A stretch of DNA of 64,000 bases, taken from NCBI RefSeq assembly GCF_000724545.1, contig NZ_JHBV01000042.1:1-64000 (forward strand), in the 5' to 3' direction. The position numbers were made by a program, and so were the translations under genes. This stretch comes from Aureispira sp. CCB-QB1. GTDB lineage: Bacteria; Bacteroidota; Bacteroidia; Chitinophagales; Saprospiraceae. Shown here piece after piece: positions 1 through 64,000 of this stretch. Every line of letters starts with the position of its first letter. Position 1 is the stretch's first letter. The notes under the pieces were generated by a model. That model did no database searches and was not told the DNA's origin. It worked only from the letters and a program-made list of their open reading frames with translations.

Positions 1-486
1 GAGTTGAATAATGCAGGTTACGAAGTGGAACATGCACTGCCTAGTACTGGTGCACCAGAATTTAATCAAATTGGATATGTTAATGGAGCAGGAACAACGA
101 CTACAGCGCAAAATTATGATTATAAAGTACCTAATTTAATACCAGGAGTGCATTACTTCCGATTAAAACAAGTAGATTTTGATGGGACATCTACTTATAC
201 AGAAGTAAGGTCGCTAACAGTAGAAGCACCGTTGGTGAAGCAACTGTTCCCAACAGTATTGCACGAAGGAAGTAGTACGGTATACCTTCAAATTTCGAAA
301 GATGATCGTTATCAAATTGAAATTATAACCGCTTTGGGGCAAATAGTTGAGTCGTATAGCGCACCAATGACATCCAATGCTTACCATGAAATAGATTTTG
401 ATATAAATCGTTATGTATCGGGAATTTACTTTATCAGAGTAAGCAGTAATAATACGAGTTTTACAAGAAAAATACGAGTAGAGTAA
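1..486 (+). CDS. C-terminal part of a T9SS-sorted secreted protein (5' end outside window)
   Basis: The reading frame is open from the first base, so the true start lies upstream. About the first 75 residues form a beta-rich module ending in YFRLKQVDFDGTSTYTE, a motif very common just before T9SS type A sorting domains in Bacteroidota. The last ~75 residues fit such a sorting domain: a short beta sandwich with VSGIYFIRVSSNN and a basic end, TRKIRVE. Proteins with this tail cross the outer membrane by the Por secretion system and are attached to the surface or released. The 54378-56219 protein has a closely similar pre-sorting module (YYRLKQTDFD). The N-terminal function is unknown because that part is outside the window. 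Confidence 0.85.
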   Translation, partial: ELNNAGYEVEHALPSTGAPEFNQIGYVNGAGTTTTAQNYDYKVPNLIPGVHYFRLKQVDFDGTSTYTEVRSLTVEAPLVKQLFPTVLHEGSSTVYLQISKDDRYQIEIITALGQIVESYSAPMTSNAYHEIDFDINRYVSGIYFIRVSSNNTSFTRKIRVE

Positions 487-513
487 TAGAAGGACTAGAC
501 ACAAGATGATATG

Positions 514-548
514 AAAGACTCTGACTGGTTTTGGTTGGAGTCTTTTTT
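514..548 (+). terminator. Rho-independent terminator of the first gene
   Basis: AAAGACTC (514-521) pairs with GAGTCTTT (538-545) and is followed by a T-rich stretch, 28 bases after the stop codon. Confidence 0.8.
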
Positions 549-780
549 ATTTTAGATGCTATTTTGTGGCTTGTTTTTTGTCAAGAGCTTGAGCTTTGTT
601 TGCCATTGCTCCAATAGATTGATCTATAGAGGAGAAATAAGTAAATATTTTGGCTAAAATTTATATACAGGACTACATACTAGAAATGATAGTAATGACT
701 GGATATGTAAACGAAATATTAAGAAATATTAAAATTATAATAATGAATGAAATAAATTTTGACTCCCAAGGAAAATAAAA

Positions 781-788
781 TAAATTTG
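781..788 (+). promoter_or_regulatory. Bacteroidota -7 box in the 487-1784 gap
   Basis: TAAATTTG matches TAnnTTTG exactly. No protein gene follows, but a terminator hairpin lies about 230 bases downstream, so the pair could delimit a small RNA. No clear -33 TTG at the right spacing was seen. Confidence 0.4.
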
Positions 789-794
789 CAGTCG

Positions 795-1027
795 TTATTG
801 ATAACAGATGGCAAGAAAAAATAAATCAAAAAATTTTTTCAACTCATGCAACCATTTCAAAATGAGATTTGTCGTCTAGTAGTAAGAGGGTTTATCCCTA
901 TGTGCTAAAATAATACTATATGTATATTCAATCTAATATTAAATAGATACCGCTATTAATTTCGATTGGAATTCTTCGAAATTAACGAAGAAACTTAAGG
1001 GAAGATTAGGAGGAATCTTCCCTTTTT
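795..1027 (+). ncRNA. Candidate small RNA, unit A
   Basis: This interval runs from the start expected from the box at 781-788 to a strong terminator. No convincing reading frame lies in it. A perfect 10-bp stem, TTAATTTCGA (956-965) with TCGAAATTAA (976-985), precedes the terminator stem GGGAAGATT (999-1007) with AATCTTCCC (1014-1022), which is followed by T5. The part from about 928 onward resembles sequence at about 1560-1620 ahead of another terminator, suggesting a diverged duplicate. I do not recognise a known RNA family. Coordinates are inferred. Confidence 0.35.
999..1027 (+). terminator. Intrinsic terminator of candidate RNA unit A
   Basis: GGGAAGATT pairs perfectly with AATCTTCCC around a 6-base loop and is followed by TTTTT. 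Confidence 0.7.
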
Positions 1028-1337
1028 GTATATCTATACTTGACCTATTGGATAATGCAGACTTACCTACCTTTCCTTACCATTGGAAATATTTACATTA
1101 TAATATATAGAATTGAAGTAGAACGGATAAAAAATTTTTATCAGAAACTTATTTTTTCAAATGATTTGTTGAGAAGACCTTAGATAAGTTTATCCCTAAA
1201 AAAATTGCTTGTTCAAACCATATAGAAGCAGTGCAACTACGGTTACATAGCAGACATTTTAATGCTTAAAATGAAGGTTTGAAAAAAAAATAAAAAAAAA
1301 GTAAAAAAAATTCCAACCTTTTGAACAACTCCTTGTC

Positions 1338-1480
1338 ATAGGGGCAGATAGTGATTCAATAGTATCTATTTAATCATTTTTTAGGTTTTATTTAACAGCC
1401 GTTTTTTGATTGGAATGTTATCCTCCCAAGTATATCAAAAGATCAAAAAACATCCCTAAGCTGTTATGTATCTGCCCTAA
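1338..1480 (+). ncRNA. Candidate structured RNA, unit B, with three nested stems
   Basis: Three stems nest inside each other: GGGCAGATA (1342-1350) with TATCTGCCC (1469-1477); TAACAGC (1393-1399) with GCTGTTA (1460-1466); and GTTTTTTGAT (1401-1410) with ATCAAAAAAC (1442-1451). The 5' bulge can form its own small hairpin (TGATT/AATCA). Ordered nesting of 9, 7 and 10 perfect pairs in AT-rich, non-coding DNA is suggestive of a real RNA fold. The strand is inferred from the downstream terminator at 1639-1667. No known family was recognised. Confidence 0.35.
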
Positions 1481-1638
1481 GTGAACTATACAAGTTTAAT
1501 ATCCTCATTACTTTCTTTCTTATTACTATTGTTAAGTTAGTTGAAAGTGTGGAAAAACTAATCAATCTTATAATTAATAGAGATACGGCTAGATTAATTT
1601 TGATTGAAAAACTCTTTTGGCGAGAAGAGAACAGTAAA

Positions 1639-1667
1639 AGAGAGCTATCCCCAGCTCTCTTTTTTTT
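1639..1667 (+). terminator. Intrinsic terminator of unit B region
   Basis: AGAGAGCT (1639-1646) pairs with AGCTCTCT (1653-1660), followed by a run of seven or more T. No protein gene precedes it on this strand within 1100 bases, which supports a non-coding transcript. Confidence 0.7.
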
Positions 1668-1715
1668 ATTTATCCAATTTGGTTTGCTCCTTCCTATTGG
1701 TTGCATTACTTCCTA

Positions 1716-1750
1716 AAACAAAAAAGCAGCCAAGATATATCTTAGCTGCT
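1716..1750 (-). terminator. Terminator of the sdhCAB operon
   Basis: The hairpin AGCAGC-c-AAGATA / TATCTT-a-GCTGCT spans 1725-1750. The A-run at its left edge gives the U-tract on the minus strand. It lies 35 bases after the sdhB stop. Confidence 0.75.
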
Positions 1751-1784
1751 GTATAAATTTTATTTCAAGAAACGATTTTATCGT

Positions 1785-2564
1785 TTACTCTGTTGTTTTT
1801 AAAGTTGCAGAGAAATATTCTCTATTCATTTGTGCGATATAGTCTAAAGAAATTTCTTTAGGACATTCCGCTTCACAGGCACCAATATTAGAACACAAAC
1901 CAAATCCTTCTTTATCCATTTGGCTAACCATTCTTTTGACACGTTTAGCAGCTTCAGGCTTTCCTTGTGGCAATAGAGCCAAGTGAGAAACCTTTGCAGA
2001 AGTAAACAACATTGCAGCAGCATTCGGACAAGCAGCAACACAAGCACCACATCCAATACAAGCCGCAGCATCAAAGGCATCAGCCGCAATTCCTTGTCCA
2101 ATAGGAACGGCATTTCCATCTGGTGTACCTCCTGTATTAACCGAAACGTAACCACCCGCTTGAATAATCTTGTCAAAAGAACTACGATCCACTACTAAAT
2201 CCTTTATAACAGGAAATGCAGCAGCTTTAAACGGTTCAATATAGATATTATCACCATTATTAAAATGGCGCATATGTAGTTGACACGTAGTTGTTCCTTT
2301 CATAGGACCATGAGGGCGGCCGTTGATGACCAAACTACACGCACCACAAATCCCTTCTCGACAATCGTGCTCAAAAGCGACAGGACCTTCTGGGTATTTA
2401 TCTTTGTTTTCTATAATGTGTGCATTCAAAACGTCCAACATCTCTAAGAAAGACATGTGTGTGTTAATTTCAAGATCTGGATAAGATTTAATGCCTGGAT
2501 TTTTATCATTCACCCCTGTTTGTCTCCAAACAAAAAGGTTTACTTTTATATTATCGTGAGCCAT
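1785..2564 (-). CDS. sdhB: Succinate dehydrogenase/fumarate reductase iron-sulfur subunit
   Basis: This is the electron-transfer subunit of complex II, carrying electrons from SdhA flavin to the membrane cytochrome b. All three clusters have their cysteines: [2Fe-2S] at C68, C73, C76 and C94; [4Fe-4S] at C169, C172, C175 and C179 ([12 protein letters not shown]); and [3Fe-4S] at C224, C230 and C234. The length of 259 residues suits the larger B-type subunits of Bacteroidota and Epsilonproteobacteria. It is the last gene of sdhC-sdhA-sdhB, 60 bases after sdhA, and is followed by a terminator at 1716-1750. Whether the complex works mainly as succinate:quinone reductase or fumarate reductase cannot be read from sequence. 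Confidence 0.97.
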
Positions 2565-2624
2565 AAGTCTCTATTTTTTTTGTTTTTATAATTACCAAAA
2601 AAGAATTCCTTCTTTCTTTAGCCG

Positions 2625-4643
2625 TTATTTATAAGAACGAGTTTTCAACTCAATGTCATTGAACGTTAATTCCTCTTTGTGGAGAATAGGATCCGCATCT
2701 AAACCATTGTACTCCCAAGCTGATACATAAGCATAGTCTTGGTCATTACGTTTGGCTTCTCCTTCAGGTGTTGCATATTCGTCACGGAAATGCCCACCAC
2801 AAGATTCGTTACGATCCAAAGCATCTACCATCATTAATTCTGCTAATTCAAAGAAATCAGCCACACGCAATGCTTTTTCTAATTCAGGATTAAACTCATG
2901 CCCATCTTTATCTGTGTGAGGAATGTAAACCTCTTTCCAGAAACGGTCACGTAATGCACGCACTTTTTGACGACCTAGTTTTAGACCTTCAGCATTACGA
3001 GCCATGCCACAATATTCCCACATAATGTCTACTCCCAATTCACGATGGAACGATTCCACAGAGCGAGTTCCATTAATGCTAAGTAGTTTCTTGATTTTAT
3101 TTTTAACATCGTTTTCAACGGCTTCAAACTCAGGTGCTGATGTATCTGTCATTGGCGTACGAATTTCTTTGCTCAAGAACACACCAATTGTATAAGGCAA
3201 AACAAAGTATCCATCTGCCAAACCTTGCATCAAAGCAGAAGCACCCAATCGGTTGGCACCATGGTCAGAGAAGTTACACTCACCTGTTGCAAACAAACCA
3301 GGAATACTAGTTTCCAAATTATAATCTACCCAAATACCACCCATAGTATAATGAATTGCAGGATAGATACGCATAGGAGTGTAGTAAGGATCTTCACCCG
3401 TAATTTTTTCATACATCTCAAACAAGTTGCCGTATTTCTTTTCAACAACAGCACGTCCTAGTTGTTTAATTTCTTCCTCACTTGGGTTAGATATTCCTTG
3501 AGAAATAGCCTCTGATTTTCCGTAACGAATAACAGCAGAAGCAAAGTCAAGGTAAACAGATAAGCCAGTAGCACCTACACCATGTCCATCGTCACAACGA
3601 TATTTAGCAGCACGAGAAGCTACATCACGAGGTACCAAGTTACCAAAAGCAGGGTAGATGCGCTCCAAGTAGTAGTCTCTGTCTTCTTCTGCCAAATCTG
3701 TTGGCTTCATTTTTCCTGTTCTCAAAGCCTCCACATCTTTTTTGTGTTTAGGAACCCAAACACGTCCATCGTTACGCAAGGACTCTGACATCAAGGTTAG
3801 CTTTGATTGATAATCACCAGATACAGGAATACAAGTTGGATGAATCTGACAGAAACAAGGATTGGCAAAATAGGCTCCACGCTTGTGAGCAACCCAAGAA
3901 GCAGTCACATTAGACCCCATTGCATTGGTAGATAGATAGAATACATTACCATAACCACCAGTACCCAAAACAACTGCATGAGCACCAAAACGCTCTAATT
4001 TACCAGTCAATAAATTACGAGCAATAATACCACGAGCCTTGTTATCAATAACAACTAGGTCAAGCATTTCATGGCGATTGTACATTTTTACATTCCCCAA
4101 AGAAATTTGTCTAGACAAAGCACTGTAGGCACCAATCAACAATTGTTGACCCGTTTGCCCACGAGCATAAAAGGTACGAGATACTTGCACCCCACCAAAA
4201 GAACGGTTGGCTAAGTTACCACCATATTCTCTTGCAAAAGGAACTCCTTGAGCGACACATTGGTCTATAATATTTCTAGATACTTCTGCCAAGCGATGTA
4301 CGTTAGCCTCACGAGAACGGTAGTCACCACCTTTTACTGTATCATAAAATAGACGATAAACTGAGTCACCATCATTTTGATAATTTTTTGCAGCATTGAT
4401 CCCTCCTTGTGCGGCAATACTGTGCGCACGACGAGGGCTATCGTGAAAGCAAAAAGCTTTTACTTTGTATCCTAGTTCTCCAAGAGTGGCAGCGGCAGAA
4501 GCACCTGCCAAACCTGTTCCAACTACGATGACTTCTATATTACGTTTATTGTTAGGAGCAACAAGTGGCATATTGGAACGGTATTCGGTCCATTTTTCTG
4601 CCAGTGTCTTACTTTCAGGTACGTTTGACTGAAACTTTTTCAT
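2625..4643 (-). CDS. sdhA: Succinate dehydrogenase/fumarate reductase flavoprotein subunit
   Basis: This catalytic subunit of complex II interconverts succinate and fumarate on the cytoplasmic face of the membrane. The FAD dinucleotide fold starts at GTGLAG (42-47). H74 in AHSIAAQGG is the histidine expected to hold FAD covalently. HPTCIP and the histidine-arginine region around HYTMGG fit the active site. At 672 residues it is in the usual range for the B-type family, longer than the proteobacterial enzyme. It lies between sdhC and sdhB, 93 bases from sdhC and 60 from sdhB, so one transcript is likely. Confidence 0.97.
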
Positions 4644-4736
4644 ATGATAGAATGAATTTTATTCAACAATGATTTCTTTAATAACAACAGTTGTTGTTGG
4701 AGGGAGTTCAAAGCCGAACTCCTATTCGTTAGTTAA

Positions 4737-5420
4737 TTACTTAAGTACAAAAAATACGATTGGCATAGAAGCAAATCCTAATGGGATTAGGATAGAATAC
4801 CCCATGGCTACGGCTCTAATAATAGGAGCATATTTTTTGTTGTTTAGTCCCATTGTTTGGAAAGCACTCCAGAACCCATGCATCAAATGCAAGGCTAGTG
4901 CAACCAATGAAATTAAGTAAAAAACAACTACCCATGCTTGAGAGAAAGCTTCTTTGACTAGACTATACAGGTCTTTCACTTCCAATCCATCATAGGTTTG
5001 TTTGCCCATTTCAAAAAAGTGCATTTGTGCCCAAAATTGCCACATATGCAAACCGATAAATACGAAAATGAGCAGACCCAAGTTTCTCATGTTTCTTGAA
5101 GCAAGCTTTGCTTCTGTATCTGCAATTTCCTTTCCTTGATAAGAACCTCCTTTTGCTTTACGATTATATGCTGTAATCAAAATTCCTTGTACAGCATGTA
5201 ATAAGATAAAAAAGTAATTGCCATAAGAAATTACCTTAATCAAGGGATTGTGTGTCATGTGATAGGCATAGAGGTTAAATGTTTCTCCGGTGTTGTCAAA
5301 GAATAACTGTAAGTTCCCCAGCATATGCACGACTAAAAACAGGCATAAAAACAAACCTGTTAACGACATAATTAATTTCTTACCAAGAGAGGATAGTAAA
5401 AAGTCTATAATCCACTTCAT
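4737..5420 (-). CDS. sdhC: Succinate dehydrogenase cytochrome b subunit, B-type
   Basis: This single-polypeptide membrane anchor of complex II binds two haems and quinone. Five hydrophobic segments fit the 227 residues (about 13-38, 62-88, 112-134, 160-186 and 198-226). Histidines inside or beside them (H32, H75, H125, H178, H181) are the candidate haem ligands. A separate sdhD is absent, as expected for B-type complexes. It is the first gene of the operon and diverges from rnpB. A perfect 9-bp inverted repeat lies in its probable leader (5464-5486). Confidence 0.93.
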   Translation of the reverse strand: MKWIIDFLLSSLGKKLIMSLTGLFLCLFLVVHMLGNLQLFFDNTGETFNLYAYHMTHNPLIKVISYGNYFFILLHAVQGILITAYNRKAKGGSYQGKEIADTEAKLASRNMRNLGLLIFVFIGLHMWQFWAQMHFFEMGKQTYDGLEVKDLYSLVKEAFSQAWVVVFYLISLVALALHLMHGFWSAFQTMGLNNKKYAPIIRAVAMGYSILIPLGFASMPIVFFVLK

Positions 5421-5463
5421 GTTGTAATGATAATTTTAGTTTTAAATATAGTTCTTAAGAAGG

Positions 5464-5486
5464 TTATAATAGTACTGCTATTATAA
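5464..5486 (-). promoter_or_regulatory. Perfect inverted repeat in the sdhC leader
   Basis: TTATAATAG (5464-5472) and CTATTATAA (5478-5486) form a perfect 9-bp inverted repeat with a 5-base spacer. It lies between the likely -7 box (5504-5497) and the sdhC start codon. It could be an operator or an RNA hairpin in the leader. Confidence 0.4.
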
Positions 5487-5496
5487 TTGTACGGCG

Positions 5497-5504
5497 CAAA
5501 AATA
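5497..5504 (-). promoter_or_regulatory. Possible -7 box for sdhCAB
   Basis: On the minus strand this reads TATTTTTG, an exact TAnnTTTG match, about 75 bases upstream of sdhC. No well-placed TTG -33 element is visible. Confidence 0.4.
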
Positions 5505-5697
5505 AAAAGATTGCGGTTACATTTTTACATTCTGCTCACAAAATATCTATTCAACGCCACTTATGCAACCTATGTTCAGGCTTATTTGCAGACTGTTTTT
5601 ATTTAGAATAGTTCTATACTGCTTTCTTTTACCTTGTGTTAGGTTATAATAAACGATAGAAAATAGCATTCTCATAGCATTATTCCAAAATATAGCC

Positions 5698-5705
5698 TAT
5701 CTTTG
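5698..5705 (+). promoter_or_regulatory. -7 box of rnpB
   Basis: TATCTTTG matches the Bacteroidota consensus and ends five bases before the 5' end of RNase P RNA deduced from its P1 helix, which is the expected spacing to a transcription start. Confidence 0.75.
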
Positions 5706-5710
5706 CAGGC

Positions 5711-6104
5711 GCAACTACAAGCTGCTCTATCGCGGGTTTGAGCTATTCAAACATGAGGAAAGTCCGAACAACGCAGAGCATCGCACCATCTAACGGATGG
5801 GGTTTTCTTTTGCTTTTGCATAAGAAAATACAGAAAGTGTCGCAGAAAATAACCGCTTTCATTTTATTGGAAGTAAGGGTGAAAACGTGCGGTAAGAGCG
5901 CACGGCTATTATTGGTAACAATAGTAGCGGATAAACCTTGCGAGTTGAAATGCCATGTATACCAGCATGGGCTCTTCGGAGTCCGTAGGGTTGCTCGCTC
6001 TAGCTGGAGGGTAGGCAGATAGAGCCAATAGGTGACTATTGGTCTAGATAAATGATAGAGACTCTTTGTAGAGTACAGGATTCGGCTTATAGGCTTGTAG
6101 TTGC
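5711..6104 (+). ncRNA. rnpB: RNase P RNA (class A)
   Basis: This is the catalytic RNA of ribonuclease P, which trims the 5' leader from tRNA precursors. The ends are set by the P1 helix: GCAACTACAAGC (5711-5722) is exactly complementary to GCTTGTAGTTGC (6093-6104). Universal core segments are present: GAGGAAAGTCCGAACA (from 5755), AGGGTGAAAACGTGCGGTAA with AGAGCGCAC in the middle, and AGATAAATGATAGAGAC followed by ACAGGATTCGGCTTAT near the 3' end. TTTTTCTTGTTT follows P1 and can act as the terminator tract. An open frame at 5738-6022 is only a shadow of this RNA. Confidence 0.97.
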
Positions 6105-6130
6105 TTTTTCTTGTTTCAAATCAAACTATT

Positions 6131-6784
6131 ATGAAGGTTGCAATAACCATACTATTCTCTTGGTTGTGGTGTATCTGTTGCTGTCAAGAACAATACTTCG
6201 AAGGACAAGTCACTTATAAGGTTTTTGAACGATTTGATGATCCTGATGAAATTGTTCCAGAAGATTCTATTGTTTTGTTCATTGCCGATTCTATGTTTTT
6301 AGAACAAATTTATATAGATGGAAAAGTATGGCGTTGGTCATTGCTAAGAAATGATACGTTGTTCGAATCAAAGTCCAGTACAAAAGTTGTTTATAAGTTA
6401 TTGGAGAAGCAGTCTGAAGATTACCAATGGGTAGGTTCAAAAGGAAATCAAGTTCAAACCAATAAGAAAGGAAGTATTTTAGAAGATAATTTAGGAAACA
6501 CTTATTTTGCTTTGTTTGATTCGACTATTTTAGTTGATTTTTGTATTTATCCTATTTATGCAAACAATCTGTCTTATCTACCTAAATACCTCCATTTAAA
6601 TAAGGAAAATGTGTCTTATACGCATCAAATTAAGTCTAAAAAAGCACAAATCTTAAACGCAAATATCTTTCAAATTCCCAGTCATTATCGAGTTATATCA
6701 GAAAAAGACCATCAAGAAGAGTTGATTCGGCAATTAAAATCTCAACCTCCTAGGGGGAATGTTTTATTAAAAGCGAAGGATTAA
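6131..6784 (+). CDS. Small secreted protein of unknown function
   Basis: I start at the ATG at 6131, because the upstream part of the frame would read through the rnpB end. The 217-residue product opens with a hydrophobic segment (about 4-20, VAITILFSWLWCICCC) that looks like a signal peptide, possibly a lipoprotein one given the cysteines. The rest is a mixed beta/alpha domain starting YFEGQVTYKVFERFDD. This resembles the first strand of the GLPGLI/DUF4412-like periplasmic proteins, but the match is too weak to name. It is convergent with the next gene, with a shared terminator at 6808-6844. Confidence 0.75.
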   Translation: MKVAITILFSWLWCICCCQEQYFEGQVTYKVFERFDDPDEIVPEDSIVLFIADSMFLEQIYIDGKVWRWSLLRNDTLFESKSSTKVVYKLLEKQSEDYQWVGSKGNQVQTNKKGSILEDNLGNTYFALFDSTILVDFCIYPIYANNLSYLPKYLHLNKENVSYTHQIKSKKAQILNANIFQIPSHYRVISEKDHQEELIRQLKSQPPRGNVLLKAKD

Positions 6785-6807
6785 TTTTGTTGAAACAAAA
6801 AAGAAAA

Positions 6808-6844
6808 TTTGGCAACTTGAAAATTCATTTTTCAAATTGCCAAA
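6808..6844. terminator. Bidirectional terminator between convergent genes
   Basis: A 16-position stem (6808-6823 with 6829-6844), TTTGGCAA-c-TTGAAAA / TTTTCAA-a-TTGCCAAA, has one mismatch. A-rich sequence precedes it and an A-run follows it. It lies 23 bases after the plus-strand stop and 31 bases beyond the minus-strand stop. Confidence 0.7.
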
Positions 6845-6875
6845 CTCTCAAAAAAAATCTGGTAAATATTACCTC

Positions 6876-9377
6876 TTATTGTTTTATGATTTTGTGTGTG
6901 CTAGTCTTTTGATTTTGTTGAATATTGATATAATAAACCCCACTGGTTAAGTCATTCAAATCAAGTGCTGTTTGTTGATCGCTAACATTTTTTTGCACTA
7001 GATTTCGTCCTAGATGATCAAATACCTTGATTTGTATGTCATTTTCTCCCAATTGATCAATATATACTAAACCAGAAGTAGGATTGGGATAAATATGCAC
7101 TTTCATATCTTCTATCCATGCTTCTTCCATTTTTAAGACAATAGGAATAAAGTTTTCTCCAATGGTATGTGTGGTTACATTCGTAAAAATAGGAGGATTA
7201 AAATCAAAATAAATTGCTGCTTGGTTATTGATAACAGAACCATTGATTAAGTTTGGTACTTGGTTAATGGAATACGTAAAGAATCCATGAGAAAGAGGTT
7301 CGTTGGCATTGCTATCTACTAGTAAAATATCATCAAAACGAACTGTTAAAACCCCAGTACCACTTAACTCCCAAGTATAAGGATGGCTACTTGCACCCAT
7401 TAATAAGCTACTAGCATCAACATTGGTTGATAGGGTATCAACAATAACAATATTAAAGGCAGTATCGGTTCCTGTGTTTTGGAAGCGGATTCTATATTTT
7501 AGTGGTGTATTGGCTTCAATGTAATGCGCGCTTCCATATCCTTCAGGTTGCGCTGCCTTATCATTAGGGTCAAAGGATGCAACATTAGATTGACAGTCGT
7601 TGTCGATAAAATAAGCGGTATTGCCTGTATAGTATTGTGTCAAGAAGCCTGTATTAAAGCTACCGTTATTAAATGGACGACAACCTTCGGTATAAGAATG
7701 AACAATGGAGGGACCTAATTGAGGGGGAAATCCATTCGCTTGGCGAGCTTGAATGCGATATGTTTTTCCTAAATCGGCAGGTTGTATGACTTCTACCGAA
7801 TCACCACCATTAAGATTAAATGGTGCCATTTGAATAATAATATCATCTTCAAAAATGGAATAATCCTCTGCTGCCAGCATATTATTGCCTATATTTTTAA
7901 TTTTGAAGAAAATAGAATCATTCTGGCAAGTATTGCTAGCTTTTAAAATAGGACCATTCCACAATGGCAGGCAAAAACTATCTGGATAGATATGGGCATA
8001 GCTACAATGTGTTTGTCCAGGGATCGCTGCCGCATCAACAGTAACATAGATGTAGATATTACCACACTCACCAACACGTACTGTATCTAAATCAAATTGA
8101 TAAGTATTGCCAACAACAGAAGTAGGTGCGATGCTTGTTGAGGTGACGTTCAAAAAAGAATCAATGTTTACTTCGACATAACTATTGTAGGCGTCTAGCG
8201 TTCCATTGTTACAATAGTGCACATTATACCAACTTCCTCCGCCAGCTCTGCGCAAAAACGGTGCACCTATTGAAACGGTCATTAAGTGACATGGAGTCCC
8301 TGCTTCTAATACCCAGTTTACGGTATCTATCGTGTTGAGTGTAGGAATGGTAATATTGACTTGGTTGACGCAAGCATTTCCATATAAGTTATTGATTGGA
8401 AAATACTCTAAAGTGTAACTTCCTGTATCTAAATCTGCCTCATATAATCCATTAGGATTGGTAGAAAAATATTGAACTAGCCCACTATTGGAATTGGTCA
8501 CTTTTATAATTTGAGAACCAATTAATGGCTCATTGATGTCAGGAGTACAGTTGTTGTTACTATCTAAGCGTACCTGCCCTCTAAGAGTGATAGGATCGTC
8601 TAATAAAGTAACACAATTGGTCGTCATACACCCATTGACATCGGTTACAGAGAAGCAATAGATGCCAGAAGGCAGCCCTCCTGCAACTGGACCAATTTGA
8701 CCTGTTGGCCAGACATACGAGTAAGGAGGTGAACCACCACTAGCAGTGACGGAAATGCTTCCGTCAGCAGCACTAGCTTGACTAGGGTGGGTAATATTAG
8801 TAATCGTAGCAAGAACAGGACTAGCGGGCTCATTTATGGTTACGGAGGTAGTGTCTTGACATCCATTTAAATCGGTTGCTGTTACCGTATAAAGAATACC
8901 TGTTGCACAAAGGTTGGTTGCTGTAGCGGTTGTCTGGTTACCAGAGGCAGCATTCCAGTGATAGGTATAGCTTTGACCTGTACCACCACTAGCTGCAACT
9001 GTAGCCTCTCCTGTGCATGTTCCAAAGCACAACGCATCAAAAGTATTAACAATTGTTACCATTAGAGGTGATGGCTCTGTCACAGTAATAGAACTGGTTG
9101 CTGTACAACCAATAGCATCTGTAATCGTTACCGAATGGACACCTGGACAAACCCCTGAAGCAATAGGAGAGGTTTGGTTGCTAGACCATAAGTAGGTATA
9201 AGGAGCAGTCCCGCCAGAGGGAGTAGCGGCAATTTCTCCATCACAAGCTCCATTACAAGAAACGTCTTGACCGTTATAGTTAGAAGTGATGGCAGCGGTT
9301 ACACTGCATTGTGCATATAACTCCGAGTAAAGAGGGGCGAAGCTTAGCAATAAAAATATATTTAATAGTAATCTCAT
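6876..9377 (-). CDS. SprB-repeat secreted protein with T9SS sorting domain
   Basis: This 833-residue exported protein has a signal peptide (MRLLLNIFLLLSFAPLYS...LYAQ). About residues 24-260 hold three SprB-type repeats, recognisable from GGTAPYTYLWSS, GGTGQSYTYHWN and GGSPPYSYVWPTG, each ending in a VTD or ATD..GC motif. SprB repeats are known from surface adhesins involved in gliding. A middle region follows, including a DUF11/DUF7619-like module near 630-740 (RFQNTGTDTAFNIVIVDTL). The tail IYPNPTSGLVYIDQL...SGVYYINI is a type A sorting domain. A surface or released adhesive role is inferred. It stands alone, with a candidate promoter at 9449-9442. Confidence 0.9.
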   Translation of the reverse strand: MRLLLNIFLLLSFAPLYSELYAQCSVTAAITSNYNGQDVSCNGACDGEIAATPSGGTAPYTYLWSSNQTSPIASGVCPGVHSVTITDAIGCTATSSITVTEPSPLMVTIVNTFDALCFGTCTGEATVAASGGTGQSYTYHWNAASGNQTTATATNLCATGILYTVTATDLNGCQDTTSVTINEPASPVLATITNITHPSQASAADGSISVTASGGSPPYSYVWPTGQIGPVAGGLPSGIYCFSVTDVNGCMTTNCVTLLDDPITLRGQVRLDSNNNCTPDINEPLIGSQIIKVTNSNSGLVQYFSTNPNGLYEADLDTGSYTLEYFPINNLYGNACVNQVNITIPTLNTIDTVNWVLEAGTPCHLMTVSIGAPFLRRAGGGSWYNVHYCNNGTLDAYNSYVEVNIDSFLNVTSTSIAPTSVVGNTYQFDLDTVRVGECGNIYIYVTVDAAAIPGQTHCSYAHIYPDSFCLPLWNGPILKASNTCQNDSIFFKIKNIGNNMLAAEDYSIFEDDIIIQMAPFNLNGGDSVEVIQPADLGKTYRIQARQANGFPPQLGPSIVHSYTEGCRPFNNGSFNTGFLTQYYTGNTAYFIDNDCQSNVASFDPNDKAAQPEGYGSAHYIEANTPLKYRIRFQNTGTDTAFNIVIVDTLSTNVDASSLLMGASSHPYTWELSGTGVLTVRFDDILLVDSNANEPLSHGFFTYSINQVPNLINGSVINNQAAIYFDFNPPIFTNVTTHTIGENFIPIVLKMEEAWIEDMKVHIYPNPTSGLVYIDQLGENDIQIKVFDHLGRNLVQKNVSDQQTALDLNDLTSGVYYINIQQNQKTSTHKIIKQ

Positions 9378-9441
9378 AATTTAGTAGTGTTTGTTAAGTC
9401 TGTAAAATGGATTGAGTATTAGCTTTTTGGTCGATATGCTA

Positions 9442-9449
9442 CAAATGTA
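9442..9449 (-). promoter_or_regulatory. -7 box of the SprB-repeat gene
   Basis: On the minus strand this reads TACATTTG, 65 bases upstream of the start codon. Confidence 0.45.
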
Positions 9450-9501
9450 GTTGAAGTTTGATTAGAAATGATGTACATTTTTTATATATTGTCTGATATA
9501 A

Positions 9502-10914
9502 ATGATTAAAATGATGCAAAAATCTAAGCTAGTTACTGTTTTTAAAAAGATAGATAAAAAAGATCTTCGAGATTTAAAAAAATGGGTGCAATCGCCTATT
9601 CATAATGAACATAAGGATGTGTCCAAACTGTTTGATTTTTTATTTACTAGGTATCAGTTAAATGCAACGACACTTAAAAAAGAACGTGCTTGGAAATACC
9701 TGTATCAGAATAAACCATACGATGATTTAAGAATGCGTCATATTATGTCTTCGAGTTTAAAAGTGCTAGAAGAATTTGTCAGCTATAAAATGGTAAAAAA
9801 TATCTCTTTTGAACACGAAAAAAAATTGGTAAAAGCCTATAGAGATAGAAAATTATTGAAACCTGCTACTCAAAGCCTGAAAAAAGCTACAAAGTATCTA
9901 AATAAAAGCGTTCCACTCGATGAAGCATACTATTATCACAAGTATGAATTAGAAGTCTTGAAATTTGATTTGGAAGGCACTCAAAATAGGACAAGAGCAA
10001 CCAATATAACCGAAATAACCAAACAGGCGAGTCTGTTTTTTATGATCACAACGTTGCGATATGCTTATACGGCACGTAGTCAGCAAAGTTTGAAAAAAAC
10101 AGATTATAACGTTCCTTTATTAGATAGTGTCTTGCAAGAAGTAGAACACCATGATTATTCTTCCTCGCCAATTCTTATGATTTATTATCATGGTTATCAA
10201 ACTCTCAACAATCCAGAGGAGGAACAGCATTTTCAGGCACTTAACTATTACTTAGAGCAATACGATTGGCTAGGAGCAAAAGAACAGCGAGAAATTTTAT
10301 TAATGGCTTTAAATTATGCGATTAAGCAGATTAATACGGGAAGTCAATTTTATATGCAAGAAGCCTTCCGACTTTATAAAAAGGGGTTAGAAGAAAATTT
10401 GCTGATTGAACAAAATGAAATGAGTCACTTTGCTTATAAAAATATTGTCTCTCTAGGTATTATTTTGAAGGAATACGAATGGCTGGATGATTTTATACCA
10501 ATGTATGCCCTGAAACTTAAAGGTGATTCTAAGAGTAATTATCGAGATTATAGTTTGGCGAGGTTGACATTTGCTAGAGGGGATTTTAATCAAACAATGG
10601 AACTGTTAATTCAGGCGGATTATGACGATATTATGTTGAATATTGGTGCAAAGGTGATGCTCTTAAAATTATATTATCAACAAGGTTATTGGGATGCATT
10701 GGAAGCTTTATTAGAGAGTTTCCGAATTTTTTTGAATCGAAAAAAAGAGCTGAGTTATCATAAAACGCATTATGCTAATCTGATTAGTTGGGTTAAAAAA
10801 TTGTTGAGTACGCCTAATTTTGACAAAGAAGTACGAAAGAAAATGAAGCAAGAAATCGCTAATACGCATCCCTTAGCAGAACGAGAATGGTTGTTGGAAC
10901 AAGTGAGAAAATAG
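9502..10914 (+). CDS. Helical protein of unknown function (TPR-like)
   Basis: This 470-residue protein has no signal peptide and no membrane segment, and is almost wholly predicted helix. It is rich in Lys, Leu, Tyr and Glu. It opens with a basic helical region (VFKKIDKKDLRDLKKWVQSPIHNEHKDVSKLFDFLF) and continues as repeated helix pairs resembling degenerate tetratricopeptide or HEAT-like repeats, for example LARLTFARGDFNQTMELLIQADYDD. I recognise no catalytic motif. Scaffold proteins of this type are frequent in Saprospiria, from general knowledge. It is transcribed alone, upstream of the carotenoid operon. The ATG at 9502 is followed by another at 9511, either of which could be used. Confidence 0.8.
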   Translation: MIKMMQKSKLVTVFKKIDKKDLRDLKKWVQSPIHNEHKDVSKLFDFLFTRYQLNATTLKKERAWKYLYQNKPYDDLRMRHIMSSSLKVLEEFVSYKMVKNISFEHEKKLVKAYRDRKLLKPATQSLKKATKYLNKSVPLDEAYYYHKYELEVLKFDLEGTQNRTRATNITEITKQASLFFMITTLRYAYTARSQQSLKKTDYNVPLLDSVLQEVEHHDYSSSPILMIYYHGYQTLNNPEEEQHFQALNYYLEQYDWLGAKEQREILLMALNYAIKQINTGSQFYMQEAFRLYKKGLEENLLIEQNEMSHFAYKNIVSLGIILKEYEWLDDFIPMYALKLKGDSKSNYRDYSLARLTFARGDFNQTMELLIQADYDDIMLNIGAKVMLLKLYYQQGYWDALEALLESFRIFLNRKKELSYHKTHYANLISWVKKLLSTPNFDKEVRKKMKQEIANTHPLAEREWLLEQVRK

Positions 10915-11135
10915 AAGTATAAAACGAACATATTAAGTTGATGAATCCGCCCAAAGGATAAAAAAACAACAGAAATTTGCCTTCAAAGTATACGCTTTAG
11001 TATGAAAACATAGCTTTTGTTTAACTTTTTTTACGAAAAAATACTTTTTTGTTAAACAAAATAATCCGTTCTATGTTCCATAGAATATTCTCAAGTATTG
11101 GTGAGAGTTCTATTGAATTGTACAAAAACGGAAAA

Positions 11136-12617
11136 ATGCAAATTGATATTATAGGTTCAGGTTTTGCAGGTTTAGTTGCTGCTTGCTTTTTAGCTAAAAA
11201 TGGACACGAAGTCCATGTTCATGAAAAAAATGAGATGGTAGGTGGTCGAGCTCGTACGTTTAGTGTCGAGGGGTTTACCTTTGATATGGGACCTTCTTGG
11301 TATTGGATGCCCGATCTTATTGATAAGATTTTTGAAGATTTAGGCGAAAAAAGGGAAGATTACATAACTTTAGAGCGATTAGATCCTTCTTACCGAGTGT
11401 TTTGGAACGACAGATCTTATACCGATATGCCTGCCAGTATGGACGCATTATATCGAGTATTTGATGATCTTGAAAAAGATGGAGGGAAAAAATTAAAGCA
11501 ATTTTTAGACGATGCACAAATTAAGTATAAGGTAGGGACAGAAAAATTCTTGGAAAAACCAGGCTTAAGCCTCTTGGAATTGATTGATGTAGAAGTGTTT
11601 AAAAACTTCTTTAAACTAGACTTGTTCAAATCGGTCGAAAAAGATGTTTGTAATCGTTTTGAATCACATAAGGCACGTTCTATTTTAAGATTTCCTGTGT
11701 TATTTTTGGGAGAGATGCCTCATCGAATTCCTTCTTTGTATACCTTAATGAATTATGCGGATCTAAAGTTAGGAACTTGGTATCCCAAAGGAGGGATGCA
11801 ACAATTGGCACAAGGGCTTAAGAAAATTGCAGAGAAACATGGTGCTGTATTTCACTTGAATAGCCCTGTTACAAGTTTTACCTGCGCGAATGGAAAAGTA
11901 ACAGACCTTCACTTTGAAGGCGTTTCAAAAAAAGTAGAACAGGTAGTTGCAGGCGCAGACTATAATTTTGTGGAACAGCAACTAATTCCCAAAGCATACA
12001 GACGATACAGTCCCGAATATTGGGATAAACGAAAAATGGCTCCAAGCTCTTTAATTTATTACTTGGGAGTTAATAAAAAACTGGAAGGAGTAGAGCATCA
12101 TAATTTGTTTTTTGACGAAGATTTGGTGGAACATGGCAAACAAATTTATGATCAGCCAGATTGGCCAGATAGCCCCTTGTTTTATGCCTGTGTAACCTCT
12201 AAAACCGACCCTGATGTAGCACCAGAAGGAAAGGAGAATGTATTTTTACTCATGCCTTTGGCACCAGATGTAGAGGACAACGAGACCCTTCGAGAGAAAT
12301 ATTTAGACATTATGTTGGAACGAATGGAACGTCATACAGGTCAATCTATTCGGTCGCATATTATATACAAGCGTTCTTACTGTATCAATGACTTTAAGCA
12401 AGATTATAATTCTTACAAAGGTAATGCGTATGGATTGGCCAATACCTTAATGCAAACGGCCAATTTAAAACCAAAAATAACTTCTAAACTAGATAACCTT
12501 GTTTTTTGTGGGCAACTAACGGTTCCTGGTCCAGGTGTTCCTCCTGCCTTAATTTCGGGCAAAGTAGCGGCAAAATTAGTTATGAAAAAAGCTGCTACCC
12601 CAAAAAAAGGACACTAG
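11136..12617 (+). CDS. crtI: Phytoene desaturase
   Basis: This FAD-dependent enzyme introduces the double bonds that turn phytoene into lycopene. The start at 11136 (MQIDIIGSGFAG) puts the FAD-binding GSGFAG at residues 7-12 and gives 493 residues, the usual CrtI length; the frame is open further upstream from 11049, but that leader does not look like protein of this family. Family hallmarks include EKNEMVGGRARTF after the first fold, FDMGPSWYWMP, WYPKGGMQQLAQGL and the C-terminal FCGQLTVPGPGVPPALISG. It is the first gene of the crt operon. A 234-base gap containing a dispersed repeat separates it from crtB. Confidence 0.95.
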   Translation: MQIDIIGSGFAGLVAACFLAKNGHEVHVHEKNEMVGGRARTFSVEGFTFDMGPSWYWMPDLIDKIFEDLGEKREDYITLERLDPSYRVFWNDRSYTDMPASMDALYRVFDDLEKDGGKKLKQFLDDAQIKYKVGTEKFLEKPGLSLLELIDVEVFKNFFKLDLFKSVEKDVCNRFESHKARSILRFPVLFLGEMPHRIPSLYTLMNYADLKLGTWYPKGGMQQLAQGLKKIAEKHGAVFHLNSPVTSFTCANGKVTDLHFEGVSKKVEQVVAGADYNFVEQQLIPKAYRRYSPEYWDKRKMAPSSLIYYLGVNKKLEGVEHHNLFFDEDLVEHGKQIYDQPDWPDSPLFYACVTSKTDPDVAPEGKENVFLLMPLAPDVEDNETLREKYLDIMLERMERHTGQSIRSHIIYKRSYCINDFKQDYNSYKGNAYGLANTLMQTANLKPKITSKLDNLVFCGQLTVPGPGVPPALISGKVAAKLVMKKAATPKKGH

Positions 12618-12656
12618 GCTTATATCAACCATTATTTCGTGAAGAAAACATATCAG

Positions 12657-12771
12657 TTCACTTCGTGAACGCTTTGCTTTTAGTTAGCTTTGTTACTCCC
12701 TACGGTCGTGAGCTCGCACAGCTCGGTTCGCTGCTATTACGTGGTATTATAGTGCTACATAGCTGATTATC
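12657..12771 (+). repeat. Dispersed intergenic repeat, copy within the crt operon
   Basis: The segment GCTTTGCTTTTAGTTAGCT followed later by CGCTGCTATTACGTGG matches the other copies. About 40 extra bases lie between the two parts, including the small palindromes GAGCTCGC and AGCTCGG. The orientation is the same as the copy at 46731-46806. Confidence 0.6.
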
Positions 12772-12851
12772 AAGGAAAGTGTGTTTTTGTTGCTTCCTTC
12801 TTTGAAAGGTTGGTAATCGTTATTAATCAACAATACTTAAACTTATTTCCA

Positions 12852-13691
12852 ATGAAATCATTATTCGACGAATTATCAAGAGGTGCTTCAGTGAATGTTA
12901 CAAAGATTTATAGCACTTCATTTTATAAAAGTGTTTCTACTTTGGATGAAAACATTCGAGATGATGTCCATGCTATTTATGGAATGGTCCGATTTGCGGA
13001 TGAAATTGTAGATTCTTTTCATGGTTACAAAAAAGAAGAACTATTGGCAGAGTTTAAAGCAGATACGTACAAGGCAATTGATAGAGGGATCTCTTTAAAT
13101 GCCGTTTTAAACTCTTTTCAGGCAGCTGTGAATAAATATCAAATTGACCTAGATTTGATTGAGAAATTTTTCAGAAGTATGGAAATGGATTTACAACCCA
13201 TAGAATATACGCAAGAATTGTATGAAGAATACATTCTAGGATCAGCAGAAGTTGTAGGGTTGATGTGTTTAAAGATTTTTGTTTATGGGGATGAGGAGCA
13301 GTATCAAAAACTAAAGCCTTATGCTATGAAATTAGGCTCTGCTTTTCAAAAAATTAACTTCCTAAGAGACTTGAAGGATGATTGGGGAGCATTGGGAAGA
13401 ATCTATTTTCCTAATGTGGGAGATGTAGAAGGTTTGACGCTTGAAAACAAATTATCGATAGAAGAAGAAATAGAACAAGAGTTTTTAGAAGCTTATAAAG
13501 GAGTGCTGATGCTGCCACGATCTTCTCGATTTGGGGTTTATGTAGCTTATACGTATTATTATAACTTGCTTAAAAAAATCAAAGCAAAAACCGTTAACGA
13601 TTTGATTTCTCAGCGCATTCGAATTCCTAATTATTCGAAATACTATTTGTATGTAAAATCTTATCTAAGACATTCTTTTAACGTGTTATAA
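12852..13691 (+). CDS. crtB: Phytoene synthase
   Basis: This enzyme condenses two geranylgeranyl diphosphates head to head into phytoene, the first committed carotenoid step. The ATG at 12852 (MKSLFDELSRGAS) gives 279 residues; the 14 codons before it in frame are unlikely to be translated. The two aspartate-rich metal sites are present: D50-x3-D54 in FADEIVD and NFLRDLKDD at 169-177. It is the second gene of the crt operon, with crtD 12 bases downstream. Confidence 0.95.
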   Translation: MKSLFDELSRGASVNVTKIYSTSFYKSVSTLDENIRDDVHAIYGMVRFADEIVDSFHGYKKEELLAEFKADTYKAIDRGISLNAVLNSFQAAVNKYQIDLDLIEKFFRSMEMDLQPIEYTQELYEEYILGSAEVVGLMCLKIFVYGDEEQYQKLKPYAMKLGSAFQKINFLRDLKDDWGALGRIYFPNVGDVEGLTLENKLSIEEEIEQEFLEAYKGVLMLPRSSRFGVYVAYTYYYNLLKKIKAKTVNDLISQRIRIPNYSKYYLYVKSYLRHSFNVL

Positions 13692-13703
13692 TCTATAATC
13701 ATT

Positions 13704-15164
13704 ATGTACGATGCCATTGTTATAGGAGCGGGAATAGCAGGAATTGCGGTTGCATTGCGTTTAAAAAAACGTGGTGATAAAGTATTGGTCTTGGAAAAAA
13801 ATAGTTACGTAGGGGGCAAAATGAATCAATACGAATCTATGGGCTATCGTTGGGATACGGGACCGTCTTTGTTTACAATGCCTCAATTGGTAGATGAATT
13901 GTATGAATTATATAACAAAAATCCTATAGATTATTATCAGTACAAAGAAGAAGAAGAGGCTTGTCGTTATTTTTTTAGTGATAAGACACAATTGAACTTT
14001 TATACCAATCGGACAAAGCTAAAAAAAGAACTATCTGAAAAACTGGGAATTGATACTAAGGTTATTGATTCTTATATGGAACGTAGTGCAGAGAAATACA
14101 ATTCCATTGGGGTAATTTCATTGGAAAATGCCATCCATAAACCTAGCGAATTGCCTTGGGGGAAATTATTAAAGATGCTACCACAGATTTTTAGAACCAA
14201 TTTATTTACTTCCTTACATCGACTTAATGCAACTCAACTAAAAGAGCCAAGGTTGGTTCAAATTTTTGATCGTTATGCTACCTACAATGGTTCAAATCCC
14301 TATAAAGCATCAGGAATTTTGAGTATGATTCCACATTTAGAACAAAATGTAGGCACTTTTTTTCCAAAAGGAGGCATGCGTTCTATTGTGGATGGATTGT
14401 ACCAATTGGCAAAGGAAGTTGGGATAGAGTTTGAATTTGGGGTTTCGATTGGCAAGGTAGAAAAGATAAAAAAAGGATATTGTATCAATGAAAATCCCCA
14501 TTACCATTGTAAAAGATTGGTAAGCGCTATTGATTGTGTTCAATTTTATAAAGAGGTGCTCAAGGACAAAACCCTAGCTAAAAAGTACCACCGCCAAGAA
14601 CGGTCTAGTTCGGCAATTATTTTTTATTGGGGTATTCAAAAACAATTTGCAGAATTAGGCTTGCACAATATTTTTTTTAGTGAAGATTATCAACGAGAGT
14701 TTGAATTGATTTTTGAAGAAAAAAATATTCCATTAGAAGGGACAATATATGTGCACATTAGTTCAAAAGTGAATCCGCAAGATGCTCCGAAAGATGGTGA
14801 AAATTGGTTTGTGATGCTCAATGTTCCAGCTGGAATAGAGATCAATAAGGAACAAACAGCCATTATTAAAAGTGCTATCTTAAAACGCATCGAACAGATG
14901 TTAAACAAAGAAGTAACTCCCTATATTCAAACAGAAAAGGTATGGACACCCAAAGGTATTGAATTGGATACAGGGGCAATAGAAGGGGCTTTGTATGGAG
15001 CTGCGTCTAATTCCAAAATGGCTGCTTTGACAAGGCATCCTAATTTTTCTAAAAAATACAAAGAAATTTATTTTTGTGGTGGAACCGTTCACCCAGGAGG
15101 AGGGATTCCATTGTCTATTCAATCCGCAAAAATTGTTGATAAATTAATTGCCAATGAACGCTAA
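13704..15164 (+). CDS. crtD: CrtI-family carotenoid 3,4-desaturase
   Basis: This is a second phytoene-desaturase-family flavoprotein of 486 residues. GAGIAG (8-13) starts the FAD fold, followed by LEKNSYVGGKMNQYES, WDTGPSLFTMP, FFPKGGMRSIVDGLY and the C-terminal FCGGTVHPGGGIPLSIQSAK. That C-terminal HPGGGIPL is typical of the CrtD and related branches. In Bacteroidota clusters that also carry cruF, this enzyme desaturates the 3',4' bond of 1'-hydroxylated carotenoids. Assignment to CrtD rather than a second CrtI is inferred from the neighbours. It overlaps the start of cruF by 11 bases. Confidence 0.85.
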   Translation: MYDAIVIGAGIAGIAVALRLKKRGDKVLVLEKNSYVGGKMNQYESMGYRWDTGPSLFTMPQLVDELYELYNKNPIDYYQYKEEEEACRYFFSDKTQLNFYTNRTKLKKELSEKLGIDTKVIDSYMERSAEKYNSIGVISLENAIHKPSELPWGKLLKMLPQIFRTNLFTSLHRLNATQLKEPRLVQIFDRYATYNGSNPYKASGILSMIPHLEQNVGTFFPKGGMRSIVDGLYQLAKEVGIEFEFGVSIGKVEKIKKGYCINENPHYHCKRLVSAIDCVQFYKEVLKDKTLAKKYHRQERSSSAIIFYWGIQKQFAELGLHNIFFSEDYQREFELIFEEKNIPLEGTIYVHISSKVNPQDAPKDGENWFVMLNVPAGIEINKEQTAIIKSAILKRIEQMLNKEVTPYIQTEKVWTPKGIELDTGAIEGALYGAASNSKMAALTRHPNFSKKYKEIYFCGGTVHPGGGIPLSIQSAKIVDKLIANER

Positions 15165-15792
15165 CACGATACAGGTTAAGTTGGAGTCTTATGCTCCTTG
15201 GATTTTGGTACTCTTTCATCTAATTGGGTTAGGAATTTTTCTTTATCCAGATCGAGTAGAAGGTTTGTCAGGACTAAATATGATTTTGTGCGCCTTACTT
15301 ATTCTTTTTTCTTCTGAGCACTGGAGAACAGAAACCTATTTGTTGTTAGGAATTGTTGTAGGTGGTTTTACGGTTGAGGCGATTGGTGTTAATACAGGCT
15401 TGTTATTTGGCAATTATGATTATGGACATGAGTTAGGGGTAAAACTATATGGAGTACCTGTTGTGTTGGGCTTAAATTGGTATTGCGTTGTTGCTACTAG
15501 TGTCCATTTTGTGCTTCAATGGATTCCTAAAACAATGCCATGGATGTTGAAAGCCGTAGTGGCTGGTTTGCTGTGTGTTGTGCTGGATTATTTTATTGAA
15601 CCTGTCGCTATGAAATATAATTTTTGGAATTGGGAGCATGGGATTATTCCTTTGTTCAATTATGTGTGTTGGTTTATTTTTTCTGTGCTATTTGCAAGTG
15701 TCTATTTGTTGAATGTCAAAAAGGTAAATGCGACAGCTTATTTCTTGTTTTATATTTGGCTCTTGTTTTTCTGTATTTTGAATGTGTTGTAA
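15154..15792 (+). CDS. cruF: Carotenoid 1',2'-hydratase (CruF/DUF422 family)
   Basis: This 212-residue integral membrane protein has about seven hydrophobic segments. It matches the carotenoid biosynthesis protein family DUF422: GFTVEAIGVNTGLLFGNYDYG and LDYFIEPVAMKYNFWNW carry the conserved acidic and aromatic residues. CruF adds water across the 1',2' double bond of the open psi end of a monocyclic carotenoid. The ATG at 15154 lies inside the last codons of crtD, indicating translational coupling. The upstream TTG at 15148 is an alternative start. Confidence 0.9.
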   Translation: MNANTIQVKLESYAPWILVLFHLIGLGIFLYPDRVEGLSGLNMILCALLILFSSEHWRTETYLLLGIVVGGFTVEAIGVNTGLLFGNYDYGHELGVKLYGVPVVLGLNWYCVVATSVHFVLQWIPKTMPWMLKAVVAGLLCVVLDYFIEPVAMKYNFWNWEHGIIPLFNYVCWFIFSVLFASVYLLNVKKVNATAYFLFYIWLLFFCILNVL

Positions 15793-15858
15793 ACAAATAG
15801 TTTGTTGGCAAACTAAATTTCTAAAAAAAGGATTAAGAAAAATATTATAACTATAGAT

Positions 15859-16326
15859 ATGATGACTATACTGACTTATCTAATCCCATTTCTACTAGCT
15901 TTCTTTGGGATGGAATTTATGGCTTGGTTTACCCACAAATATATCATGCATGGTTTTTTGTGGTTTTTGCATGAAGATCACCACCAGCCCGACCCCAATA
16001 CTTTTTTTGAGAAAAACGACGCCTTTTTTTTGGTGTATGCTATTCCAAGTTGGTTGTGTATTATGTTAGGAATGATGTGGGGCAATACCTTTTCTGTTGG
16101 GTTTGGATTTGGTATTTTGGCGTATGGGGTCACTTATTTTTTAGTACATGACGTACTGATTCATAGACGATTTAAGTGGTTTGATAAGGTACAGAGTCCT
16201 TATTTTAAGGCACTTCGAAAAGCACATAAGGTGCATCATAAAAACCGTTTTAAAGAAGAGGGCAGTTGTTTTGGTTTATTGGTTGTTCCTCGTAAGTTTT
16301 ATCAAGAACAAAAGAAAAAAAGATGA
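15859..16326 (+). CDS. crtZ: Beta-carotene 3-hydroxylase
   Basis: This is a di-iron membrane hydroxylase of 155 residues that adds the 3-OH group on the beta ring. The histidine clusters are clear: H26-x4-H31 (HKYIMH), H38-x2-HH (HEDHH), HDVLIHRR and HKVHH near 131-135. Hydrophobic stretches at about 5-24, 54-71 and 75-95 fit the membrane topology. The stop overlaps the next gene by four bases (ATGA), so the two are translationally coupled. The start has two adjacent ATG codons at 15859 and 15862. Confidence 0.95.
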   Translation: MMTILTYLIPFLLAFFGMEFMAWFTHKYIMHGFLWFLHEDHHQPDPNTFFEKNDAFFLVYAIPSWLCIMLGMMWGNTFSVGFGFGILAYGVTYFLVHDVLIHRRFKWFDKVQSPYFKALRKAHKVHHKNRFKEEGSCFGLLVVPRKFYQEQKKKR

Positions 16327-17030
16327 ATACCTTGTACTTGCTATTAGATTTAGGAGTTATTATATTTCCCTTTTTGTTGAGTTTTGACAAAAAAGTACAT
16401 TATGTTGGTGATTGGGGCGCTACATTTGGAGCCTTGTTTGCGATTGGAGTACCATTTTTAATTCACGATTACTTCTTTACAGAAATGGGCGTATGGGGCT
16501 TTAATCCTGATTACTTAACAGGATACTATCTACTCAATTTGCCGATAGAAGAAGTGCTATTTTTTGTGGTCGTTCCGTATGCTTGTACTTTTGTGTACGC
16601 CTGTTGTGGAGCGTATTTTACAAAAATTGATTTTAAAACCTTTAACCTCGTGTTTTATGTTGGAATGCTGCTGTATGCTATTGTTATTTTAGTTTTGGGA
16701 ATGGGGCGTTGGTATAGTACAATGGTAGCGATTATTGCTTTTTTCTTAGGAGGCTATTTGTGGGTCAAACGAAATAATTATCCTTACTTACCCATAGCTG
16801 TTTTGCTGTCAATGATTCCATTTTTTATTATGAATAGTATTTTAACAGGATCATTTACACCAGCACCAATTGTTTGGTACGATAATGCTCAAAATATAGG
16901 ATACCGTTGGGGGACAATCCCCGCAGAAGATATCCTGTATTCATTCTTACTGGTTGCGGGGAATATTTTAGTATTTAAATTTTTAGTAGAACGAAAACGA
17001 AAAATTACGACCACTTTACAAAAGGCATAA
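16323..17030 (+). CDS. crtYcd: Lycopene cyclase, CrtYcd type
   Basis: This 235-residue protein is built of two lycopene-cyclase domains in one chain, as in the Bacteroidota and archaeal CrtYcd enzymes. Each half carries an acidic motif in a membrane helix: LPIEEVLFF in the first and IPAEDILYS in the second. Six to seven membrane segments are visible. It should form the beta ring from a psi end of lycopene. Cyclisation of only one end is inferred from the presence of cruF and crtD. It is the last gene of the crt operon and is convergent with the next gene, with a gap of only 21 bases. Confidence 0.93.
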   Translation: MNTLYLLLDLGVIIFPFLLSFDKKVHYVGDWGATFGALFAIGVPFLIHDYFFTEMGVWGFNPDYLTGYYLLNLPIEEVLFFVVVPYACTFVYACCGAYFTKIDFKTFNLVFYVGMLLYAIVILVLGMGRWYSTMVAIIAFFLGGYLWVKRNNYPYLPIAVLLSMIPFFIMNSILTGSFTPAPIVWYDNAQNIGYRWGTIPAEDILYSFLLVAGNILVFKFLVERKRKITTTLQKA

Positions 17031-17051
17031 GCAGCCGTTTATGACACTAAC

Positions 17052-17546
17052 TCAACTAAATGGTTCCAATTGTTGAACATATTGGGCTAATGCATCGCTT
17101 TTCTGTGTACCAATTAAAAGTTTTGTTCCGTTCTTTAGTTCTATCGCCAGTCCCATTGTTCCAGAAGCATTATAAACTGTGCCGTATTGTGAACTTAGGC
17201 GAAGCCCCCAACCGCCTATAAATCCATAATCTACCACCTGCGCTTTTTGAACATTGTTCCATTTTATTACTCTTTTGGTAAGTGGAAAAAAATGGATTTT
17301 AATTTCAGTGTTATTGATTTCTGTTTTTAGATTGAGTGTCCAAAAGAAAATAAGCAAGCCTAAGATCATACTAGCTATTACAATCAAAGAAAGGTCAGAA
17401 CTAGGCTTATCTCCAAAAGGTTGTCCAAGTATAATTTGTTGATAAATTCCATAGAGGATCAACATACCTACACCAACCAAAATAATAGTTACCAACCATA
17501 GTAGCCAGCCGCTAAGCTTTTGTTTTTCTTTGAATACAAGAGACAT
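17052..17546 (-). CDS. Membrane protein with PH-like domain
   Basis: This 164-residue protein has two membrane helices (about 13-34 and 51-69), followed by a beta-rich domain (TEINNTEIKIHFFPLTKRVIKWNNVQKAQVVDYG...) with the look of a bacterial pleckstrin-homology fold. Its final strand and helix are LLIGTQKSDALAQYVQQL. Function is unknown. A smaller protein of similar design lies at 44139-44546. It is convergent with crtYcd, and no terminator hairpin is visible between them. Confidence 0.75.
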   Translation of the reverse strand: MSLVFKEKQKLSGWLLWLVTIILVGVGMLILYGIYQQIILGQPFGDKPSSDLSLIVIASMILGLLIFFWTLNLKTEINNTEIKIHFFPLTKRVIKWNNVQKAQVVDYGFIGGWGLRLSSQYGTVYNASGTMGLAIELKNGTKLLIGTQKSDALAQYVQQLEPFS

Positions 17547-17592
17547 ACTTTAGGACATTAGAAGGTTGAAAAAATTAATTTGTTTATAATTT

Positions 17593-19104
17593 TTAGTTGG
17601 GGATTGCATAGGCTCCGATGGCAGGAGTTGATTCCCTCTGTTGTCCAATAATATCTAAGAAAGGGCTTGTGATACCAGGTAGTCCTGTTAAGATTCTCCA
17701 GTTAGAAGGAAAATTCATGGTAGTAGGCAGTCCTGCATTATTAGCAGGAGAATCCACAGAATCAATTTGATAATTAAAATTATCTTCATCGACAAACAAA
17801 GGATCTTGATTGGTGATACAGTTGATCATATTTTGACTAAACGTATCTACCTTCATCAAGCAATTGTTAAACTCATAATAAAAATCGGCAGGAGGATTAT
17901 CCAACGTTAGTATTTCAACTTCTTCGCTTTTATTACCATAAATGATACAATTTGTAAAATAAGCCTCTCCCTGTGATTTGATAGGAATTTCATTGCCATT
18001 ATTATCAACGACAATTTCATAGTCTCTAAAACTAAGTACTGGTTCACTTCTGCTAACCAAGCCTGCACCAACATTGGCAAAGGTACAGTTTCTAAAATTA
18101 TAGGCACCGCCTCGAATTCCGATAAAATTAAACTGATTAGAGTTGGCAAGAACGGTATTGGTCATTGTAACATAAGAGCCTCTAGCCAAGACAGCAGAGC
18201 GATCGACATTATAAATTTTGCTATTCTTCAATTCTAATTTAGGACTACCATTGACTGTAAACGAGTCGACAAAAATACCATCTACTGCATTTCTAATAAT
18301 AGTGCCGTGTATAATATTATCTCGACTACCAGGACCTAATCGAATGCCATTGTGGTGGAAAGGAATTAATTGGTAGTCCTCTTCTAGTCGATGCGTTTTT
18401 AAAACAACAGGATTGTTCAAATCTCCTCCTACATTTGAGCGGATACAAGAATTATTACCAATATAAATCATAGCTCGTTCACCAGGTCTTGAAGTAGGAC
18501 CTCCAAACATATAGATTTCAGTACCACCAGGAATAACTAAGCAAGAATTATTTTCAAAGGCTACAATACCCATAAAAATATGAGGCTTGGTATTGGTTAA
18601 GGTTACCGTGGTATCATTGTACGTTGTCAAAAAACCTACCTTCCCTGTATAATTGGCATTCCAACCATAGGCATAAAGCATTACTTTTTGTGTGCCTCCA
18701 CCGTCTGTTTCAAATAGAATAGAATCTTTTCGGACAGCATCGCCGTCATTCGGATCAATAAAAACATTAGCAAAGATATAAATACTATCCTTGGCAGGAA
18801 TCTCTATGTCAGAACTTGCCACGCCTGTAAAACCATCAATATTGATATTAAAATCAGAGGGTTCTCCACCTCCTAAATAGACATTGTTAATTCGAATAAT
18901 CTGATTGTGTGGGTTGTAAACTTTGAAGCGGCGTGTGGCACTTCCCATATTAGTAAATACAGTATCAAAAGTTAATGTATCTAGTGAAAATTCTAGACCA
19001 GCCCCCGTTGTAGTTATAAATTGATCTTTTTTACAAGCAGTTAGCTGAAAGATAGAATAAGCAATAATAGTAAGTAAGAGGTACTTTAGAAACGTTTGTT
19101 GCAT
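17593..19104 (-). CDS. Beta-helix lipoprotein of unknown function
   Basis: I start at the ATG at 19104 (MQQTFLKYLLLTII...), which gives a lipoprotein signal peptide with lipobox LTAC; upstream ATG codons at 19140 and 19137 would add 12 residues. After the lipidated cysteine come an Ig-like region (about 25-150, LDTLTFDTVFTNMGSATRRFKVYN) and a right-handed beta-helix-like region (about 190-400) with short repeated strands such as NNIIHGTIIRNAVDG-type turns. The chain ends INxxGQQRESTPAIGAYAIPN-like, as in many choice-of-anchor/polysaccharide-lyase-like Bacteroidota lipoproteins. Outer-membrane location is likely, while enzymatic activity is not evident. Confidence 0.8.
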   Translation of the reverse strand: MQQTFLKYLLLTIIAYSIFQLTACKKDQFITTTGAGLEFSLDTLTFDTVFTNMGSATRRFKVYNPHNQIIRINNVYLGGGEPSDFNINIDGFTGVASSDIEIPAKDSIYIFANVFIDPNDGDAVRKDSILFETDGGGTQKVMLYAYGWNANYTGKVGFLTTYNDTTVTLTNTKPHIFMGIVAFENNSCLVIPGGTEIYMFGGPTSRPGERAMIYIGNNSCIRSNVGGDLNNPVVLKTHRLEEDYQLIPFHHNGIRLGPGSRDNIIHGTIIRNAVDGIFVDSFTVNGSPKLELKNSKIYNVDRSAVLARGSYVTMTNTVLANSNQFNFIGIRGGAYNFRNCTFANVGAGLVSRSEPVLSFRDYEIVVDNNGNEIPIKSQGEAYFTNCIIYGNKSEEVEILTLDNPPADFYYEFNNCLMKVDTFSQNMINCITNQDPLFVDEDNFNYQIDSVDSPANNAGLPTTMNFPSNWRILTGLPGITSPFLDIIGQQRESTPAIGAYAIPN

Positions 19105-19293
19105 TGTTATACTGTTATTAAGTTTAATAGTCTCCATCACCTACTAAATGATTAGAAGATTTAGGATAGCCAAATATAAGAGATTAAATTGGAATGCTTG
19201 TCTAGCCTGTTTTTTAATCTCAATTATTTATAAACAGCTTATCAGTTGAAAACCAAGAGGATTTATATTTTTAAGAGCGGCTAAAATAATTTT

Positions 19294-19348
19294 AATTACT
19301 CCGTTAAAAGTTTTTTGAAAGCAGGCAGCGTAGCTAACTCTGATTATT
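19294..19348 (+). repeat. Dispersed intergenic repeat, partial copy
   Basis: ATTACTCCGTTAAAAG and GGCAGCGTAGCTAACTCTG match the two halves of the family seen at 32251-32371 and elsewhere, in the same orientation. Confidence 0.5.
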
Positions 19349-19727
19349 TTTAATAAAAGAATTTTTTGCTCGAAATAATGATAAGTATTTGATAAACAGT
19401 TTTGAGTAGAGGTTCTTTCTATAAAATGATAACAGTTTTTAAATCTTTTTCACAAAATATTAAGACGGTAATTATTTTTTTGGCACACTATTTTCAATGT
19501 ATATAAATGTAACAACGAGTGATTGTTTTTGTGAAGTTATATTGTTGTTATTTAAAAAGTTATATATTTTTAATAATCTAAGATTTTCTTTTTTCTGTTT
19601 GAAATAAGTAAGTGAATATTACAGCAAAAAAAGATTTTTTTAGAAAAAGAAATAAAATATTGGCGTCTTGATGAAGTGTTAGATTACGGTTCTGTATACT
19701 TCAAAAAGTAATATTTTATCCCAAGCT

Positions 19728-19735
19728 TAGTTTTG
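19728..19735 (+). promoter_or_regulatory. Possible -7 box before a structured non-coding region
   Basis: TAGTTTTG fits TAnnTTTG. It stands directly ahead of a run of hairpins (19743-19999) that contains no reading frame. Confidence 0.4.
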
Positions 19736-19740
19736 TAGCT

Positions 19741-20006
19741 GTAGAGAGGGCAAAACTCCCTAGGTTTTCCCTTTCTATGGCACTTTTGAAGCCTTTTAGT
19801 ATATAACGAGTCGAAATTAAAAAAAGAGGCTTTGTTCCTCTAAAAAAAAGAAAAAGTATAATTAGGTCTTTTGCCTAATTTGAAGAATAGAATTGTTTTT
19901 TAGGAAGTTTCATAGGCTGTGGTAGCTAGAGACGCCGCAGCTTAGAGTTATTTTTATGGGTGAAAGAAAAGTGTTGTTCTTAATTGAGCAGCACTTTTCG
20001 TCTTTT
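19741..20006 (+). ncRNA. Candidate structured RNA with five consecutive hairpins
   Basis: No coding frame is convincing here. Hairpins follow one another: 19743-19776 (AGAGAGGG-c-AAAAC / GTTTT-CCCTTTCT, 13 pairs with one bulge); 19825-19841 (AGAGG/CCTCT); 19860-19880 (AATTAGG/CCTAATT); 19914-19943 (GCTGTGG/CCGCAGC); and 19966-19999 (GAAAAGTGTTGTT / AGCAGCACTTTTC, 13 pairs with two G-U), followed by GTCTTTT as a possible terminator. A -7 box sits just upstream. It does not match tmRNA, SRP RNA or 6S RNA as far as I can tell. Confidence 0.4.
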
Positions 20007-20104
20007 GGGGCAATTGTTAATTGAAATCTCTTGTTTTTGGTGAAACAAAAAATGGTAAAATGAAACAAAAATGTTTATTTTCCGTATTTAGTGTGTCTCT
20101 TATT

Positions 20105-20150
20105 AATCAATAGCTCGTTGAAACCACGTAACAGTAGTGTAGTTAACTAT
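20105..20150 (+). repeat. Dispersed intergenic repeat, partial copy
   Basis: GCTCGTTGAAACCACGTAAC followed by AGTAGTGTAGTTAACTA matches the left half of the copy at 32251-32371 with several substitutions. Confidence 0.5.
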
Positions 20151-20184
20151 TGTTAGTTTATTTCAGAGGAGTACTATTTTATAA

Positions 20185-20327
20185 TACTCCGTTGATTTTT
20201 TAGTTTTCCTACGAAAAACGTAAAAAAGCATCTTGCATTAGTTTGATTATCAGTCTTTTAGTATAAAGGTTGGTAGGGGTGCATCTTGCTGATAATCAAA
20301 CTAATACGATTTTTCAACGGAGTAATG
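20185..20327 (+). repeat. Fold-back (MITE-like) element
   Basis: The outer inverted repeats TACTCCGTTGA (20185-20195) and TCAACGGAGTA (20314-20324) are perfect over 11 bases. The inner arms TTAGTTTGATTATCAG (20238-20253) and CTGATAATCAAACTAA (20289-20304) are perfect over 16. GCATCTTGC occurs twice (20228 and 20281). The 29 bases at 20299-20327 recur exactly, in inverse orientation, at 26012-26040. There is no coding capacity, so if mobile it would depend on a transposase elsewhere. Confidence 0.6.
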
Positions 20328-20349
20328 ATTTTAACAAAAAACATAAAAA

Positions 20350-20904
20350 ATGAAATTCTTAAAATACTTATTATACTTCCTTTTAGGATTTATTGTACTC
20401 TTTTTAGCTGCTGGGGTTCTAAAACCTTCTGTAAATTATGGGCATGAAATAATAGTAGATAAACCTTTGAAAGAAGCTTGGGCTGTTCACAAAGATAAGT
20501 CAAAGTATGACCAGTGGCTAGAAGGATTTAAGAGCATGGAGTTAATTAGTGGTGAGCAGGGTGAAATTGGAAGCCAATATAGAGTTGTGGTCAAGCCAGA
20601 TGAGGAGCAGCCTGATTTTGAGATGATTGAAACGATTGTTGATAAGAAAAAATTTGATTTTATTCGCTTGGATTTTGACAGTGATATGATGTTTTTTGAG
20701 CAAACTACTTCTTTTTCAGAAATCGAGGGGAAAACAAAGGTAAAAACAGAGTCAAAAGTGAGTGGCAAAAATATTTTTATGCGTTCTATGTTTGCATGGA
20801 TGGAGTTGTTAGGAGGTTCGTTTCAAGCGCAGGAAGAAAAGAATATAGAAGGATTAAAGCGAGTAATAGAAGGAAATACGACCGTATACAATTTAGAAAA
20901 TTAA
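20350..20904 (+). CDS. SRPBCC/START-fold protein, membrane-anchored
   Basis: This 184-residue protein has an N-terminal membrane helix (about 4-25, LKYLLYFLLGFIVLFLAAGVL). It is followed by a domain of the SRPBCC (polyketide cyclase/START) superfamily: the EIIVDKPLKEAWAVHKDKSKYDQWLEGF start, the GEIGSQYRVV strand and the final long helix around SMFAWMELLGGSFQAQEEKNIEGLKRVIE. The fold binds hydrophobic ligands; the ligand here is unknown. The fold-back element lies just upstream, and a hairpin at 20954-20976 may end transcription. Confidence 0.85.
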   Translation: MKFLKYLLYFLLGFIVLFLAAGVLKPSVNYGHEIIVDKPLKEAWAVHKDKSKYDQWLEGFKSMELISGEQGEIGSQYRVVVKPDEEQPDFEMIETIVDKKKFDFIRLDFDSDMMFFEQTTSFSEIEGKTKVKTESKVSGKNIFMRSMFAWMELLGGSFQAQEEKNIEGLKRVIEGNTTVYNLEN

Positions 20905-20953
20905 TGTTGTAGCCTGAATTTACTTATCTTTTGTAACTATAATTTTCACTGTT

Positions 20954-20979
20954 GGTAGATCCCACTAGGATCTACCTTT
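20954..20979 (+). terminator. Hairpin after the SRPBCC gene
   Basis: GGTAGATCC (20954-20962) pairs perfectly with GGATCTACC (20968-20976). The T-tract directly after is short (TTTG), so this is a weaker terminator. Confidence 0.5.
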
Positions 20980-21008
20980 GATTGTTTTTTAACGAACGAT
21001 TGATACCA

Positions 21009-21716
21009 TTAAATATGCAGCAAGTGAACCGTGTGACAGGCTGCAATACCTGCTGTCTCTGTGCGCAAGCGACTTGTTCCTAGACCTATTTCTTCAAAAC
21101 CACTATCTTTGGCCCAAGCAACTTCTTCTTCTGAAAAGTCGCCTTCAGGTCCTATCAACAATAAAACTTCTTTAACATTGGGATTTAATACCTTCTTTAA
21201 ATGAGGAAGGTTGGGAGTATTGCAATGTGCAATGCCTTTGAAGGTCGCGTTATTAGCTGCTGGTAGAAAGTCTTTGAATTTAGTTAAATCATTGATTTTT
21301 GGAAAGATACTTTTAAGAGATTGTTTGGCAGCAGCAAGGACAACTTTTTCTAAGCGATCTAAGCGAATGTTTTTACGTTCTGATCGTTGACACAATATAA
21401 AGGTAATTTCGTCAATCCCCAGTTCTGTTGTTTTCTCCAAAAACCATTCTAAACGACTGATATTTTTAGTAGGAGCAATTGCCAAATGCAACCTAAAATT
21501 TCGTTGGTCGGTCGTTTCAATACGTTGTATAATTTGGATGGTACAACTTTTTTTATTGAAGTCCACAATTTTTCCTTCATACATATTGCCCAAACCATCT
21601 GTTAACGAAATGACATCATGGATGTTCTTTCTCAATGTTTTGATACAATGTCTTGTTTCTTCTTGATCCAAAAAAGCTGTTGTTCCTTCTACTTGATGAG
21701 CATAAAAAAGTTGCAT
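21009..21716 (-). CDS. rsmE: 16S rRNA (uracil-1498-N3)-methyltransferase
   Basis: This SPOUT-family enzyme methylates U1498 of 16S rRNA in the assembled small subunit. The ATG at 21716 (MQLFYAHQVEGTTAFL) starts the PUA-like N-terminal domain and gives 235 residues, the normal size; upstream in-frame codons back to 21767 are unlikely to be translated. The C-terminal trefoil knot carries the cofactor loop LLIGPEGDFSEEEV and the signature LGTSRLRTETA. The gene diverges from the next one with 126 bases between start codons. Confidence 0.95.
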   Translation of the reverse strand: MQLFYAHQVEGTTAFLDQEETRHCIKTLRKNIHDVISLTDGLGNMYEGKIVDFNKKSCTIQIIQRIETTDQRNFRLHLAIAPTKNISRLEWFLEKTTELGIDEITFILCQRSERKNIRLDRLEKVVLAAAKQSLKSIFPKINDLTKFKDFLPAANNATFKGIAHCNTPNLPHLKKVLNPNVKEVLLLIGPEGDFSEEEVAWAKDSGFEEIGLGTSRLRTETAGIAACHTVHLLHI

Positions 21717-21750
21717 AAAACAAAAAGTTTTAAAAAATAAAAACAAAAGT

Positions 21751-21782
21751 TTGGTTATTAGAAACAAAATGTTTTATATTTG
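21751..21782 (+). promoter_or_regulatory. Promoter of the glucosaminidase-like gene
   Basis: TTG (21751-21753) and TATATTTG (21775-21782) form a -33/-7 pair with a 21-base spacer. The start codon is at 21843. Confidence 0.6.
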
Positions 21783-21842
21783 TATCAACAAAAGAATACA
21801 ACACAACAATTGAATATCAATTTAAGTCTAAATATTAAAACA

Positions 21843-22730
21843 ATGGAAACTAACAATACAAACAATATCAACATCCAAATTTGTGAGGATGTGTTAGTGA
21901 CAGAAAACACAACTCCAACAACAGAAGAGTTGATAGACTTATTAGAAGTTGAAGCACAAAATACAGAAACAGTTTCAGAAACTGATATCGTTTTGGCAAA
22001 AAAAATAAAGGAACCTCAAAAACTATCTCTTAAATATATTTTTCAATCGTTATTTTATGCGATGCAGTGGCGACAATTAAAGCGTCAGATGACCAAAGAG
22101 GCTTTGGTGGGGATGTCTAAGAGACACTGGCCAAAGGCTGTTGCGGTTGCTGCGGTAATTGTTCTATTCAATTTGGATTTTGGTAGCAAAACGAATACCA
22201 ATAGCCAAGCAAGTATGTTGATGTATGCGAATTATCCAGAGCCTGTATTAGAAACAGAGAATCATCCAGTGACACCTAGTCATATGGTCGCTTTGTCAAA
22301 TGAAGCAAAAGAAAACTATATTGCTCGTTTTGCTAGTGTAGCGCAAGGAGAGATGAAGAAGTTTGGTATTCCAGCTTCCGTTATTTTAGGCTTGGCTATT
22401 TTGCACAGCAACTATGGTGTTTCTGAATTAGCACAGGTCGGGCACAATCATTTTCATATTACTTGTACTGATAATCATTTAGCAGAAGGAATAACAGGAC
22501 GAGGAACGTATGAAAATGATTGTTACATACACTACCAAAACGCATGGACAAGTTTTCGTGCCAATAGTATGAAATTAGATGCTGCCCCATTTAAAGAATT
22601 GAAGGCAGTAGCAGGAGATGATTATACTATTTGGGTTTCAGGATTGCAAAAAATGGGATTGCAAGAGACGGATAATTTACTTGAGATTATTGAGACCCAT
22701 AATTTGTACGAATTAGATAAGATACAGTAA
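21843..22730 (+). CDS. Membrane-anchored glucosaminidase (GH73)-like protein lacking the usual catalytic Glu
   Basis: The ATG at 21843 (METNNTNN) gives 295 residues. An acidic cytoplasmic region (1-60) and a basic helix (63-97) precede one membrane helix (about 98-112, KAVAVAAVIVLFNLDF). The outer part (about 150-290) aligns with mannosyl-glycoprotein endo-beta-N-acetylglucosaminidase (GH73) domains: FGIPASVILGLAILHSNYG and the later FRANSMKLD. In active members the first motif reads AxLESGWG-like, with Glu as the general acid; here His188 stands in its place. A peptidoglycan-binding, non-hydrolytic or altered role is inferred. A terminator follows at 22962. Confidence 0.8.
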   Translation: METNNTNNINIQICEDVLVTENTTPTTEELIDLLEVEAQNTETVSETDIVLAKKIKEPQKLSLKYIFQSLFYAMQWRQLKRQMTKEALVGMSKRHWPKAVAVAAVIVLFNLDFGSKTNTNSQASMLMYANYPEPVLETENHPVTPSHMVALSNEAKENYIARFASVAQGEMKKFGIPASVILGLAILHSNYGVSELAQVGHNHFHITCTDNHLAEGITGRGTYENDCYIHYQNAWTSFRANSMKLDAAPFKELKAVAGDDYTIWVSGLQKMGLQETDNLLEIIETHNLYELDKIQ

Positions 22731-22961
22731 CCAAAGGTTGTTGCTGTTTATATGACAAACCATTCTTTCACCTAAACAAACTATTACACTATAAGAATTA
22801 ATATTTTTTGCTCTTTTATTGATTATTTAAAGACTAGTATTTAAGTGCAGGCTAGATTAGAAAATCACGTTACTTAAGACTAGGAATGATTCAATTTTAT
22901 ACTTTTTAAATGTTCACTCCCTAAAGAAGCTAAGTATAGGTCAAGTTGAGTGTTTCTAGTT

Positions 22962-22997
22962 GGCAGTCAATCACAAAAGGTGGTTGGCTGCCTTTTT
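22962..22997 (+). terminator. Intrinsic terminator
   Basis: GGCAGTCAATCAC (22962-22974) pairs with GTGGTTGGCTGCC (22980-22992), 13 pairs including two G-U, followed by TTTTT. It is 230 bases after the last stop, so it may end a long 3' UTR. The rest of 22731-23047 shows nothing I can name. Confidence 0.7.
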
Positions 22998-23047
22998 GTG
23001 GATAAACAAAAAGAGGTATAATACAGAAATTAGAACGAATTATTAAA

Positions 23048-23079
23048 AAACCACCTAGAAGCTGTTATCTAGGTGGTTT
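23048..23079 (-). terminator. Terminator of the subtilase gene
   Basis: AAACCACCTAGA (23048-23059) pairs perfectly with TCTAGGTGGTTT (23068-23079). The A-run on its left gives the U-tract on the minus strand. Confidence 0.7.
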
Positions 23080-23152
23080 GGTATATTGTAATGATGTATC
23101 AAATAGCTGTTGATGCTCGAATGAATGGCAAGACCCTTTCTTTATCAAAAAA

Positions 23153-25843
23153 CTATTGTTTAACTACTTTTTGTGTCAAAATAGACCCATCTTCTAATAA
23201 GAGATGCACTAAATAAACACCTTGAGGAAGTCGACTAGTTGGTAGTTCTAAATGGTTGCTTCCCAAGTCTAATTGCATGTTTATATTAATTACTTCTTGT
23301 CCTGTAATCGTACTCATACTAAGAGCAGCTTCTTGACTTTTAGGGCTATCCATATTAACGACTAACTGACGATTAAAAGGATTGGGGTATACGTTTAGAG
23401 TGGCACTTGGCTCTATTTCCTCTATGGTAATACCCGTAGGTTGTGTAATGTTAATACAATAATCTTCAGTTTCTCCATAGCTAGAGTTATCGCATGCATT
23501 TAAAGTCGTATTATTCCCCCATTTCAAAGCAACTCGCATACGGGTTTTATCTAAAACGGCATTATTGGGTATATTAATAACTCCTGTATGATTGTTAATT
23601 GCGGATGAAATTTGACCAGCATCATAGGCTAATTCATTGGCATCAAAGACCTCATTTTGGTTGTAATCAATCCAAATTTTTAATAACCAATTGGTTCCCC
23701 AAGGACCTGTATTGAATCCAATATCTATAGAAACAGGATAAGATCCTCCTTGAGCTAAGTCTGTTGTTGGTCCCCCATTGACAAAAGAAATATAGCCTCC
23801 ATCATTGCCAGTTGTATTGTTTAAACTGTTGATTGTTACGTTTTGTATCCAATCGTCTCCAGAACTCTGCCCAGAAGAGGTACAGTAATTATTAGAAGTA
23901 CATTTTCCACATCCATTTGTTTCAAACTCAATGGTAGGAGAGTATTGGTTGTTGACATTGACAGGACAAGAAGAAAGAATGCGAAGTTCGTATAGTTCGC
24001 AGCTGTCTAGACCTGTCAACATAATTCCTCCTCCAGTAGTGGTGGTGGTTAGCCAAGTGGCACTAGATTTTAGTTTATATTCTACATTATAAGTTGTAAC
24101 AAAAGGATCTGTCGCCCAAGAGAACGAAGCAGAAGTTAGCCCAGTTGTATCGACATTAATATTGCTAGGAGCTACGCAACAGTCTCCTGTTTTGAAATTA
24201 TAGCTGCTAGAATAAGCTGTTGTATCACAATCAGCAGCAATTTCTACCTCATAATTTGTACAAGCTACTAAGCCGTTTAGAATAGAGAAGGTATCAGGTG
24301 CTGAAGCGAAAGTCCAAGTAGGATTTCCAACCACTCTATATCGTATGTAATAAAGCGTTGTTGAGTCAACACGATCCCAATTGAGAACAGCACTATTGCC
24401 AGTAATTGTATTGGCAAGCACATTGTAAGGTTCGTGGCAACCTGATAGAGAACAGCCAATAGCCATAACAGAATCTAAGGCATTTTTCATGTTTAAAATT
24501 CCCCCACTAACTGTTGTTCCTTGCATAGAAGCATTGCTGACAGTAGAATTTAAAATAATTTGTTTGAGTAATAATGCTGTTTGAGCAGGTTGAGTACGTG
24601 CTAGTAGAGCTAACCTAGGACAAGGAGCAGAATATAATAAACCGATGGTTCCAGCGACATGTGGAGTAGCTCCAGAAGTACCTCCAAAACCTCCATAACC
24701 ATTGTTGATGGTTAGGGTATACGTACCTTCACCAAACGCTCCTAGGTCAACTGTTGTTAAACCATAGCCAGCTTGGTTGACTTTATTTCCTGCTTGGTTA
24801 ATATTGGTTACAGCAATTAAATAATCGCTATCACAACTGGTTGGAAAATCTCCTGTTACATCAACGTTATTATTGGCATTGGCTGTAGCAGCAGCATTGA
24901 GAATTCCATAAGCTCCTAAGGTATCATAAAATTCATTTACTAAAGGAGCATAGGTTGCACATTGTTGGTTGTCTACTCCCCATGAAGCATTCGTGGCAAC
25001 AACAAAAGCTCCTGAAGCGCCATTGGTTTGGTTGTACAGTTTTCGGCAAGCTAAAGGGTAACTGTATGCTGCAATTGAATTGGCACTTGTTCCACCTCCA
25101 ACGACAAACATTAACTTAGCATCCCAATTGACACCACTTACGCCCACACCATTGTTTCCTTTTGCTGCAATGATTCCTGCAACAGGTGTCCCATGATTGG
25201 TAAAAGGACTTCCAGCTACAATATTGTTATTATTTGCATTGGCATTCCATCCTTGGAAATCGTCAATATAACCATTGCCATCATCATCAATGCCATTGCC
25301 AGGAATCTCTCCGTTGTTTCTCCAAACATTATTTCCCCAATCAGAGTGACTAACCTCTAGACCATCGTCAATAACGCAGACAACAATAGTGTCTCCTAAA
25401 GCTGTGACACCACCTGTTGTAATATCCCAAGCTGCTGAAGCATCTAAATCGATGTTAGATGATTGTTCATACTGCCATTGTTGGTTGTAAGAAGGATCGT
25501 TAGGGGTAACTCTTTTTTCTAAAATATAGTTGAGTTGAGCATTATGAACAGATGGGTGGTTTCTTGCTTTTGCAAGCATTTTGGAGGTACTTAAAATATC
25601 TTTATTAAATGTTAATTGCCAAATATTCATGTGCTCAGAGAGCAAGGCTTTGTTATTGATGTGTGTTTGGAGTCCTTTGTGTAATTCTAAATCTTTGATC
25701 ACCCAAGCAATAGAGTGACCATCTTTGACACGAACTAATATTTCTCCTTCTACATGAGGGAAATTGTCTTGAGCAGCAAGGTTGTTGTTTAAGCTAGCTA
25801 CCAAAAAGAGTAGGAATAGCTTAAAGGTAATGTTAAATCGCAT
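23153..25843 (-). CDS. Secreted subtilisin-like serine protease with Fn3, GEVED and T9SS domains
   Basis: This 896-residue exported protease begins with a signal peptide (MRFNITFKLFLLFLVASL...AAQ). A prodomain-like region (27-115) is followed by an S8 peptidase domain (about 130-455) with the full triad: Asp159 (VIDDG), His217 (NHGTPVAG) and Ser390 (GTSGATPHVAG). Two fibronectin type III-like modules follow (about 468-650). A GEVED domain (about 665-800) contains WIDYNQNEVFDANELAYDA and the GETEDYCINI motif. The type A sorting domain at the end reads LNVYPNPFNRQLVVNM...LPQGVYLVHLL. It is likely a surface or released protease for feeding on protein. Confidence 0.95.
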   Translation of the reverse strand: MRFNITFKLFLLFLVASLNNNLAAQDNFPHVEGEILVRVKDGHSIAWVIKDLELHKGLQTHINNKALLSEHMNIWQLTFNKDILSTSKMLAKARNHPSVHNAQLNYILEKRVTPNDPSYNQQWQYEQSSNIDLDASAAWDITTGGVTALGDTIVVCVIDDGLEVSHSDWGNNVWRNNGEIPGNGIDDDGNGYIDDFQGWNANANNNNIVAGSPFTNHGTPVAGIIAAKGNNGVGVSGVNWDAKLMFVVGGGTSANSIAAYSYPLACRKLYNQTNGASGAFVVATNASWGVDNQQCATYAPLVNEFYDTLGAYGILNAAATANANNNVDVTGDFPTSCDSDYLIAVTNINQAGNKVNQAGYGLTTVDLGAFGEGTYTLTINNGYGGFGGTSGATPHVAGTIGLLYSAPCPRLALLARTQPAQTALLLKQIILNSTVSNASMQGTTVSGGILNMKNALDSVMAIGCSLSGCHEPYNVLANTITGNSAVLNWDRVDSTTLYYIRYRVVGNPTWTFASAPDTFSILNGLVACTNYEVEIAADCDTTAYSSSYNFKTGDCCVAPSNINVDTTGLTSASFSWATDPFVTTYNVEYKLKSSATWLTTTTTGGGIMLTGLDSCELYELRILSSCPVNVNNQYSPTIEFETNGCGKCTSNNYCTSSGQSSGDDWIQNVTINSLNNTTGNDGGYISFVNGGPTTDLAQGGSYPVSIDIGFNTGPWGTNWLLKIWIDYNQNEVFDANELAYDAGQISSAINNHTGVINIPNNAVLDKTRMRVALKWGNNTTLNACDNSSYGETEDYCINITQPTGITIEEIEPSATLNVYPNPFNRQLVVNMDSPKSQEAALSMSTITGQEVININMQLDLGSNHLELPTSRLPQGVYLVHLLLEDGSILTQKVVKQ

Positions 25844-26278
25844 AAGTACTTTTTTTCAAAATTAATCAATGGTATAAAGAAGAATGGAGGATTCTTCGGA
25901 AGGATTTTGAGCTATTACCTTATCAGAATAATGTGGGCGTATTCTCAAAAAGGAACCCTTTAAATCCATGATTTCAATAGGTTGCAATTTATTTCTAGGG
26001 ATATGGTTAAACATTACTCCGTTGAAAAATCGTATTAGTTAAGCAATATAAACTAAAATTAAATAGTAAATTATCATTGTTGTGTAAATCTTTATTCTTT
26101 GTTAAGTATAAAAAAGGTTTTAAAGTACTGTCGTTTGAGTTTTTGACCTCCCCTAAAAAAAACTTAAAAAAAATGTTTATTAGGATTTAGGGCAAAGATA
26201 TTTCGAAACGATTAAAAGTTTGCTATCTTGGAAAGTTGCTATTCGTATATCCAACTAGATAAAAATCAAGGCGTAAAA
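25844..26278. other. Intergenic region between the subtilase and the wHTH array
   Basis: This is the divergent spacer between the two genes. It holds one repeat copy (26012-26046). On the minus strand, exact TAnnTTTG boxes occur at 25864-25857 and 26200-26193; the first is too close to the start codon to be convincing. On the plus strand, TATCTTGG at 26224-26231 is a one-mismatch box that could serve the wHTH genes. No reading frame or stable hairpin stands out. Confidence 0.4.
26012..26046 (-). repeat. Copy of the fold-back element arm
   Basis: Bases 26012-26040 are identical, as reverse complement, to 20299-20327 (29 of 29). The core is ACTCCGTTGAAAAATCGTAT. Confidence 0.8.
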
Positions 26279-27115
26279 ATGGAAGATTCTTTTATATTTT
26301 TTTTGATTATGTTTTTACTCTTGGGATGTATTCCGATGATTCAGATATATTACAAAAATCAATATGAGAAAAGTAGGAGTAAATTTTCAGATGCAGAGAT
26401 TTTTAAATTAATGTCTAGAGCCAATCATTTTCTCACAGCCAAACAATTATCAATGGTTTCTGCCTTGAGCAAAAAAGAAGCTGCGAATCGATTAGCTTAT
26501 TTATCGATGAAAGGGATCGTGAAAAAATTTCAAGATGGTAGTGGCATGCGAACGGTTTATCAACTAAAAGAAGCGTTACCAGAGGACGATATTTTACCGA
26601 TTAGCATAGAAGGTTTGACGGAGACAGAAATTGTTGATGCGGTAATGAGCTATTCAAAAGATTATCAAATTACAATTGCAGAATTGGTCATCATTTTTGG
26701 AATAGAAATCGAATTGGCAAAACAAACACTAGAACGATTGAAAAAAAGCGGTTTGGTGAAACGATTGTGGAAAGGAACTTCGTTAATATATGTTGTAAAA
26801 GATCCTTTGATAAAGGGAACGCCTAAATTTGAATCATCTTCGCCACCAATTAAGATCAAGCTTCCTAAAGAAAGCAAACAAGAGCGAGAGATTGTAAAAT
26901 TAAAAATTCCCGATGCGGATATACTTCGTTTAGCTATTGAACACAAGGGACGTTTGACCGTAACATTGGTTTGCCTAAAATTAAACATATCAATAGAAGA
27001 AGCGCAAATAAAACTAGATGACTTATACGAGCAAGGGGCGTTTATTATAGATGTCAATCAACAAGATGCCTTGGTAGAATATTATTTGAGAGATAAAAAT
27101 TTGTTGGAACAATGA
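26279..27115 (+). CDS. Membrane-anchored triple winged-helix-like protein, paralog 1
   Basis: I start at the ATG at 26279 (MEDSFIFFLIMFLLLG), giving 278 residues. One membrane helix at 4-23 is followed by three modules of about 60 residues, each with three helices and a beta hairpin, as in winged helices: 38-98 (DAEIFKLMSRANHFLTAKQL ... TVYQLKE), 113-174 (TETEIVDAVMSYSKDYQITIAEL ... LIYVVKD) and 210-272 (PDADILRLAIEHKGRLTVTL ... LVEYYLRD). A lysine-rich linker (190-207) joins modules 2 and 3. It overlaps the next gene by four bases (ATGA). No enzyme motif is present. Function is unknown; DNA-binding or protein-docking at the membrane is inference only. Confidence 0.8.
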   Translation: MEDSFIFFLIMFLLLGCIPMIQIYYKNQYEKSRSKFSDAEIFKLMSRANHFLTAKQLSMVSALSKKEAANRLAYLSMKGIVKKFQDGSGMRTVYQLKEALPEDDILPISIEGLTETEIVDAVMSYSKDYQITIAELVIIFGIEIELAKQTLERLKKSGLVKRLWKGTSLIYVVKDPLIKGTPKFESSSPPIKIKLPKESKQEREIVKLKIPDADILRLAIEHKGRLTVTLVCLKLNISIEEAQIKLDDLYEQGAFIIDVNQQDALVEYYLRDKNLLEQ

Positions 27116-27945
27116 AGGTAGCACTGATTATTATAGGTATTATTTTATATTTTCTGTTCATTGCAGCCATTGTATATTGGTCAAAAAATAGATTAAAAAA
27201 ACAACATGCTGCGAGTCAACATAAACTTTCAGACGCAGATTTGTTTAAAATGATGACCCAGGCAAATCATTTTTTAACTGTAGAGCAGTTGGTTGCTTCT
27301 TCTTCTTTGGATCTTAAAGAGGCGAAAGTTCGTTTTATGCATCTTGCCTATCAAGGGGTATTACGCAGTTATTACGATTCTAGCGGAACAGGCAAGGCGA
27401 TATACCAACTCAAAGAAGAGGTACCATTGATTTCGTCTGTTCGAACGAACATAGATACGTTGTCAGACAAAGAAATTGTGGAAATGATTTTGTTGCATGT
27501 TAACGATTATCAAGTTACGGTAGCAGAATTAGTAGTTATTTTTGGTATTGATATCTATGAGGCGAAAGCTTTGATTCAGCGTTTGAAAAAAAATGGAGCC
27601 ATTAGTGTTCTTAGAAAAGGATTCAATCACATTTATGTAATCAATCAAACGATTCACCTTAAAGAACCTCGACTTAGAGACAAAACTCAACAGCGTCAAT
27701 TACAAAAAATAAAGTTACCACAACAAGAACGTATTAAAATCCCAGATGCTGATGTAATACAATTAGCCATCAACCATAAAGGGAAATTAACTCCTACATT
27801 ACTTTGCTTGAAAAAGAAAATCTCTATAGATGAAGCCAAGCAAAAGTTAGAAGAATTATACGAGCAGGGAGCTTTTATAATGGATGTGGATGAGGATAAT
27901 TATGTGATGGAATATCACTTGAGAGATCGGTCTTTGTTGGAATAA
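27112..27945 (+). CDS. Membrane-anchored triple winged-helix-like protein, paralog 2
   Basis: This 277-residue protein has the same plan as its neighbours: a membrane helix (about 3-23), module 1 starting DADLFKMMTQANHFLTVEQL, module 2 starting SDKEIVEMILLHVNDYQVTVAEL and module 3 starting PDADVIQLAINHKGKLTPTL. The ends of the modules carry the paired strands of the wing (AIYQLKE, HIYVINQ, VMEYHLRD). The second module keeps AELVVIFGI and the third keeps LYEQGAFIMDV, both shared by all three paralogs. Translation is coupled to paralog 1 through the ATGA overlap. No function is recognised. Confidence 0.8.
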   Translation: MKVALIIIGIILYFLFIAAIVYWSKNRLKKQHAASQHKLSDADLFKMMTQANHFLTVEQLVASSSLDLKEAKVRFMHLAYQGVLRSYYDSSGTGKAIYQLKEEVPLISSVRTNIDTLSDKEIVEMILLHVNDYQVTVAELVVIFGIDIYEAKALIQRLKKNGAISVLRKGFNHIYVINQTIHLKEPRLRDKTQQRQLQKIKLPQQERIKIPDADVIQLAINHKGKLTPTLLCLKKKISIDEAKQKLEELYEQGAFIMDVDEDNYVMEYHLRDRSLLE

Positions 27946-28084
27946 TAAGGAGTGGCTAAGAACGGATTTTTGATGAGATCTATTTACAAAAAAATAACTA
28001 GTAATGAACGAATTAGGAAGTTGTTCTGTTGGTTGTTATTGGTGTAGCTGCTCTATGGAATGTCAATGATATAATAAACTAGAA

Positions 28085-28930
28085 ATGAAAGTACTTGCTT
28101 TAGTTGTATTGATTGGGATTATAATTTTTATGGTTGCATTAATTTATTATGCAGTGAAAGCTCATTATCAAAAAGTATATAATGATACCAAACACAAAGC
28201 AACCGATGCTGATATTTTTAAAATTATGGCTCAGTCAAATAATTTTATTACAGAAAAGCAATTGGCAACAGCAACCGATTTGACAGAAAAAGAAGCGACG
28301 AGTCGTCTAGCTTATTTAGCAATGTCAGGAGCTTTGAGGCGTTATTATGATGCAAATGGAAGTATGAAAGGTGTTTATCAATTGATAGAACGTGTTCCCT
28401 TGTTTGATTCATTGCCTGCTGAATTATTTGGTCTATCTGAAGATGAAATTATTTCCGTTATTTTATCTCATGTAAACGACTATCAAATTACTATTGCAGA
28501 ATTGGTGGTTATTTTTGGAATCAATGTGTTGGATGCCAAAGCCTTACTTCGTCGCTTGACAAAGGCTAAAAAAGTTAATGTTTTGTACAATCAAAGTTTT
28601 CAACAGATTTATGTAATCAATCAATCCTTGCACACAGCTGCACCAGTGTTACGAAAACTACCTGCAAAAAAAGATAAGCTATCATTAGAACTATCCCAAC
28701 AACAGAAAATAAAAATTCCAGATGCAGCAATGTTGAAATTAGCCATTGAGCACGATGGGAGGTTGACTCCTACACTTGTTTGTGTCAAATTGCAAGTATC
28801 CATGGATGAAGCCAAACTAAAATTGGAAAACTTACACGAACAAGGCGTTTTTGAAGTGGCAATAGACGAACAAAACGCCATGATAGAATATCAAATTAGA
28901 GATCGAAGCTTGTTGGATAAAGCCGATTAA
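28085..28930 (+). CDS. Membrane-anchored triple winged-helix-like protein, paralog 3
   Basis: This is the third member of the tandem array, 281 residues, after a 139-base gap. It has a membrane helix at about 3-24, then modules starting DADIFKIMAQSNNFITEKQL, SEDEIISVILSHVNDYQITIAEL and PDAAMLKLAIEHDGRLTPTL. The closing peptide RDRSLLDKAD resembles RDRSLLE of paralog 2 and RDKNLLEQ of paralog 1. The shared architecture with clear divergence shows two rounds of tandem duplication. It is convergent with the next gene, with one base between the stop codons. Confidence 0.8.
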   Translation: MKVLALVVLIGIIIFMVALIYYAVKAHYQKVYNDTKHKATDADIFKIMAQSNNFITEKQLATATDLTEKEATSRLAYLAMSGALRRYYDANGSMKGVYQLIERVPLFDSLPAELFGLSEDEIISVILSHVNDYQITIAELVVIFGINVLDAKALLRRLTKAKKVNVLYNQSFQQIYVINQSLHTAAPVLRKLPAKKDKLSLELSQQQKIKIPDAAMLKLAIEHDGRLTPTLVCVKLQVSMDEAKLKLENLHEQGVFEVAIDEQNAMIEYQIRDRSLLDKAD

Positions 28931-28931
28931 G

Positions 28932-30326
28932 TTAAATTCGATTTTTAATTAGTTGGTAATAAAATTGCATCATTTGTTGGTAGTTTTTAGCACTAATTTT
29001 AGCATCAATTTTTTGTTGCTGTTTCTCCCATGTTGCGGCAGTATAAACAACAGGATGGAAATAATAAATGTCTGCATCAATATTAGCTTGCCAATTAATT
29101 TTGGAGGGAGGATGTACTAGTATAGGTGCTGTAATTATATTAGGAAAAATTTCTTTGCAAGTATTGCTAATAAATTGATAGGTGCGATTGTCAACAGGTG
29201 CTAATGTTTGGTTGGTGTATTGAATTTGAGGCTGTTTTAGTAATCTTATTTGTGGATGTTGTAAATGCGTTTTCAACCACTGTTCCAAATTAGCTAGGAC
29301 TTGAGGAGCTACAAAAGCTAACTCTGTAATTTGTTTGTTGGTACTATCTGCTGTGTTTTGCTCTACGTAGATATTGTGTCCAAAGCACGTTTTGGTTAAA
29401 GTATTTTTTTGTAACCATTTTTGCTGAATGTTGCTCAACAACCATTGGTTAGAAAAAACCAAACGCTGGCTAAAGTTTAGTTCTGGGCTAATATAGTTGG
29501 TAAATTGTTGTACAGCTTTGTTTTCTATATCAACAAAAGGAAGTACTGTTTGTAATTGCTGAATATGTTGTTGCAAAACTTCTTGAGGAACATTTTGAGA
29601 TTCTAAAAATACCTTGGATACAGATGGTGTGCCAATCCCAATTAGAGCCGTAGGCATTGAGGTACTCCAAAGCATATTTTGGCAAATTAGACCGCCCGTT
29701 TTTAGAATAAATTCAGGTTGAATTTTCGCTTGTTTTAGAGCTTGTATCAGGGCTAGTTCTCCTTGCTCTGAGTTATGAGGAAAAGCAAAATAAATGGTTC
29801 GATTAGGAAGGATATCTTGACTAACCAAGTCATTAAAAACTTCTAGCATAGCCATTAAAGCTGCCTTGCCGCCTTGTGTGCCTTGCCCATGAATAAATCC
29901 TCGATCAATTTTGCCCATAAACGGATTGTAACTCCATTGAGGAATCGTCTCTAAATCAGGTTCCTCTACATATTGTTCTGCGACCAGTACTATTGGAGCT
30001 AATTCAGGCGTTCTGCCAATCCATTTTGCTACCAAACTAAGTTCTTCAAAATTTTGCCACTCTACATTAGGGTTGCTAAAAAGTGTTGGGTAAAAGGTTT
30101 GAAGTGCGGTATGAAACTGATTAAAATGTTTGACACTATTACTATCTGAGGTTGTTGGGATGCGCAAAACACTAGCCAAATGTTGGCTTGCCTTTGGATA
30201 TTCAGGAAGTCCTTTAGCTGTTTGAATTTTGTTCTGCTTAGAGGAATTGGTAAAAGTGTTGAATAAGAGAATTAAACTTATAATACTTAATGTAAAAATT
30301 AAGAGAACGAATAACAGTTTTCGCAT
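28932..30326 (-). CDS. M20 peptidase-fold protein with degenerate metal site
   Basis: This 464-residue protein has an N-terminal membrane helix (3-24), a layout like the carboxypeptidase S/PM20D1 branch of the M20 family. SVLRIPTTSD, the QWSYNPFMGKIDRGFIHGQG segment and the LKTGG region align with that branch. The metal ligands are not conserved: the usual AHxDVVP reads VAEQYVEEPD (115-124), GRGxxDDK reads GQGTQGGK (147-154), and the catalytic EE pair before GxxG reads HNSEQGE (184-190). Catalytic activity is therefore doubtful and another role is likely. Assignment rests on motif alignment by eye. Confidence 0.75.
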   Translation of the reverse strand: MRKLLFVLLIFTLSIISLILLFNTFTNSSKQNKIQTAKGLPEYPKASQHLASVLRIPTTSDSNSVKHFNQFHTALQTFYPTLFSNPNVEWQNFEELSLVAKWIGRTPELAPIVLVAEQYVEEPDLETIPQWSYNPFMGKIDRGFIHGQGTQGGKAALMAMLEVFNDLVSQDILPNRTIYFAFPHNSEQGELALIQALKQAKIQPEFILKTGGLICQNMLWSTSMPTALIGIGTPSVSKVFLESQNVPQEVLQQHIQQLQTVLPFVDIENKAVQQFTNYISPELNFSQRLVFSNQWLLSNIQQKWLQKNTLTKTCFGHNIYVEQNTADSTNKQITELAFVAPQVLANLEQWLKTHLQHPQIRLLKQPQIQYTNQTLAPVDNRTYQFISNTCKEIFPNIITAPILVHPPSKINWQANIDADIYYFHPVVYTAATWEKQQQKIDAKISAKNYQQMMQFYYQLIKNRI

Positions 30327-30390
30327 TGGTTTGGTCTATATTTGGTGTTTCTGTTTTGTTTTGCTACACAATGTACGGAGTCTAAGGACA

Positions 30391-30430
30391 TAAAAAAAAC
30401 CTTTTAACTGACCAATTGTCAAAAGGTTTT
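30391..30430 (-). terminator. Terminator of the DUF6089 gene
   Basis: AAAACCTTTT (30396-30405) pairs with AAAAGGTTTT (30421-30430). The A-run at 30392-30399 supplies the U-tract on the minus strand. Confidence 0.65.
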
Positions 30431-30488
30431 TCTTTTTGAGTAGTATGTAAGTAAAAATGGAGTTTTTAATGTTCCAATATCTTGAAAT

Positions 30489-31316
30489 TTACCAAGAAGG
30501 GCAGTGGTATTGGTGCATAGTGTATAAAATGCCTATGGTAAACATTGTATAACCGTCGTTGGTTTTGGAGTCCCCTCGTTGACGTCCTGGTCTACCCAAA
30601 TTTTGCCCAACTTCTCCCGAACGATCTGCCAAACCAATCGCAGCACTAGCCAAAGATCCTCTATGAGATGCAATCAAACGACTATCGGCATACTCTCCTG
30701 CAACATCATCCAAATAATCAAAAAATAAAATTCGGGTAGCTCCTTCAATAACAATTCCCCATTCAGAATTAATGTCTATTTTGATACCAGCCCCTAAAAT
30801 TAAAGAAGGTTGAATTAGAGAATATTCTTCGCCCACCGATTGCCCTTCTGTACCTAAAGGTTGTAGCTCATACAAACTTCCTTTGTATTCTGCCTTAGGA
30901 TTGTGGTGAAAAACACCGAAACCTGCGACCAAGTAGGGAGAAAATTGATTGTGATTTCTACCTTTTTGTGAGTGGTGATGAAAAGGCAAAAAGTTGAATT
31001 CTAGTCCTACAGAACCTTCAAAAATAGTAGACTGAAAACTCAAGTTTCTAGCTTTGTTGTATTCGTTCAAAGAATTTTTGTCTGAAGCGCTAATCGTTCC
31101 AAAACTAGCTCCTATGCGCAAAGAAACTCTAGGGTCTACATTTCTGCGTACAAAAAAGCTTCCCGCTGCACCTGGTGTTTGCATAGAGAAATCGGGGGCC
31201 AAATCACCATGATAAAAAGTTACACCTCCCATTCCGCTCACTTCCCAATATTGAGCATTCGTTGTGTTAATCGTTGCCAAAAAAGCAATACAACTGAGTA
31301 ATAATATATGTCTCAC
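30489..31316 (-). CDS. DUF6089 family outer-membrane beta-barrel protein
   Basis: This 275-residue protein has a signal peptide (MRHILLLSCIAFLATINTTNAQ). The mature part starts YWEVSGMGGVTFYHGDLAP, the typical opening of DUF6089/PorG-like barrels. It shows alternating strands such as SLRIGASFG, GSVGLEFNFLPF, SPYLVAGFGVFHHNP and GIVIEGATRILFFDYLDDV. Related proteins are thought to be outer-membrane barrels, and some (PorG/SprT) belong to the T9SS; the specific role here is unknown. It stands alone. Confidence 0.85.
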   Translation of the reverse strand: MRHILLLSCIAFLATINTTNAQYWEVSGMGGVTFYHGDLAPDFSMQTPGAAGSFFVRRNVDPRVSLRIGASFGTISASDKNSLNEYNKARNLSFQSTIFEGSVGLEFNFLPFHHHSQKGRNHNQFSPYLVAGFGVFHHNPKAEYKGSLYELQPLGTEGQSVGEEYSLIQPSLILGAGIKIDINSEWGIVIEGATRILFFDYLDDVAGEYADSRLIASHRGSLASAAIGLADRSGEVGQNLGRPGRQRGDSKTNDGYTMFTIGILYTMHQYHCPSW

Positions 31317-31569
31317 TGAATGTTGTTTTAAGCCATTAAAATGTTAACAAATTTTTGATTGAACAAAAATCCGTCCTAAATCGTTAGTTTGCCAAAGAGT
31401 CAGCATACTATGTAAATGAATAAAATGTGTAGAAGATTATTACTATAATGGAAGTGTTTAGGAATGAAGAAGAGGGTTGCATTGTTAAAAACGAGGTGAA
31501 ATTCATTTTTGTTGTTGATTGAACTAATTTTTTCTTTTAATAAAAAACTTTAACAACCAATCTATTTTG

Positions 31570-32142
31570 TTAATTAATACCAAATACGATTAGTAAAAGA
31601 CCGTAAGATACGGTAAAAGAAAAAAGAAACTGAATACACAATACAAAAAAATGTAAAAATCTCAAAATAGAATACAAACAGCCTTTCTTTTTTTCTTTAT
31701 TGAAACACTCAAGTACCCATTTCAACCAATGAATATCCGTATAAACGATTTCAAAAGAAGTAAAAAATATGATTAGAGAGAATAAACGTAATACCCAAAT
31801 AGCCAAAGGAATGCTACACAAGAAACTTAATAAAATGATGACAGAATGAGGCAGATACAGTTGTGGGTTATTAACATCAAATGCTTGTTCACCATATACC
31901 CAACCCTTGTAATAGACTATGCTCAAAAAGCAAAACCCAAGAACAATAGCAATTAAATTTTCTGCAAGGATCCAACGATCTACCCAATGCATCTGTTGGT
32001 CAGAAAATAATTTTTGTACTGCTTTTCGAAAGCTTTTCTTGGGTTCATTTTCATCTAAAAATAGGGTGTTGAGGATCCACAAGCCAATCCAATAAACGAT
32101 GGTGCTAATCAGTAGCGCAGGGATTAAGTAGGCTATGTTCAT
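31570..32142 (-). CDS. Multi-pass membrane protein of unknown function
   Basis: This 190-residue hydrophobic protein has about five membrane segments: 5-28, 57-82, 98-118, 120-142 and 160-185. Between the first two is a basic loop (DENEPKKSFRKAVQKLF). I recognise no family and no motif. The AT-rich coding sequence resembles that of its neighbours. 31317-31569 upstream has no reading frame. Confidence 0.7.
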   Translation of the reverse strand: MNIAYLIPALLISTIVYWIGLWILNTLFLDENEPKKSFRKAVQKLFSDQQMHWVDRWILAENLIAIVLGFCFLSIVYYKGWVYGEQAFDVNNPQLYLPHSVIILLSFLCSIPLAIWVLRLFSLIIFFTSFEIVYTDIHWLKWVLECFNKEKKKGCLYSILRFLHFFVLCIQFLFSFTVSYGLLLIVFGIN

Positions 32143-32250
32143 AGTTGAATACTAGAGTGTTGAATGAAGAATTAAAGGTAGAATTTCAAAACTTAGCTTC
32201 GATTGAAATCAAAGGTTAGAAAATGACTATTGTTGATAACTTCTCAATAT

Positions 32251-32371
32251 TGCTTCGTAGAAACCACATAGTAGCAGCGCAGCTAACTAAAAGCAAAGCA
32301 CTCACACAGTAAATCGTATCAATTTACTTATTTCGTGAACTTCGATGCATGAGTATTGCATAGTTGATTAT
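32251..32371 (+). repeat. Dispersed intergenic repeat, best full-length copy
   Basis: The order is CTTCGTAGAAACCACATAGT, AGCAGCGCAGCTAACTAAAA, GCAAAGCACTCACACAGTAA, then ATCGTATCAATTT and a tail ending GTTGATTAT. The copy at 46731-46806 is the same series in reverse orientation. There is no coding capacity. Confidence 0.65.
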
Positions 32372-32456
32372 GAATAGGCGGTAGTTTTATGTTTAAGTTC
32401 TTGAAAAGATTTATAGTCAGGTTAAGACAACGCTTTTTTAGTCTTTTACAAAAAAA

Positions 32457-32490
32457 ACGACCACGCAGTAGCAGCGTAGCTAAGTATTAC
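32457..32490 (+). repeat. Dispersed intergenic repeat, short copy
   Basis: CCACGCAGTAGCAGCGTAGC TAAGTA matches the core of the neighbouring full copy, in the same orientation, 86 bases after that copy ends. Confidence 0.6.
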
Positions 32491-32536
32491 TAAAACGAAA
32501 CACAAAAATTTGTAGATAAATTCCCCTCCCCAAAAA

Positions 32537-33421
32537 CTAATAATTTCGAGAGTCGATTCCCCACTTTAGTTTTTCTCGAATCATGTATAGGAAATTGCGA
32601 TCCGTAAATCGAACTAGATTGACTTGAAAATCTGCTTTACGTACTGCCAATTGAAAATGAGTATCAATGGTTTCGTAACGCGAATCTAAGGTGCATAAGA
32701 AGTTTTTTGCCCGCCCTTCTACTTCAAAAGAAATAACTGCATTATCAGACAAAACAATAGGACGAACATTGAGGTTGTGAGGTGCAACAGGAGTGATGAT
32801 AAAATTGCCAGACTTTGGAAATATAATAGGTCCACCACAGCTTAATGAGTAACCTGTCGAACCTGTTGGCGTAGCGACAATAATTCCATCCGCCCAGTAA
32901 GAGTTTAAAAACTCCCCATTAACGTAGGTATGGATGATAACCATCGAAGAGGTGTCTCGTTTGAGAATGGTAAAATCATTTAGAGCAAAGTTTTTGTCTC
33001 CAAAAATAGAAGGGCTTGACTCCAAATATAAGATAGAACGCTGATCTAAGGTAAAACTATCGCTATACAAAGCATCTAGGGCTTGCTCAATTCGATTTTT
33101 TTCAATCATAGCTAAAAAACCCAATCGACCTAAATTGATTCCCATAATAGGAACACCCGTATCTCGAACAATGGTTACCAGATCTAAGATAGTTCCATCT
33201 CCCCCTAAGCTAATCATGAAGTCAATATTTTGAGCTTTAAAATCTTCATGTTCCTTGAACAGTTCTAATTTTTGCTGAATTCTGATTCTATCGTCAAAGC
33301 TTTGATAATATTCTTCGAATATAAACAACTCCGCATCTCTTTGTGCTAGAATATCAAATAGAATTTGCACAAAAGAAATATGGTCTTTTTTTAAGAATCG
33401 ACTGTAGATGGCTATCTTCAA
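32537..33421 (-). CDS. nadK: NAD kinase
   Basis: This enzyme phosphorylates NAD to NADP. The 294-residue chain carries the GGDGT signature (73-77), followed by NLGRLGFLA, the LNDFTILK strand and the ATPTGSTGYSLSCGGPI motif that binds the substrate. It is the second gene after the Omp85-like gene, with a 24-base gap, so co-transcription is likely. The start ATG at 33421 (MKIAIYSRF) is the family's normal start. Confidence 0.96.
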   Translation of the reverse strand: MKIAIYSRFLKKDHISFVQILFDILAQRDAELFIFEEYYQSFDDRIRIQQKLELFKEHEDFKAQNIDFMISLGGDGTILDLVTIVRDTGVPIMGINLGRLGFLAMIEKNRIEQALDALYSDSFTLDQRSILYLESSPSIFGDKNFALNDFTILKRDTSSMVIIHTYVNGEFLNSYWADGIIVATPTGSTGYSLSCGGPIIFPKSGNFIITPVAPHNLNVRPIVLSDNAVISFEVEGRAKNFLCTLDSRYETIDTHFQLAVRKADFQVNLVRFTDRNFLYMIREKLKWGIDSRNY

Positions 33422-33445
33422 AATAGAATAGAGGATTGGGGTGTT

Positions 33446-34852
33446 TTAAAAATTAAAGCGGTAGCGTAAATATAAGCCTTTTTCACCATTTTTGTTAAAA
33501 GTGTATTCAAATTGCACAATTATATTATAAGAATAGAAAATTAAATCTACTCCAAGCCCTGTTCCAATCAAATCTGTGTTGCTCAACTGATTGCCTTGTG
33601 CATAAAAACGATCCCACACATAACCAAAATCTATATGATAACGAAGGTGTATTTTCAAAGGCAGAGCTTGTAAATAACTTACTGGAAATTTTTTAAACAA
33701 TGGAATTTGTACATCTAAAATTTTAAAATTAATATCAGATTGAAATAGTAGGTAGTCTTGACCATTGATGACATAGTATTGATAACCCCGTACAAAATCT
33801 TCGTTAAAACCTAATGCTTTGTTGTTGTAATAAGGCATTTCAGAACGAATGAAACTATAACGAGCTTTTAAATTGGTGGCAATACTCAAGAATTTCCATA
33901 TTTGTACATAATAGCCTAAGCGGGCAGTTAATTGTAATTGATTGATGTCTTTAAAAATACCAAGACCTTGTTTTTTTAATTGAGCTTGAAAATACAAGCC
34001 ATTAAGCGGGTAAGCTTGAATATCTCGCTTATCTAGGGTATAGGTATATTTTAAGCTAAAAGAACGTTGCGTTTTTCGATGATTTAGAAAAAAATCGGGA
34101 TTGTAGGTAACAATGGAATCACTAATGTTAAGTTGTAAAAATGTTAGTTCCAGTCGTTGCACTTCAAATAACGTTCTTCTGTAGTACCCCCTAATACTTC
34201 CTCTGATGCGTTGGAATTGCCGTTCAGTAGCATCAAAGTCATTGTAAAATGCCAATTGATTGTTGATGGTATTGTAAGCCCATTCTTTATTGTCAGAGTA
34301 CAAAGCGTTGATATTGAATCCAAATTTTCGCTTTTTGCCCATAGGAGGAAGGGTGTAATCCAATTCAAATTTTCGAGTATAGCCAAATTGCACAATTACT
34401 TTTAACAAATCGTTGTAACCTGTCAAATTACGCCAAATCAACCACAGCCCAATGTTGGCTCGTTTGAGATCTCGGTTGTGTCTAGTCCACCAAACATTAA
34501 AATTTCGATCTGCTAGCTCGAATTGAGGCAAAGGAAAAATATACCAAGACTCTTTGAGTATAATTAAAATATGAACTGCTTGTCCTTCCCATTTAGCGAT
34601 TTTGACCTCTACATAATTAAATAAGAGCGTGTTAATTAAAAAACGCTTGTTTTGCTCCAATTTTGGCATTAAACTCTCTAAAAGAATCGAATCTCCTTCA
34701 GCGATATTCAATTCGTTCTGAATAAGTGCTGTTTTTGTTTTCTTGTGCCCGACAATATCAATTGATTGGATACAAACCTTTTGAATTTGGGCATTAGAAG
34801 CATAAATAGAAACCAGCAAAAGTAGCTCAATAAGCAATAAACGTTGTGTCAT
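33446..34852 (-). CDS. Omp85/BamA-type outer-membrane protein with one POTRA domain
   Basis: This 468-residue protein has a signal peptide (MTQRLLLIELLLLVSIYASNAQ). One POTRA-like domain (about 25-105, VCIQSIDIVGHKKTKTALIQNEL ... VKIAKWEGQAVHILIILKE) precedes a barrel of about 340 residues. The barrel has many aromatic-flanked strands and a conserved arginine-containing loop, GFNEDFVRGYQYY, equivalent to the VRGF/Y motif of Omp85 proteins. The chain ends in an aromatic residue (LRYRFNF), as expected for assembly into the outer membrane. It is smaller than BamA, with fewer POTRA domains. Substrate unknown. Confidence 0.88.
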   Translation of the reverse strand: MTQRLLLIELLLLVSIYASNAQIQKVCIQSIDIVGHKKTKTALIQNELNIAEGDSILLESLMPKLEQNKRFLINTLLFNYVEVKIAKWEGQAVHILIILKESWYIFPLPQFELADRNFNVWWTRHNRDLKRANIGLWLIWRNLTGYNDLLKVIVQFGYTRKFELDYTLPPMGKKRKFGFNINALYSDNKEWAYNTINNQLAFYNDFDATERQFQRIRGSIRGYYRRTLFEVQRLELTFLQLNISDSIVTYNPDFFLNHRKTQRSFSLKYTYTLDKRDIQAYPLNGLYFQAQLKKQGLGIFKDINQLQLTARLGYYVQIWKFLSIATNLKARYSFIRSEMPYYNNKALGFNEDFVRGYQYYVINGQDYLLFQSDINFKILDVQIPLFKKFPVSYLQALPLKIHLRYHIDFGYVWDRFYAQGNQLSNTDLIGTGLGVDLIFYSYNIIVQFEYTFNKNGEKGLYLRYRFNF

Positions 34853-35255
34853 TTAACTAGGTAGATCAAGTATTTTTGTATTAACAGAATGGTATCAAAA
34901 GGGTGTTTGTCTTGGATTAAAATAAAAAAATACTTATATCGGTATGATAATCATGTATTTTTTTGCGGTTTGTTTGGGGGCAACTTGTTGATTATTAGTG
35001 TTTGTGAGGTTTTTGGTCGCTCTGTTCAAAAATAGAAGACAAGAGAATGTTTTATTGGAGTCTTAAAATGCCTTGTTGTGCAAGGCGATAAAGGTAAGAA
35101 TATTCGAGTCAAAAGCTAGATTTTGTTTGTTAAGATTTGTAATAAAAGGATTCTAAAAAAAATATTTTTTGACTAAGGATTAAGGAATTATGGTGGTTTG
35201 CTCCTTTTTTTTTTAATAATTTTCAAAATATTAGGACTTTATTTTTGAAACTCTT

Positions 35256-35284
35256 TTGAAAAACAATATAAAGCTCTATCTTTG
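35256..35284 (+). promoter_or_regulatory. Promoter of atpDC
   Basis: TTG (35256-35258) and TATCTTTG (35277-35284) form a near-ideal Bacteroidota -33/-7 pair with an 18-base spacer, 53 bases before the atpD start. The rest of 34853-35255 shows no other feature. Confidence 0.8.
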
Positions 35285-35325
35285 CCGCAAATTAGAAATA
35301 GATTATTTATCGAACACAATTATAA

Positions 35326-36858
<1,533 letters not shown>

Positions 36859-36885
36859 TAAACACTTGAATTAAAGTAAAGCATT

Positions 36886-36931
36886 AGAACTAAGAATTGT
36901 TGGTCAGTAATGATGTGCAATTCTTAGTTCT
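36886..36931 (+). promoter_or_regulatory. Intercistronic hairpin between atpD and atpC
   Basis: AGAACTAAGAATTG (36886-36899) and CAATTCTTAGTTCT (36918-36931) are perfectly complementary over 14 bases with an 18-base loop. No T-run follows, so it is not a normal terminator. It could set the relative amounts of the two mRNA segments by pausing or by protecting ends. Confidence 0.55.
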
Positions 36932-36949
36932 TCTATAATAAAAAAGAAT

Positions 36950-37198
36950 ATGGAATTAATCATATTAACACCTGGAAAAACAGTATTTAGTGGTGCTGTA
37001 AAAGCAATTAATACTCCGGGCACAAGCGGAAAGCTAGAGATTCTAGAAAATCACGCACCTATTGTTGCTTCTCTAAAGGAAGGTAAAATCACGGTAACTA
37101 CTGACACCAATGAAGTGTTAGAGTATACTACTAGTGGTGGTTTCTTGGAGGTGTTGTCTAATAATGTTTCTATTCTTTTGGAAACAGTAGAACAGTAA
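36950..37198 (+). CDS. atpC: F1Fo ATP synthase subunit epsilon, short form
   Basis: This 82-residue chain consists only of the N-terminal beta-sandwich of subunit epsilon (LIILTPGKTVFSGAVKAINTPGTSGKLEILENHAPIVASLKEG). The C-terminal helical hairpin that inhibits ATP hydrolysis in longer forms is absent, as is common in this phylum. It follows atpD after 91 bases and ends 40 bases before a strong terminator. Confidence 0.95.
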   Translation: MELIILTPGKTVFSGAVKAINTPGTSGKLEILENHAPIVASLKEGKITVTTDTNEVLEYTTSGGFLEVLSNNVSILLETVEQ

Positions 37199-37238
37199 CA
37201 TCTAAATATCGTACAGCTACTTATTAGTAGGTGTTCCT

Positions 37239-37275
37239 AAGTCTTCTATACTCCAAGAGTATAGAAGACTTTTTA
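37239..37275 (+). terminator. Terminator of atpDC
   Basis: AAGTCTTCTATACTC (37239-37253) and GAGTATAGAAGACTT (37257-37271) form a perfect 15-bp stem with a 3-base loop, followed by TTTT. Confidence 0.9.
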
Positions 37276-37445
37276 TTTTGTCTATTTGGAGGTAGAATCT
37301 GTTTTAATGGCATTCGTTGTCAGTCAATATAAAATTGTGTTAATTTATTTTTTTTGTTAATTTGTACTTTAAAAGTAAGTTATTGCTCCTTCTTAAGTTT
37401 GAATGGTCGAAATTCTGTAGAATATATGTTTTATTTCTTTTAGAT

Positions 37446-37484
37446 CATTACTTTGTAGGAAGCACGAAGTAGCAGTGCTATTTA
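37446..37484 (+). repeat. Dispersed intergenic repeat, partial copy
   Basis: CATTACTTTGTAGGAAGCAC followed by GAAGTAGCAGTGCTATTTAGG matches the left half of the family with substitutions. It is the only notable item in the 37276-37650 part of the gap. Confidence 0.45.
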
Positions 37485-37655
37485 GGTAAGAAGATTATAA
37501 GGATTCAGAAAAAGCGCCCTATTGTCGATTCAAGGGATTAAAAATCGAGTAGAAAAAAAGTTAAAACCAAGAATTTTTTAGGGACTTGTATACTATTGAA
37601 CTAAACTTTTAGGTTAAATAAGATAGAAAGATTAGAAGTATTCAAAAAAATAAAT

Positions 37656-37663
37656 TAAATTTG
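37656..37663 (+). promoter_or_regulatory. Possible -7 box for the first TonB-C-like gene
   Basis: TAAATTTG fits the consensus. It would give a leader of roughly 110 bases. Confidence 0.4.
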
Positions 37664-37781
37664 TTTTAGCCAAAAACCATTTATGGTATGATTTTTTTAT
37701 AAGGATGGATACAATTCTATTGATATTATAAAAAATAGGTACCTTTAAAACAAGGACTTCCTTTGCTTAAAAAACATTCTC

Positions 37782-38162
37782 ATGAAAAAAATATTTTCCT
37801 CTATAATTGTTTGCGCTTTTGTTTTATTTGCTCAATGTGCTCATGCGCAGGAAGACGAACCTAGATTTCCTGGTTGTGATGACCCCACAGATGTAGATTG
37901 TGCAGATATGAAAATGATGCAGTTTGTTTTTAGTAATTTAAAACACCCTGACGGAAACCCTGGAGGTGAAGTAGTTGCTTCATTTATGGTAAAAAGCTCA
38001 GGTGAATTAACAGACGTGGCGATTGTTGAAAGTTTGACAGACGCCTGTGATCAAGAAGTAATTCGAATCATAAATTTAATGCCAAGCTGGTTGCCTGCCA
38101 AAGTTGATGGAGCGGCAACAGATATGGAATGGGAATTGGTTGTTAAATTTACAGCAAAATAA
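37782..38162 (+). CDS. Small secreted TonB C-terminal-domain-like protein
   Basis: This 126-residue protein has a signal peptide (MKKIFSSIIVCAFVLFAQCAHAQ). About residues 45-125 fit the TonB C-terminal fold: VVASFMVKSSGELTDVAIVESLTDACDQEVIRIINLMPSWLPAKVDG, then a final strand, WELVVKF. PGCDDPTDVDC before it resembles the FPGG/FPGC segment often seen ahead of such domains. The membrane anchor and proline-rich spacer of true TonB are missing, so energy transduction is unlikely. The next gene is a longer relative. Confidence 0.85.
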   Translation: MKKIFSSIIVCAFVLFAQCAHAQEDEPRFPGCDDPTDVDCADMKMMQFVFSNLKHPDGNPGGEVVASFMVKSSGELTDVAIVESLTDACDQEVIRIINLMPSWLPAKVDGAATDMEWELVVKFTAK

Positions 38163-38204
38163 TATAGTTTACAGGGTTACCTGTTGACAGAATTAAAAAT
38201 TAAG

Positions 38205-38240
38205 AGAGAAAATTTACATGTAGTAAGTTTTCTCTTTTTT
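38205..38240 (+). terminator. Intrinsic terminator between the two TonB-C-like genes
   Basis: The stem AGAGAAAATTTAC (38205-38217) with GTAAGTTTTCTCT (38223-38235), 13 pairs with one G-U, is followed by T5. The two related genes are therefore probably transcribed separately. Confidence 0.75.
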
Positions 38241-38291
38241 AATAGATACCAAATTGAGACTTTTTTTCAAATTGGATAAGAATAGAAAAAT

Positions 38292-39053
38292 ATGAACAAC
38301 TATATACTCACTTGTTTTTTACTCTTTTTGGGGCTGTCTATGGTTGCTCAACCTCAGGATTCTTCTATCTTGACAGCTGTTGATATACCACCTTTGTTTG
38401 ATGGTTGTGACGATCCCTTGATTAGTGAAGAACAAAGACAAGCTTGTTCTGTGCCAAAAATTCAAGCTTTTATTAACGAAAATATAGTTTACCCTGATAG
38501 TGCTCGTGCTCGTAATATAGAAGGTGTTGTTGTTGTTCGTTTTTCTGTGACGAAAGAAGGCAAGATAACAGATTTGGAGTTGGTTCGAAATATAGGAGCT
38601 GGATGTGGGCAAGAAGCGATGCGAGTTATTCGAATGATGCCTGATTTTAGACCAGCTCTTAGAAATGGAGAGCCAGTTGCTACTAAGATGACCTTGCCAA
38701 TTCGATTTAAAAGAGCAGATGAGGCTGTTTCTAGCAATAAAAATTTGTATCAAATTCATTGGGGAACAATCTACCAAGATAAAGTAACCAAAGAGGCTTT
38801 AAAGGCGCTTTTAAAACGTTATTTTTTAGTAAGAGATTATTATGGAAACACCTATGATGTCCGCTTCTTAACCTTGAAAATTGATGCTAAAGGGAAAGAA
38901 ATCGTGTTAGAAACAAGGGGCAACACCCTAAACAGAGAAATGCTTCGCGCTTTGAAAAAAATGCGAGCGGGTCAGGTAGTAGCTATTCATGCAATGATTC
39001 AAAAAGAGTATCAAGACATAGAAGTTGTTCGAACTTTGGAAATCGTTAAGTAA
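38292..39053 (+). CDS. Secreted TonB C-terminal-domain protein with extra C-terminal domain
   Basis: This 253-residue protein has a signal peptide (MNNYILTCFLLFLGLSMVAQ). Residues 45-145 form a TonB_C-like domain: NIVYPDSARARNIEGVVVVRFSVTKEGKITDLELVRNIGAGCGQEAMRVIRMMPDFRPALRNG. It is followed by a ~100-residue alpha/beta domain I do not recognise (YQIHWGTIYQDKVTKEALKALLKRYFLV ...). DGCDD before the TonB part parallels PGCDD of the preceding gene. Its last eight bases overlap the end of the convergent arginase-like gene. Confidence 0.85.
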   Translation: MNNYILTCFLLFLGLSMVAQPQDSSILTAVDIPPLFDGCDDPLISEEQRQACSVPKIQAFINENIVYPDSARARNIEGVVVVRFSVTKEGKITDLELVRNIGAGCGQEAMRVIRMMPDFRPALRNGEPVATKMTLPIRFKRADEAVSSNKNLYQIHWGTIYQDKVTKEALKALLKRYFLVRDYYGNTYDVRFLTLKIDAKGKEIVLETRGNTLNREMLRALKKMRAGQVVAIHAMIQKEYQDIEVVRTLEIVK

Positions 39054-40131
39054 GGCGGTTAATAGCATTTAAAATTCGATCAGGCAAATCACCCTCACAA
39101 GCAATTTGATAATCTCTATACGAACAAGCTAGCAGTTGATGTTTGCTGTACAACGCTCGAGGAATTTCAAACCACCAACGATCACTTTTGAGGCTCTTAT
39201 AAAATGAAATAGGAGTACCCAATGTTTTGTTATCTACCACATATGCTCGTAACTCTTTTTTGTCAATAGGGAATTCTTGATTTCTGGCAAAGAAACCTTC
39301 TACAACAAACCAAATTAACTGAGCAATCATATTGGCTGTTTGTCCTTGATCTGTCGCTTGATGATCAAAACTATGTAGGCATAAGGAGGAAACTTGGTCA
39401 CTCATGGCGATGTAGTGCATGATTTTGCAAGCTTCTGCTGCTAGTAAGCCATTGGGGTTTTTATAGACTTGAGCAGGGGCATCCGCAGCTCGAATACTTG
39501 CGATGCTAAACGCCGCTAAATCTATATTTCTTACCATTGGTTCTATTTCTTCTAATCGAGGTTGTATTTTTCCAAGTCGATGGACTTCAAAATATTTATC
39601 TTCTAATGCTGAAATAGCTTTTGGGTCAACTAAATAGGATTGACTACCAATGCAGTTTAAGTGAAACAGTAGTTGAGGATGGTACTGTATTAATTGATTA
39701 ATGAGCAAAGATGTTGAACTTAACGAATAGGGAATTTTACTATCAAACAAGGCTAAGTTGAGTCCTTCTGCTTGTTGTTCGTAGGCTTTGAGTTGAGGGA
39801 GAATAGCTTGATTACTCGCACTAATGATAATAGGAAAGACATTGTGTTGCAACAGCAAATCAACTAACTCAATTAAAGGGACTGTATTTTGATGAACAAC
39901 CCCTAGATCAAGCACTGTATTGGGTTTAAAATTGGCACTTAACTGATAAAGCCCTTTTCTGATCTCTTGATAATAATCCGAATTTCCCCAACTGAAGATG
40001 GCAATATCTATTGATTTTAAATCAATACGCTCTCCTTGGTATTGTACGATAGATTGCCCGTATTGAAATGGCTCAAACGTCGTTGGCTCTAAGAAAGTAG
40101 ACGAATTATTTTGGACAAGATTCTGAATCAT
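39046..40131 (-). CDS. Arginase/formimidoylglutamase-fold protein, probably degenerate
   Basis: I start at the ATG at 40131 (MIQNLVQNNSS), giving 361 residues; the frame is open further upstream, but that part is AT-rich noise. The C-terminal half fits the Bacteroidota ureohydrolase-like family: AAFSIASIRAADAPA, NPNGLLAAEACKIMHYIAMSDQVSSLCLHSFD. The manganese-binding motifs of active members (GGDHS, DAHxD, DxDxxDP) are not visible: equivalent places read SASNQAIL and NCIGSQSY. Activity on agmatine, arginine or formimidoylglutamate is therefore doubtful. It is convergent with the previous gene, with an 8-base overlap of the ends. Confidence 0.75.
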   Translation of the reverse strand: MIQNLVQNNSSTFLEPTTFEPFQYGQSIVQYQGERIDLKSIDIAIFSWGNSDYYQEIRKGLYQLSANFKPNTVLDLGVVHQNTVPLIELVDLLLQHNVFPIIISASNQAILPQLKAYEQQAEGLNLALFDSKIPYSLSSTSLLINQLIQYHPQLLFHLNCIGSQSYLVDPKAISALEDKYFEVHRLGKIQPRLEEIEPMVRNIDLAAFSIASIRAADAPAQVYKNPNGLLAAEACKIMHYIAMSDQVSSLCLHSFDHQATDQGQTANMIAQLIWFVVEGFFARNQEFPIDKKELRAYVVDNKTLGTPISFYKSLKSDRWWFEIPRALYSKHQLLACSYRDYQIACEGDLPDRILNAINRLT

Positions 40132-40246
40132 TATTGAAATATTATAAATTATTATTCCTTGTACAAGGAAGTTTTTGTTAAAAAACAACAAAGAGCGACT
40201 CTTTGGTGTATTGCTTGGATACAATTTTTTTAGGAATCGTATTGGG

Positions 40247-40304
40247 CTGATAATCAGGAGGATGGGTTTTGAATTGGTGCAATTCATAAAAGGCTGATAA
40301 TCAG
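40247..40304 (+). repeat. Two copies of CTGATAATCAG
   Basis: The palindrome CTGATAATCAG occurs at 40247-40257 and 40294-40304, each preceded by GG. It is the inner tip of the fold-back element at 20185-20327, so this may be another relic of that family. AATCGTATTGG just before it resembles the same element. Confidence 0.4.
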
Positions 40305-40462
40305 ATAAATAGTACTTTTTAAACAATTAAATACAAGATGCTTTTTTTATTTTTTTTAGCCAGAAAAATAAAAAATTAGTGGACTATTATTGTAATAATA
40401 CAAGATAATATCAATTAGCAAAAAGATTTTGAGTATAAAGGTAGTTTTTAATCCAATTATCC

Positions 40463-40470
40463 TATATTTG
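40463..40470 (+). promoter_or_regulatory. -7 box of the amino-acid dehydrogenase gene
   Basis: TATATTTG lies 20 bases before the start codon, giving a very short leader. Confidence 0.6.
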
Positions 40471-40490
40471 CACGCAAAAAATAAGATAAA

Positions 40491-41738
40491 ATGGAACTAC
40501 TACAAAAATACAAAGAACAAGAACCTGAAATTGTTTTTGAATGGACTGATCAAGAGACTGGTGCAAAAGGCTGGGTGGTTATTAATTCTCTAAGAGGAGG
40601 TGCTGCTGGTGGCGGTACTCGAATGAGAAAAGGTTTGAATAGGGAAGAGGTAATTTCTCTGGCAAAAGTGATGGAAGTGAAGTTTTCTGTTTGTGGTCCT
40701 AATATTGGCGGTGCAAAATCTGGTATCAATTTTGATCCTAATGATCCCCGCAAGGATGGGGTCTTAAAACGTTGGTACAAGGCAGTCATTCCGCTATTAA
40801 AAAATTATTACGGAACAGGTGGAGACTTGAACGTAGATGAACTGAAAGATGTTATTCCGATCACTCAAGATTTGGGCTTATGGCATCCTCAACAAGGAAT
40901 TGTGCATGGTCATTTTAAATCTAACGAAGGAGAACGAATTGAAATTCTAGGCCAATTGCGTCAAGGAGTTAGTAAAATTGTGGAAGATCCTAGGTTTACT
41001 CCCTCTGTAAGTGCGAAATTAGCGGTTGCTGATTTGATTACAGGATATGGTGTTGCTGAATCTGTTGTTCATTATTACGACTTGTATCACAACACCAATC
41101 TGACTGGTAAAAAAATAATTATTCAAGGTTGGGGAAATGTTGCAGCAGCAGCAGCTTACTATTTGGCAGAAGATGGGGCTAAAATTGTAGGGATTATTGA
41201 TATTGCGGGTGGAATTATACGTCCTGAAGGGCTTTCTTTTGAAGAAGTTACCTATCTGTACTTAAACAAAAAAGGAAATAAATTAGTAGCACCTGATCTA
41301 TTGTCGTTTGAGGAAGCTAATGAAAAAATATGGGATTTGGAAGCAGATGTTTTCATTCCTGGTGCCGCGTCAAAATTAGTAACAAGAGAACAAATGGATG
41401 CCTTAATTGTTAATGGTTTACAAGTTGTTTCTTGTGGTGCTAATGTTCCTTTTGTTGACGACCAAGTATTTTTTGGTCCTACGGCTAAAAATACTGATGA
41501 GCGTATTAGTGTTATTCCTGATTTTATTGCAAATTGTGGTATGGCAAGAGTATTTGCTTATTTGATGCAATCACATGCTTTGTTGACAGACGAAAGCATT
41601 TTCTCAGATGTTTCTCAGGTAATTAGACAGGCATTAGAGAATACTCGTGCTGTAAATTCTAACAACGTTTTGATTTCAACAACGGCATTAACTATAGCCT
41701 TGGAAAAACTTTTAGGCGAAGAATCTGTTATACAGTAG
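40491..41738 (+). CDS. Glu/Leu/Phe/Val family amino-acid dehydrogenase
   Basis: This NAD(P)-dependent enzyme of 415 residues should deaminate an amino acid to its 2-oxo acid. The catalytic region has K64 (MEVKFSVCG) and K76 in GGAKSGI, the two lysines of this superfamily, and the flexible TGGDLNVDE segment. The Rossmann domain starts at about 200 (KKIIIQGWGNVAAAAAYYLAEDGAKIVGIID). The GGGTRM and GGAKSG motifs place it among leucine/glutamate dehydrogenase-like enzymes, but the substrate cannot be read from sequence. It stands alone behind its own promoter. Confidence 0.92.
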   Translation: MELLQKYKEQEPEIVFEWTDQETGAKGWVVINSLRGGAAGGGTRMRKGLNREEVISLAKVMEVKFSVCGPNIGGAKSGINFDPNDPRKDGVLKRWYKAVIPLLKNYYGTGGDLNVDELKDVIPITQDLGLWHPQQGIVHGHFKSNEGERIEILGQLRQGVSKIVEDPRFTPSVSAKLAVADLITGYGVAESVVHYYDLYHNTNLTGKKIIIQGWGNVAAAAAYYLAEDGAKIVGIIDIAGGIIRPEGLSFEEVTYLYLNKKGNKLVAPDLLSFEEANEKIWDLEADVFIPGAASKLVTREQMDALIVNGLQVVSCGANVPFVDDQVFFGPTAKNTDERISVIPDFIANCGMARVFAYLMQSHALLTDESIFSDVSQVIRQALENTRAVNSNNVLISTTALTIALEKLLGEESVIQ

Positions 41739-42046
41739 ATGAAAAGTATGAGAGCTGATAAGATAACACACTTTTTAGTTTTTTAGTCGGATCAATTATC
41801 AGGCGTATAAGCTGATGATGTATCTAAAGAAAAAGTTTTTAAATTAGACGTGTTTTATTTTTTTATACATAATTGCTCGATTTCTTGAAAAAGAAAGAGC
41901 TATTCGTTATGTTTGATTAGCAAGTCTTTGATTGAGAATGTTTTGTGTGTATGTTTAAGAACCTTGTAAAGCCTTGAAACATTTTTACACTTTTTTCATT
42001 AAACCAATATAATTAATGACTTATAACTAGTTAGTACACAGATTTA

Positions 42047-42077
42047 TTGTTTTAGAAGAAAAAAAAATGTAAATTTG
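42047..42077 (+). promoter_or_regulatory. Promoter of the OmpA-family gene
   Basis: TTG (42047-42049) and TAAATTTG (42070-42077) are separated by 20 bases. The start codon is 87 bases downstream. The gap from 41739 holds no other recognisable element. Confidence 0.65.
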
Positions 42078-42164
42078 TCGCTTCTTGACTTAAGATTCAT
42101 ATACAAAATATTCGATTTAAAAGAGGTCTAAGTCCAGTTCAATCCAAAAAGAGAAAAAATAATT

Positions 42165-44003
42165 ATGAAAAAAATTAACCAATTAGGGGGTATTTTTGCA
42201 GGAGCGTTATTGCTACTATCCATGAATACTTCTCAAGCACAAGTTTCTGTTCGTCCGACAGATGACAATTTTATTACCAAGAAAGATCAAGCACAGCATG
42301 CTGAATGGAAAGAGGGGAAAAGCCAATTTCCAGGTCGCCCAAGAGATTGGTGGCAACTCGGTATTGGTGGAGGTAGTTTCTTAGTAAGTGGTGATGTTAA
42401 ACCATCATTTGGCTGGGGAGCTTCTGTTCATGTAAGAAAATCAATTGGCTACGTATTCTCACTAAAAGCAGAATACATGTTTGGTCAAGCTAATGGTTTT
42501 AATTACGCACCTTCTTACTACAAAGCATTTCCTAATGTAGCTCCATTTACGATTACATCGTCTGATGGAAATGTAGTAACTCCTGGTGATTATACAACAA
42601 GCGATGCTTTTTATGCCAACTATAGAATTGAGCAACATCACGCTCTTTCTTTGCAAATGGTGTTTAACTTGAACAACATCAAGTTTCACAAAAAAAGCAA
42701 CAAATGGAGTTTGAATTTAATTCTTGGTTTGGGAGCTAACTTGTACCATACTAAAATTGATGCATTGGATGCTAGTGGTCAAACATATGCTGCTCAAATG
42801 ACAGCTTTGGCTAACAAATCTGGTGGAGGAGCTTCTGGACAACAATACGACATTACAAAAGTTGCTGATCGTGACGCTGTATTGCAAGAGTTGAAAGGTT
42901 TCCTAGATGGAAAATATGAGACATTGGCACAACAAAATGCAAACAACTTGATTACAATTGGTGAAGATGAAAATCGTATGGTTTTAAACCCATTCATCAA
43001 TGTAGGTTTGTCTTTTGAATACTTAATTACGCCTCGTATTTCTATCGGATTGGAGCACCAATCATTCTTGTCTGACGATGACTTCTTTGATGGAAAAAGC
43101 CGCAAAGAAAATGGAGCTCGTACTGCGAGTATTGATATCCCTCATTATACAAGCATTCGCTTAGGATTTAATATTGGGAAAAAAGACAAAGCTATTCAAC
43201 CACTATGGTTTGTAAATCCTTTGATTTACCCTATGCAAGATGTTGCTGACTTGAAAGAAAAGTTAGACGACGATTGGTTCCGTGATACAGATAATGACGG
43301 TGTGCCAGATGCTTTGGATGAAGAAAAAGATACACCACCTGATACAGAAGTAGATAGCAAAGGTCGTTCTTTGGATTCTGATGGTGATGGTGTTGTAAAT
43401 AGCCAAGATAAAGAGCCTTATTCTCCACCTGGATATCCTACAGACAAAGATGGTGTTGCTCAGGTGCCAAAACCAATTACAGAAGAAGATGTTAAAATTA
43501 TTCCTGGAGATCCAGAAACTGGTAAACATCCAACATTGGTTATTGGTGATGAAGTATACGATCCACTAGGAGCTTCTGGCGGAACGGGTACTTTGAAAGA
43601 TTGGTACTTGCCAATGGTTCACTTTGACTTGGATAAATACTACTTGCGTCCAGAAGCATATGAGCAATTACAACATGTTGCTAGTGTAATGAAAGGTTAC
43701 CCTAAATTAAAAGTTGTTGTTCATGGTCACACAGATGTACGTTCAACTAAAGAGTACAACGATATGTTGTCTTACAACCGTACAATGACTTGTATTGATC
43801 ACTTAGTGAATAAATATGGCATTGATCGTAGTCGTTTCATCATCAAGTACAATGGTGAGTCTAATAACTTGATTGAAAATGCAAACAAAGAAAAAGAACA
43901 CTTTATGAATCGTCGTGTAGAATTCTACATTGCGGAAGATAATGCACAAGAGCAAAGCAAACCTGCTGGCGATGGTGGTGCTAACAGAAAGTGGAAATAC
44001 TAA
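42165..44003 (+). CDS. OmpA-family outer-membrane protein with thrombospondin type 3-like repeats
   Basis: This 612-residue protein has a signal peptide (MKKINQLGGIFAGALLLLSMNTSQAQ). A long N-terminal beta-barrel region (about 60-350) is followed by two calcium-binding TSP3-like repeats (DTDNDGVPDALDEEKD and DSDGDGVVNSQDKEP, about 371-420). The last 130 residues form an OmpA peptidoglycan-binding domain (HFDLDKYYLRPEAYEQL ... VVVHGHTDVRSTKEYNDMLSYNR ... NRRVEFYI), which tethers the outer membrane to the cell wall. It should be abundant, given its strong promoter and clean terminator. Confidence 0.95.
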   Translation: MKKINQLGGIFAGALLLLSMNTSQAQVSVRPTDDNFITKKDQAQHAEWKEGKSQFPGRPRDWWQLGIGGGSFLVSGDVKPSFGWGASVHVRKSIGYVFSLKAEYMFGQANGFNYAPSYYKAFPNVAPFTITSSDGNVVTPGDYTTSDAFYANYRIEQHHALSLQMVFNLNNIKFHKKSNKWSLNLILGLGANLYHTKIDALDASGQTYAAQMTALANKSGGGASGQQYDITKVADRDAVLQELKGFLDGKYETLAQQNANNLITIGEDENRMVLNPFINVGLSFEYLITPRISIGLEHQSFLSDDDFFDGKSRKENGARTASIDIPHYTSIRLGFNIGKKDKAIQPLWFVNPLIYPMQDVADLKEKLDDDWFRDTDNDGVPDALDEEKDTPPDTEVDSKGRSLDSDGDGVVNSQDKEPYSPPGYPTDKDGVAQVPKPITEEDVKIIPGDPETGKHPTLVIGDEVYDPLGASGGTGTLKDWYLPMVHFDLDKYYLRPEAYEQLQHVASVMKGYPKLKVVVHGHTDVRSTKEYNDMLSYNRTMTCIDHLVNKYGIDRSRFIIKYNGESNNLIENANKEKEHFMNRRVEFYIAEDNAQEQSKPAGDGGANRKWKY

Positions 44004-44063
44004 AATAGTGCCTTGTATGTTCAATACTTTTTAGAGTGTTGAGGGTATAAGTTAAAAATAAAC

Positions 44064-44096
44064 AAAGGGTAACAGTTTGGCTGTTACCCTCTTTTT
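44064..44096 (+). terminator. Terminator of the OmpA-family gene
   Basis: AGGGTAACAG (44066-44075) pairs perfectly with CTGTTACCCT (44081-44090), followed by CTTTTT. Confidence 0.9.
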
Positions 44097-44138
44097 CGTT
44101 TAAGAACAGGTTCTAAATGGTGTTCAAAAATAAGTATT

Positions 44139-44546
44139 ATGCCACCTCTTAAAATTCGATATCGGACTTGGTTTTTGGCATTGAATGTTGCTATGGCATT
44201 TTTGTTAATCTTATTGGCTTGGTATACGCAAAGTACTTATCGAATAATCTTGGGAGCCATTTGGATACTAATTAGCCTAAATAATATGTACACGAATGCT
44301 GTTTTGGAATTGACAGATCAACAGTTGATTCTTCGAAATGGGCTAGGGATAGTCTCCCAAAACTACGATTATAAGGGTAAAAATATTGTCGTTAGAGAAA
44401 AGGCTATTTACTTGGATGAAAAGCGGATTTATAAGCATTTGTTTACCTTTTCGCCCTTAGATTTTGAGCGGGTTCGGGCTTATTTGGATTCAAGAAATCC
44501 AGAACTAAATTTAGGTAGACATTTGATAGAAAATGATCTGTCTTAA
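44139..44546 (+). CDS. Small membrane protein with PH-like domain
   Basis: This 135-residue protein has two membrane helices (about 11-29 and 33-50) and a beta-rich tail (AVLELTDQQLILRNGLGIVSQNYDYKGKNIVVREKAIYLDEKRI) ending in a helix, LDFERVRAYLDS. This is the layout of small bacterial PH-domain membrane proteins. Function is unknown. It lies 17 bases ahead of the Nif3-like gene and probably shares its transcript. Confidence 0.78.
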   Translation: MPPLKIRYRTWFLALNVAMAFLLILLAWYTQSTYRIILGAIWILISLNNMYTNAVLELTDQQLILRNGLGIVSQNYDYKGKNIVVREKAIYLDEKRIYKHLFTFSPLDFERVRAYLDSRNPELNLGRHLIENDLS

Positions 44547-44563
44547 AAAGGAATGATTAGAGA

Positions 44564-45661
44564 ATGAAAATTAAAAATGTAGTTGAGTATTTAGAATCTA
44601 TTGCTCCAAAATCTTTGCAAGAGAGCTACGATAATGCGGGCTTAATTGTGGGAGATAAAGAAGTCGAGGTAACAGGTATTTTAATTGCTTTAGATACTAT
44701 TGAGGCTGTTTTGGATGAGGCAATGGAGAAAGGTTGTAATTTGGTAGTTGCTCACCACCCCATTGTTTTTGGAGGTTTAAAATCGTTTACAGGCAAAAAT
44801 TATGTGGAACGGGTTGTCTTAAAAGCAATTAAAAACGACATTGCTATTTATGCTGCGCATACTAATTTGGATAATGTTTATCGAAATGGAGTAAACGGTA
44901 AAATTGCAGAAAAAATAGGACTTACACAAACCAAAATTTTAAGCCCTAAAAAAGGATTACTAAAAAAATTATCGGTTTTTGTCCCGATAGAAGCTACTGA
45001 GGCTGTTAAAAATGCTCTATTTGAAGCAGGAGCAGGTAGCATAGGCAATTATTCGGAATGCAGCTTTAGAACGGAAGGAGTCGGTTCTTTTAAAGGAGAT
45101 GAGGCTAGTAATCCTACCGTTGGAGAAGTAGGAGCACAGCATGAAGAAAAAGAAAACAAACTAGAAGTTGTTTTTCCTGCCTATCTACAAGGGCAAATTG
45201 TTAGAAATCTTTTTAGAGTACATCCTTATGAGGAGGTGGCTTATGATATCTATACCTTGGATAATGTCCACCAAGAAATTGGTTCAGGATTAGTTGGAGA
45301 ACTAAAAGAACCTATGGAAACAATAGCGTTTCTAAAAATGCTTAAGAAAAATATGAAGGCGGATGGAATTCGTTATACAGCATTGTGCAAAAAAGAAATT
45401 AAACGTGTTGCTCTTTGTGGTGGTGCAGGAAGTTTCTTGTTGAAAAATGCGCTCGCCGCCCAAGCTGATATATTTATTACTGGGGATTACAAGTATCACC
45501 AGTTTTTTGATGCCGAAAATCGCATAATTATAGCAGATATTGGGCATTATGAGAGTGAACAGTTTACAATTGAGCTGTTTTATGAATTATTAACGCAAAA
45601 ATTTCGTAATTTTGCAATCCGTTGTACTGAAATAAATACAAATCCAATAAATTATCTATAA
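44564..45661 (+). CDS. Nif3-like dinuclear metal centre protein (GTP cyclohydrolase I type 2 homolog family)
   Basis: This 365-residue member of the NIF3/DUF34 family should form hexameric rings with a two-metal site per subunit. Ligand-bearing motifs are present: VVAHHPIVFGGLKSF (HH pair), AHTNLDN and, near the end, DIGHYESEQFTIE. The middle insert (about 130-240) is the CutA-like PII-type domain common in the Bacillota and Bacteroidota forms. The biochemical role of the family is not settled. It is followed after four bases by a zinc-ribbon coiled-coil gene, a frequent partner of Nif3 in bacteria. Confidence 0.93.
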   Translation: MKIKNVVEYLESIAPKSLQESYDNAGLIVGDKEVEVTGILIALDTIEAVLDEAMEKGCNLVVAHHPIVFGGLKSFTGKNYVERVVLKAIKNDIAIYAAHTNLDNVYRNGVNGKIAEKIGLTQTKILSPKKGLLKKLSVFVPIEATEAVKNALFEAGAGSIGNYSECSFRTEGVGSFKGDEASNPTVGEVGAQHEEKENKLEVVFPAYLQGQIVRNLFRVHPYEEVAYDIYTLDNVHQEIGSGLVGELKEPMETIAFLKMLKKNMKADGIRYTALCKKEIKRVALCGGAGSFLLKNALAAQADIFITGDYKYHQFFDAENRIIIADIGHYESEQFTIELFYELLTQKFRNFAIRCTEINTNPINYL

Positions 45662-45665
45662 TATT

Positions 45666-46457
45666 ATGGCAAAGAAAAATGCTAATTCTAATCTACCAAT
45701 AGAAGAAAAGTTGCAAAACTTATATGAGTTGCAAATGGTCAACACTCAGTTGAACAACATTAAAAAGTTGCAAGGAGAACTTCCTTTAGAAGTGAGTGCA
45801 TTAGAAACAGAGATCGTTACTTTAGATAAAAAAATTGCTAAGTTAGAAGAAGAACATAAAGAGTTGCAATTAAGCGTTGTACAATACGAAAATAAAATTA
45901 AAGAGGCAGAAGCTTTAATTGAAAAGTACAATAAGCAACAAAACAATGTTAAGAATAACCGTGAATTCGAAGCCTTAACTCGTGAAATCGAGCTTCAAAA
46001 ATTGGATATTCAATTGGCCAACAAACGCATTAGAGAAACTCAACAAAAATTGAGCAATAAAGATACTACTCTAGATGCGTCTAAAGCTAGACAAGAAGAG
46101 AAGCGTGCCGATATGAAGTTGAAGCAGGAGGAATTAGAAAAAATTACTGCTAAAACAGAAAAAGATGAGCAAAAATACTTGAGAAAAGAAAAACGTGCTC
46201 GCAAAAAAATTGATGAGGATTTATTGGCTGTATACGATCGATTAACAAATACTTATAAAAATGGTCTCGCTGTAGTCATTGTAGAACGTGATGCTTGTGG
46301 CGGATGTTTTAGCCAAGTCCCTCCTCAAACTCAACTAGAGCTTGGACAACGCAAACGCATTATCCATTGTGAACACTGTGCTAGAATCTTGGTTGCTTCT
46401 AATATCGAAACTTCTTTGGAGGAGTTAGAACAAGAAAAATTAGAAGTAGAACAGTAG
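45666..46457 (+). CDS. Coiled-coil protein with C4-type zinc ribbon
   Basis: This 263-residue protein has a long helical hairpin (about 15-190), rich in Glu, Lys and Gln, of coiled-coil type. A zinc ribbon follows with four cysteines, CGGC near 210-213 and CEHC near 236-239 (DACGGCFSQVPPQTQLEL ... IIHCEHCARIL). It matches the CT398/DUF164 family, whose members associate with FliG-like or nucleic-acid partners in other bacteria; the function here is unknown. It is tightly linked to the Nif3-like gene, and a terminator follows. Confidence 0.92.
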   Translation: MAKKNANSNLPIEEKLQNLYELQMVNTQLNNIKKLQGELPLEVSALETEIVTLDKKIAKLEEEHKELQLSVVQYENKIKEAEALIEKYNKQQNNVKNNREFEALTREIELQKLDIQLANKRIRETQQKLSNKDTTLDASKARQEEKRADMKLKQEELEKITAKTEKDEQKYLRKEKRARKKIDEDLLAVYDRLTNTYKNGLAVVIVERDACGGCFSQVPPQTQLELGQRKRIIHCEHCARILVASNIETSLEELEQEKLEVEQ

Positions 46458-46503
46458 TTTGAATTGAAATTAGAACAATTTTTAGATATAAATTGCTGAT
46501 AAA

Positions 46504-46536
46504 AGCCTCAAGGAACTGTATTTCTTGAGGTTTTTT
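46504..46536 (+). terminator. Terminator of the Nif3 operon
   Basis: CCTCAAGGAA (46506-46515) pairs with TTTCTTGAGG (46521-46530), with one G-U, followed by T6. Confidence 0.85.
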
Positions 46537-46730
46537 AAATTTTAAGTGATTGTATTTTTGTTTAGATAAATGGGCAAAAAACGAAGCTGTAGTTATAGGG
46601 CTTTCTGTGCAAGATTTTTTTGATAATGACCTAATATCTGCTTATGAGATGTAACAAACTAGACCATCAAAGCATAAAATAAAGAACCAAACTCTAGATT
46701 GAATTATTTTATCCCATATTTTTTCTGTCT

Positions 46731-46806
46731 AATACGATTTACTGCGTGAATGCTTTGCTTGTAGTTGGCTGTGTTGTTCTACTGTCTGGTTTCAACGAAG
46801 TAATGT
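46731..46806 (-). repeat. Dispersed intergenic repeat, full copy in inverse orientation
   Basis: ATACGATTTACTGCGTGAAT, GCTTTGCTTGTAGTTGGCTG and GTCTGGTTTCAACGAAGTAATG run in the reverse-complement order of the copy at 32251-32371. Confidence 0.65.
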
Positions 46807-46877
46807 TATGACAAACATTTATTGAATATTTCATAGATTGACAAACAGTCTGTTTTTAATCACAAAACCTTTTTGTA

Positions 46878-48410
46878 ATGAAATTTTTTTATAGCCTTTT
46901 CTTTTTACTATTTATTTCTATTGCTTCTGGGCAAGCTCAAACGTCTCCTAGTGAATTGAACAATGCTGGTTTTTTTAAATGGAATGATGATCTAAAGGAT
47001 ATGTTTCATGATGTAATGACACTAAAGTTTCAAGCTGCAATTCCTCGTATTATTCAAGAAAAAAAGAACAATACATTTAATTTAATTCCTCATTATTTGG
47101 AGGATTATATTGATTTTTTTTACGCCTTTATAGATGGAAGACCCAAAGATATTTATGGTAAATATCTAAAACGTAAAGAAGAGCGCTTGGAATGGTTAGA
47201 ACAAGGGGCAGAAGGAGATCCTTATACGTTGTTTACTCAAGCTGATATTCATCTACGTTGGGGAATGATTTATGCATTGTTTCAAGACAACATGGAGGCA
47301 TTTAAAAGCATAAAAAAAGCTGCTGTTTTATTAGAACGAAATGATAAAAAGTTTCCAAAATTTTTGCCTAATAAACGAGCCTTAGGCATTTTGCATACGA
47401 TGGTTGGAGCTATTCCTGGGAAATATCAATGGGGGGCTTCTCTAGCAGGTTTAAGAGGCAATATAGCACAAGGGTTAGGAGAGCTAGAGGAGGTTATTAG
47501 CCACGGCAAGCGCCATCAAGAATTTGAATTTAATGAAGAAGTTCAAGTGATTTATGGAATGCTTTTGTTGTATATGGGAAACAACGACATGAAAGCGTGG
47601 GGAGCAATTAATACAGAAATCTTAGACTTTACCAAAAATCCGATGGCTGCTTATATTCTGGCAAATAGAAGCATGAAAATCGGTAAAAGTAAACAAGCTA
47701 TCTTAATTTTAGACAAATATCCTAAAGGAGATGAATACTATGATTTTCCATATATGGATATTATGAATGGCTTATGCAAACTTTATAGATTGGACTTGGA
47801 TTCGGAAGAAGATTTTAATAATTTTTTATCTAGATATAGAGGTGTTAATGGTATTAAAGAGGCTTATCATCGATTGGCTTGGATTAGCCTACTAAGAAAA
47901 GATGAGTCCAAATATCGTTATTATATGTCTTTGGTAGAAAAAAAAGGAGAATACAATACTTCGCAAGATCGGACAGCGATGAATGAAATGGAGGAAGCAA
48001 AATTGAGAATTGTGCCAAATCTTGACTTGCTCAAAGCTCGCCTATTGTATGATGGCGGTTATTATGATAAAGCATACAATGCGTTGAAGGGATGTGATTC
48101 GAAAAGTTTGAAAACAGAACAGGAAAAAATCGAATATACTTATCGAATGGGGAGAATTTTCCAAAAAATGAAGAAGAATGATGATGCGTTAAAGTATTAT
48201 GGCCAAACCATTGATAAAGGAACTAAAAAGCCATATTACTATGCTTGTAATGCCGCTCTTCAAGCAGGTATAATACATGAGTCAAGGGATGAAATAGAAA
48301 TGGCAAAGGATTTTTATGAGAAATGTCTGAAGGAAAAGCCTGATCAATATCAAGCTAGTTTGCACAGCCAAGCAAAACAACGCCTAAGTGTACTTAAAAA
48401 GAAGAAATAA
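46878..48410 (+). CDS. Secreted tetratricopeptide-repeat protein
   Basis: This 510-residue protein has a signal peptide (MKFFYSLFFLLFISIASGQAQ). The rest is helical repeats. Clear TPR-like pairs lie near the end: LLKARLLYDGGYYDKAYNALKGC, EYTYRMGRIFQKMKKNDDALKYYGQTIDKG and AALQAGIIHESRDEIEMAKDFYEKCLKEKPDQ. The middle section (LRWGMIYALFQDNMEAFKSIKKA, LPNKRALGILHTMVGAIPGKYQW) recalls DUF3808-type proteins. A scaffold role in the periplasm is likely, with no partner identified. It has its own terminator. Confidence 0.85.
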   Translation: MKFFYSLFFLLFISIASGQAQTSPSELNNAGFFKWNDDLKDMFHDVMTLKFQAAIPRIIQEKKNNTFNLIPHYLEDYIDFFYAFIDGRPKDIYGKYLKRKEERLEWLEQGAEGDPYTLFTQADIHLRWGMIYALFQDNMEAFKSIKKAAVLLERNDKKFPKFLPNKRALGILHTMVGAIPGKYQWGASLAGLRGNIAQGLGELEEVISHGKRHQEFEFNEEVQVIYGMLLLYMGNNDMKAWGAINTEILDFTKNPMAAYILANRSMKIGKSKQAILILDKYPKGDEYYDFPYMDIMNGLCKLYRLDLDSEEDFNNFLSRYRGVNGIKEAYHRLAWISLLRKDESKYRYYMSLVEKKGEYNTSQDRTAMNEMEEAKLRIVPNLDLLKARLLYDGGYYDKAYNALKGCDSKSLKTEQEKIEYTYRMGRIFQKMKKNDDALKYYGQTIDKGTKKPYYYACNAALQAGIIHESRDEIEMAKDFYEKCLKEKPDQYQASLHSQAKQRLSVLKKKK

Positions 48411-48435
48411 CGGTTGGATTATTAAGAATAATAAA

Positions 48436-48471
48436 AAAAGTGTTAGGGCATATAGCTACTAACACTTTTTT
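48436..48471. terminator. Bidirectional terminator between the TPR gene and hemD
   Basis: AAAAGTGTTAG (48436-48446) pairs with CTAACACTTTT (48459-48469). A-runs on the left and T-runs on the right serve both convergent genes. Confidence 0.85.
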
Positions 48472-48490
48472 GTTCCAGTGGTTCTATATA

Positions 48491-49282
48491 TTATTTTCCA
48501 GAAGGCCTTGCTTCTAGTGTTTCTCGAATGTATTTTTCAATAGCCATGGTCATTGAAGGTGTTTCGGGCGCAGGAACTTTGATGTCTAGAATTAGACCTC
48601 TGTCCAAAACTGCTTGAGCCGTACTGTTTCCAAAAGCAGCGATTCTAGTTTTATTTTGTTTAAAATCAGGAAAGTTATCGTATAGAGACTTTAAACTCAA
48701 AGGGCTAAAGAAAACAAGAATGTCATAGAATACGTCTTCTAAGTCCGAAATATCACTACTAGCAGCCAAATACATCATAGACTCTTTAAAATCAAACTCG
48801 TTGTCTTCTAAGAAGGTAGCGAAGTTGCGTCCTCCAAAATTAGAGCATGGCAGCAAGAATTTTTCTTTCTTTTTGTGCTTTAATAATGAGGGCTTTAAAT
48901 CATCTAATACACGCTTGCCAAAGAATACTTTGCGCTTGCGGTAAACGATGTGTTTTTGCAGGTATAGTGCAACGGCTTCTGACTTACAAAAGTATTTTAG
49001 GTCTGCGGGTACCTTGTAACGCATTTCATCACAAAGTCTGAAGAAATGGTCTACGGCACTTTTACTAGTAAGTATAATCGCAGTAAATTCTTCTAAAGCA
49101 ATTTTTTGTTTTCTAAATTCTTTTGCTGTAACAGGAATGACTTCTGTAAATGGACGATAATCGATTTTTAAACCAAATTTCTCTACCAATTTGTCATATG
49201 GAGCTCTGTTGTTTTTGGTTGTTAATTGTGTAACCAAAATGCTCTCCACTTTCTCTAATCTATCTTTCGAATCTGCTGACAT
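48491..49282 (-). CDS. hemD: Uroporphyrinogen-III synthase
   Basis: This enzyme closes hydroxymethylbilane to uroporphyrinogen III with inversion of ring D, in haem synthesis. The 263-residue chain has the two-lobed HemD layout, with ILTSKSAVDHFF in the first lobe, VFFSPLSLKSLYDNF in the second and TRIAAFGNSTAQAVLDRG near the end. These fit the weakly conserved family. It follows the DUF4271 gene by 16 bases, an arrangement common in Bacteroidota, which supports the call. Confidence 0.9.
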   Translation of the reverse strand: MSADSKDRLEKVESILVTQLTTKNNRAPYDKLVEKFGLKIDYRPFTEVIPVTAKEFRKQKIALEEFTAIILTSKSAVDHFFRLCDEMRYKVPADLKYFCKSEAVALYLQKHIVYRKRKVFFGKRVLDDLKPSLLKHKKKEKFLLPCSNFGGRNFATFLEDNEFDFKESMMYLAASSDISDLEDVFYDILVFFSPLSLKSLYDNFPDFKQNKTRIAAFGNSTAQAVLDRGLILDIKVPAPETPSMTMAIEKYIRETLEARPSGK

Positions 49283-49298
49283 CTAATGTTTATTATCG

Positions 49299-50468
49299 TT
49301 ATAAAATAGACAATAACTTCAATAAGATTACTATCGGGGCTATTTCAACGGCACAAAGGTACACAAAAAAATGGAATTTATGAAATAAAATTATACTTCC
49401 AGCAATAGCTAAGCCCTTTAATGTACGATAAATATAAATTAAACTGAGTAAAATAAAACTAAAATAGAGCGCCATAATTTGCGCGGTAGTTGGTGTATAT
49501 GCAATTAAAAAAAGCAAAGGAACTATGATAAAACCAAGTGCTTTGTTGGTGTTGGAGACAATAAAGCTATAGGACTCAATTTCTTGCCGAAAAGGTAAAA
49601 TGTAAGATAAGACTTTGAGTTGTATGTGTTTAAGAAAATAAATTGCCCCAAGCCCCAAAATAAACAAACAAAGTGCTCCAAAAGTGTTGAATTGGAACTC
49701 TTTTAATAGAATTTGGGGAATTAAAAAACAAAATGTCCCCATCCCTAAGACAAAAAGAATGTAACTAGAAAATCGTGCTATCGTCAAAAGGTTTCCTTGA
49801 TCTCTTTGGTTGTTTTGAATGTTTGTGCTTAGAAAGGTTTGAAAAATACTAGTAACTTCTTTGGAGTAGATCGCTACAATAATAGCCATCAAAGAGAGTA
49901 ACCCTAATAATATAAAAATTAACCACTTGGCAATGCCCTGATCATTGTTATTACCATTTAAGGCAAATAATTCTGAAAAATCAAGTTGACGACCTTTTTT
50001 GTCTTTGGCTTTACTTTTTTGTTTGGACTTATAATTACCCACAGGCAATGCAAAAGGATTGTCTGATTCTTCTATATCAAAAAGGTTGTTGTTGTAATAT
50101 TTTCTACTCAAAACATCTTTTTTTATCTTAAAAGAAGCAGGAAAATAAGACACGGTTTGAGTTTTAGCAATATCCCAAGATGGTTTTTCTGTAGTCCCTT
50201 TTTTCTTTCGAGTAGGTATCACTTTGGAGGGAGGGAGAGGATTTACCTTTTTGGGGGCTTGTATTGTTGCTTTTGGGCTATCTGGTTTTGGAGGGGTAGG
50301 AGCTTGTTGAGCTTGTACCATCGTAGTACTCCCCAAAAACAAAATGATTAGAGCAAACAATGTTAATAAGTTAAGTTTTTCCAAGAGAATGTTGTACTTC
50401 CGTGTGTTTGAGAAGTGTGATTGCAAAGCTAATATGTTGATAAAAGAGCACTTAGTACACTGTAACAT
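49299..50468 (-). CDS. DUF4271 family membrane protein
   Basis: The start is uncertain. An ATG at 50468 is used here; a TTG at 50384 would give a neat signal peptide (EKLNLLTLFALIILFLGSTTMVQAQQ), and the frame stays open to 50555. A proline/lysine-rich stretch (APTPPKPDSPKATIQAPKK) follows the signal. About seven membrane helices then fill the C-terminal 210 residues, with ESYSFIVSNTNKALGFIIVPLLFLIAY and FHKFHFFVYLCAVEIAPIVILLKLL, the signature of DUF4271. The family's role is unknown; linkage to hemD is recurrent. Confidence 0.85.
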   Translation of the reverse strand: MLQCTKCSFINILALQSHFSNTRKYNILLEKLNLLTLFALIILFLGSTTMVQAQQAPTPPKPDSPKATIQAPKKVNPLPPSKVIPTRKKKGTTEKPSWDIAKTQTVSYFPASFKIKKDVLSRKYYNNNLFDIEESDNPFALPVGNYKSKQKSKAKDKKGRQLDFSELFALNGNNNDQGIAKWLIFILLGLLSLMAIIVAIYSKEVTSIFQTFLSTNIQNNQRDQGNLLTIARFSSYILFVLGMGTFCFLIPQILLKEFQFNTFGALCLFILGLGAIYFLKHIQLKVLSYILPFRQEIESYSFIVSNTNKALGFIIVPLLFLIAYTPTTAQIMALYFSFILLSLIYIYRTLKGLAIAGSIILFHKFHFFVYLCAVEIAPIVILLKLLSIL

Positions 50469-50987
50469 AGATTTTAATAATATTTTAAGCGAGTCTTTGG
50501 GCAAGTGTTTTCCTTCTGTGCTCGCTTTAATAGTCAAGGTAAATTTAAAATCCAATAATAAGTCACTAAAAAAGTACTGAGTTAAGGGGTTGTTTGATAA
50601 AGGATAGGTTGATTATCAATCAAGCCAATTGGCACGGATTATAGCTGAATGCAATGTATGGCTTTAGATTTGGTAGTTACACCGTTCTAATATTCTCAAA
50701 CAAACTCTACTTAGCTTTGGTATTGCTGATTAAAAAACAACATACTGGCAACTTCTACCATCTAACCCAAACTACTTAGCGAACTAGTTTAAACAAAAGT
50801 ACTAAATTCAAAACTCTCGAAAGAAGAAAATAATTATATTCTTTGCTTTGAGGTGGCACTGTTTTTTTTGAGGGTTTAGAATTTATAGAAAATGTCATTA
50901 TTTAAGTTAAATTTGTAAACTCGTCCTTTTATACAAGAGAATCAAATAAAGAAAGGGAGAGCAACAATAGAATTTAATTATACGAAA
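50469..50987. other. Intergenic region between the DUF4271 and TPR genes
   Basis: This is a divergent spacer. Apart from a box at 50908-50915 I see only weak palindromic stretches around 50610-50680 (TTGATTATCAATCAA and nearby), which recall the ends of the dispersed repeats but are too diverged to call. Confidence 0.35.
50908..50915 (+). promoter_or_regulatory. -7 box of the acidic TPR gene
   Basis: TAAATTTG lies 72 bases before the start codon. No clear -33 element was seen. Confidence 0.5.
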
Positions 50988-52337
50988 ATGGACATACACG
51001 AGACTTTAATTCACACCTTATTAAATGCCGATGCTGCAACTATTTTGAGTACTTTAAAAGAACTCGATTCTGCAACAGCAAGAGAGGCAAAAGATGCACT
51101 AGTCTTATTGTGGCAAATACACCCTGACGAAGAAATAAAAGATAAAACCTTAGAATATCTTTCTACTTTGTTAGAGGAAGCCGAGAAGCATCAAATAGAA
51201 AAAACATTTAGTATCTTTAGTTCTATTATGGAATATTTGCCTTGGATGGGAGATTACACAGATTTGCAAGCAGAAAATTTTGCAGCATTTGAGAAAGGCA
51301 AGACCTATTACGAGCCAATCTTAGTAGCGTCGTCTATTTTGGTGGAATACTATCTTGACTTGGGGCGAAAGTTGTATATGATGTTTGATTTGGTAGAGGA
51401 AGCACAAGTTTGTTTTGAAGGTATTGTTCGGTATGCTCCTCAAAATGATGAGGCACTATATGCTTTGGGGCGTTTGGCTGAACGTAGCAAAGATATGGAA
51501 GCTGCTCTAAATTTTTATAATGACTGTACCGCAAGTAATCCGAGCCATATTTATGGTTTGTTACAAATGGGCATATTAAAGGCAACTACCTTTAAAGATT
51601 ATGAAGGGGCAATTGATTGTTATAACAAGGTGATTGAATTGGAGCCATTTATGGCAGAAACACATGTGCGGATAGCAGAAGCACATTATGCTCTAAAGGA
51701 TATTAAACGAGCACGTCAGTTTATTGATATTGCCTTGGGAATTAATGAGTATCAAGAAGAGGCGCTTAATTTATTGGGGCAAATTCAATGGCATGATGAT
51801 GAGAATATTGGTGCAGCAATCGAAACTTTTGAAAAAGGATTGGATCATCCCGTTCACGGAGATAGCGGTTTGTTATTGGCAAGTTTAGGAGATTTGCACA
51901 ATACACACTTGGGAGAATATGATAAAGCAAGGATATATTATGAAAAGTCTTTAAAAGCAGCTCCTCACAATGGAGATACGTTGCGAAAACTTGTGACGAT
52001 TCTAGAAAATATTTACCAAGATTATGGAGCTATTTCTATGTGTTATGAAGCTTATTTGGTGGCAGAAAAAGCAGATGCTAGTCTGTATGTCGATTATGCT
52101 AATTTTTTGATTAAATATATGCATGACTACGCTTTTGCTAAAATTCAACTGGATCAAGCGTTGGAAATGGAAGCTAACAATGAAATGGCTTTAAAACTCT
52201 TGCGCCAGATTGAAGGATACTTAGAGGATGATTTTGATGATGAAGATGATAATATTGACTTTGATGACGATGATTTTGACGACGATGATGATGACGATGA
52301 CGATTTTGTAGGAGGCGGAGCAGCAGGAGATAATTAG
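50988..52337 (+). CDS. Cytoplasmic TPR protein with poly-aspartate tail
   Basis: This 449-residue protein has no signal peptide. The TPR motifs run from about 130 to 400, for example DEALYALGRLAERSKDMEAALNFYNDCTASNP and DYEGAIDCYNKVIELEPFMAETHVRIAEAHYALKD. The C-terminal ~35 residues are almost pure Asp and Glu, encoded by a GAT/GAC-rich run at about 52227-52308, and the chain ends FVGGGAAGDN. The acidic tail could bind basic proteins or cations. The repeated codons make the tail prone to length change. The next gene begins 15 bases downstream. Confidence 0.85.
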   Translation: MDIHETLIHTLLNADAATILSTLKELDSATAREAKDALVLLWQIHPDEEIKDKTLEYLSTLLEEAEKHQIEKTFSIFSSIMEYLPWMGDYTDLQAENFAAFEKGKTYYEPILVASSILVEYYLDLGRKLYMMFDLVEEAQVCFEGIVRYAPQNDEALYALGRLAERSKDMEAALNFYNDCTASNPSHIYGLLQMGILKATTFKDYEGAIDCYNKVIELEPFMAETHVRIAEAHYALKDIKRARQFIDIALGINEYQEEALNLLGQIQWHDDENIGAAIETFEKGLDHPVHGDSGLLLASLGDLHNTHLGEYDKARIYYEKSLKAAPHNGDTLRKLVTILENIYQDYGAISMCYEAYLVAEKADASLYVDYANFLIKYMHDYAFAKIQLDQALEMEANNEMALKLLRQIEGYLEDDFDDEDDNIDFDDDDFDDDDDDDDDFVGGGAAGDN

Positions 52338-52352
52338 AAAGAAAAACACCCA

Positions 52353-53462
52353 ATGACAAAAATATTTTTAATACTAATCATTCAGTTTTTTGGGGTCACT
52401 GCTATCGTAGCACAGCAATATGCTTTGGAATTGAATTATCAATTTGGAACGAATGTTCCTATCCATCCTCGATACCCTAAAATTCAAGCACATTCACATA
52501 CAGGAGAATTAACGCTATTACAACACACCCAAGCCAAGAAAATTTGGTCGATTTTGTACGGTCAACCTACTGTTGCTTATTCTATCGCATACCAAACCCT
52601 AGGAAATGCGGATATTTTAGGGAATGCTTTTTATGCTGTGCCTAGTCTTGATTTTAAGGTTTTTGAATGGAAGCGCTTGGATATGAGGGCTAGAATTGGT
52701 TGGGGCGCAGGAATCATTACAAAGACTTACGATAGTTTTTATAACAAAGATAATATAGTCATAGGTTCGACTTTAAACGCTTGTGTGATATTAAGAGCAC
52801 TGTTTCGATATCGAATTTCAAATACGTTTCATTTGCAATTAGGGGGAGGAGTGACCCATTATTCAAACGGTGGTTTTACAAATCCTAACTTGGGGATCAA
52901 TATACCCTTTGCTCAAGTAGGGATACAATATAGTTTTCAAAAACCTACTGTTCCAGACAGTTTGTCAACTCAATTGATCGCAGGATTGCCTGCTTTGAAT
53001 CAAAGTTTTCGTCCTTTTATTCAAATAGGACTCGGATTGACCGAGATGGCAACTTCAAGAGGTCCCAAGTATCCTGTTTATAATGTTTCTATTGGTGTCT
53101 CTCGTTTGATGGCTCGTATTAGCAAACTGAGCTTATCTGTAGAGTATTTGTATAATACAGCACCATATGCTTTTGACAGGCAGAGTGGCAGTGTTGTGCT
53201 CAAGCATTTGAATTATGCTCGATTCTCGATAATAGCAACTCACGAATTGCTTTTTGGACATTGGGGATTAGTGACAAGTTTAGGGGTATATATGAATGAA
53301 CATAAATACAGAAGAAGCGTTTTAGTAAGTAAAGTAGGCTTTAATTTTTACCTACAAAACTACTTCAAAAACTTCAAAAATCAATTGTGGTTGGGCTGCC
53401 ATGTGCGAGCTTATGCAGGAGAGGCGGAGTTGGTAGAAGTTACTTTAGGTTATAATTGGTAA
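52353..53462 (+). CDS. PagL-like acyloxyacyl hydrolase (lipid A deacylase family)
   Basis: This 369-residue protein has a signal peptide (MTKIFLILIIQFFGVTAIVAQ). It is an outer-membrane barrel with the PagL-family active-site pair H169 and S171 in THYSNGGFTNPNLGIN, preceded by the strand HLQLGGGV. PagL removes the 3-O acyl chain from lipid A. The protein is about twice the length of proteobacterial PagL, as is usual in Bacteroidota. The substrate is inferred from the family. It follows the TPR gene closely and may share its transcript. Confidence 0.85.
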   Translation: MTKIFLILIIQFFGVTAIVAQQYALELNYQFGTNVPIHPRYPKIQAHSHTGELTLLQHTQAKKIWSILYGQPTVAYSIAYQTLGNADILGNAFYAVPSLDFKVFEWKRLDMRARIGWGAGIITKTYDSFYNKDNIVIGSTLNACVILRALFRYRISNTFHLQLGGGVTHYSNGGFTNPNLGINIPFAQVGIQYSFQKPTVPDSLSTQLIAGLPALNQSFRPFIQIGLGLTEMATSRGPKYPVYNVSIGVSRLMARISKLSLSVEYLYNTAPYAFDRQSGSVVLKHLNYARFSIIATHELLFGHWGLVTSLGVYMNEHKYRRSVLVSKVGFNFYLQNYFKNFKNQLWLGCHVRAYAGEAELVEVTLGYNW

Positions 53463-53533
53463 GATTTATTCAATTTGGCAAGAATTTAACTATTCGTTGG
53501 CAGGAAAATAACCTTTTAGTTAAGAAAAATAAA

Positions 53534-53541
53534 TACCTTTG
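53534..53541 (+). promoter_or_regulatory. -7 box of the frameshifted lipoprotein gene
   Basis: TACCTTTG matches the consensus and lies 72 bases before the ATG at 53613. Confidence 0.5.
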
Positions 53542-53612
53542 TGCCACAATATGAAAATATTGTGTTTATTTGCATGAGTAAGCAAAGGTGTATTTAAAAA
53601 TATAACATAGAA

Positions 53613-54055
53613 ATGATTACACAGATAAAATATTCTTTTTTATAACCATATGCATAATTGTTGCTTCAACAATTTCCTGTTCGGATCGAGCAATGATCAG
53701 CACTTCTCTAGTTGATACGATTTCAGCAAAAGAAATTATGGAAAACTCTGTTAATAGAGCAGCACCCAAAACAACCACAAATGATACAGTGGCAGAAAAT
53801 GCAACTTCTATTTCTGTTATCTATACAGGAGATTTGGATGCGATGATGTTGGATGAAACAAGTACGATTTACAAAGCCGTCAATGCGTATCATCTCAACT
53901 TACAAGATCCTTTTGAAATTGACGAAAACATGAAAGGTATTGTGCTTACTTCTTATGGAAAAATGGAAAATCCTGTTCGTATTGCAAAACAAATATCTAT
54001 AGGTGAAAATATACTGATGGTAGAGGTTAAAAACCTACCTGAAGCAGATGTATAA
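53613..54055 (+). pseudogene. Lipoprotein gene with a one-base frameshift in a T6 run
   Basis: The downstream frame (to 54055) encodes at least 120 residues beginning at an internal ATG (53693), which has no signal of its own. The ATG at 53613 is in another frame and stops after MITQIKYSFL. If the T-run at 53636-53641 held seven T instead of six, the two would join into MITQIKYSFFITICIIVAST-ISC, a classic lipoprotein signal peptide with the lipobox cysteine. The rest (SVIYTGDLDAMMLDETSTIYKAVNAYHLNLQDPFEID) is not recognised. The gap is either a true mutation, a slippage switch or a sequencing error. The intact downstream frame argues against old decay. Confidence 0.6.
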
Positions 54056-54377
54056 GGCTTCCATGTAGTATCATTGTCATTTCTAGTTATTGTTGATACG
54101 ATTATTTTATAAATATCATGCAGCTAACACTTTCTAATTATTGATCAAATAAGAAGGAACAAGAATCGTATTGGCTTCATTTTTGCTCTAACGTGCCCCA
54201 CAACGTTAAAGAAGAATCCCTTCTCTTCTACTTTTTTTACAAAAAATAATTCTTTAATATAAAATCTATTTTAATAAAAGATAGGCGCGTCCCCCAAATT
54301 AAATTGTAAAATACCGTCGTATAAGTTGAGCAAAGTTTTTTGGAATTTTGACGCGTTGCCCTAGCGTTAATTGTAAT
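54056..54377 (+). other. Intergenic region before the T9SS protein gene
   Basis: A hairpin TAACGT-gccccaca-ACGTTA lies near 54190-54210. TCATGCAGCTAACAC near 54117 recalls the repeat family. No promoter box with a good match was found. Confidence 0.3.
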
Positions 54378-56219
54378 ATGAAATACACAATCTTTATCTC
54401 CCTGTTAATTTATGCACATTTTGGTTTCACTCAAACAGGTCCTGGTGGTGTCGGGAATTCTTCCAATAATGGCTTATGGTTAAAAGCGGATGCTATTTCT
54501 ATAGGAAATGGAGCAGCTGTTTCAACTTGGCTAGATGCTTCTGGAAATGGCAACCATGCCAACCAAATTACAACTTCTGCAAATCCTTTATACCAATCTA
54601 CAAGTGCCTTAAATAATATGCCTGTAGTTAGATTTGATGGGCTTGATGATGAAATGGCTGTTGCAGATGCAGATATATTGGATAATTCATCAGGAATAAC
54701 ATTTTATGTGGTTTTAAGACCAAATAATTTAGATGGCTCGGCTAGAGGAATTTTGGGGAAACGCGTTTCCTACACGGTTTCTTCTAATTATGCTTATACG
54801 TATTTCTTTTATGGTAGCAACCGATTGAATTTGGATGTAGAGACTCAAAACAATCGATTTGATGCAGGAACAACTTTCTCCAATGCAACGAATTACATTT
54901 TAGGTTGGGATTTTGATGGAACCAAAGCAGGTGCGACAAGGAGCCGAATAAGAAATGGTAGTGAAATTATTAGAACGGCTACAGAAACATCTTCTTCTAT
55001 TCAGAACAGCAATCAACCGATGGCAATAGGTGCTCTAAATGTAGGTTATGGAACTTATTTAGGTGCAGATTATGCTGAGATAATTCAATACAATTATTAT
55101 CATAATGAGATAGAAAATATCTTAGTTAACAACTATTTGTCTGCCAAATATAACATTCCATTAGCTACGAATGATCTTTACGATGAAGATGATGCCTTAA
55201 ATGGAAATTATGATTTTGATGTGGCAGGAATAGGACAAACGACTGGAGGGATTAATCATACAGAGGCACAAGGTGCGGGAATTGTACGAATATTAAATCC
55301 TAGCAATTTAGATAATAATGAATTTTTGATTTGGGGGCACAACAACCGAACGCAAGAGGCTGTCAATAGTAGCGATATACCTCCAACTGTACAGGCTAGA
55401 TTTGATCGTGAATGGCGTGTTAGTGAGGTAAGTACCAATGGCACTGCTGTTGATGTTGGGGCAATAGATCTTCAGTTTGATTTGACTAGCCTTGGTCCGA
55501 TCACTACTTCGGATTTAAGACTGTTGATTGATACAGACAATGATGGTACTTTTGCCGATGAAACACCAATTGCAGGAGCAACAGCTTTAGGGGCTGGTAT
55601 TTATGAATTTGCAGGGGTAACAGCTATTGCGAATAATTTGAGATTTACAATTGGAACAACCAACAGAACGAGAACTGTTTTACCAATTGAACTATTAAGT
55701 TTTGAAGCTCAACCTCTTGAAAATAGTTATGTAGAGTTGAACTGGCAAACCGCACAAGAAATCAACAACGATTACTTTACTGTTGAACGTTCTAAAGATG
55801 GGCATCAATGGGAAAAAGTAGTTGATGTCCAAGGAAGGGGAAAGGCTTCTATGACAACCAATTACTCTACTAAAGATTATTCTCCATACAAAGAAACTTC
55901 TTACTATCGTTTGAAGCAAACAGATTTTGATGAAAAAGCGTCGTATTCATCGGTTGTAGCGATCCGTATAGATGAGGTAGCAATGGTTAATATTTATCCC
56001 AATCCAACACAAGGTCTTGTTACAGTTACAGGAGAGGGAAGTGTACTCAACGATATTACAATTTTTAATGCAGCGGGGCAGGATGTTACTCAATTGGTAG
56101 CAATTCAAAAACAAGGCGAACGAAGAATTGAAATAGACATAACTAATCTAAGCGATGGTTTGTATTTTATAAAAACAGCCACAACAGTAGACAAAATTTA
56201 TAAAAATAGCACCTTCTAA
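54378..56219 (+). CDS. LamG-like secreted protein with T9SS sorting domain
   Basis: The ATG at 54378 (MKYTIFISLLIYAHFGFTQ) gives a signal peptide and 613 residues; the frame extends 30 bases upstream. Residues ~20-250 form a concanavalin/LamG-like domain (GLWLKADAISIGNGAAVSTWLDASGNGNHA ... VVRFDGLDDEMAV ... ILVNNYLSAKYNI), common in Bacteroidota surface proteins. A DUF8202-like region follows (about 265-430, VAGIGQTTGGINHTEAQ). The pre-sorting module LPIELLSFEAQ...ELNWQTAQEINNDYFTVERS is next, and the sorting domain MVNIYPNPTQGLVTV...LSDGLYFIKT ends the chain. It was likely exported by the T9SS for adhesion or substrate binding. Confidence 0.9.
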   Translation: MKYTIFISLLIYAHFGFTQTGPGGVGNSSNNGLWLKADAISIGNGAAVSTWLDASGNGNHANQITTSANPLYQSTSALNNMPVVRFDGLDDEMAVADADILDNSSGITFYVVLRPNNLDGSARGILGKRVSYTVSSNYAYTYFFYGSNRLNLDVETQNNRFDAGTTFSNATNYILGWDFDGTKAGATRSRIRNGSEIIRTATETSSSIQNSNQPMAIGALNVGYGTYLGADYAEIIQYNYYHNEIENILVNNYLSAKYNIPLATNDLYDEDDALNGNYDFDVAGIGQTTGGINHTEAQGAGIVRILNPSNLDNNEFLIWGHNNRTQEAVNSSDIPPTVQARFDREWRVSEVSTNGTAVDVGAIDLQFDLTSLGPITTSDLRLLIDTDNDGTFADETPIAGATALGAGIYEFAGVTAIANNLRFTIGTTNRTRTVLPIELLSFEAQPLENSYVELNWQTAQEINNDYFTVERSKDGHQWEKVVDVQGRGKASMTTNYSTKDYSPYKETSYYRLKQTDFDEKASYSSVVAIRIDEVAMVNIYPNPTQGLVTVTGEGSVLNDITIFNAAGQDVTQLVAIQKQGERRIEIDITNLSDGLYFIKTATTVDKIYKNSTF

Positions 56220-56257
56220 TGGATGCTAACTATATTGAGTATACTGTTTGTCATATC

Positions 56258-56340
56258 AATAGTTTGTTGAAACTACACAGTGGCAGTATGGTGAACTAAT
56301 TTGATGTATTTCGTTTTATGAGAGCTGTGTAGTTGATTGT
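56258..56340 (+). repeat. Dispersed intergenic repeat, diverged copy
   Basis: AGTTTGTTGAAACTACACAG followed by TGGCAGTATGGTGAACTAAT and AGCTGTGTAGTTGATT matches the order of the family with many substitutions. Confidence 0.45.
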
Positions 56341-56474
56341 TTAATGGACAGTATCTTGATATATTTAGGTTTGCTTTCTAGCAAAGTCATCGTTGAAGCA
56401 AACTAGATTGTGACAAGGAATTGTTCAGTTATTAAATTAAGGTATTTTTAACTTATATCACAGGATACTTTTAT

Positions 56475-56482
56475 TACCTTTG
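56475..56482 (+). promoter_or_regulatory. -7 box of the cysteine synthase gene
   Basis: TACCTTTG matches the consensus. The leader to the start at 56623 would be about 135 bases. Confidence 0.55.
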
Positions 56483-56622
56483 CGCTGTCTAATAATTCGT
56501 TGTTTCTTATTTCAGTTTTTATTTTGTTAAAATAATAATTGATTGATGAAAGTCTTTACCACAAAAAAAATACAACGATTTATTGGTTAGCAACTAACTA
56601 CATAACAAAACAAAAACAAAAA

Positions 56623-57987
56623 ATGGCTAAGTATTATAATAACATTCTGGAAACGATTGGAAATACACCTCTTGTTAAACTGAATAAAATTGTAAAAGAC
56701 GTACCTTGTACGGTATTGGCTAAGGTAGAAACTACCAACCCAGGTAATTCTGTGAAAGATCGTATGGCTTTGAAAATGATTGAAGATGCTGAAAAGCGTG
56801 GCGACTTGAAGCCTGGTGGAACAATCATTGAGTGTACTTCAGGAAATACAGGAATGGGAATTGCTATTGCAGCAGTTGTAAAAGGGTATAAATGTATTTT
56901 TACAACTAGTGATAAGCAGTCAAAAGAAAAAATTGATTTGTTGCGTGCTGTAGGAGCAGAAGTAATCGTTTGTCCAACGAATGTAGCACCAGATGATCCT
57001 CGTTCTTATTATTCTATTGCAGAACGATTGAACAATGAAATTCCAAATTCTTATTGGGCAAATCAGTATGATAATTTATCGAATCGTGAAGCACATTATG
57101 AAAGTACAGGACCCGAAATTTGGGAACAAACAGAAGGAAAAATTACGCATTTTGTAGTTGGTGTTGGTACTGGAGGTACTATTTCTGGAGTAGGTAAATA
57201 CCTAAAAGAAAAGAATCCAAATATCAAAATCTGGGGAATTGATACCTACGGTTCTGTATTTAAAAAGTATCATGAAACAGGGGTTTTTGATGAAAATGAA
57301 ATCTATCCTTATATCACAGAGGGAATTGGTGAAGATATTTTGCCTAAAAATGTAGATTTTGAAACGATTGATCTATTTGAAAAAGTAACGGACAAAGATG
57401 CCGCTGTGGCAACCCGTGATTTGGCTCGTTTAGAAGGTATTATGGTTGGAAACTCTGCCGGAGCAGCAATTGCAGGAGTTAATCAGTTGGCGAGTCAACT
57501 AAAAGAGGATGACTTGTTGGTCGTACTATTTCACGATCATGCTAGTCGTTATATTGGAAAGATGTTTAATGATGAGTGGATGCGTGAGCGTGGTTTCTTG
57601 GATGATGTAATGACGGTAAAAGATGTTATTGCTCAAAAAGAGAATAAAACGTTCTTCTCGATTGATGCTGAACAAACAGTAAAAGAAGCGTTGAAACTGA
57701 TGAAAGAAAATGACATCTCTCAAATGCCTGTGTTAAAAGAAGGAAAAATTGTAGGTGCTTTGAACGAAAATGATGTGTTGACTTGTTTGTTGGCAAATCC
57801 AATGGAAAACAGCGATCAGCAAATTGAAAAAATTATGGTTGATCCTTTCCCTACGGTTGAAGAAACGCTACCTATCAATAAGCTGAATTTGTATATCAAT
57901 AAAAAATCTCCAGCAGTGATTGCTGTGGACAAAGCAGGAACAAGTCATATTGTTACTAAATATGACATTATTCAAGCAATGAGCTAA
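56623..57987 (+). CDS. PLP-dependent cysteine synthase/cystathionine beta-synthase with C-terminal CBS pair
   Basis: The ATG at 56623 (MAKYYNNILETIGNTPLVKL) gives 454 residues; 28 upstream in-frame codons are unlikely. Residues 1-320 are a fold-type II PLP enzyme: K45 in GNSVKDR forms the Schiff base, TSGNTGMG binds the substrate carboxylate, and GTGGTISG binds the cofactor phosphate. Residues ~335-454 hold two CBS domains (MTVKDVIAQKENKTFFSIDAEQTVKEALKLMKENDISQMPVL). The domain order is that of cystathionine beta-synthase, but bacterial proteins with this design can make cysteine or cystathionine, so the reaction is left open. A symmetrical terminator follows. Confidence 0.93.
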   Translation: MAKYYNNILETIGNTPLVKLNKIVKDVPCTVLAKVETTNPGNSVKDRMALKMIEDAEKRGDLKPGGTIIECTSGNTGMGIAIAAVVKGYKCIFTTSDKQSKEKIDLLRAVGAEVIVCPTNVAPDDPRSYYSIAERLNNEIPNSYWANQYDNLSNREAHYESTGPEIWEQTEGKITHFVVGVGTGGTISGVGKYLKEKNPNIKIWGIDTYGSVFKKYHETGVFDENEIYPYITEGIGEDILPKNVDFETIDLFEKVTDKDAAVATRDLARLEGIMVGNSAGAAIAGVNQLASQLKEDDLLVVLFHDHASRYIGKMFNDEWMRERGFLDDVMTVKDVIAQKENKTFFSIDAEQTVKEALKLMKENDISQMPVLKEGKIVGALNENDVLTCLLANPMENSDQQIEKIMVDPFPTVEETLPINKLNLYINKKSPAVIAVDKAGTSHIVTKYDIIQAMS

Positions 57988-58056
57988 GGAGGTTATAGAA
58001 AGGCTGCCCCTCAATTGATAGCAGAATTGGAACAGCAAGGATGGTTTGAGGGCAAT

Positions 58057-58104
58057 AAAAAAAAATGAAAATTGGCTACTAATAGCCAATTTTCATTTTT
58101 TTTT
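58057..58104. terminator. Bidirectional terminator with 22-bp perfect arms
   Basis: Arms 58057-58078 and 58083-58104 are exactly complementary: nine A, then TGAAAATTGGCTA, loop CTAA, then TAGCCAATTTTCA and nine T. It serves both convergent genes and reaches into the stop codon of the minus-strand gene. Confidence 0.9.
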
Positions 58105-58873
58105 ACCCTTTTCTAGATTCCAAAAACTGAACAACCTGTCCCATAATAGTTCGACTCTCTTTGGACATCAGCTGTTGGTGCAGCAACTCTAAATCTTGTT
58201 CAAAGTTGGCAGACATTGCTTGAACCAAACCTCCTTTTAAGGATTTTTTAGTTTGTCGAAAGGCACTCTTTGGTAACTTTAAGTATTGCTGCATCTTTTG
58301 TTCTGCTTGTATGAGGGTTTGATCCAGAGGAACTAACTCATCTACTAAGCCAATTTCCAAGGCTTCTTTACCATTCATCAAATAACCTTCTAACAAATAC
58401 TGATAGGCTTTACGTTGCCCAATCCAAAAGGAATAAAGGTGTAGAATACTCTCTCTAGGAGCAATACCAACGGCCATTTCATTGAGACCAATTTGATACT
58501 TATCGCCGATAGCCATGACACGATAATCACAAGCACAAGCCAAAATACAGCCACCAGCTGGACTATGCCCAGTAATAGATGCGATAAGAGGTTTACTAAA
58601 TGCTAACATCTCTGTTGCCAGCTGCAAAAATGATCCCCAGAAATTTCGGATGCCTTCAGAATCGTAATAATAAACTTCGAGCAAATCTACGCCACCGCTA
58701 AAAAAATGAGGCTTACCTGTTAAGATAATCCCTTCGATGGCATCGTCGGCTTCGGTGTTGCGAATTAATTGACGTAATTCGTTAATCATTTCTTGGTTAA
58801 GTGCATTGGCTTTGCCACGATCTAATTGAACAACAAGATAGTTGTCTTTGGATTGGATACTAAGTGTATTCAT
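58103..58873 (-). CDS. Enoyl-CoA hydratase/isomerase family protein (ECI-like)
   Basis: This 256-residue crotonase-fold protein has the two oxyanion-hole regions: KPHFFSGGVDLLEVY near 53-67 and GHSPAGGCILACACDYRVMA near 103-122. Its IGLNEMAVGIAPRESI segment resembles the delta3,delta2-enoyl-CoA isomerase branch, where the Glu of LNE is the base, more than the hydratase branch with its second Glu. It would help to degrade unsaturated fatty acids. This subfamily call is by motif only. Confidence 0.85.
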   Translation of the reverse strand: MNTLSIQSKDNYLVVQLDRGKANALNQEMINELRQLIRNTEADDAIEGIILTGKPHFFSGGVDLLEVYYYDSEGIRNFWGSFLQLATEMLAFSKPLIASITGHSPAGGCILACACDYRVMAIGDKYQIGLNEMAVGIAPRESILHLYSFWIGQRKAYQYLLEGYLMNGKEALEIGLVDELVPLDQTLIQAEQKMQQYLKLPKSAFRQTKKSLKGGLVQAMSANFEQDLELLHQQLMSKESRTIMGQVVQFLESRKG

Positions 58874-58963
58874 AAAAAATAATTGATTGATTAATGGTGA
58901 GTTTGCACAAAGGTGCTAGTTGCAAACGACGATTGATGATATTGGACGATTATAATATAAGAA

Positions 58964-59401
58964 CTATTTCAAATCGATTTTGTCAACTCTACGTTGATGA
59001 CGTCCACCTTCAAATTCGGTATCTAAAAAAGCACGAACCATATCTAAAGCTATTGGTTCACTAACAAAACGTACAGGAATTGCTAAAACATTTGCATTGT
59101 TGTGTTGACGAGCTAGTTCGGCTAGTTCTTCGGTCCAACAAAGTGCAGCACGGATGCCAGCATGCTTGTTTACGGTGATCGCAACTCCATTGCCACTGCC
59201 ACACATAACAATACCACATTCAGCCTTGCCTGCTTCAATGTCATTGGCGACGGGGTGTACAAAATCTGGATAATCTACGGAGTCCTGCGAGTTGGTTCCT
59301 TTGTCGTTAATGGTATATCCACGTTCTTTTAATAGCTTGATAACAGCTTCTTTGTAATCAAAGCCAGCATGGTCGCAACCTAAAGCAATTACTTTTTCCA
59401 T
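58964..59401 (-). CDS. rpiB: Ribose-5-phosphate isomerase B
   Basis: This enzyme interconverts ribose 5-phosphate and ribulose 5-phosphate in the pentose phosphate pathway. The ATG at 59401 (MEKVIALGCDHAG) gives 145 residues, the family size; the open frame upstream to 59470 is not needed. D10-H11 in GCDHAG, C67 with GSGNG (68-72) and NKHAGIRAALC form the active site, and R-rich HQRRVDKI lies at the end. It is 90 bases ahead of the isomerase-like gene and may share a transcript. Confidence 0.96.
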   Translation of the reverse strand: MEKVIALGCDHAGFDYKEAVIKLLKERGYTINDKGTNSQDSVDYPDFVHPVANDIEAGKAECGIVMCGSGNGVAITVNKHAGIRAALCWTEELAELARQHNNANVLAIPVRFVSEPIALDMVRAFLDTEFEGGRHQRRVDKIDLK

Positions 59402-59510
59402 TTTTATTAGTAATTTTGTGTTATAAAATAGTAGTCCATGAATTAGTTCGCTATGCTCATGAGAACGCAAGCTTGTTTGTTTCGTTTTTTACAAAAAGCA
59501 AAGTACTCAA

Positions 59511-59588
59511 AGTGCCACATAGTAGCAGCGAAGTTAAATCGCATCAGTTTAGCTACGCTGCTACTACATGATTTTAACGAAGTAATGT
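59511..59588 (+). repeat. Dispersed intergenic repeat, palindromic copy
   Basis: This copy is close to a full hairpin: AGTAGCAGCG (59521-59530) and CGCTGCTACT (59556-59565) are perfect inverted repeats, flanked by GTGCCACAT on one side and ACATGATTTTAACGAAGTAATG on the other. Confidence 0.65.
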
Positions 59589-59634
59589 AAAAGAGAACTA
59601 TTAAAAAATTTGATACAACAAAAATAAATAAAAA

Positions 59635-60030
59635 ATGAAACTATTAAATTTATTTGCAATTAGCTTATTGTCATTGACTGTATTTATCGCTTGTGGAAAT
59701 GGAAGTGTTGCATCGGTAGAACAGGTCGAGTTATTGTCGTGCAAGGATTTTGATCAAAAAATCAAAGAAACAGAATCTGTACAGTTGATAGATGTTAGAA
59801 CTTCTGATGAATTTGCAGGAGGAACAATTGGTTCAGCAATCAATATTGACTTTTTTGGAGAAAATTTTAAAGAAGAAATGGCAAAATTGGATTTAGAGCG
59901 TCCTGTATTTGTTTTTTGTGCTAAAGGAGGGCGTAGCGGTAAAGCGAGCGCTATTTGTAAAGAATTAGGGTTTAAAAAGATTTATGACTTGGATGGAGGG
60001 TATACTGCATGGAGTCAATATGAAAAATAA
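59635..60030 (+). CDS. Rhodanese-like lipoprotein
   Basis: This 131-residue lipoprotein has its signal ending at lipobox FIAC (C20). A single rhodanese domain (about 35-128) carries the active-site loop C95-AKGGRS, VQLIDVRTSDEFAGGTIGSAINID and LDGGYTAW. It may transfer sulfane sulfur or act in thiol chemistry on the outer face of a membrane; the substrate is unknown. It is monocistronic, downstream of a repeat copy. Confidence 0.92.
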   Translation: MKLLNLFAISLLSLTVFIACGNGSVASVEQVELLSCKDFDQKIKETESVQLIDVRTSDEFAGGTIGSAINIDFFGENFKEEMAKLDLERPVFVFCAKGGRSGKASAICKELGFKKIYDLDGGYTAWSQYEK

Positions 60031-60115
60031 ATTTCCCATTTTGAAAGAGTTTTTCTATTTGATTAAATTTTAGCACATCTGATGTTAGAGTATAAATCAA
60101 GTCGAAAAACTTTTT

Positions 60116-60796
60116 TTATTCCATTTCTTCGACTGTATTTTCTTGACATAAGAGCACTTTGTCGCCTGCGATCAATTGGGGAATTTTGTTGTTTACAGTA
60201 GCAAAAAGTACGGTTGTAGTGTTGTTTTGGGCATATTGATAGACAAAACGAAGGATTTCTTGTGCTGCTTGTACGTCCAAATGTTGAACGGGGGCATCTA
60301 ATAATAATATAGAAGGGCTATTTAATAAGGCACGAGCAATCAAAACCTGAACATATTCTTTTTTAGTTAATTGGTCTGTTTTTTGCTTTTCTAAAGCTGT
60401 AATCTTTAGTAGTTGCAATACTTGGTGAATTCTAGTTGCTCTATTATTGGCATCTGTCCAATCTGTTGCTGTTAATACGAATTCTAGATTTTGATAAACG
60501 GATAAATTGGTATTGAGTGGAAATGAATGGCTAACCAAACCTATTTTTCGCCTTAAATAAGGTTGAGTATTTTGGTCAATTTGGTGCACAGGCATTTGGT
60601 CTACGACTAGCGTTCCTTGTTGGATGGGCTGTTGAGCGTATATCGTTTCAAGCAGCGCACTCTTGCCACTTCCTGTTTGACCAAGTAGGTACACAAAATC
60701 ACCTCTTCGAATAGAAATATTAATGTTTTTTAGGACTAATATTTTATTGCGATAGATAGAAATATTACTAAACTGTATGAAATTCTTGGTTTGCAT
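60116..60796 (-). CDS. FtsE-like ABC ATPase with degenerate catalytic motifs
   Basis: The ATG at 60796 (MQTKNFIQFSNISI) gives 226 residues, the size of FtsE. Walker A is intact (GQTGSGKS, 39-46). Other motifs are not: the Q-loop position reads VSHS instead of VFQD (H90), the signature LSGGE/Q reads LTKKE (143-147), Walker B reads LLLDAP with Ala168 for the catalytic Glu, and the switch His is V201 in FATVNNK. It probably binds ATP but can hardly hydrolyse it normally. Relation to FtsE is based on size and overall pattern; an ftsX gene is not in the window. Confidence 0.82.
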   Translation of the reverse strand: MQTKNFIQFSNISIYRNKILVLKNINISIRRGDFVYLLGQTGSGKSALLETIYAQQPIQQGTLVVDQMPVHQIDQNTQPYLRRKIGLVSHSFPLNTNLSVYQNLEFVLTATDWTDANNRATRIHQVLQLLKITALEKQKTDQLTKKEYVQVLIARALLNSPSILLLDAPVQHLDVQAAQEILRFVYQYAQNNTTTVLFATVNNKIPQLIAGDKVLLCQENTVEEME

Positions 60797-61259
60797 AGAA
60801 TAAAAATTATGTGTAAATTTAAGCAATATTTTATCTGTTGTTAGGAATTATCAATATAATTCACTTACTTTTGTCTGGGGAATTTTTTCTTTTGAAAAAA
60901 AGAAAAACAATAAAACAAACACATAGAAAATTATTCTATTCCCCAATAAAATGATAATAATTCATCTTTGCATAGATTGAAAATGTTCAGCTGAATTTAT
61001 TGCTTTGATTATCTGTTGGTTATTCTTGCCAAAGAAATTAATTTTAAGCATGAAAAAACAAACTATTAAAGAAAAATGACTTTTTTTATTCCCAATAATT
61101 GAGAGATTTCTAAGAAATTTGAGCTCAAACCTTATTTTGCTTAGACATACTAAAGAAAGATATTTTTCGTGAAAAGCAAAAGATCTATTGAGTTTGTTTT
61201 GAATGTAAAACAAGAATGCTAACGACTAAAATGAATAACAAAGAAAAAATGCCCAAACA
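60797..61259. other. Intergenic region between the FtsE-like gene and the first small secreted gene
   Basis: This spacer is very AT-rich. TACTTTTG at 60866-60873 and CATCTTTG at 60963-60970 resemble plus-strand -7 boxes, the second with one mismatch. TGGGGAAT (60876-60883) and ATTCCCCA (60938-60945) are inverted repeats. A minus-strand open frame at 60962-61213 lacks protein-like composition. Confidence 0.35.
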
Positions 61260-61685
61260 ATGAAGTTAAAAGTTTACATAACATTGCTGTTTTGCTGGGT
61301 TGCTATGGGGACGAGTTTCGGTCAGGTGTCCAAAACACTTCATCAAACGTTTACGTTGGATGCAGCGGAAAAGGTAAATATTAACGTAGTGGCAAAAAGG
61401 GTAGAGATGAAGGAGACAAAAGGTTCTAGAATCTTAGTCGAGACAAAAGTAACTATTTCACTTCCAAATGATCGTCTGCTTGACTTTGTTTGTAATAGCG
61501 GTCGCTATGATTTGATTAAAACAACAGATGCTACCACAAGAGAATTGACGATTTCATCTAAAAAAACAAATGATATTTTGATTATAAAAGGCGAAGAATG
61601 TGTTGAGGTTTTGGAATATACGATATATATGCCTACGAGTGTTAAATTTGCGAATAACAGCACTTTAGTAGATGGAAAAGAATAA
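61260..61685 (+). CDS. Small secreted protein, ETKGSR family, copy 1
   Basis: This 141-residue protein has a signal peptide (MKLKVYITLLFCWVAMGTSFGQ). The mature part is beta-rich: VNINVVAKRVEMKETKGSRI, LDFVCNSGRYDLIKTTDATT, LTISSKKTNDILIIKGEEC, then EYTIYMPTSVKFANN. The pattern of short strands recalls the DUF4097/putative adhesin (GIN) beta-solenoid, with MPTSVKFAN like its typical VPxxVxVxx turn. It shares many blocks with the next gene, so the two are paralogs. Function unknown. Confidence 0.82.
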   Translation: MKLKVYITLLFCWVAMGTSFGQVSKTLHQTFTLDAAEKVNINVVAKRVEMKETKGSRILVETKVTISLPNDRLLDFVCNSGRYDLIKTTDATTRELTISSKKTNDILIIKGEECVEVLEYTIYMPTSVKFANNSTLVDGKE

Positions 61686-61705
61686 AAGGATATTTCATAT
61701 AAAAT

Positions 61706-61748
61706 AAAAAAGACTTAATGTATTGATAAACATTAAGTCTTTTTTTTT
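61706..61748 (+). terminator. Terminator of ETKGSR copy 1
   Basis: AGACTTAATGT (61711-61721) pairs perfectly with ACATTAAGTCT (61730-61740), flanked by A5 and T8. Confidence 0.9.
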
Positions 61749-61950
61749 GTTCCTTACTGTTAATTGAAATGTTAAAGTTTTGAACTTTAGAAATCGTTAT
61801 ACAACAACAAAATCTAAAAAACTAAAATTTAATTTGGAGCCAAGTTTTTATAGCCAAATAAAGAGGAAGACAGAAAGAGACGTATTATTTATATAAATAT
61901 AGGTAGAGGTAAAACAAAATATTGTGAATATATCTAATATAAAAACAGGC

Positions 61951-61981
61951 TTGCTTTTTTGATAACATTAAATTATCTTTG
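61951..61981 (+). promoter_or_regulatory. Promoter of ETKGSR copy 2
   Basis: TTG (61951-61953) and TATCTTTG (61974-61981) are separated by 20 bases. The start codon is 78 bases further. Confidence 0.65.
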
Positions 61982-62058
61982 TGCTTACGTTGATATTACC
62001 CTAAAATCAAAACACGTTTATTCCCAAGTTTTTAACACAAAATGAATTTATTTTTATC

Positions 62059-62481
62059 ATGAAATTTTTTGCTACAATTTTGTTTTCTGTAATAATTTCG
62101 AGCAGTTTATTTGCCCAAGCAACGGCATCTGCGAATGAAATGATTTCAGCAGCCAATATTGCAACTATTAACCTAGATTTAGATACAGACAATATAGAAA
62201 TAAAAGAAACCAAAGGTAGTAGGATCATTATCGAATCTCATATCAAGTTAGCTACTGTGAACAATAGCGCTATGTTGGATTTTTTAGTGAATTCAGGTCG
62301 TTATGCTTTAGAAAGCACAACCGATGCTACAACTCAAACTTTGAATATTACTCGTAAGAAGAATATGAATGTATTGTTGGTAAAAGGAGAAGAGTGCAAA
62401 GAAATAATAAGTTATATTGTATTGGTACCTGCTAGTGTCAAGGTGGTTAACACAAAGTCACCAACGGCGAGTATTAAATAA
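62059..62481 (+). CDS. Small secreted protein, ETKGSR family, copy 2
   Basis: This 140-residue protein has a signal peptide (MKFFATILFSVIISSSLFAQ). Blocks shared with copy 1 are IKETKGSRIIIES, LDFLVNSGRYALESTTDATT, LVKGEECKEIISY and VPASVKVVNT, in the same order and spacing. Both end in short polar tails. It has its own promoter and terminator, so the pair is not a single transcript despite being adjacent. Function unknown; surface or periplasmic location expected. Confidence 0.82.
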   Translation: MKFFATILFSVIISSSLFAQATASANEMISAANIATINLDLDTDNIEIKETKGSRIIIESHIKLATVNNSAMLDFLVNSGRYALESTTDATTQTLNITRKKNMNVLLVKGEECKEIISYIVLVPASVKVVNTKSPTASIK

Positions 62482-62503
62482 TAATTTATTAATGTTTCAA
62501 TAG

Positions 62504-62538
62504 AAGCCACCTTTGATTTGTCAAGGGTGGCTTTTTTT
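62504..62538 (+). terminator. Terminator of ETKGSR copy 2
   Basis: AAGCCACC (62504-62511) pairs with GGTGGCTT (62526-62533), with an inner TTGA/TCAA extension, and a T-run follows. Confidence 0.85.
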
Positions 62539-62633
62539 GATAAAAAAAGCATATTTTACAACAAAAAATAGTTTTCTTTGTTTCATACGTACTATTTAAT
62601 AATAGGTTTACTATTTTAAAAATTAGCTTTGCT

Positions 62634-64000
62634 ATGGATACACTAAAGGGACATCCCTTAAAGCGTTTTTTTCGGTTGTTGCGACTTGATAAAAAAGACA
62701 TAATATTTATATATATATATGCTATATTTGAGGGGATCATTAGTTTAACCATTCCTGTAGGGATACAGGCAATTATCAATCTAATTGCTTTAAACCAAGT
62801 CTCTTCCTCTTGGATTGTTCTGACGTTTATCGTTGCCTTAGGAACAGGAGTAGCAGGAGCTATGAAATTGATGCAGCATATCATTACGGAGACCATTCAA
62901 CAAAGAATTTTTACCCGTGCTGCCTTCGACTTTGCATATAGAATGCCTCGTTTACAGATGGAGTCTATCAAAAATGAATACGCTCCCGAACTAGCAAATC
63001 GCTTTTTTGATACCTTGTCGATTCAAAAAGGAATCCCAAAGATCTTGGTTGATTTGTCCGCTGCATCTTTGCAAATTGTTTTTGGTCTTATTTTACTTTC
63101 CTTATATCATCCTTTCTTTGTCTTCTTCGGATTTATACTATTAATACTAATTGCAATTATTGTTGTTAGTACCTTTTCGCCAGGTTTGTCTTCTAGCTTG
63201 TTGGAGTCAAAATATAAATACAAGGTAGCTTATTGGCTCGAAGAGTTGGGACGAACAATGGGATCATTTAAATTGGCTGGACGAACAAAATATCCATTAG
63301 AGAAAACAGATGATTTAGTAACAGGATACTTGGATTACCGAAAAAAGCATTTCCGTATTGTCAAAGTACAAATGGTTAGTGTTATCATTTTGAAAACTTT
63401 AGCTACCGCAGCATTGTTATCTATTGGTGGTTTGTTGGTAATTAACAATGAGTTGAATATTGGTCAATTTGTAGCTTCAGAAATCGTTATCATTATTATT
63501 CTGAATGCATTGGACAAAATTGTAATGGGAATGGAAACAATCTTTGATTTGTTGACAGCTGTTGAAAAAATTGGTTTGGTAACCGATCTTCCTCTAGAAG
63601 AAGAAACAGGCTTGGATTTCAAAGAAATTTATTGTCCCAATGGAATGTCTATTAATATCAATAATCTAACTTATGAGACAAAGGAGGACAAACAAAAAAT
63701 ATTAGATCATATTTCTCTAGAGATTAAATCGGGGGAAAGGGTTTGTGTTGTTGGAGCTAGTGCCTCTGGAAAGTCAACTTTGCTGAAGGTAATCATGGGT
63801 TTGTATAACAATTTTTCAGGGACAATTTCATACAATGATATCCCCCGAAAAAATATGAATATTGCAAGCTTGCGTTCATACATCGGAGATCATGTTACAG
63901 AAGAACACCTTTTTCATGGCACATTAATCAAAAACATTACAATGGGGCGCTCTAATGTTACCATTCAAGATGTTATTGAAGTTTGCAAAAAGATTAGTTT
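62634..64000 (+). CDS. ABC exporter (membrane plus ATPase fusion), 3' end outside window
   Basis: The open frame runs from the ATG at 62634 (MDTLKGHPLKRFFRLLRLDKKD) to the window edge, 455 codons. Residues ~20-300 hold the six-helix exporter transmembrane domain (IIFIYIYAIFEGIISLTIPVGIQAI ... FGLILLSLYHPFFVFFGFILLILIAII ...). From about 340 comes the ATPase domain with Walker A GASASGKST (near 378) and a Q-loop region IGDHVTEEHLFHGTLIKNITMG. The signature and Walker B are beyond the edge. It resembles peptidase-less type I secretion/bacteriocin-type exporters; the cargo is unknown. Confidence 0.9.
   Translation, partial: MDTLKGHPLKRFFRLLRLDKKDIIFIYIYAIFEGIISLTIPVGIQAIINLIALNQVSSSWIVLTFIVALGTGVAGAMKLMQHIITETIQQRIFTRAAFDFAYRMPRLQMESIKNEYAPELANRFFDTLSIQKGIPKILVDLSAASLQIVFGLILLSLYHPFFVFFGFILLILIAIIVVSTFSPGLSSSLLESKYKYKVAYWLEELGRTMGSFKLAGRTKYPLEKTDDLVTGYLDYRKKHFRIVKVQMVSVIILKTLATAALLSIGGLLVINNELNIGQFVASEIVIIIILNALDKIVMGMETIFDLLTAVEKIGLVTDLPLEEETGLDFKEIYCPNGMSININNLTYETKEDKQKILDHISLEIKSGERVCVVGASASGKSTLLKVIMGLYNNFSGTISYNDIPRKNMNIASLRSYIGDHVTEEHLFHGTLIKNITMGRSNVTIQDVIEVCKKIS

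Follow-up and report, generated by a model that had tools for sequence, protein, structure and literature searches.

The locus described here lies in a 64,000-nucleotide stretch (the window) of Aureispira sp. CCB-QB1, a marine filamentous bacterium of the Saprospiraceae, where three adjacent genes each encode a protein with a membrane helix and three winged-helix modules. Winged helices are commonly interpreted as DNA-binding elements, and the question raised by the locus is whether modules held at the membrane bind DNA there or serve to hold other proteins.

Gene layout, fold and membrane topology

The genes W1, W2 and W3 follow one another on one strand, with the start of W2 overlapping the stop of W1 (ATGA), and with W2 and W3 separated by 139 bp in this genome versus ~20 bp in G006, which like G001 is a genome of the same genus.

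26219..26235, + strand: conserved promoter-like block TTTGCTATCTTGGAAAG, from sequence comparison upstream of copy a
26279..27115, + strand: W1 (paralog a), 278 aa, membrane helix and three winged-helix modules
27112..27945, + strand: W2 (paralog b), 277 aa, W1-like architecture by alignment
28085..28930, + strand: W3 (paralog c), 281 aa, W1-like architecture

The paralogs share 42–50% pairwise identity and are the only family matches in the 7.37 Mb Aureispira genome. The first-pass annotation had described three tandem paralogs, the ATGA overlap of the first two, and two conserved blocks; the open reading frames and their coordinates bear this out, and in the W1–W3 alignment (W1 numbering) A134, E135, L136, V137, I139, F140, G141 and I142 are invariant in the AELVxIFGI block, as are I210, P211, D212, A213, L218, A219, I220, H222, G224, L226 and T227 in the IPDA..L.LAI.H.G.LT block. 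The TTTGCTATCTTGGAAAG block 5' of copy a is retained at 16 of 17 bases in G006 and G001 and at 14 of 17 in G003, and may resemble the Bacteroidetes -7 element TAnnTTTG.

AlphaFold2, run with a ten-sequence alignment on W3 and W1, returned models with pLDDT values of 76.6 and 77.4 and pTM values of 0.60 and 0.55 respectively, with W2 aligned along its whole length. In both models a long N-terminal helix is followed by three winged helices, the last of them preceded by a disordered linker (pLDDT < 50). A mean pLDDT of ~77 combined with a pTM of only 0.55–0.60 makes the modules credible, with their relative arrangement not fixed by the models. Each module of the W3 and W1 models, and W2 by alignment, follows the winged-helix order H1-S1-H2-H3-S2-S3, the secondary structure in the models being helix-(strand)-helix-helix-strand-strand, where the first strand is not assigned in every module.

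26282..26374, + strand: W1 membrane helix, residues 2–32 (helix in AlphaFold2 model, hydropathy)
26390..26566, + strand: W1 winged-helix module 1, residues 38–96 (AlphaFold2 model)
26621..26797, + strand: W1 winged-helix module 2, residues 115–173 (AlphaFold2 model)
26915..27088, + strand: W1 winged-helix module 3, residues 213–270, net charge -4 (AlphaFold2 model)
28088..28189, + strand: W3 membrane helix extending into the juxtamembrane region, residues 2–35 (model, hydropathy)
28205..28384, + strand: W3 winged-helix module 1, residues 41–100 (AlphaFold2 model)
28439..28618, + strand: W3 winged-helix module 2, residues 119–178 (AlphaFold2 model)
28625..28717, + strand: W3 disordered linker between modules 2 and 3, residues 181–211, net charge +4 (pLDDT < 50)
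28724..28897, + strand: W3 winged-helix module 3, residues 214–271, net charge -4 (AlphaFold2 model)

The best 19-residue Kyte-Doolittle mean of W1 is 2.62 at the N-terminal helix, with the best value further along being 1.52, and the membrane helix of W1–W3 begins at residue 2 according to the W3 and W1 models, or among the first few residues according to hydropathy. Comparison was extended to 16 family proteins, not counting those of G156 (same species), a broken copy a in G001, one of the copies on G105 contig 561 (the third), the forms from G067 and G168, and G831; for G006_c, which read from an upstream TTG carries +4 before the helix and +2 behind it, the ATG 21 residues downstream was taken as the start. 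The most hydrophobic stretch is N-terminal in 16/16 proteins, and the 15 residues that follow it are net positive in all of them. The proposed anatomy of each paralog, an N-terminal membrane helix with three winged-helix modules, thus stands, the helix on hydropathy and the W3 and W1 models, and the modules on the same two models and on alignment for W2. The positive-inside rule places the positively charged flank of a membrane helix in the cytoplasm, and as the hydrophobic helix is N-terminal and followed by net positive residues in every protein of the set, the modules should be cytoplasmic, with the anchor helix of the family predicted to have its N terminus outside and its C terminus inside. 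The few residues before the membrane helix would leave no outer sensor domain.

Profile matches and recognition helices

W1–W3 score below the curated cut-off of every Pfam and NCBIfam model, and no enzyme or sensor domain lies above cut-off in these two libraries, in keeping with the original description of the trio as lacking an enzymatic domain. Matches to winged-helix families are all sub-threshold, with MarR_2 (PF12802, cut-off 27 bits) scoring 17.4 bits in W1 and 12.4 in W2, and EAP30/ESCRT-II (PF04157, cut-off 26.8 bits) scoring 24.2 in W1 and 14.9 in W2, neither appearing for W3 among the matches listed; the best NCBIfam match of W1 is ArsR/SmtB (3.4e-5, 23.5 bits, cut-off 55). The Pfam families matched most often at E 0.1 by the 11 members of alignment A2 are DnaD_N (11), ribosomal S25 (9) and EutK_C (7), followed by EAP30 (7), MarR_2 (5) and GlgB_N (4), and most of these families contain winged helices. 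A sequence profile search of the PDB gave two matches, with a best E of 0.21. The family is without description in Pfam, NCBIfam, PADLOC, PHROGs and the PDB (sequence and structure), and was not found in titles or abstract starts of the open-licence literature, where the one listing on membrane-anchored tandem winged helices concerned CHMP7. Within the databases and literature searched, this Saprospiraceae family of membrane-anchored tandem winged-helix proteins looks undescribed, and the earlier statement that no described system has such a design still holds.

A defence or phage origin was also considered and is not favoured, with PADLOC and PHROGs yielding weak matches only, the named ones being mostly transcription regulators. 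The best PADLOC match, AbiEi (1.1e-5), occurs in 3/10 members, with none for W3 at E 0.1.

Compared as profiles, the three modules match one another, with single-comparison E values of 1.5e-9 for module 1 against module 3, 2.1e-7 for module 1 against module 2, and 1.1e-5 over 34 columns for module 2 against module 3, which suggests internal duplication. Module 2 also matches MarR-type domains (single-comparison E 1.2e-8), the probability of a match to the MarR control profile being 96% for module 2, 31% for module 1 and 5% for module 3. This likeness speaks for a possible, though doubtful, explanation in which W1–W3 are membrane-tethered DNA-binders, either one-component regulators or nucleoid-membrane tethers, with modules 1 and 2 binding DNA close to the membrane and the acidic module 3 dimerising or regulating access to the other two. 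The same explanation gains from G067, a distant three-module relative whose module 3 passes the MarR_2 cut-off (45.6 vs 27 bits), from the many MarR/ArsR repressors among the lower PDB matches, and from the ArsR/SmtB match of W1.

The recognition helices bear on this explanation from both sides. The control comprised 28 of 30 fetched MarR-type loci from the window's genome and its relatives (more than 30 matches listed; two below the cut-off left out), and at least 6/28 are near-identical orthologs, so that the controls are not independent. An acidic residue, which counts against DNA-binders, occupies the position of the MarR Thr in 44/48 family modules versus 2/28 MarR-type domains (modules 1, 16/16; modules 2, 12/16; modules 3, 16/16), the control domains carrying T, S, N, A or I in 26/28 cases where the family mostly has Glu; for modules 1 and 3 this residue comparison rests on a weak alignment, as module 2 alone matches the MarR profile well. 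In module 3 the aligned residue is Glu in 16/16 proteins, and its recognition helix is net acidic in all 16 (mean -3.0, range -5 to -1), which makes it unlikely to contact DNA in the usual way; the whole module is negative in 15/16, the exception being G003_c at +1. In modules 1 and 2, by contrast, the recognition helices are net basic (mean charge +1.25 and +2.50, compared with +1.46 in the MarR control), so that contact of these two modules with DNA or RNA is quite possible. The linker is basic in 13/16 proteins, which also counts for DNA-binders. Of six segments compared across the 16 proteins, module 3 is the best conserved, with a mean identity of 0.56 compared with 0.44 for module 1 and 0.42 for module 2, and its conservation together with its acidity speaks for a part in protein contact.

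CadC/ToxR-type regulators carry their winged helix at the N terminus, and their sensor domain follows the membrane helix. They resemble W1–W3 in having a winged helix tethered to the inner membrane, and CadC, a membrane-bound winged-helix regulator (PMC5430869), supplies a precedent for a tethered DNA-binder. The order of parts is nevertheless reversed in W1–W3, and an extracytoplasmic sensor domain such as these regulators possess is lacking, which tells against a regulator of this kind.

Distribution, selection and neighbouring genes

As detection began with a coarse first look, the genome counts are lower bounds: the two-module profile matches 49/398 Saprospiraceae genomes, both forms counted, and the three-module profile 18/199, with a class-wide sample returning 1/295 (the own genome only) and a phylum-wide sample 7/296, made up of the window's genome, a single family member and five matches outside the Saprospiraceae. 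A profile scan of public genomes led to four loci, three in Aureispira and one in a Saprospiraceae bacterium, and a scan of public genome contigs with W3 as a single protein found no relative among 34 stretches. The five outside matches are weak and partial; one locus encodes a protein that, by eye, has a single winged helix and two membrane helices, and another a protein with the motif HPFxDGNGR, which we take to be Fic-like, neither being counted as a member.

A maximum-likelihood tree of 28 proteins, part of those found, places the three-module proteins (Aureispira, G105, G086 and G181) apart from the two-module forms found in other Saprospiraceae, with G067 falling among the latter on a very long branch and its placement unsure. 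W1 groups with G006_a and G003_a, W2 with G006_b and G001_b, and W3 with G006_c and G003_c, an ortholog grouping from which the triplication is older than the split from G006 and G003. Between species dN/dS is 0.05–0.12, where dS comes close to saturation for several pairs and one saturated pair was not counted; a comparison of two strains, based on very few changes, gives 0, 0.05 and 0.14. The W1–W3 family is under purifying selection. The low dN/dS, together with the matching of the modules to each other, makes the observed architecture more than a product of chance.

Copy number varies from 0 to 4 across the family. Within Aureispira, 6/9 genomes carry the family, with no match in G004, G005 and G007 (92, 99 and 96% complete), two copies in G002 and in G003 (3 contigs, 98% complete), and copy a of G001 broken by a frame change in the membrane segment, with loss of modules 1 and 2. 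With two copies in G003, three genus genomes without a match and a broken copy in G001, the trio is not an obligate set, and as relatives lack one or all of them, W1–W3 need not form one complex. The variable copy number and the losses are what would be expected if the trio were a duplication product, and not a device, made of lineage-specific paralogs with a minor and redundant role; this we consider unlikely, since the low between-species dN/dS and the three ortholog groups kept apart are at odds with it. The first-pass annotation had pictured nine wings held at the membrane as a possible DNA-tethering, sensing or protein-assembly device. The anchor and the winged helices of this picture survive, whereas the joint DNA tether is not supported in the form proposed, given the acidic recognition helix of module 3 in all 16 proteins, the non-obligate trio and relatives with two modules.

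In the window the trio is flanked by a divergent subtilase gene with a secretion-tail domain and by a convergent M20 peptidase gene. The upstream subtilase gene is kept in G003, G006 and G001, and the downstream M20 gene in G003 and G002 but not in G006, the G001 contig ending at this point. Elsewhere the neighbours differ. A single family copy stands right after uvrD in G086 and G181, where stop and start share one base, and three copies stand 15 bp behind uvrD at one of two G105 loci (the UvrD identity being Pfam-confirmed for G086 only), with two further uvrD-adjacent genes (C6 and C7) common to the three loci. This arrangement could point to an accessory DNA repair or replication factor working with the UvrD/PcrA helicase at the membrane, an explanation that we regard as improbable, as the uvrD ortholog of the window's genome (74% identical) lies on another contig with no family member beside it, the trio being its only members, and as two-module relatives adjoin quite different genes. 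In genus g86 a TerB gene is directly upstream in 3/3 loci seen (Pfam-checked in one), in genus g7 an acyl-CoA thioesterase and an ABC ATPase stand beside two-module genes in several loci, and in genus g88 PadR and PspC do so in both loci.

A conserved operon partner was also sought across Saprospiraceae genomes, and none is common across genera in the loci compared, the links being local to each genus. The lack of a shared neighbour counts against a docking scaffold, and also against DNA-binders, for which no conserved neighbouring target gene is seen in these loci.

A candidate docking scaffold and its structural counterparts

The top Foldseek matches of both models are winged-helix arrays (TFIIIC tau-B, an RNA polymerase III complex chain, UFL1–DDRGK1 and ESCRT-II), with best E values of 9.5e-5 for W3 and 1.7e-5 for W1; at TM-scores of ~0.2 only parts superpose, so that the likeness is one of plan, not kinship. 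The presence of arrays that work at membranes among the PDB neighbours, including ESCRT-II and UFL1–DDRGK1, counts for a scaffold, and that of DNA-bound factors (TFIIIC, the RNA polymerase III subunit) among the first neighbours counts against one, as do the low TM-scores. A viral structure library gave a best E of 6.3e-5 at a TM-score of ~0.2, with no informative name among 50 matches listed.

Single-module matches, which likewise tell against a scaffold, are mostly DNA-binding MarR/ArsR repressors; these regulators, the closest matches for individual family modules, have one winged-helix domain each and are soluble dimers. W1 also weakly matches bacterial and archaeal proteins, the C-terminal part of SelB (1lva, E 5.3e-3) and ScpB (6juv, E 2.1e-2), which carry several winged helices within a single chain; SelB and ScpB are soluble and bind RNA or SMC-kleisin. 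ESCRT-II (EAP30/Vps36, PF04157) shares tandem winged helices with the family and is the subject of the sub-threshold Pfam match of W1, with Foldseek E values down to 1.1e-4 (W1) at TM-scores of 0.19–0.20 of the query, whose module arrangement is not fixed in the models. Its subunits act at the membrane by protein contacts and have two winged helices each, without a membrane helix of their own. In a survey (PMC10936438), ESCRT homologs are reported from archaea and not from bacteria. The match to UFL1–DDRGK1 has E values of 1.5e-3 (W3) and 1.0e-4 (W1), TM-scores of 0.17–0.18 and 11–12% identity. UFBP1 (DDRGK1) has an N-terminal membrane segment and cytosolic tandem winged helices according to PMC9627666, which also describes the differences: the UFL1–UFBP1 system is eukaryotic, its winged helices are PCI-like with one composite from two partners, and it uses an E2. 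W1–W3 share the plan of a membrane segment with tandem winged helices, a likeness of plan and not of sequence.

We tentatively favour, at slightly less than even odds, a reading in which W1–W3 are membrane-tethered cytoplasmic docking scaffolds of winged helices at the inner membrane. The proteins have one hydrophobic N-terminal helix and an acidic third recognition helix, and the family occurs in two- and three-module forms. The anchor helix would hold two or three cytoplasmic winged-helix modules at the inner membrane, and these modules, above all the acidic and best-conserved module 3, would bind protein partners, which the anchored modules would keep at the membrane, with the flexible linker giving the modules reach. 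Protein binding and scaffolding would then be the function of the family. Our caution stems from the alignment of module 2 only with MarR, the close orthologs in the control, and the possible contact of modules 1 and 2 with nucleic acid. A more specific version, in which a bacterial anchored tandem-winged-helix scaffold, present as three Aureispira paralogs, assembles a cytoplasmic machine as a convergent functional counterpart of ESCRT-II or UFBP1–UFL1, is a long shot.

As a membrane docking platform, winged helices are known mainly from eukaryotic complexes, e.g. ESCRT-II and UFL1–UFBP1. If the scaffold reading is true, the family would provide a clear example from bacteria of winged helices in this role, and if W1–W3 are instead DNA-binders, they would act on the nucleoid or on genes as membrane-tethered regulators that have no sensor domain. 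On either reading, an unannotated Saprospiraceae family gains an architecture.

Genes adjoining family members

Among the other relatives carrying three-module proteins, a UvrD/PcrA helicase gene is followed directly downstream by members of this Saprospiraceae family of membrane-anchored tandem winged-helix proteins in G086, G181, and G105, with two further genes beside uvrD, C6 and C7, likewise common to these loci.

UvrD/PcrA-adjoining family loci (G086, G181, G105)
L050:6937-10007
L051:6428-9498
L053:218-5106

A TerB-like gene, the assignment having been checked against Pfam for one of the three loci, precedes the two-module gene by 4–7 bp in all three loci seen in genus g86 (L077, L097, and L098). 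A separate Bacteroidota protein (L067:1498-1983), judged by eye to contain two membrane helices and one winged helix, may be a less elaborate kind of winged-helix membrane protein, one not belonging to the family of W1–W3, the three tandem proteins of the window.

Spacing and damage within Aureispira

The W2–W3 gap is 139 bp (window 27946-28084) in both strains of the window species, compared with ~20 bp at the equivalent position in G006, of the same genus. Copy a of the family is disrupted in the Aureispira MAG G001 (contig 94, L017:950-1260). Its reading frame changes within the membrane segment, and the beginning of module 1 is joined to module 3, the junction lying at a similar stretch, GATGCxGATGT, such that modules 1 and 2 are absent. 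Recombination between internal repeats is a possible cause of this damage.

Tandem duplication

Several genus g7 genomes carry two-module genes arranged in tandem pairs (L057, L078, L083, L084, L086, and L089), and tandem duplication is therefore recurrent in the family.
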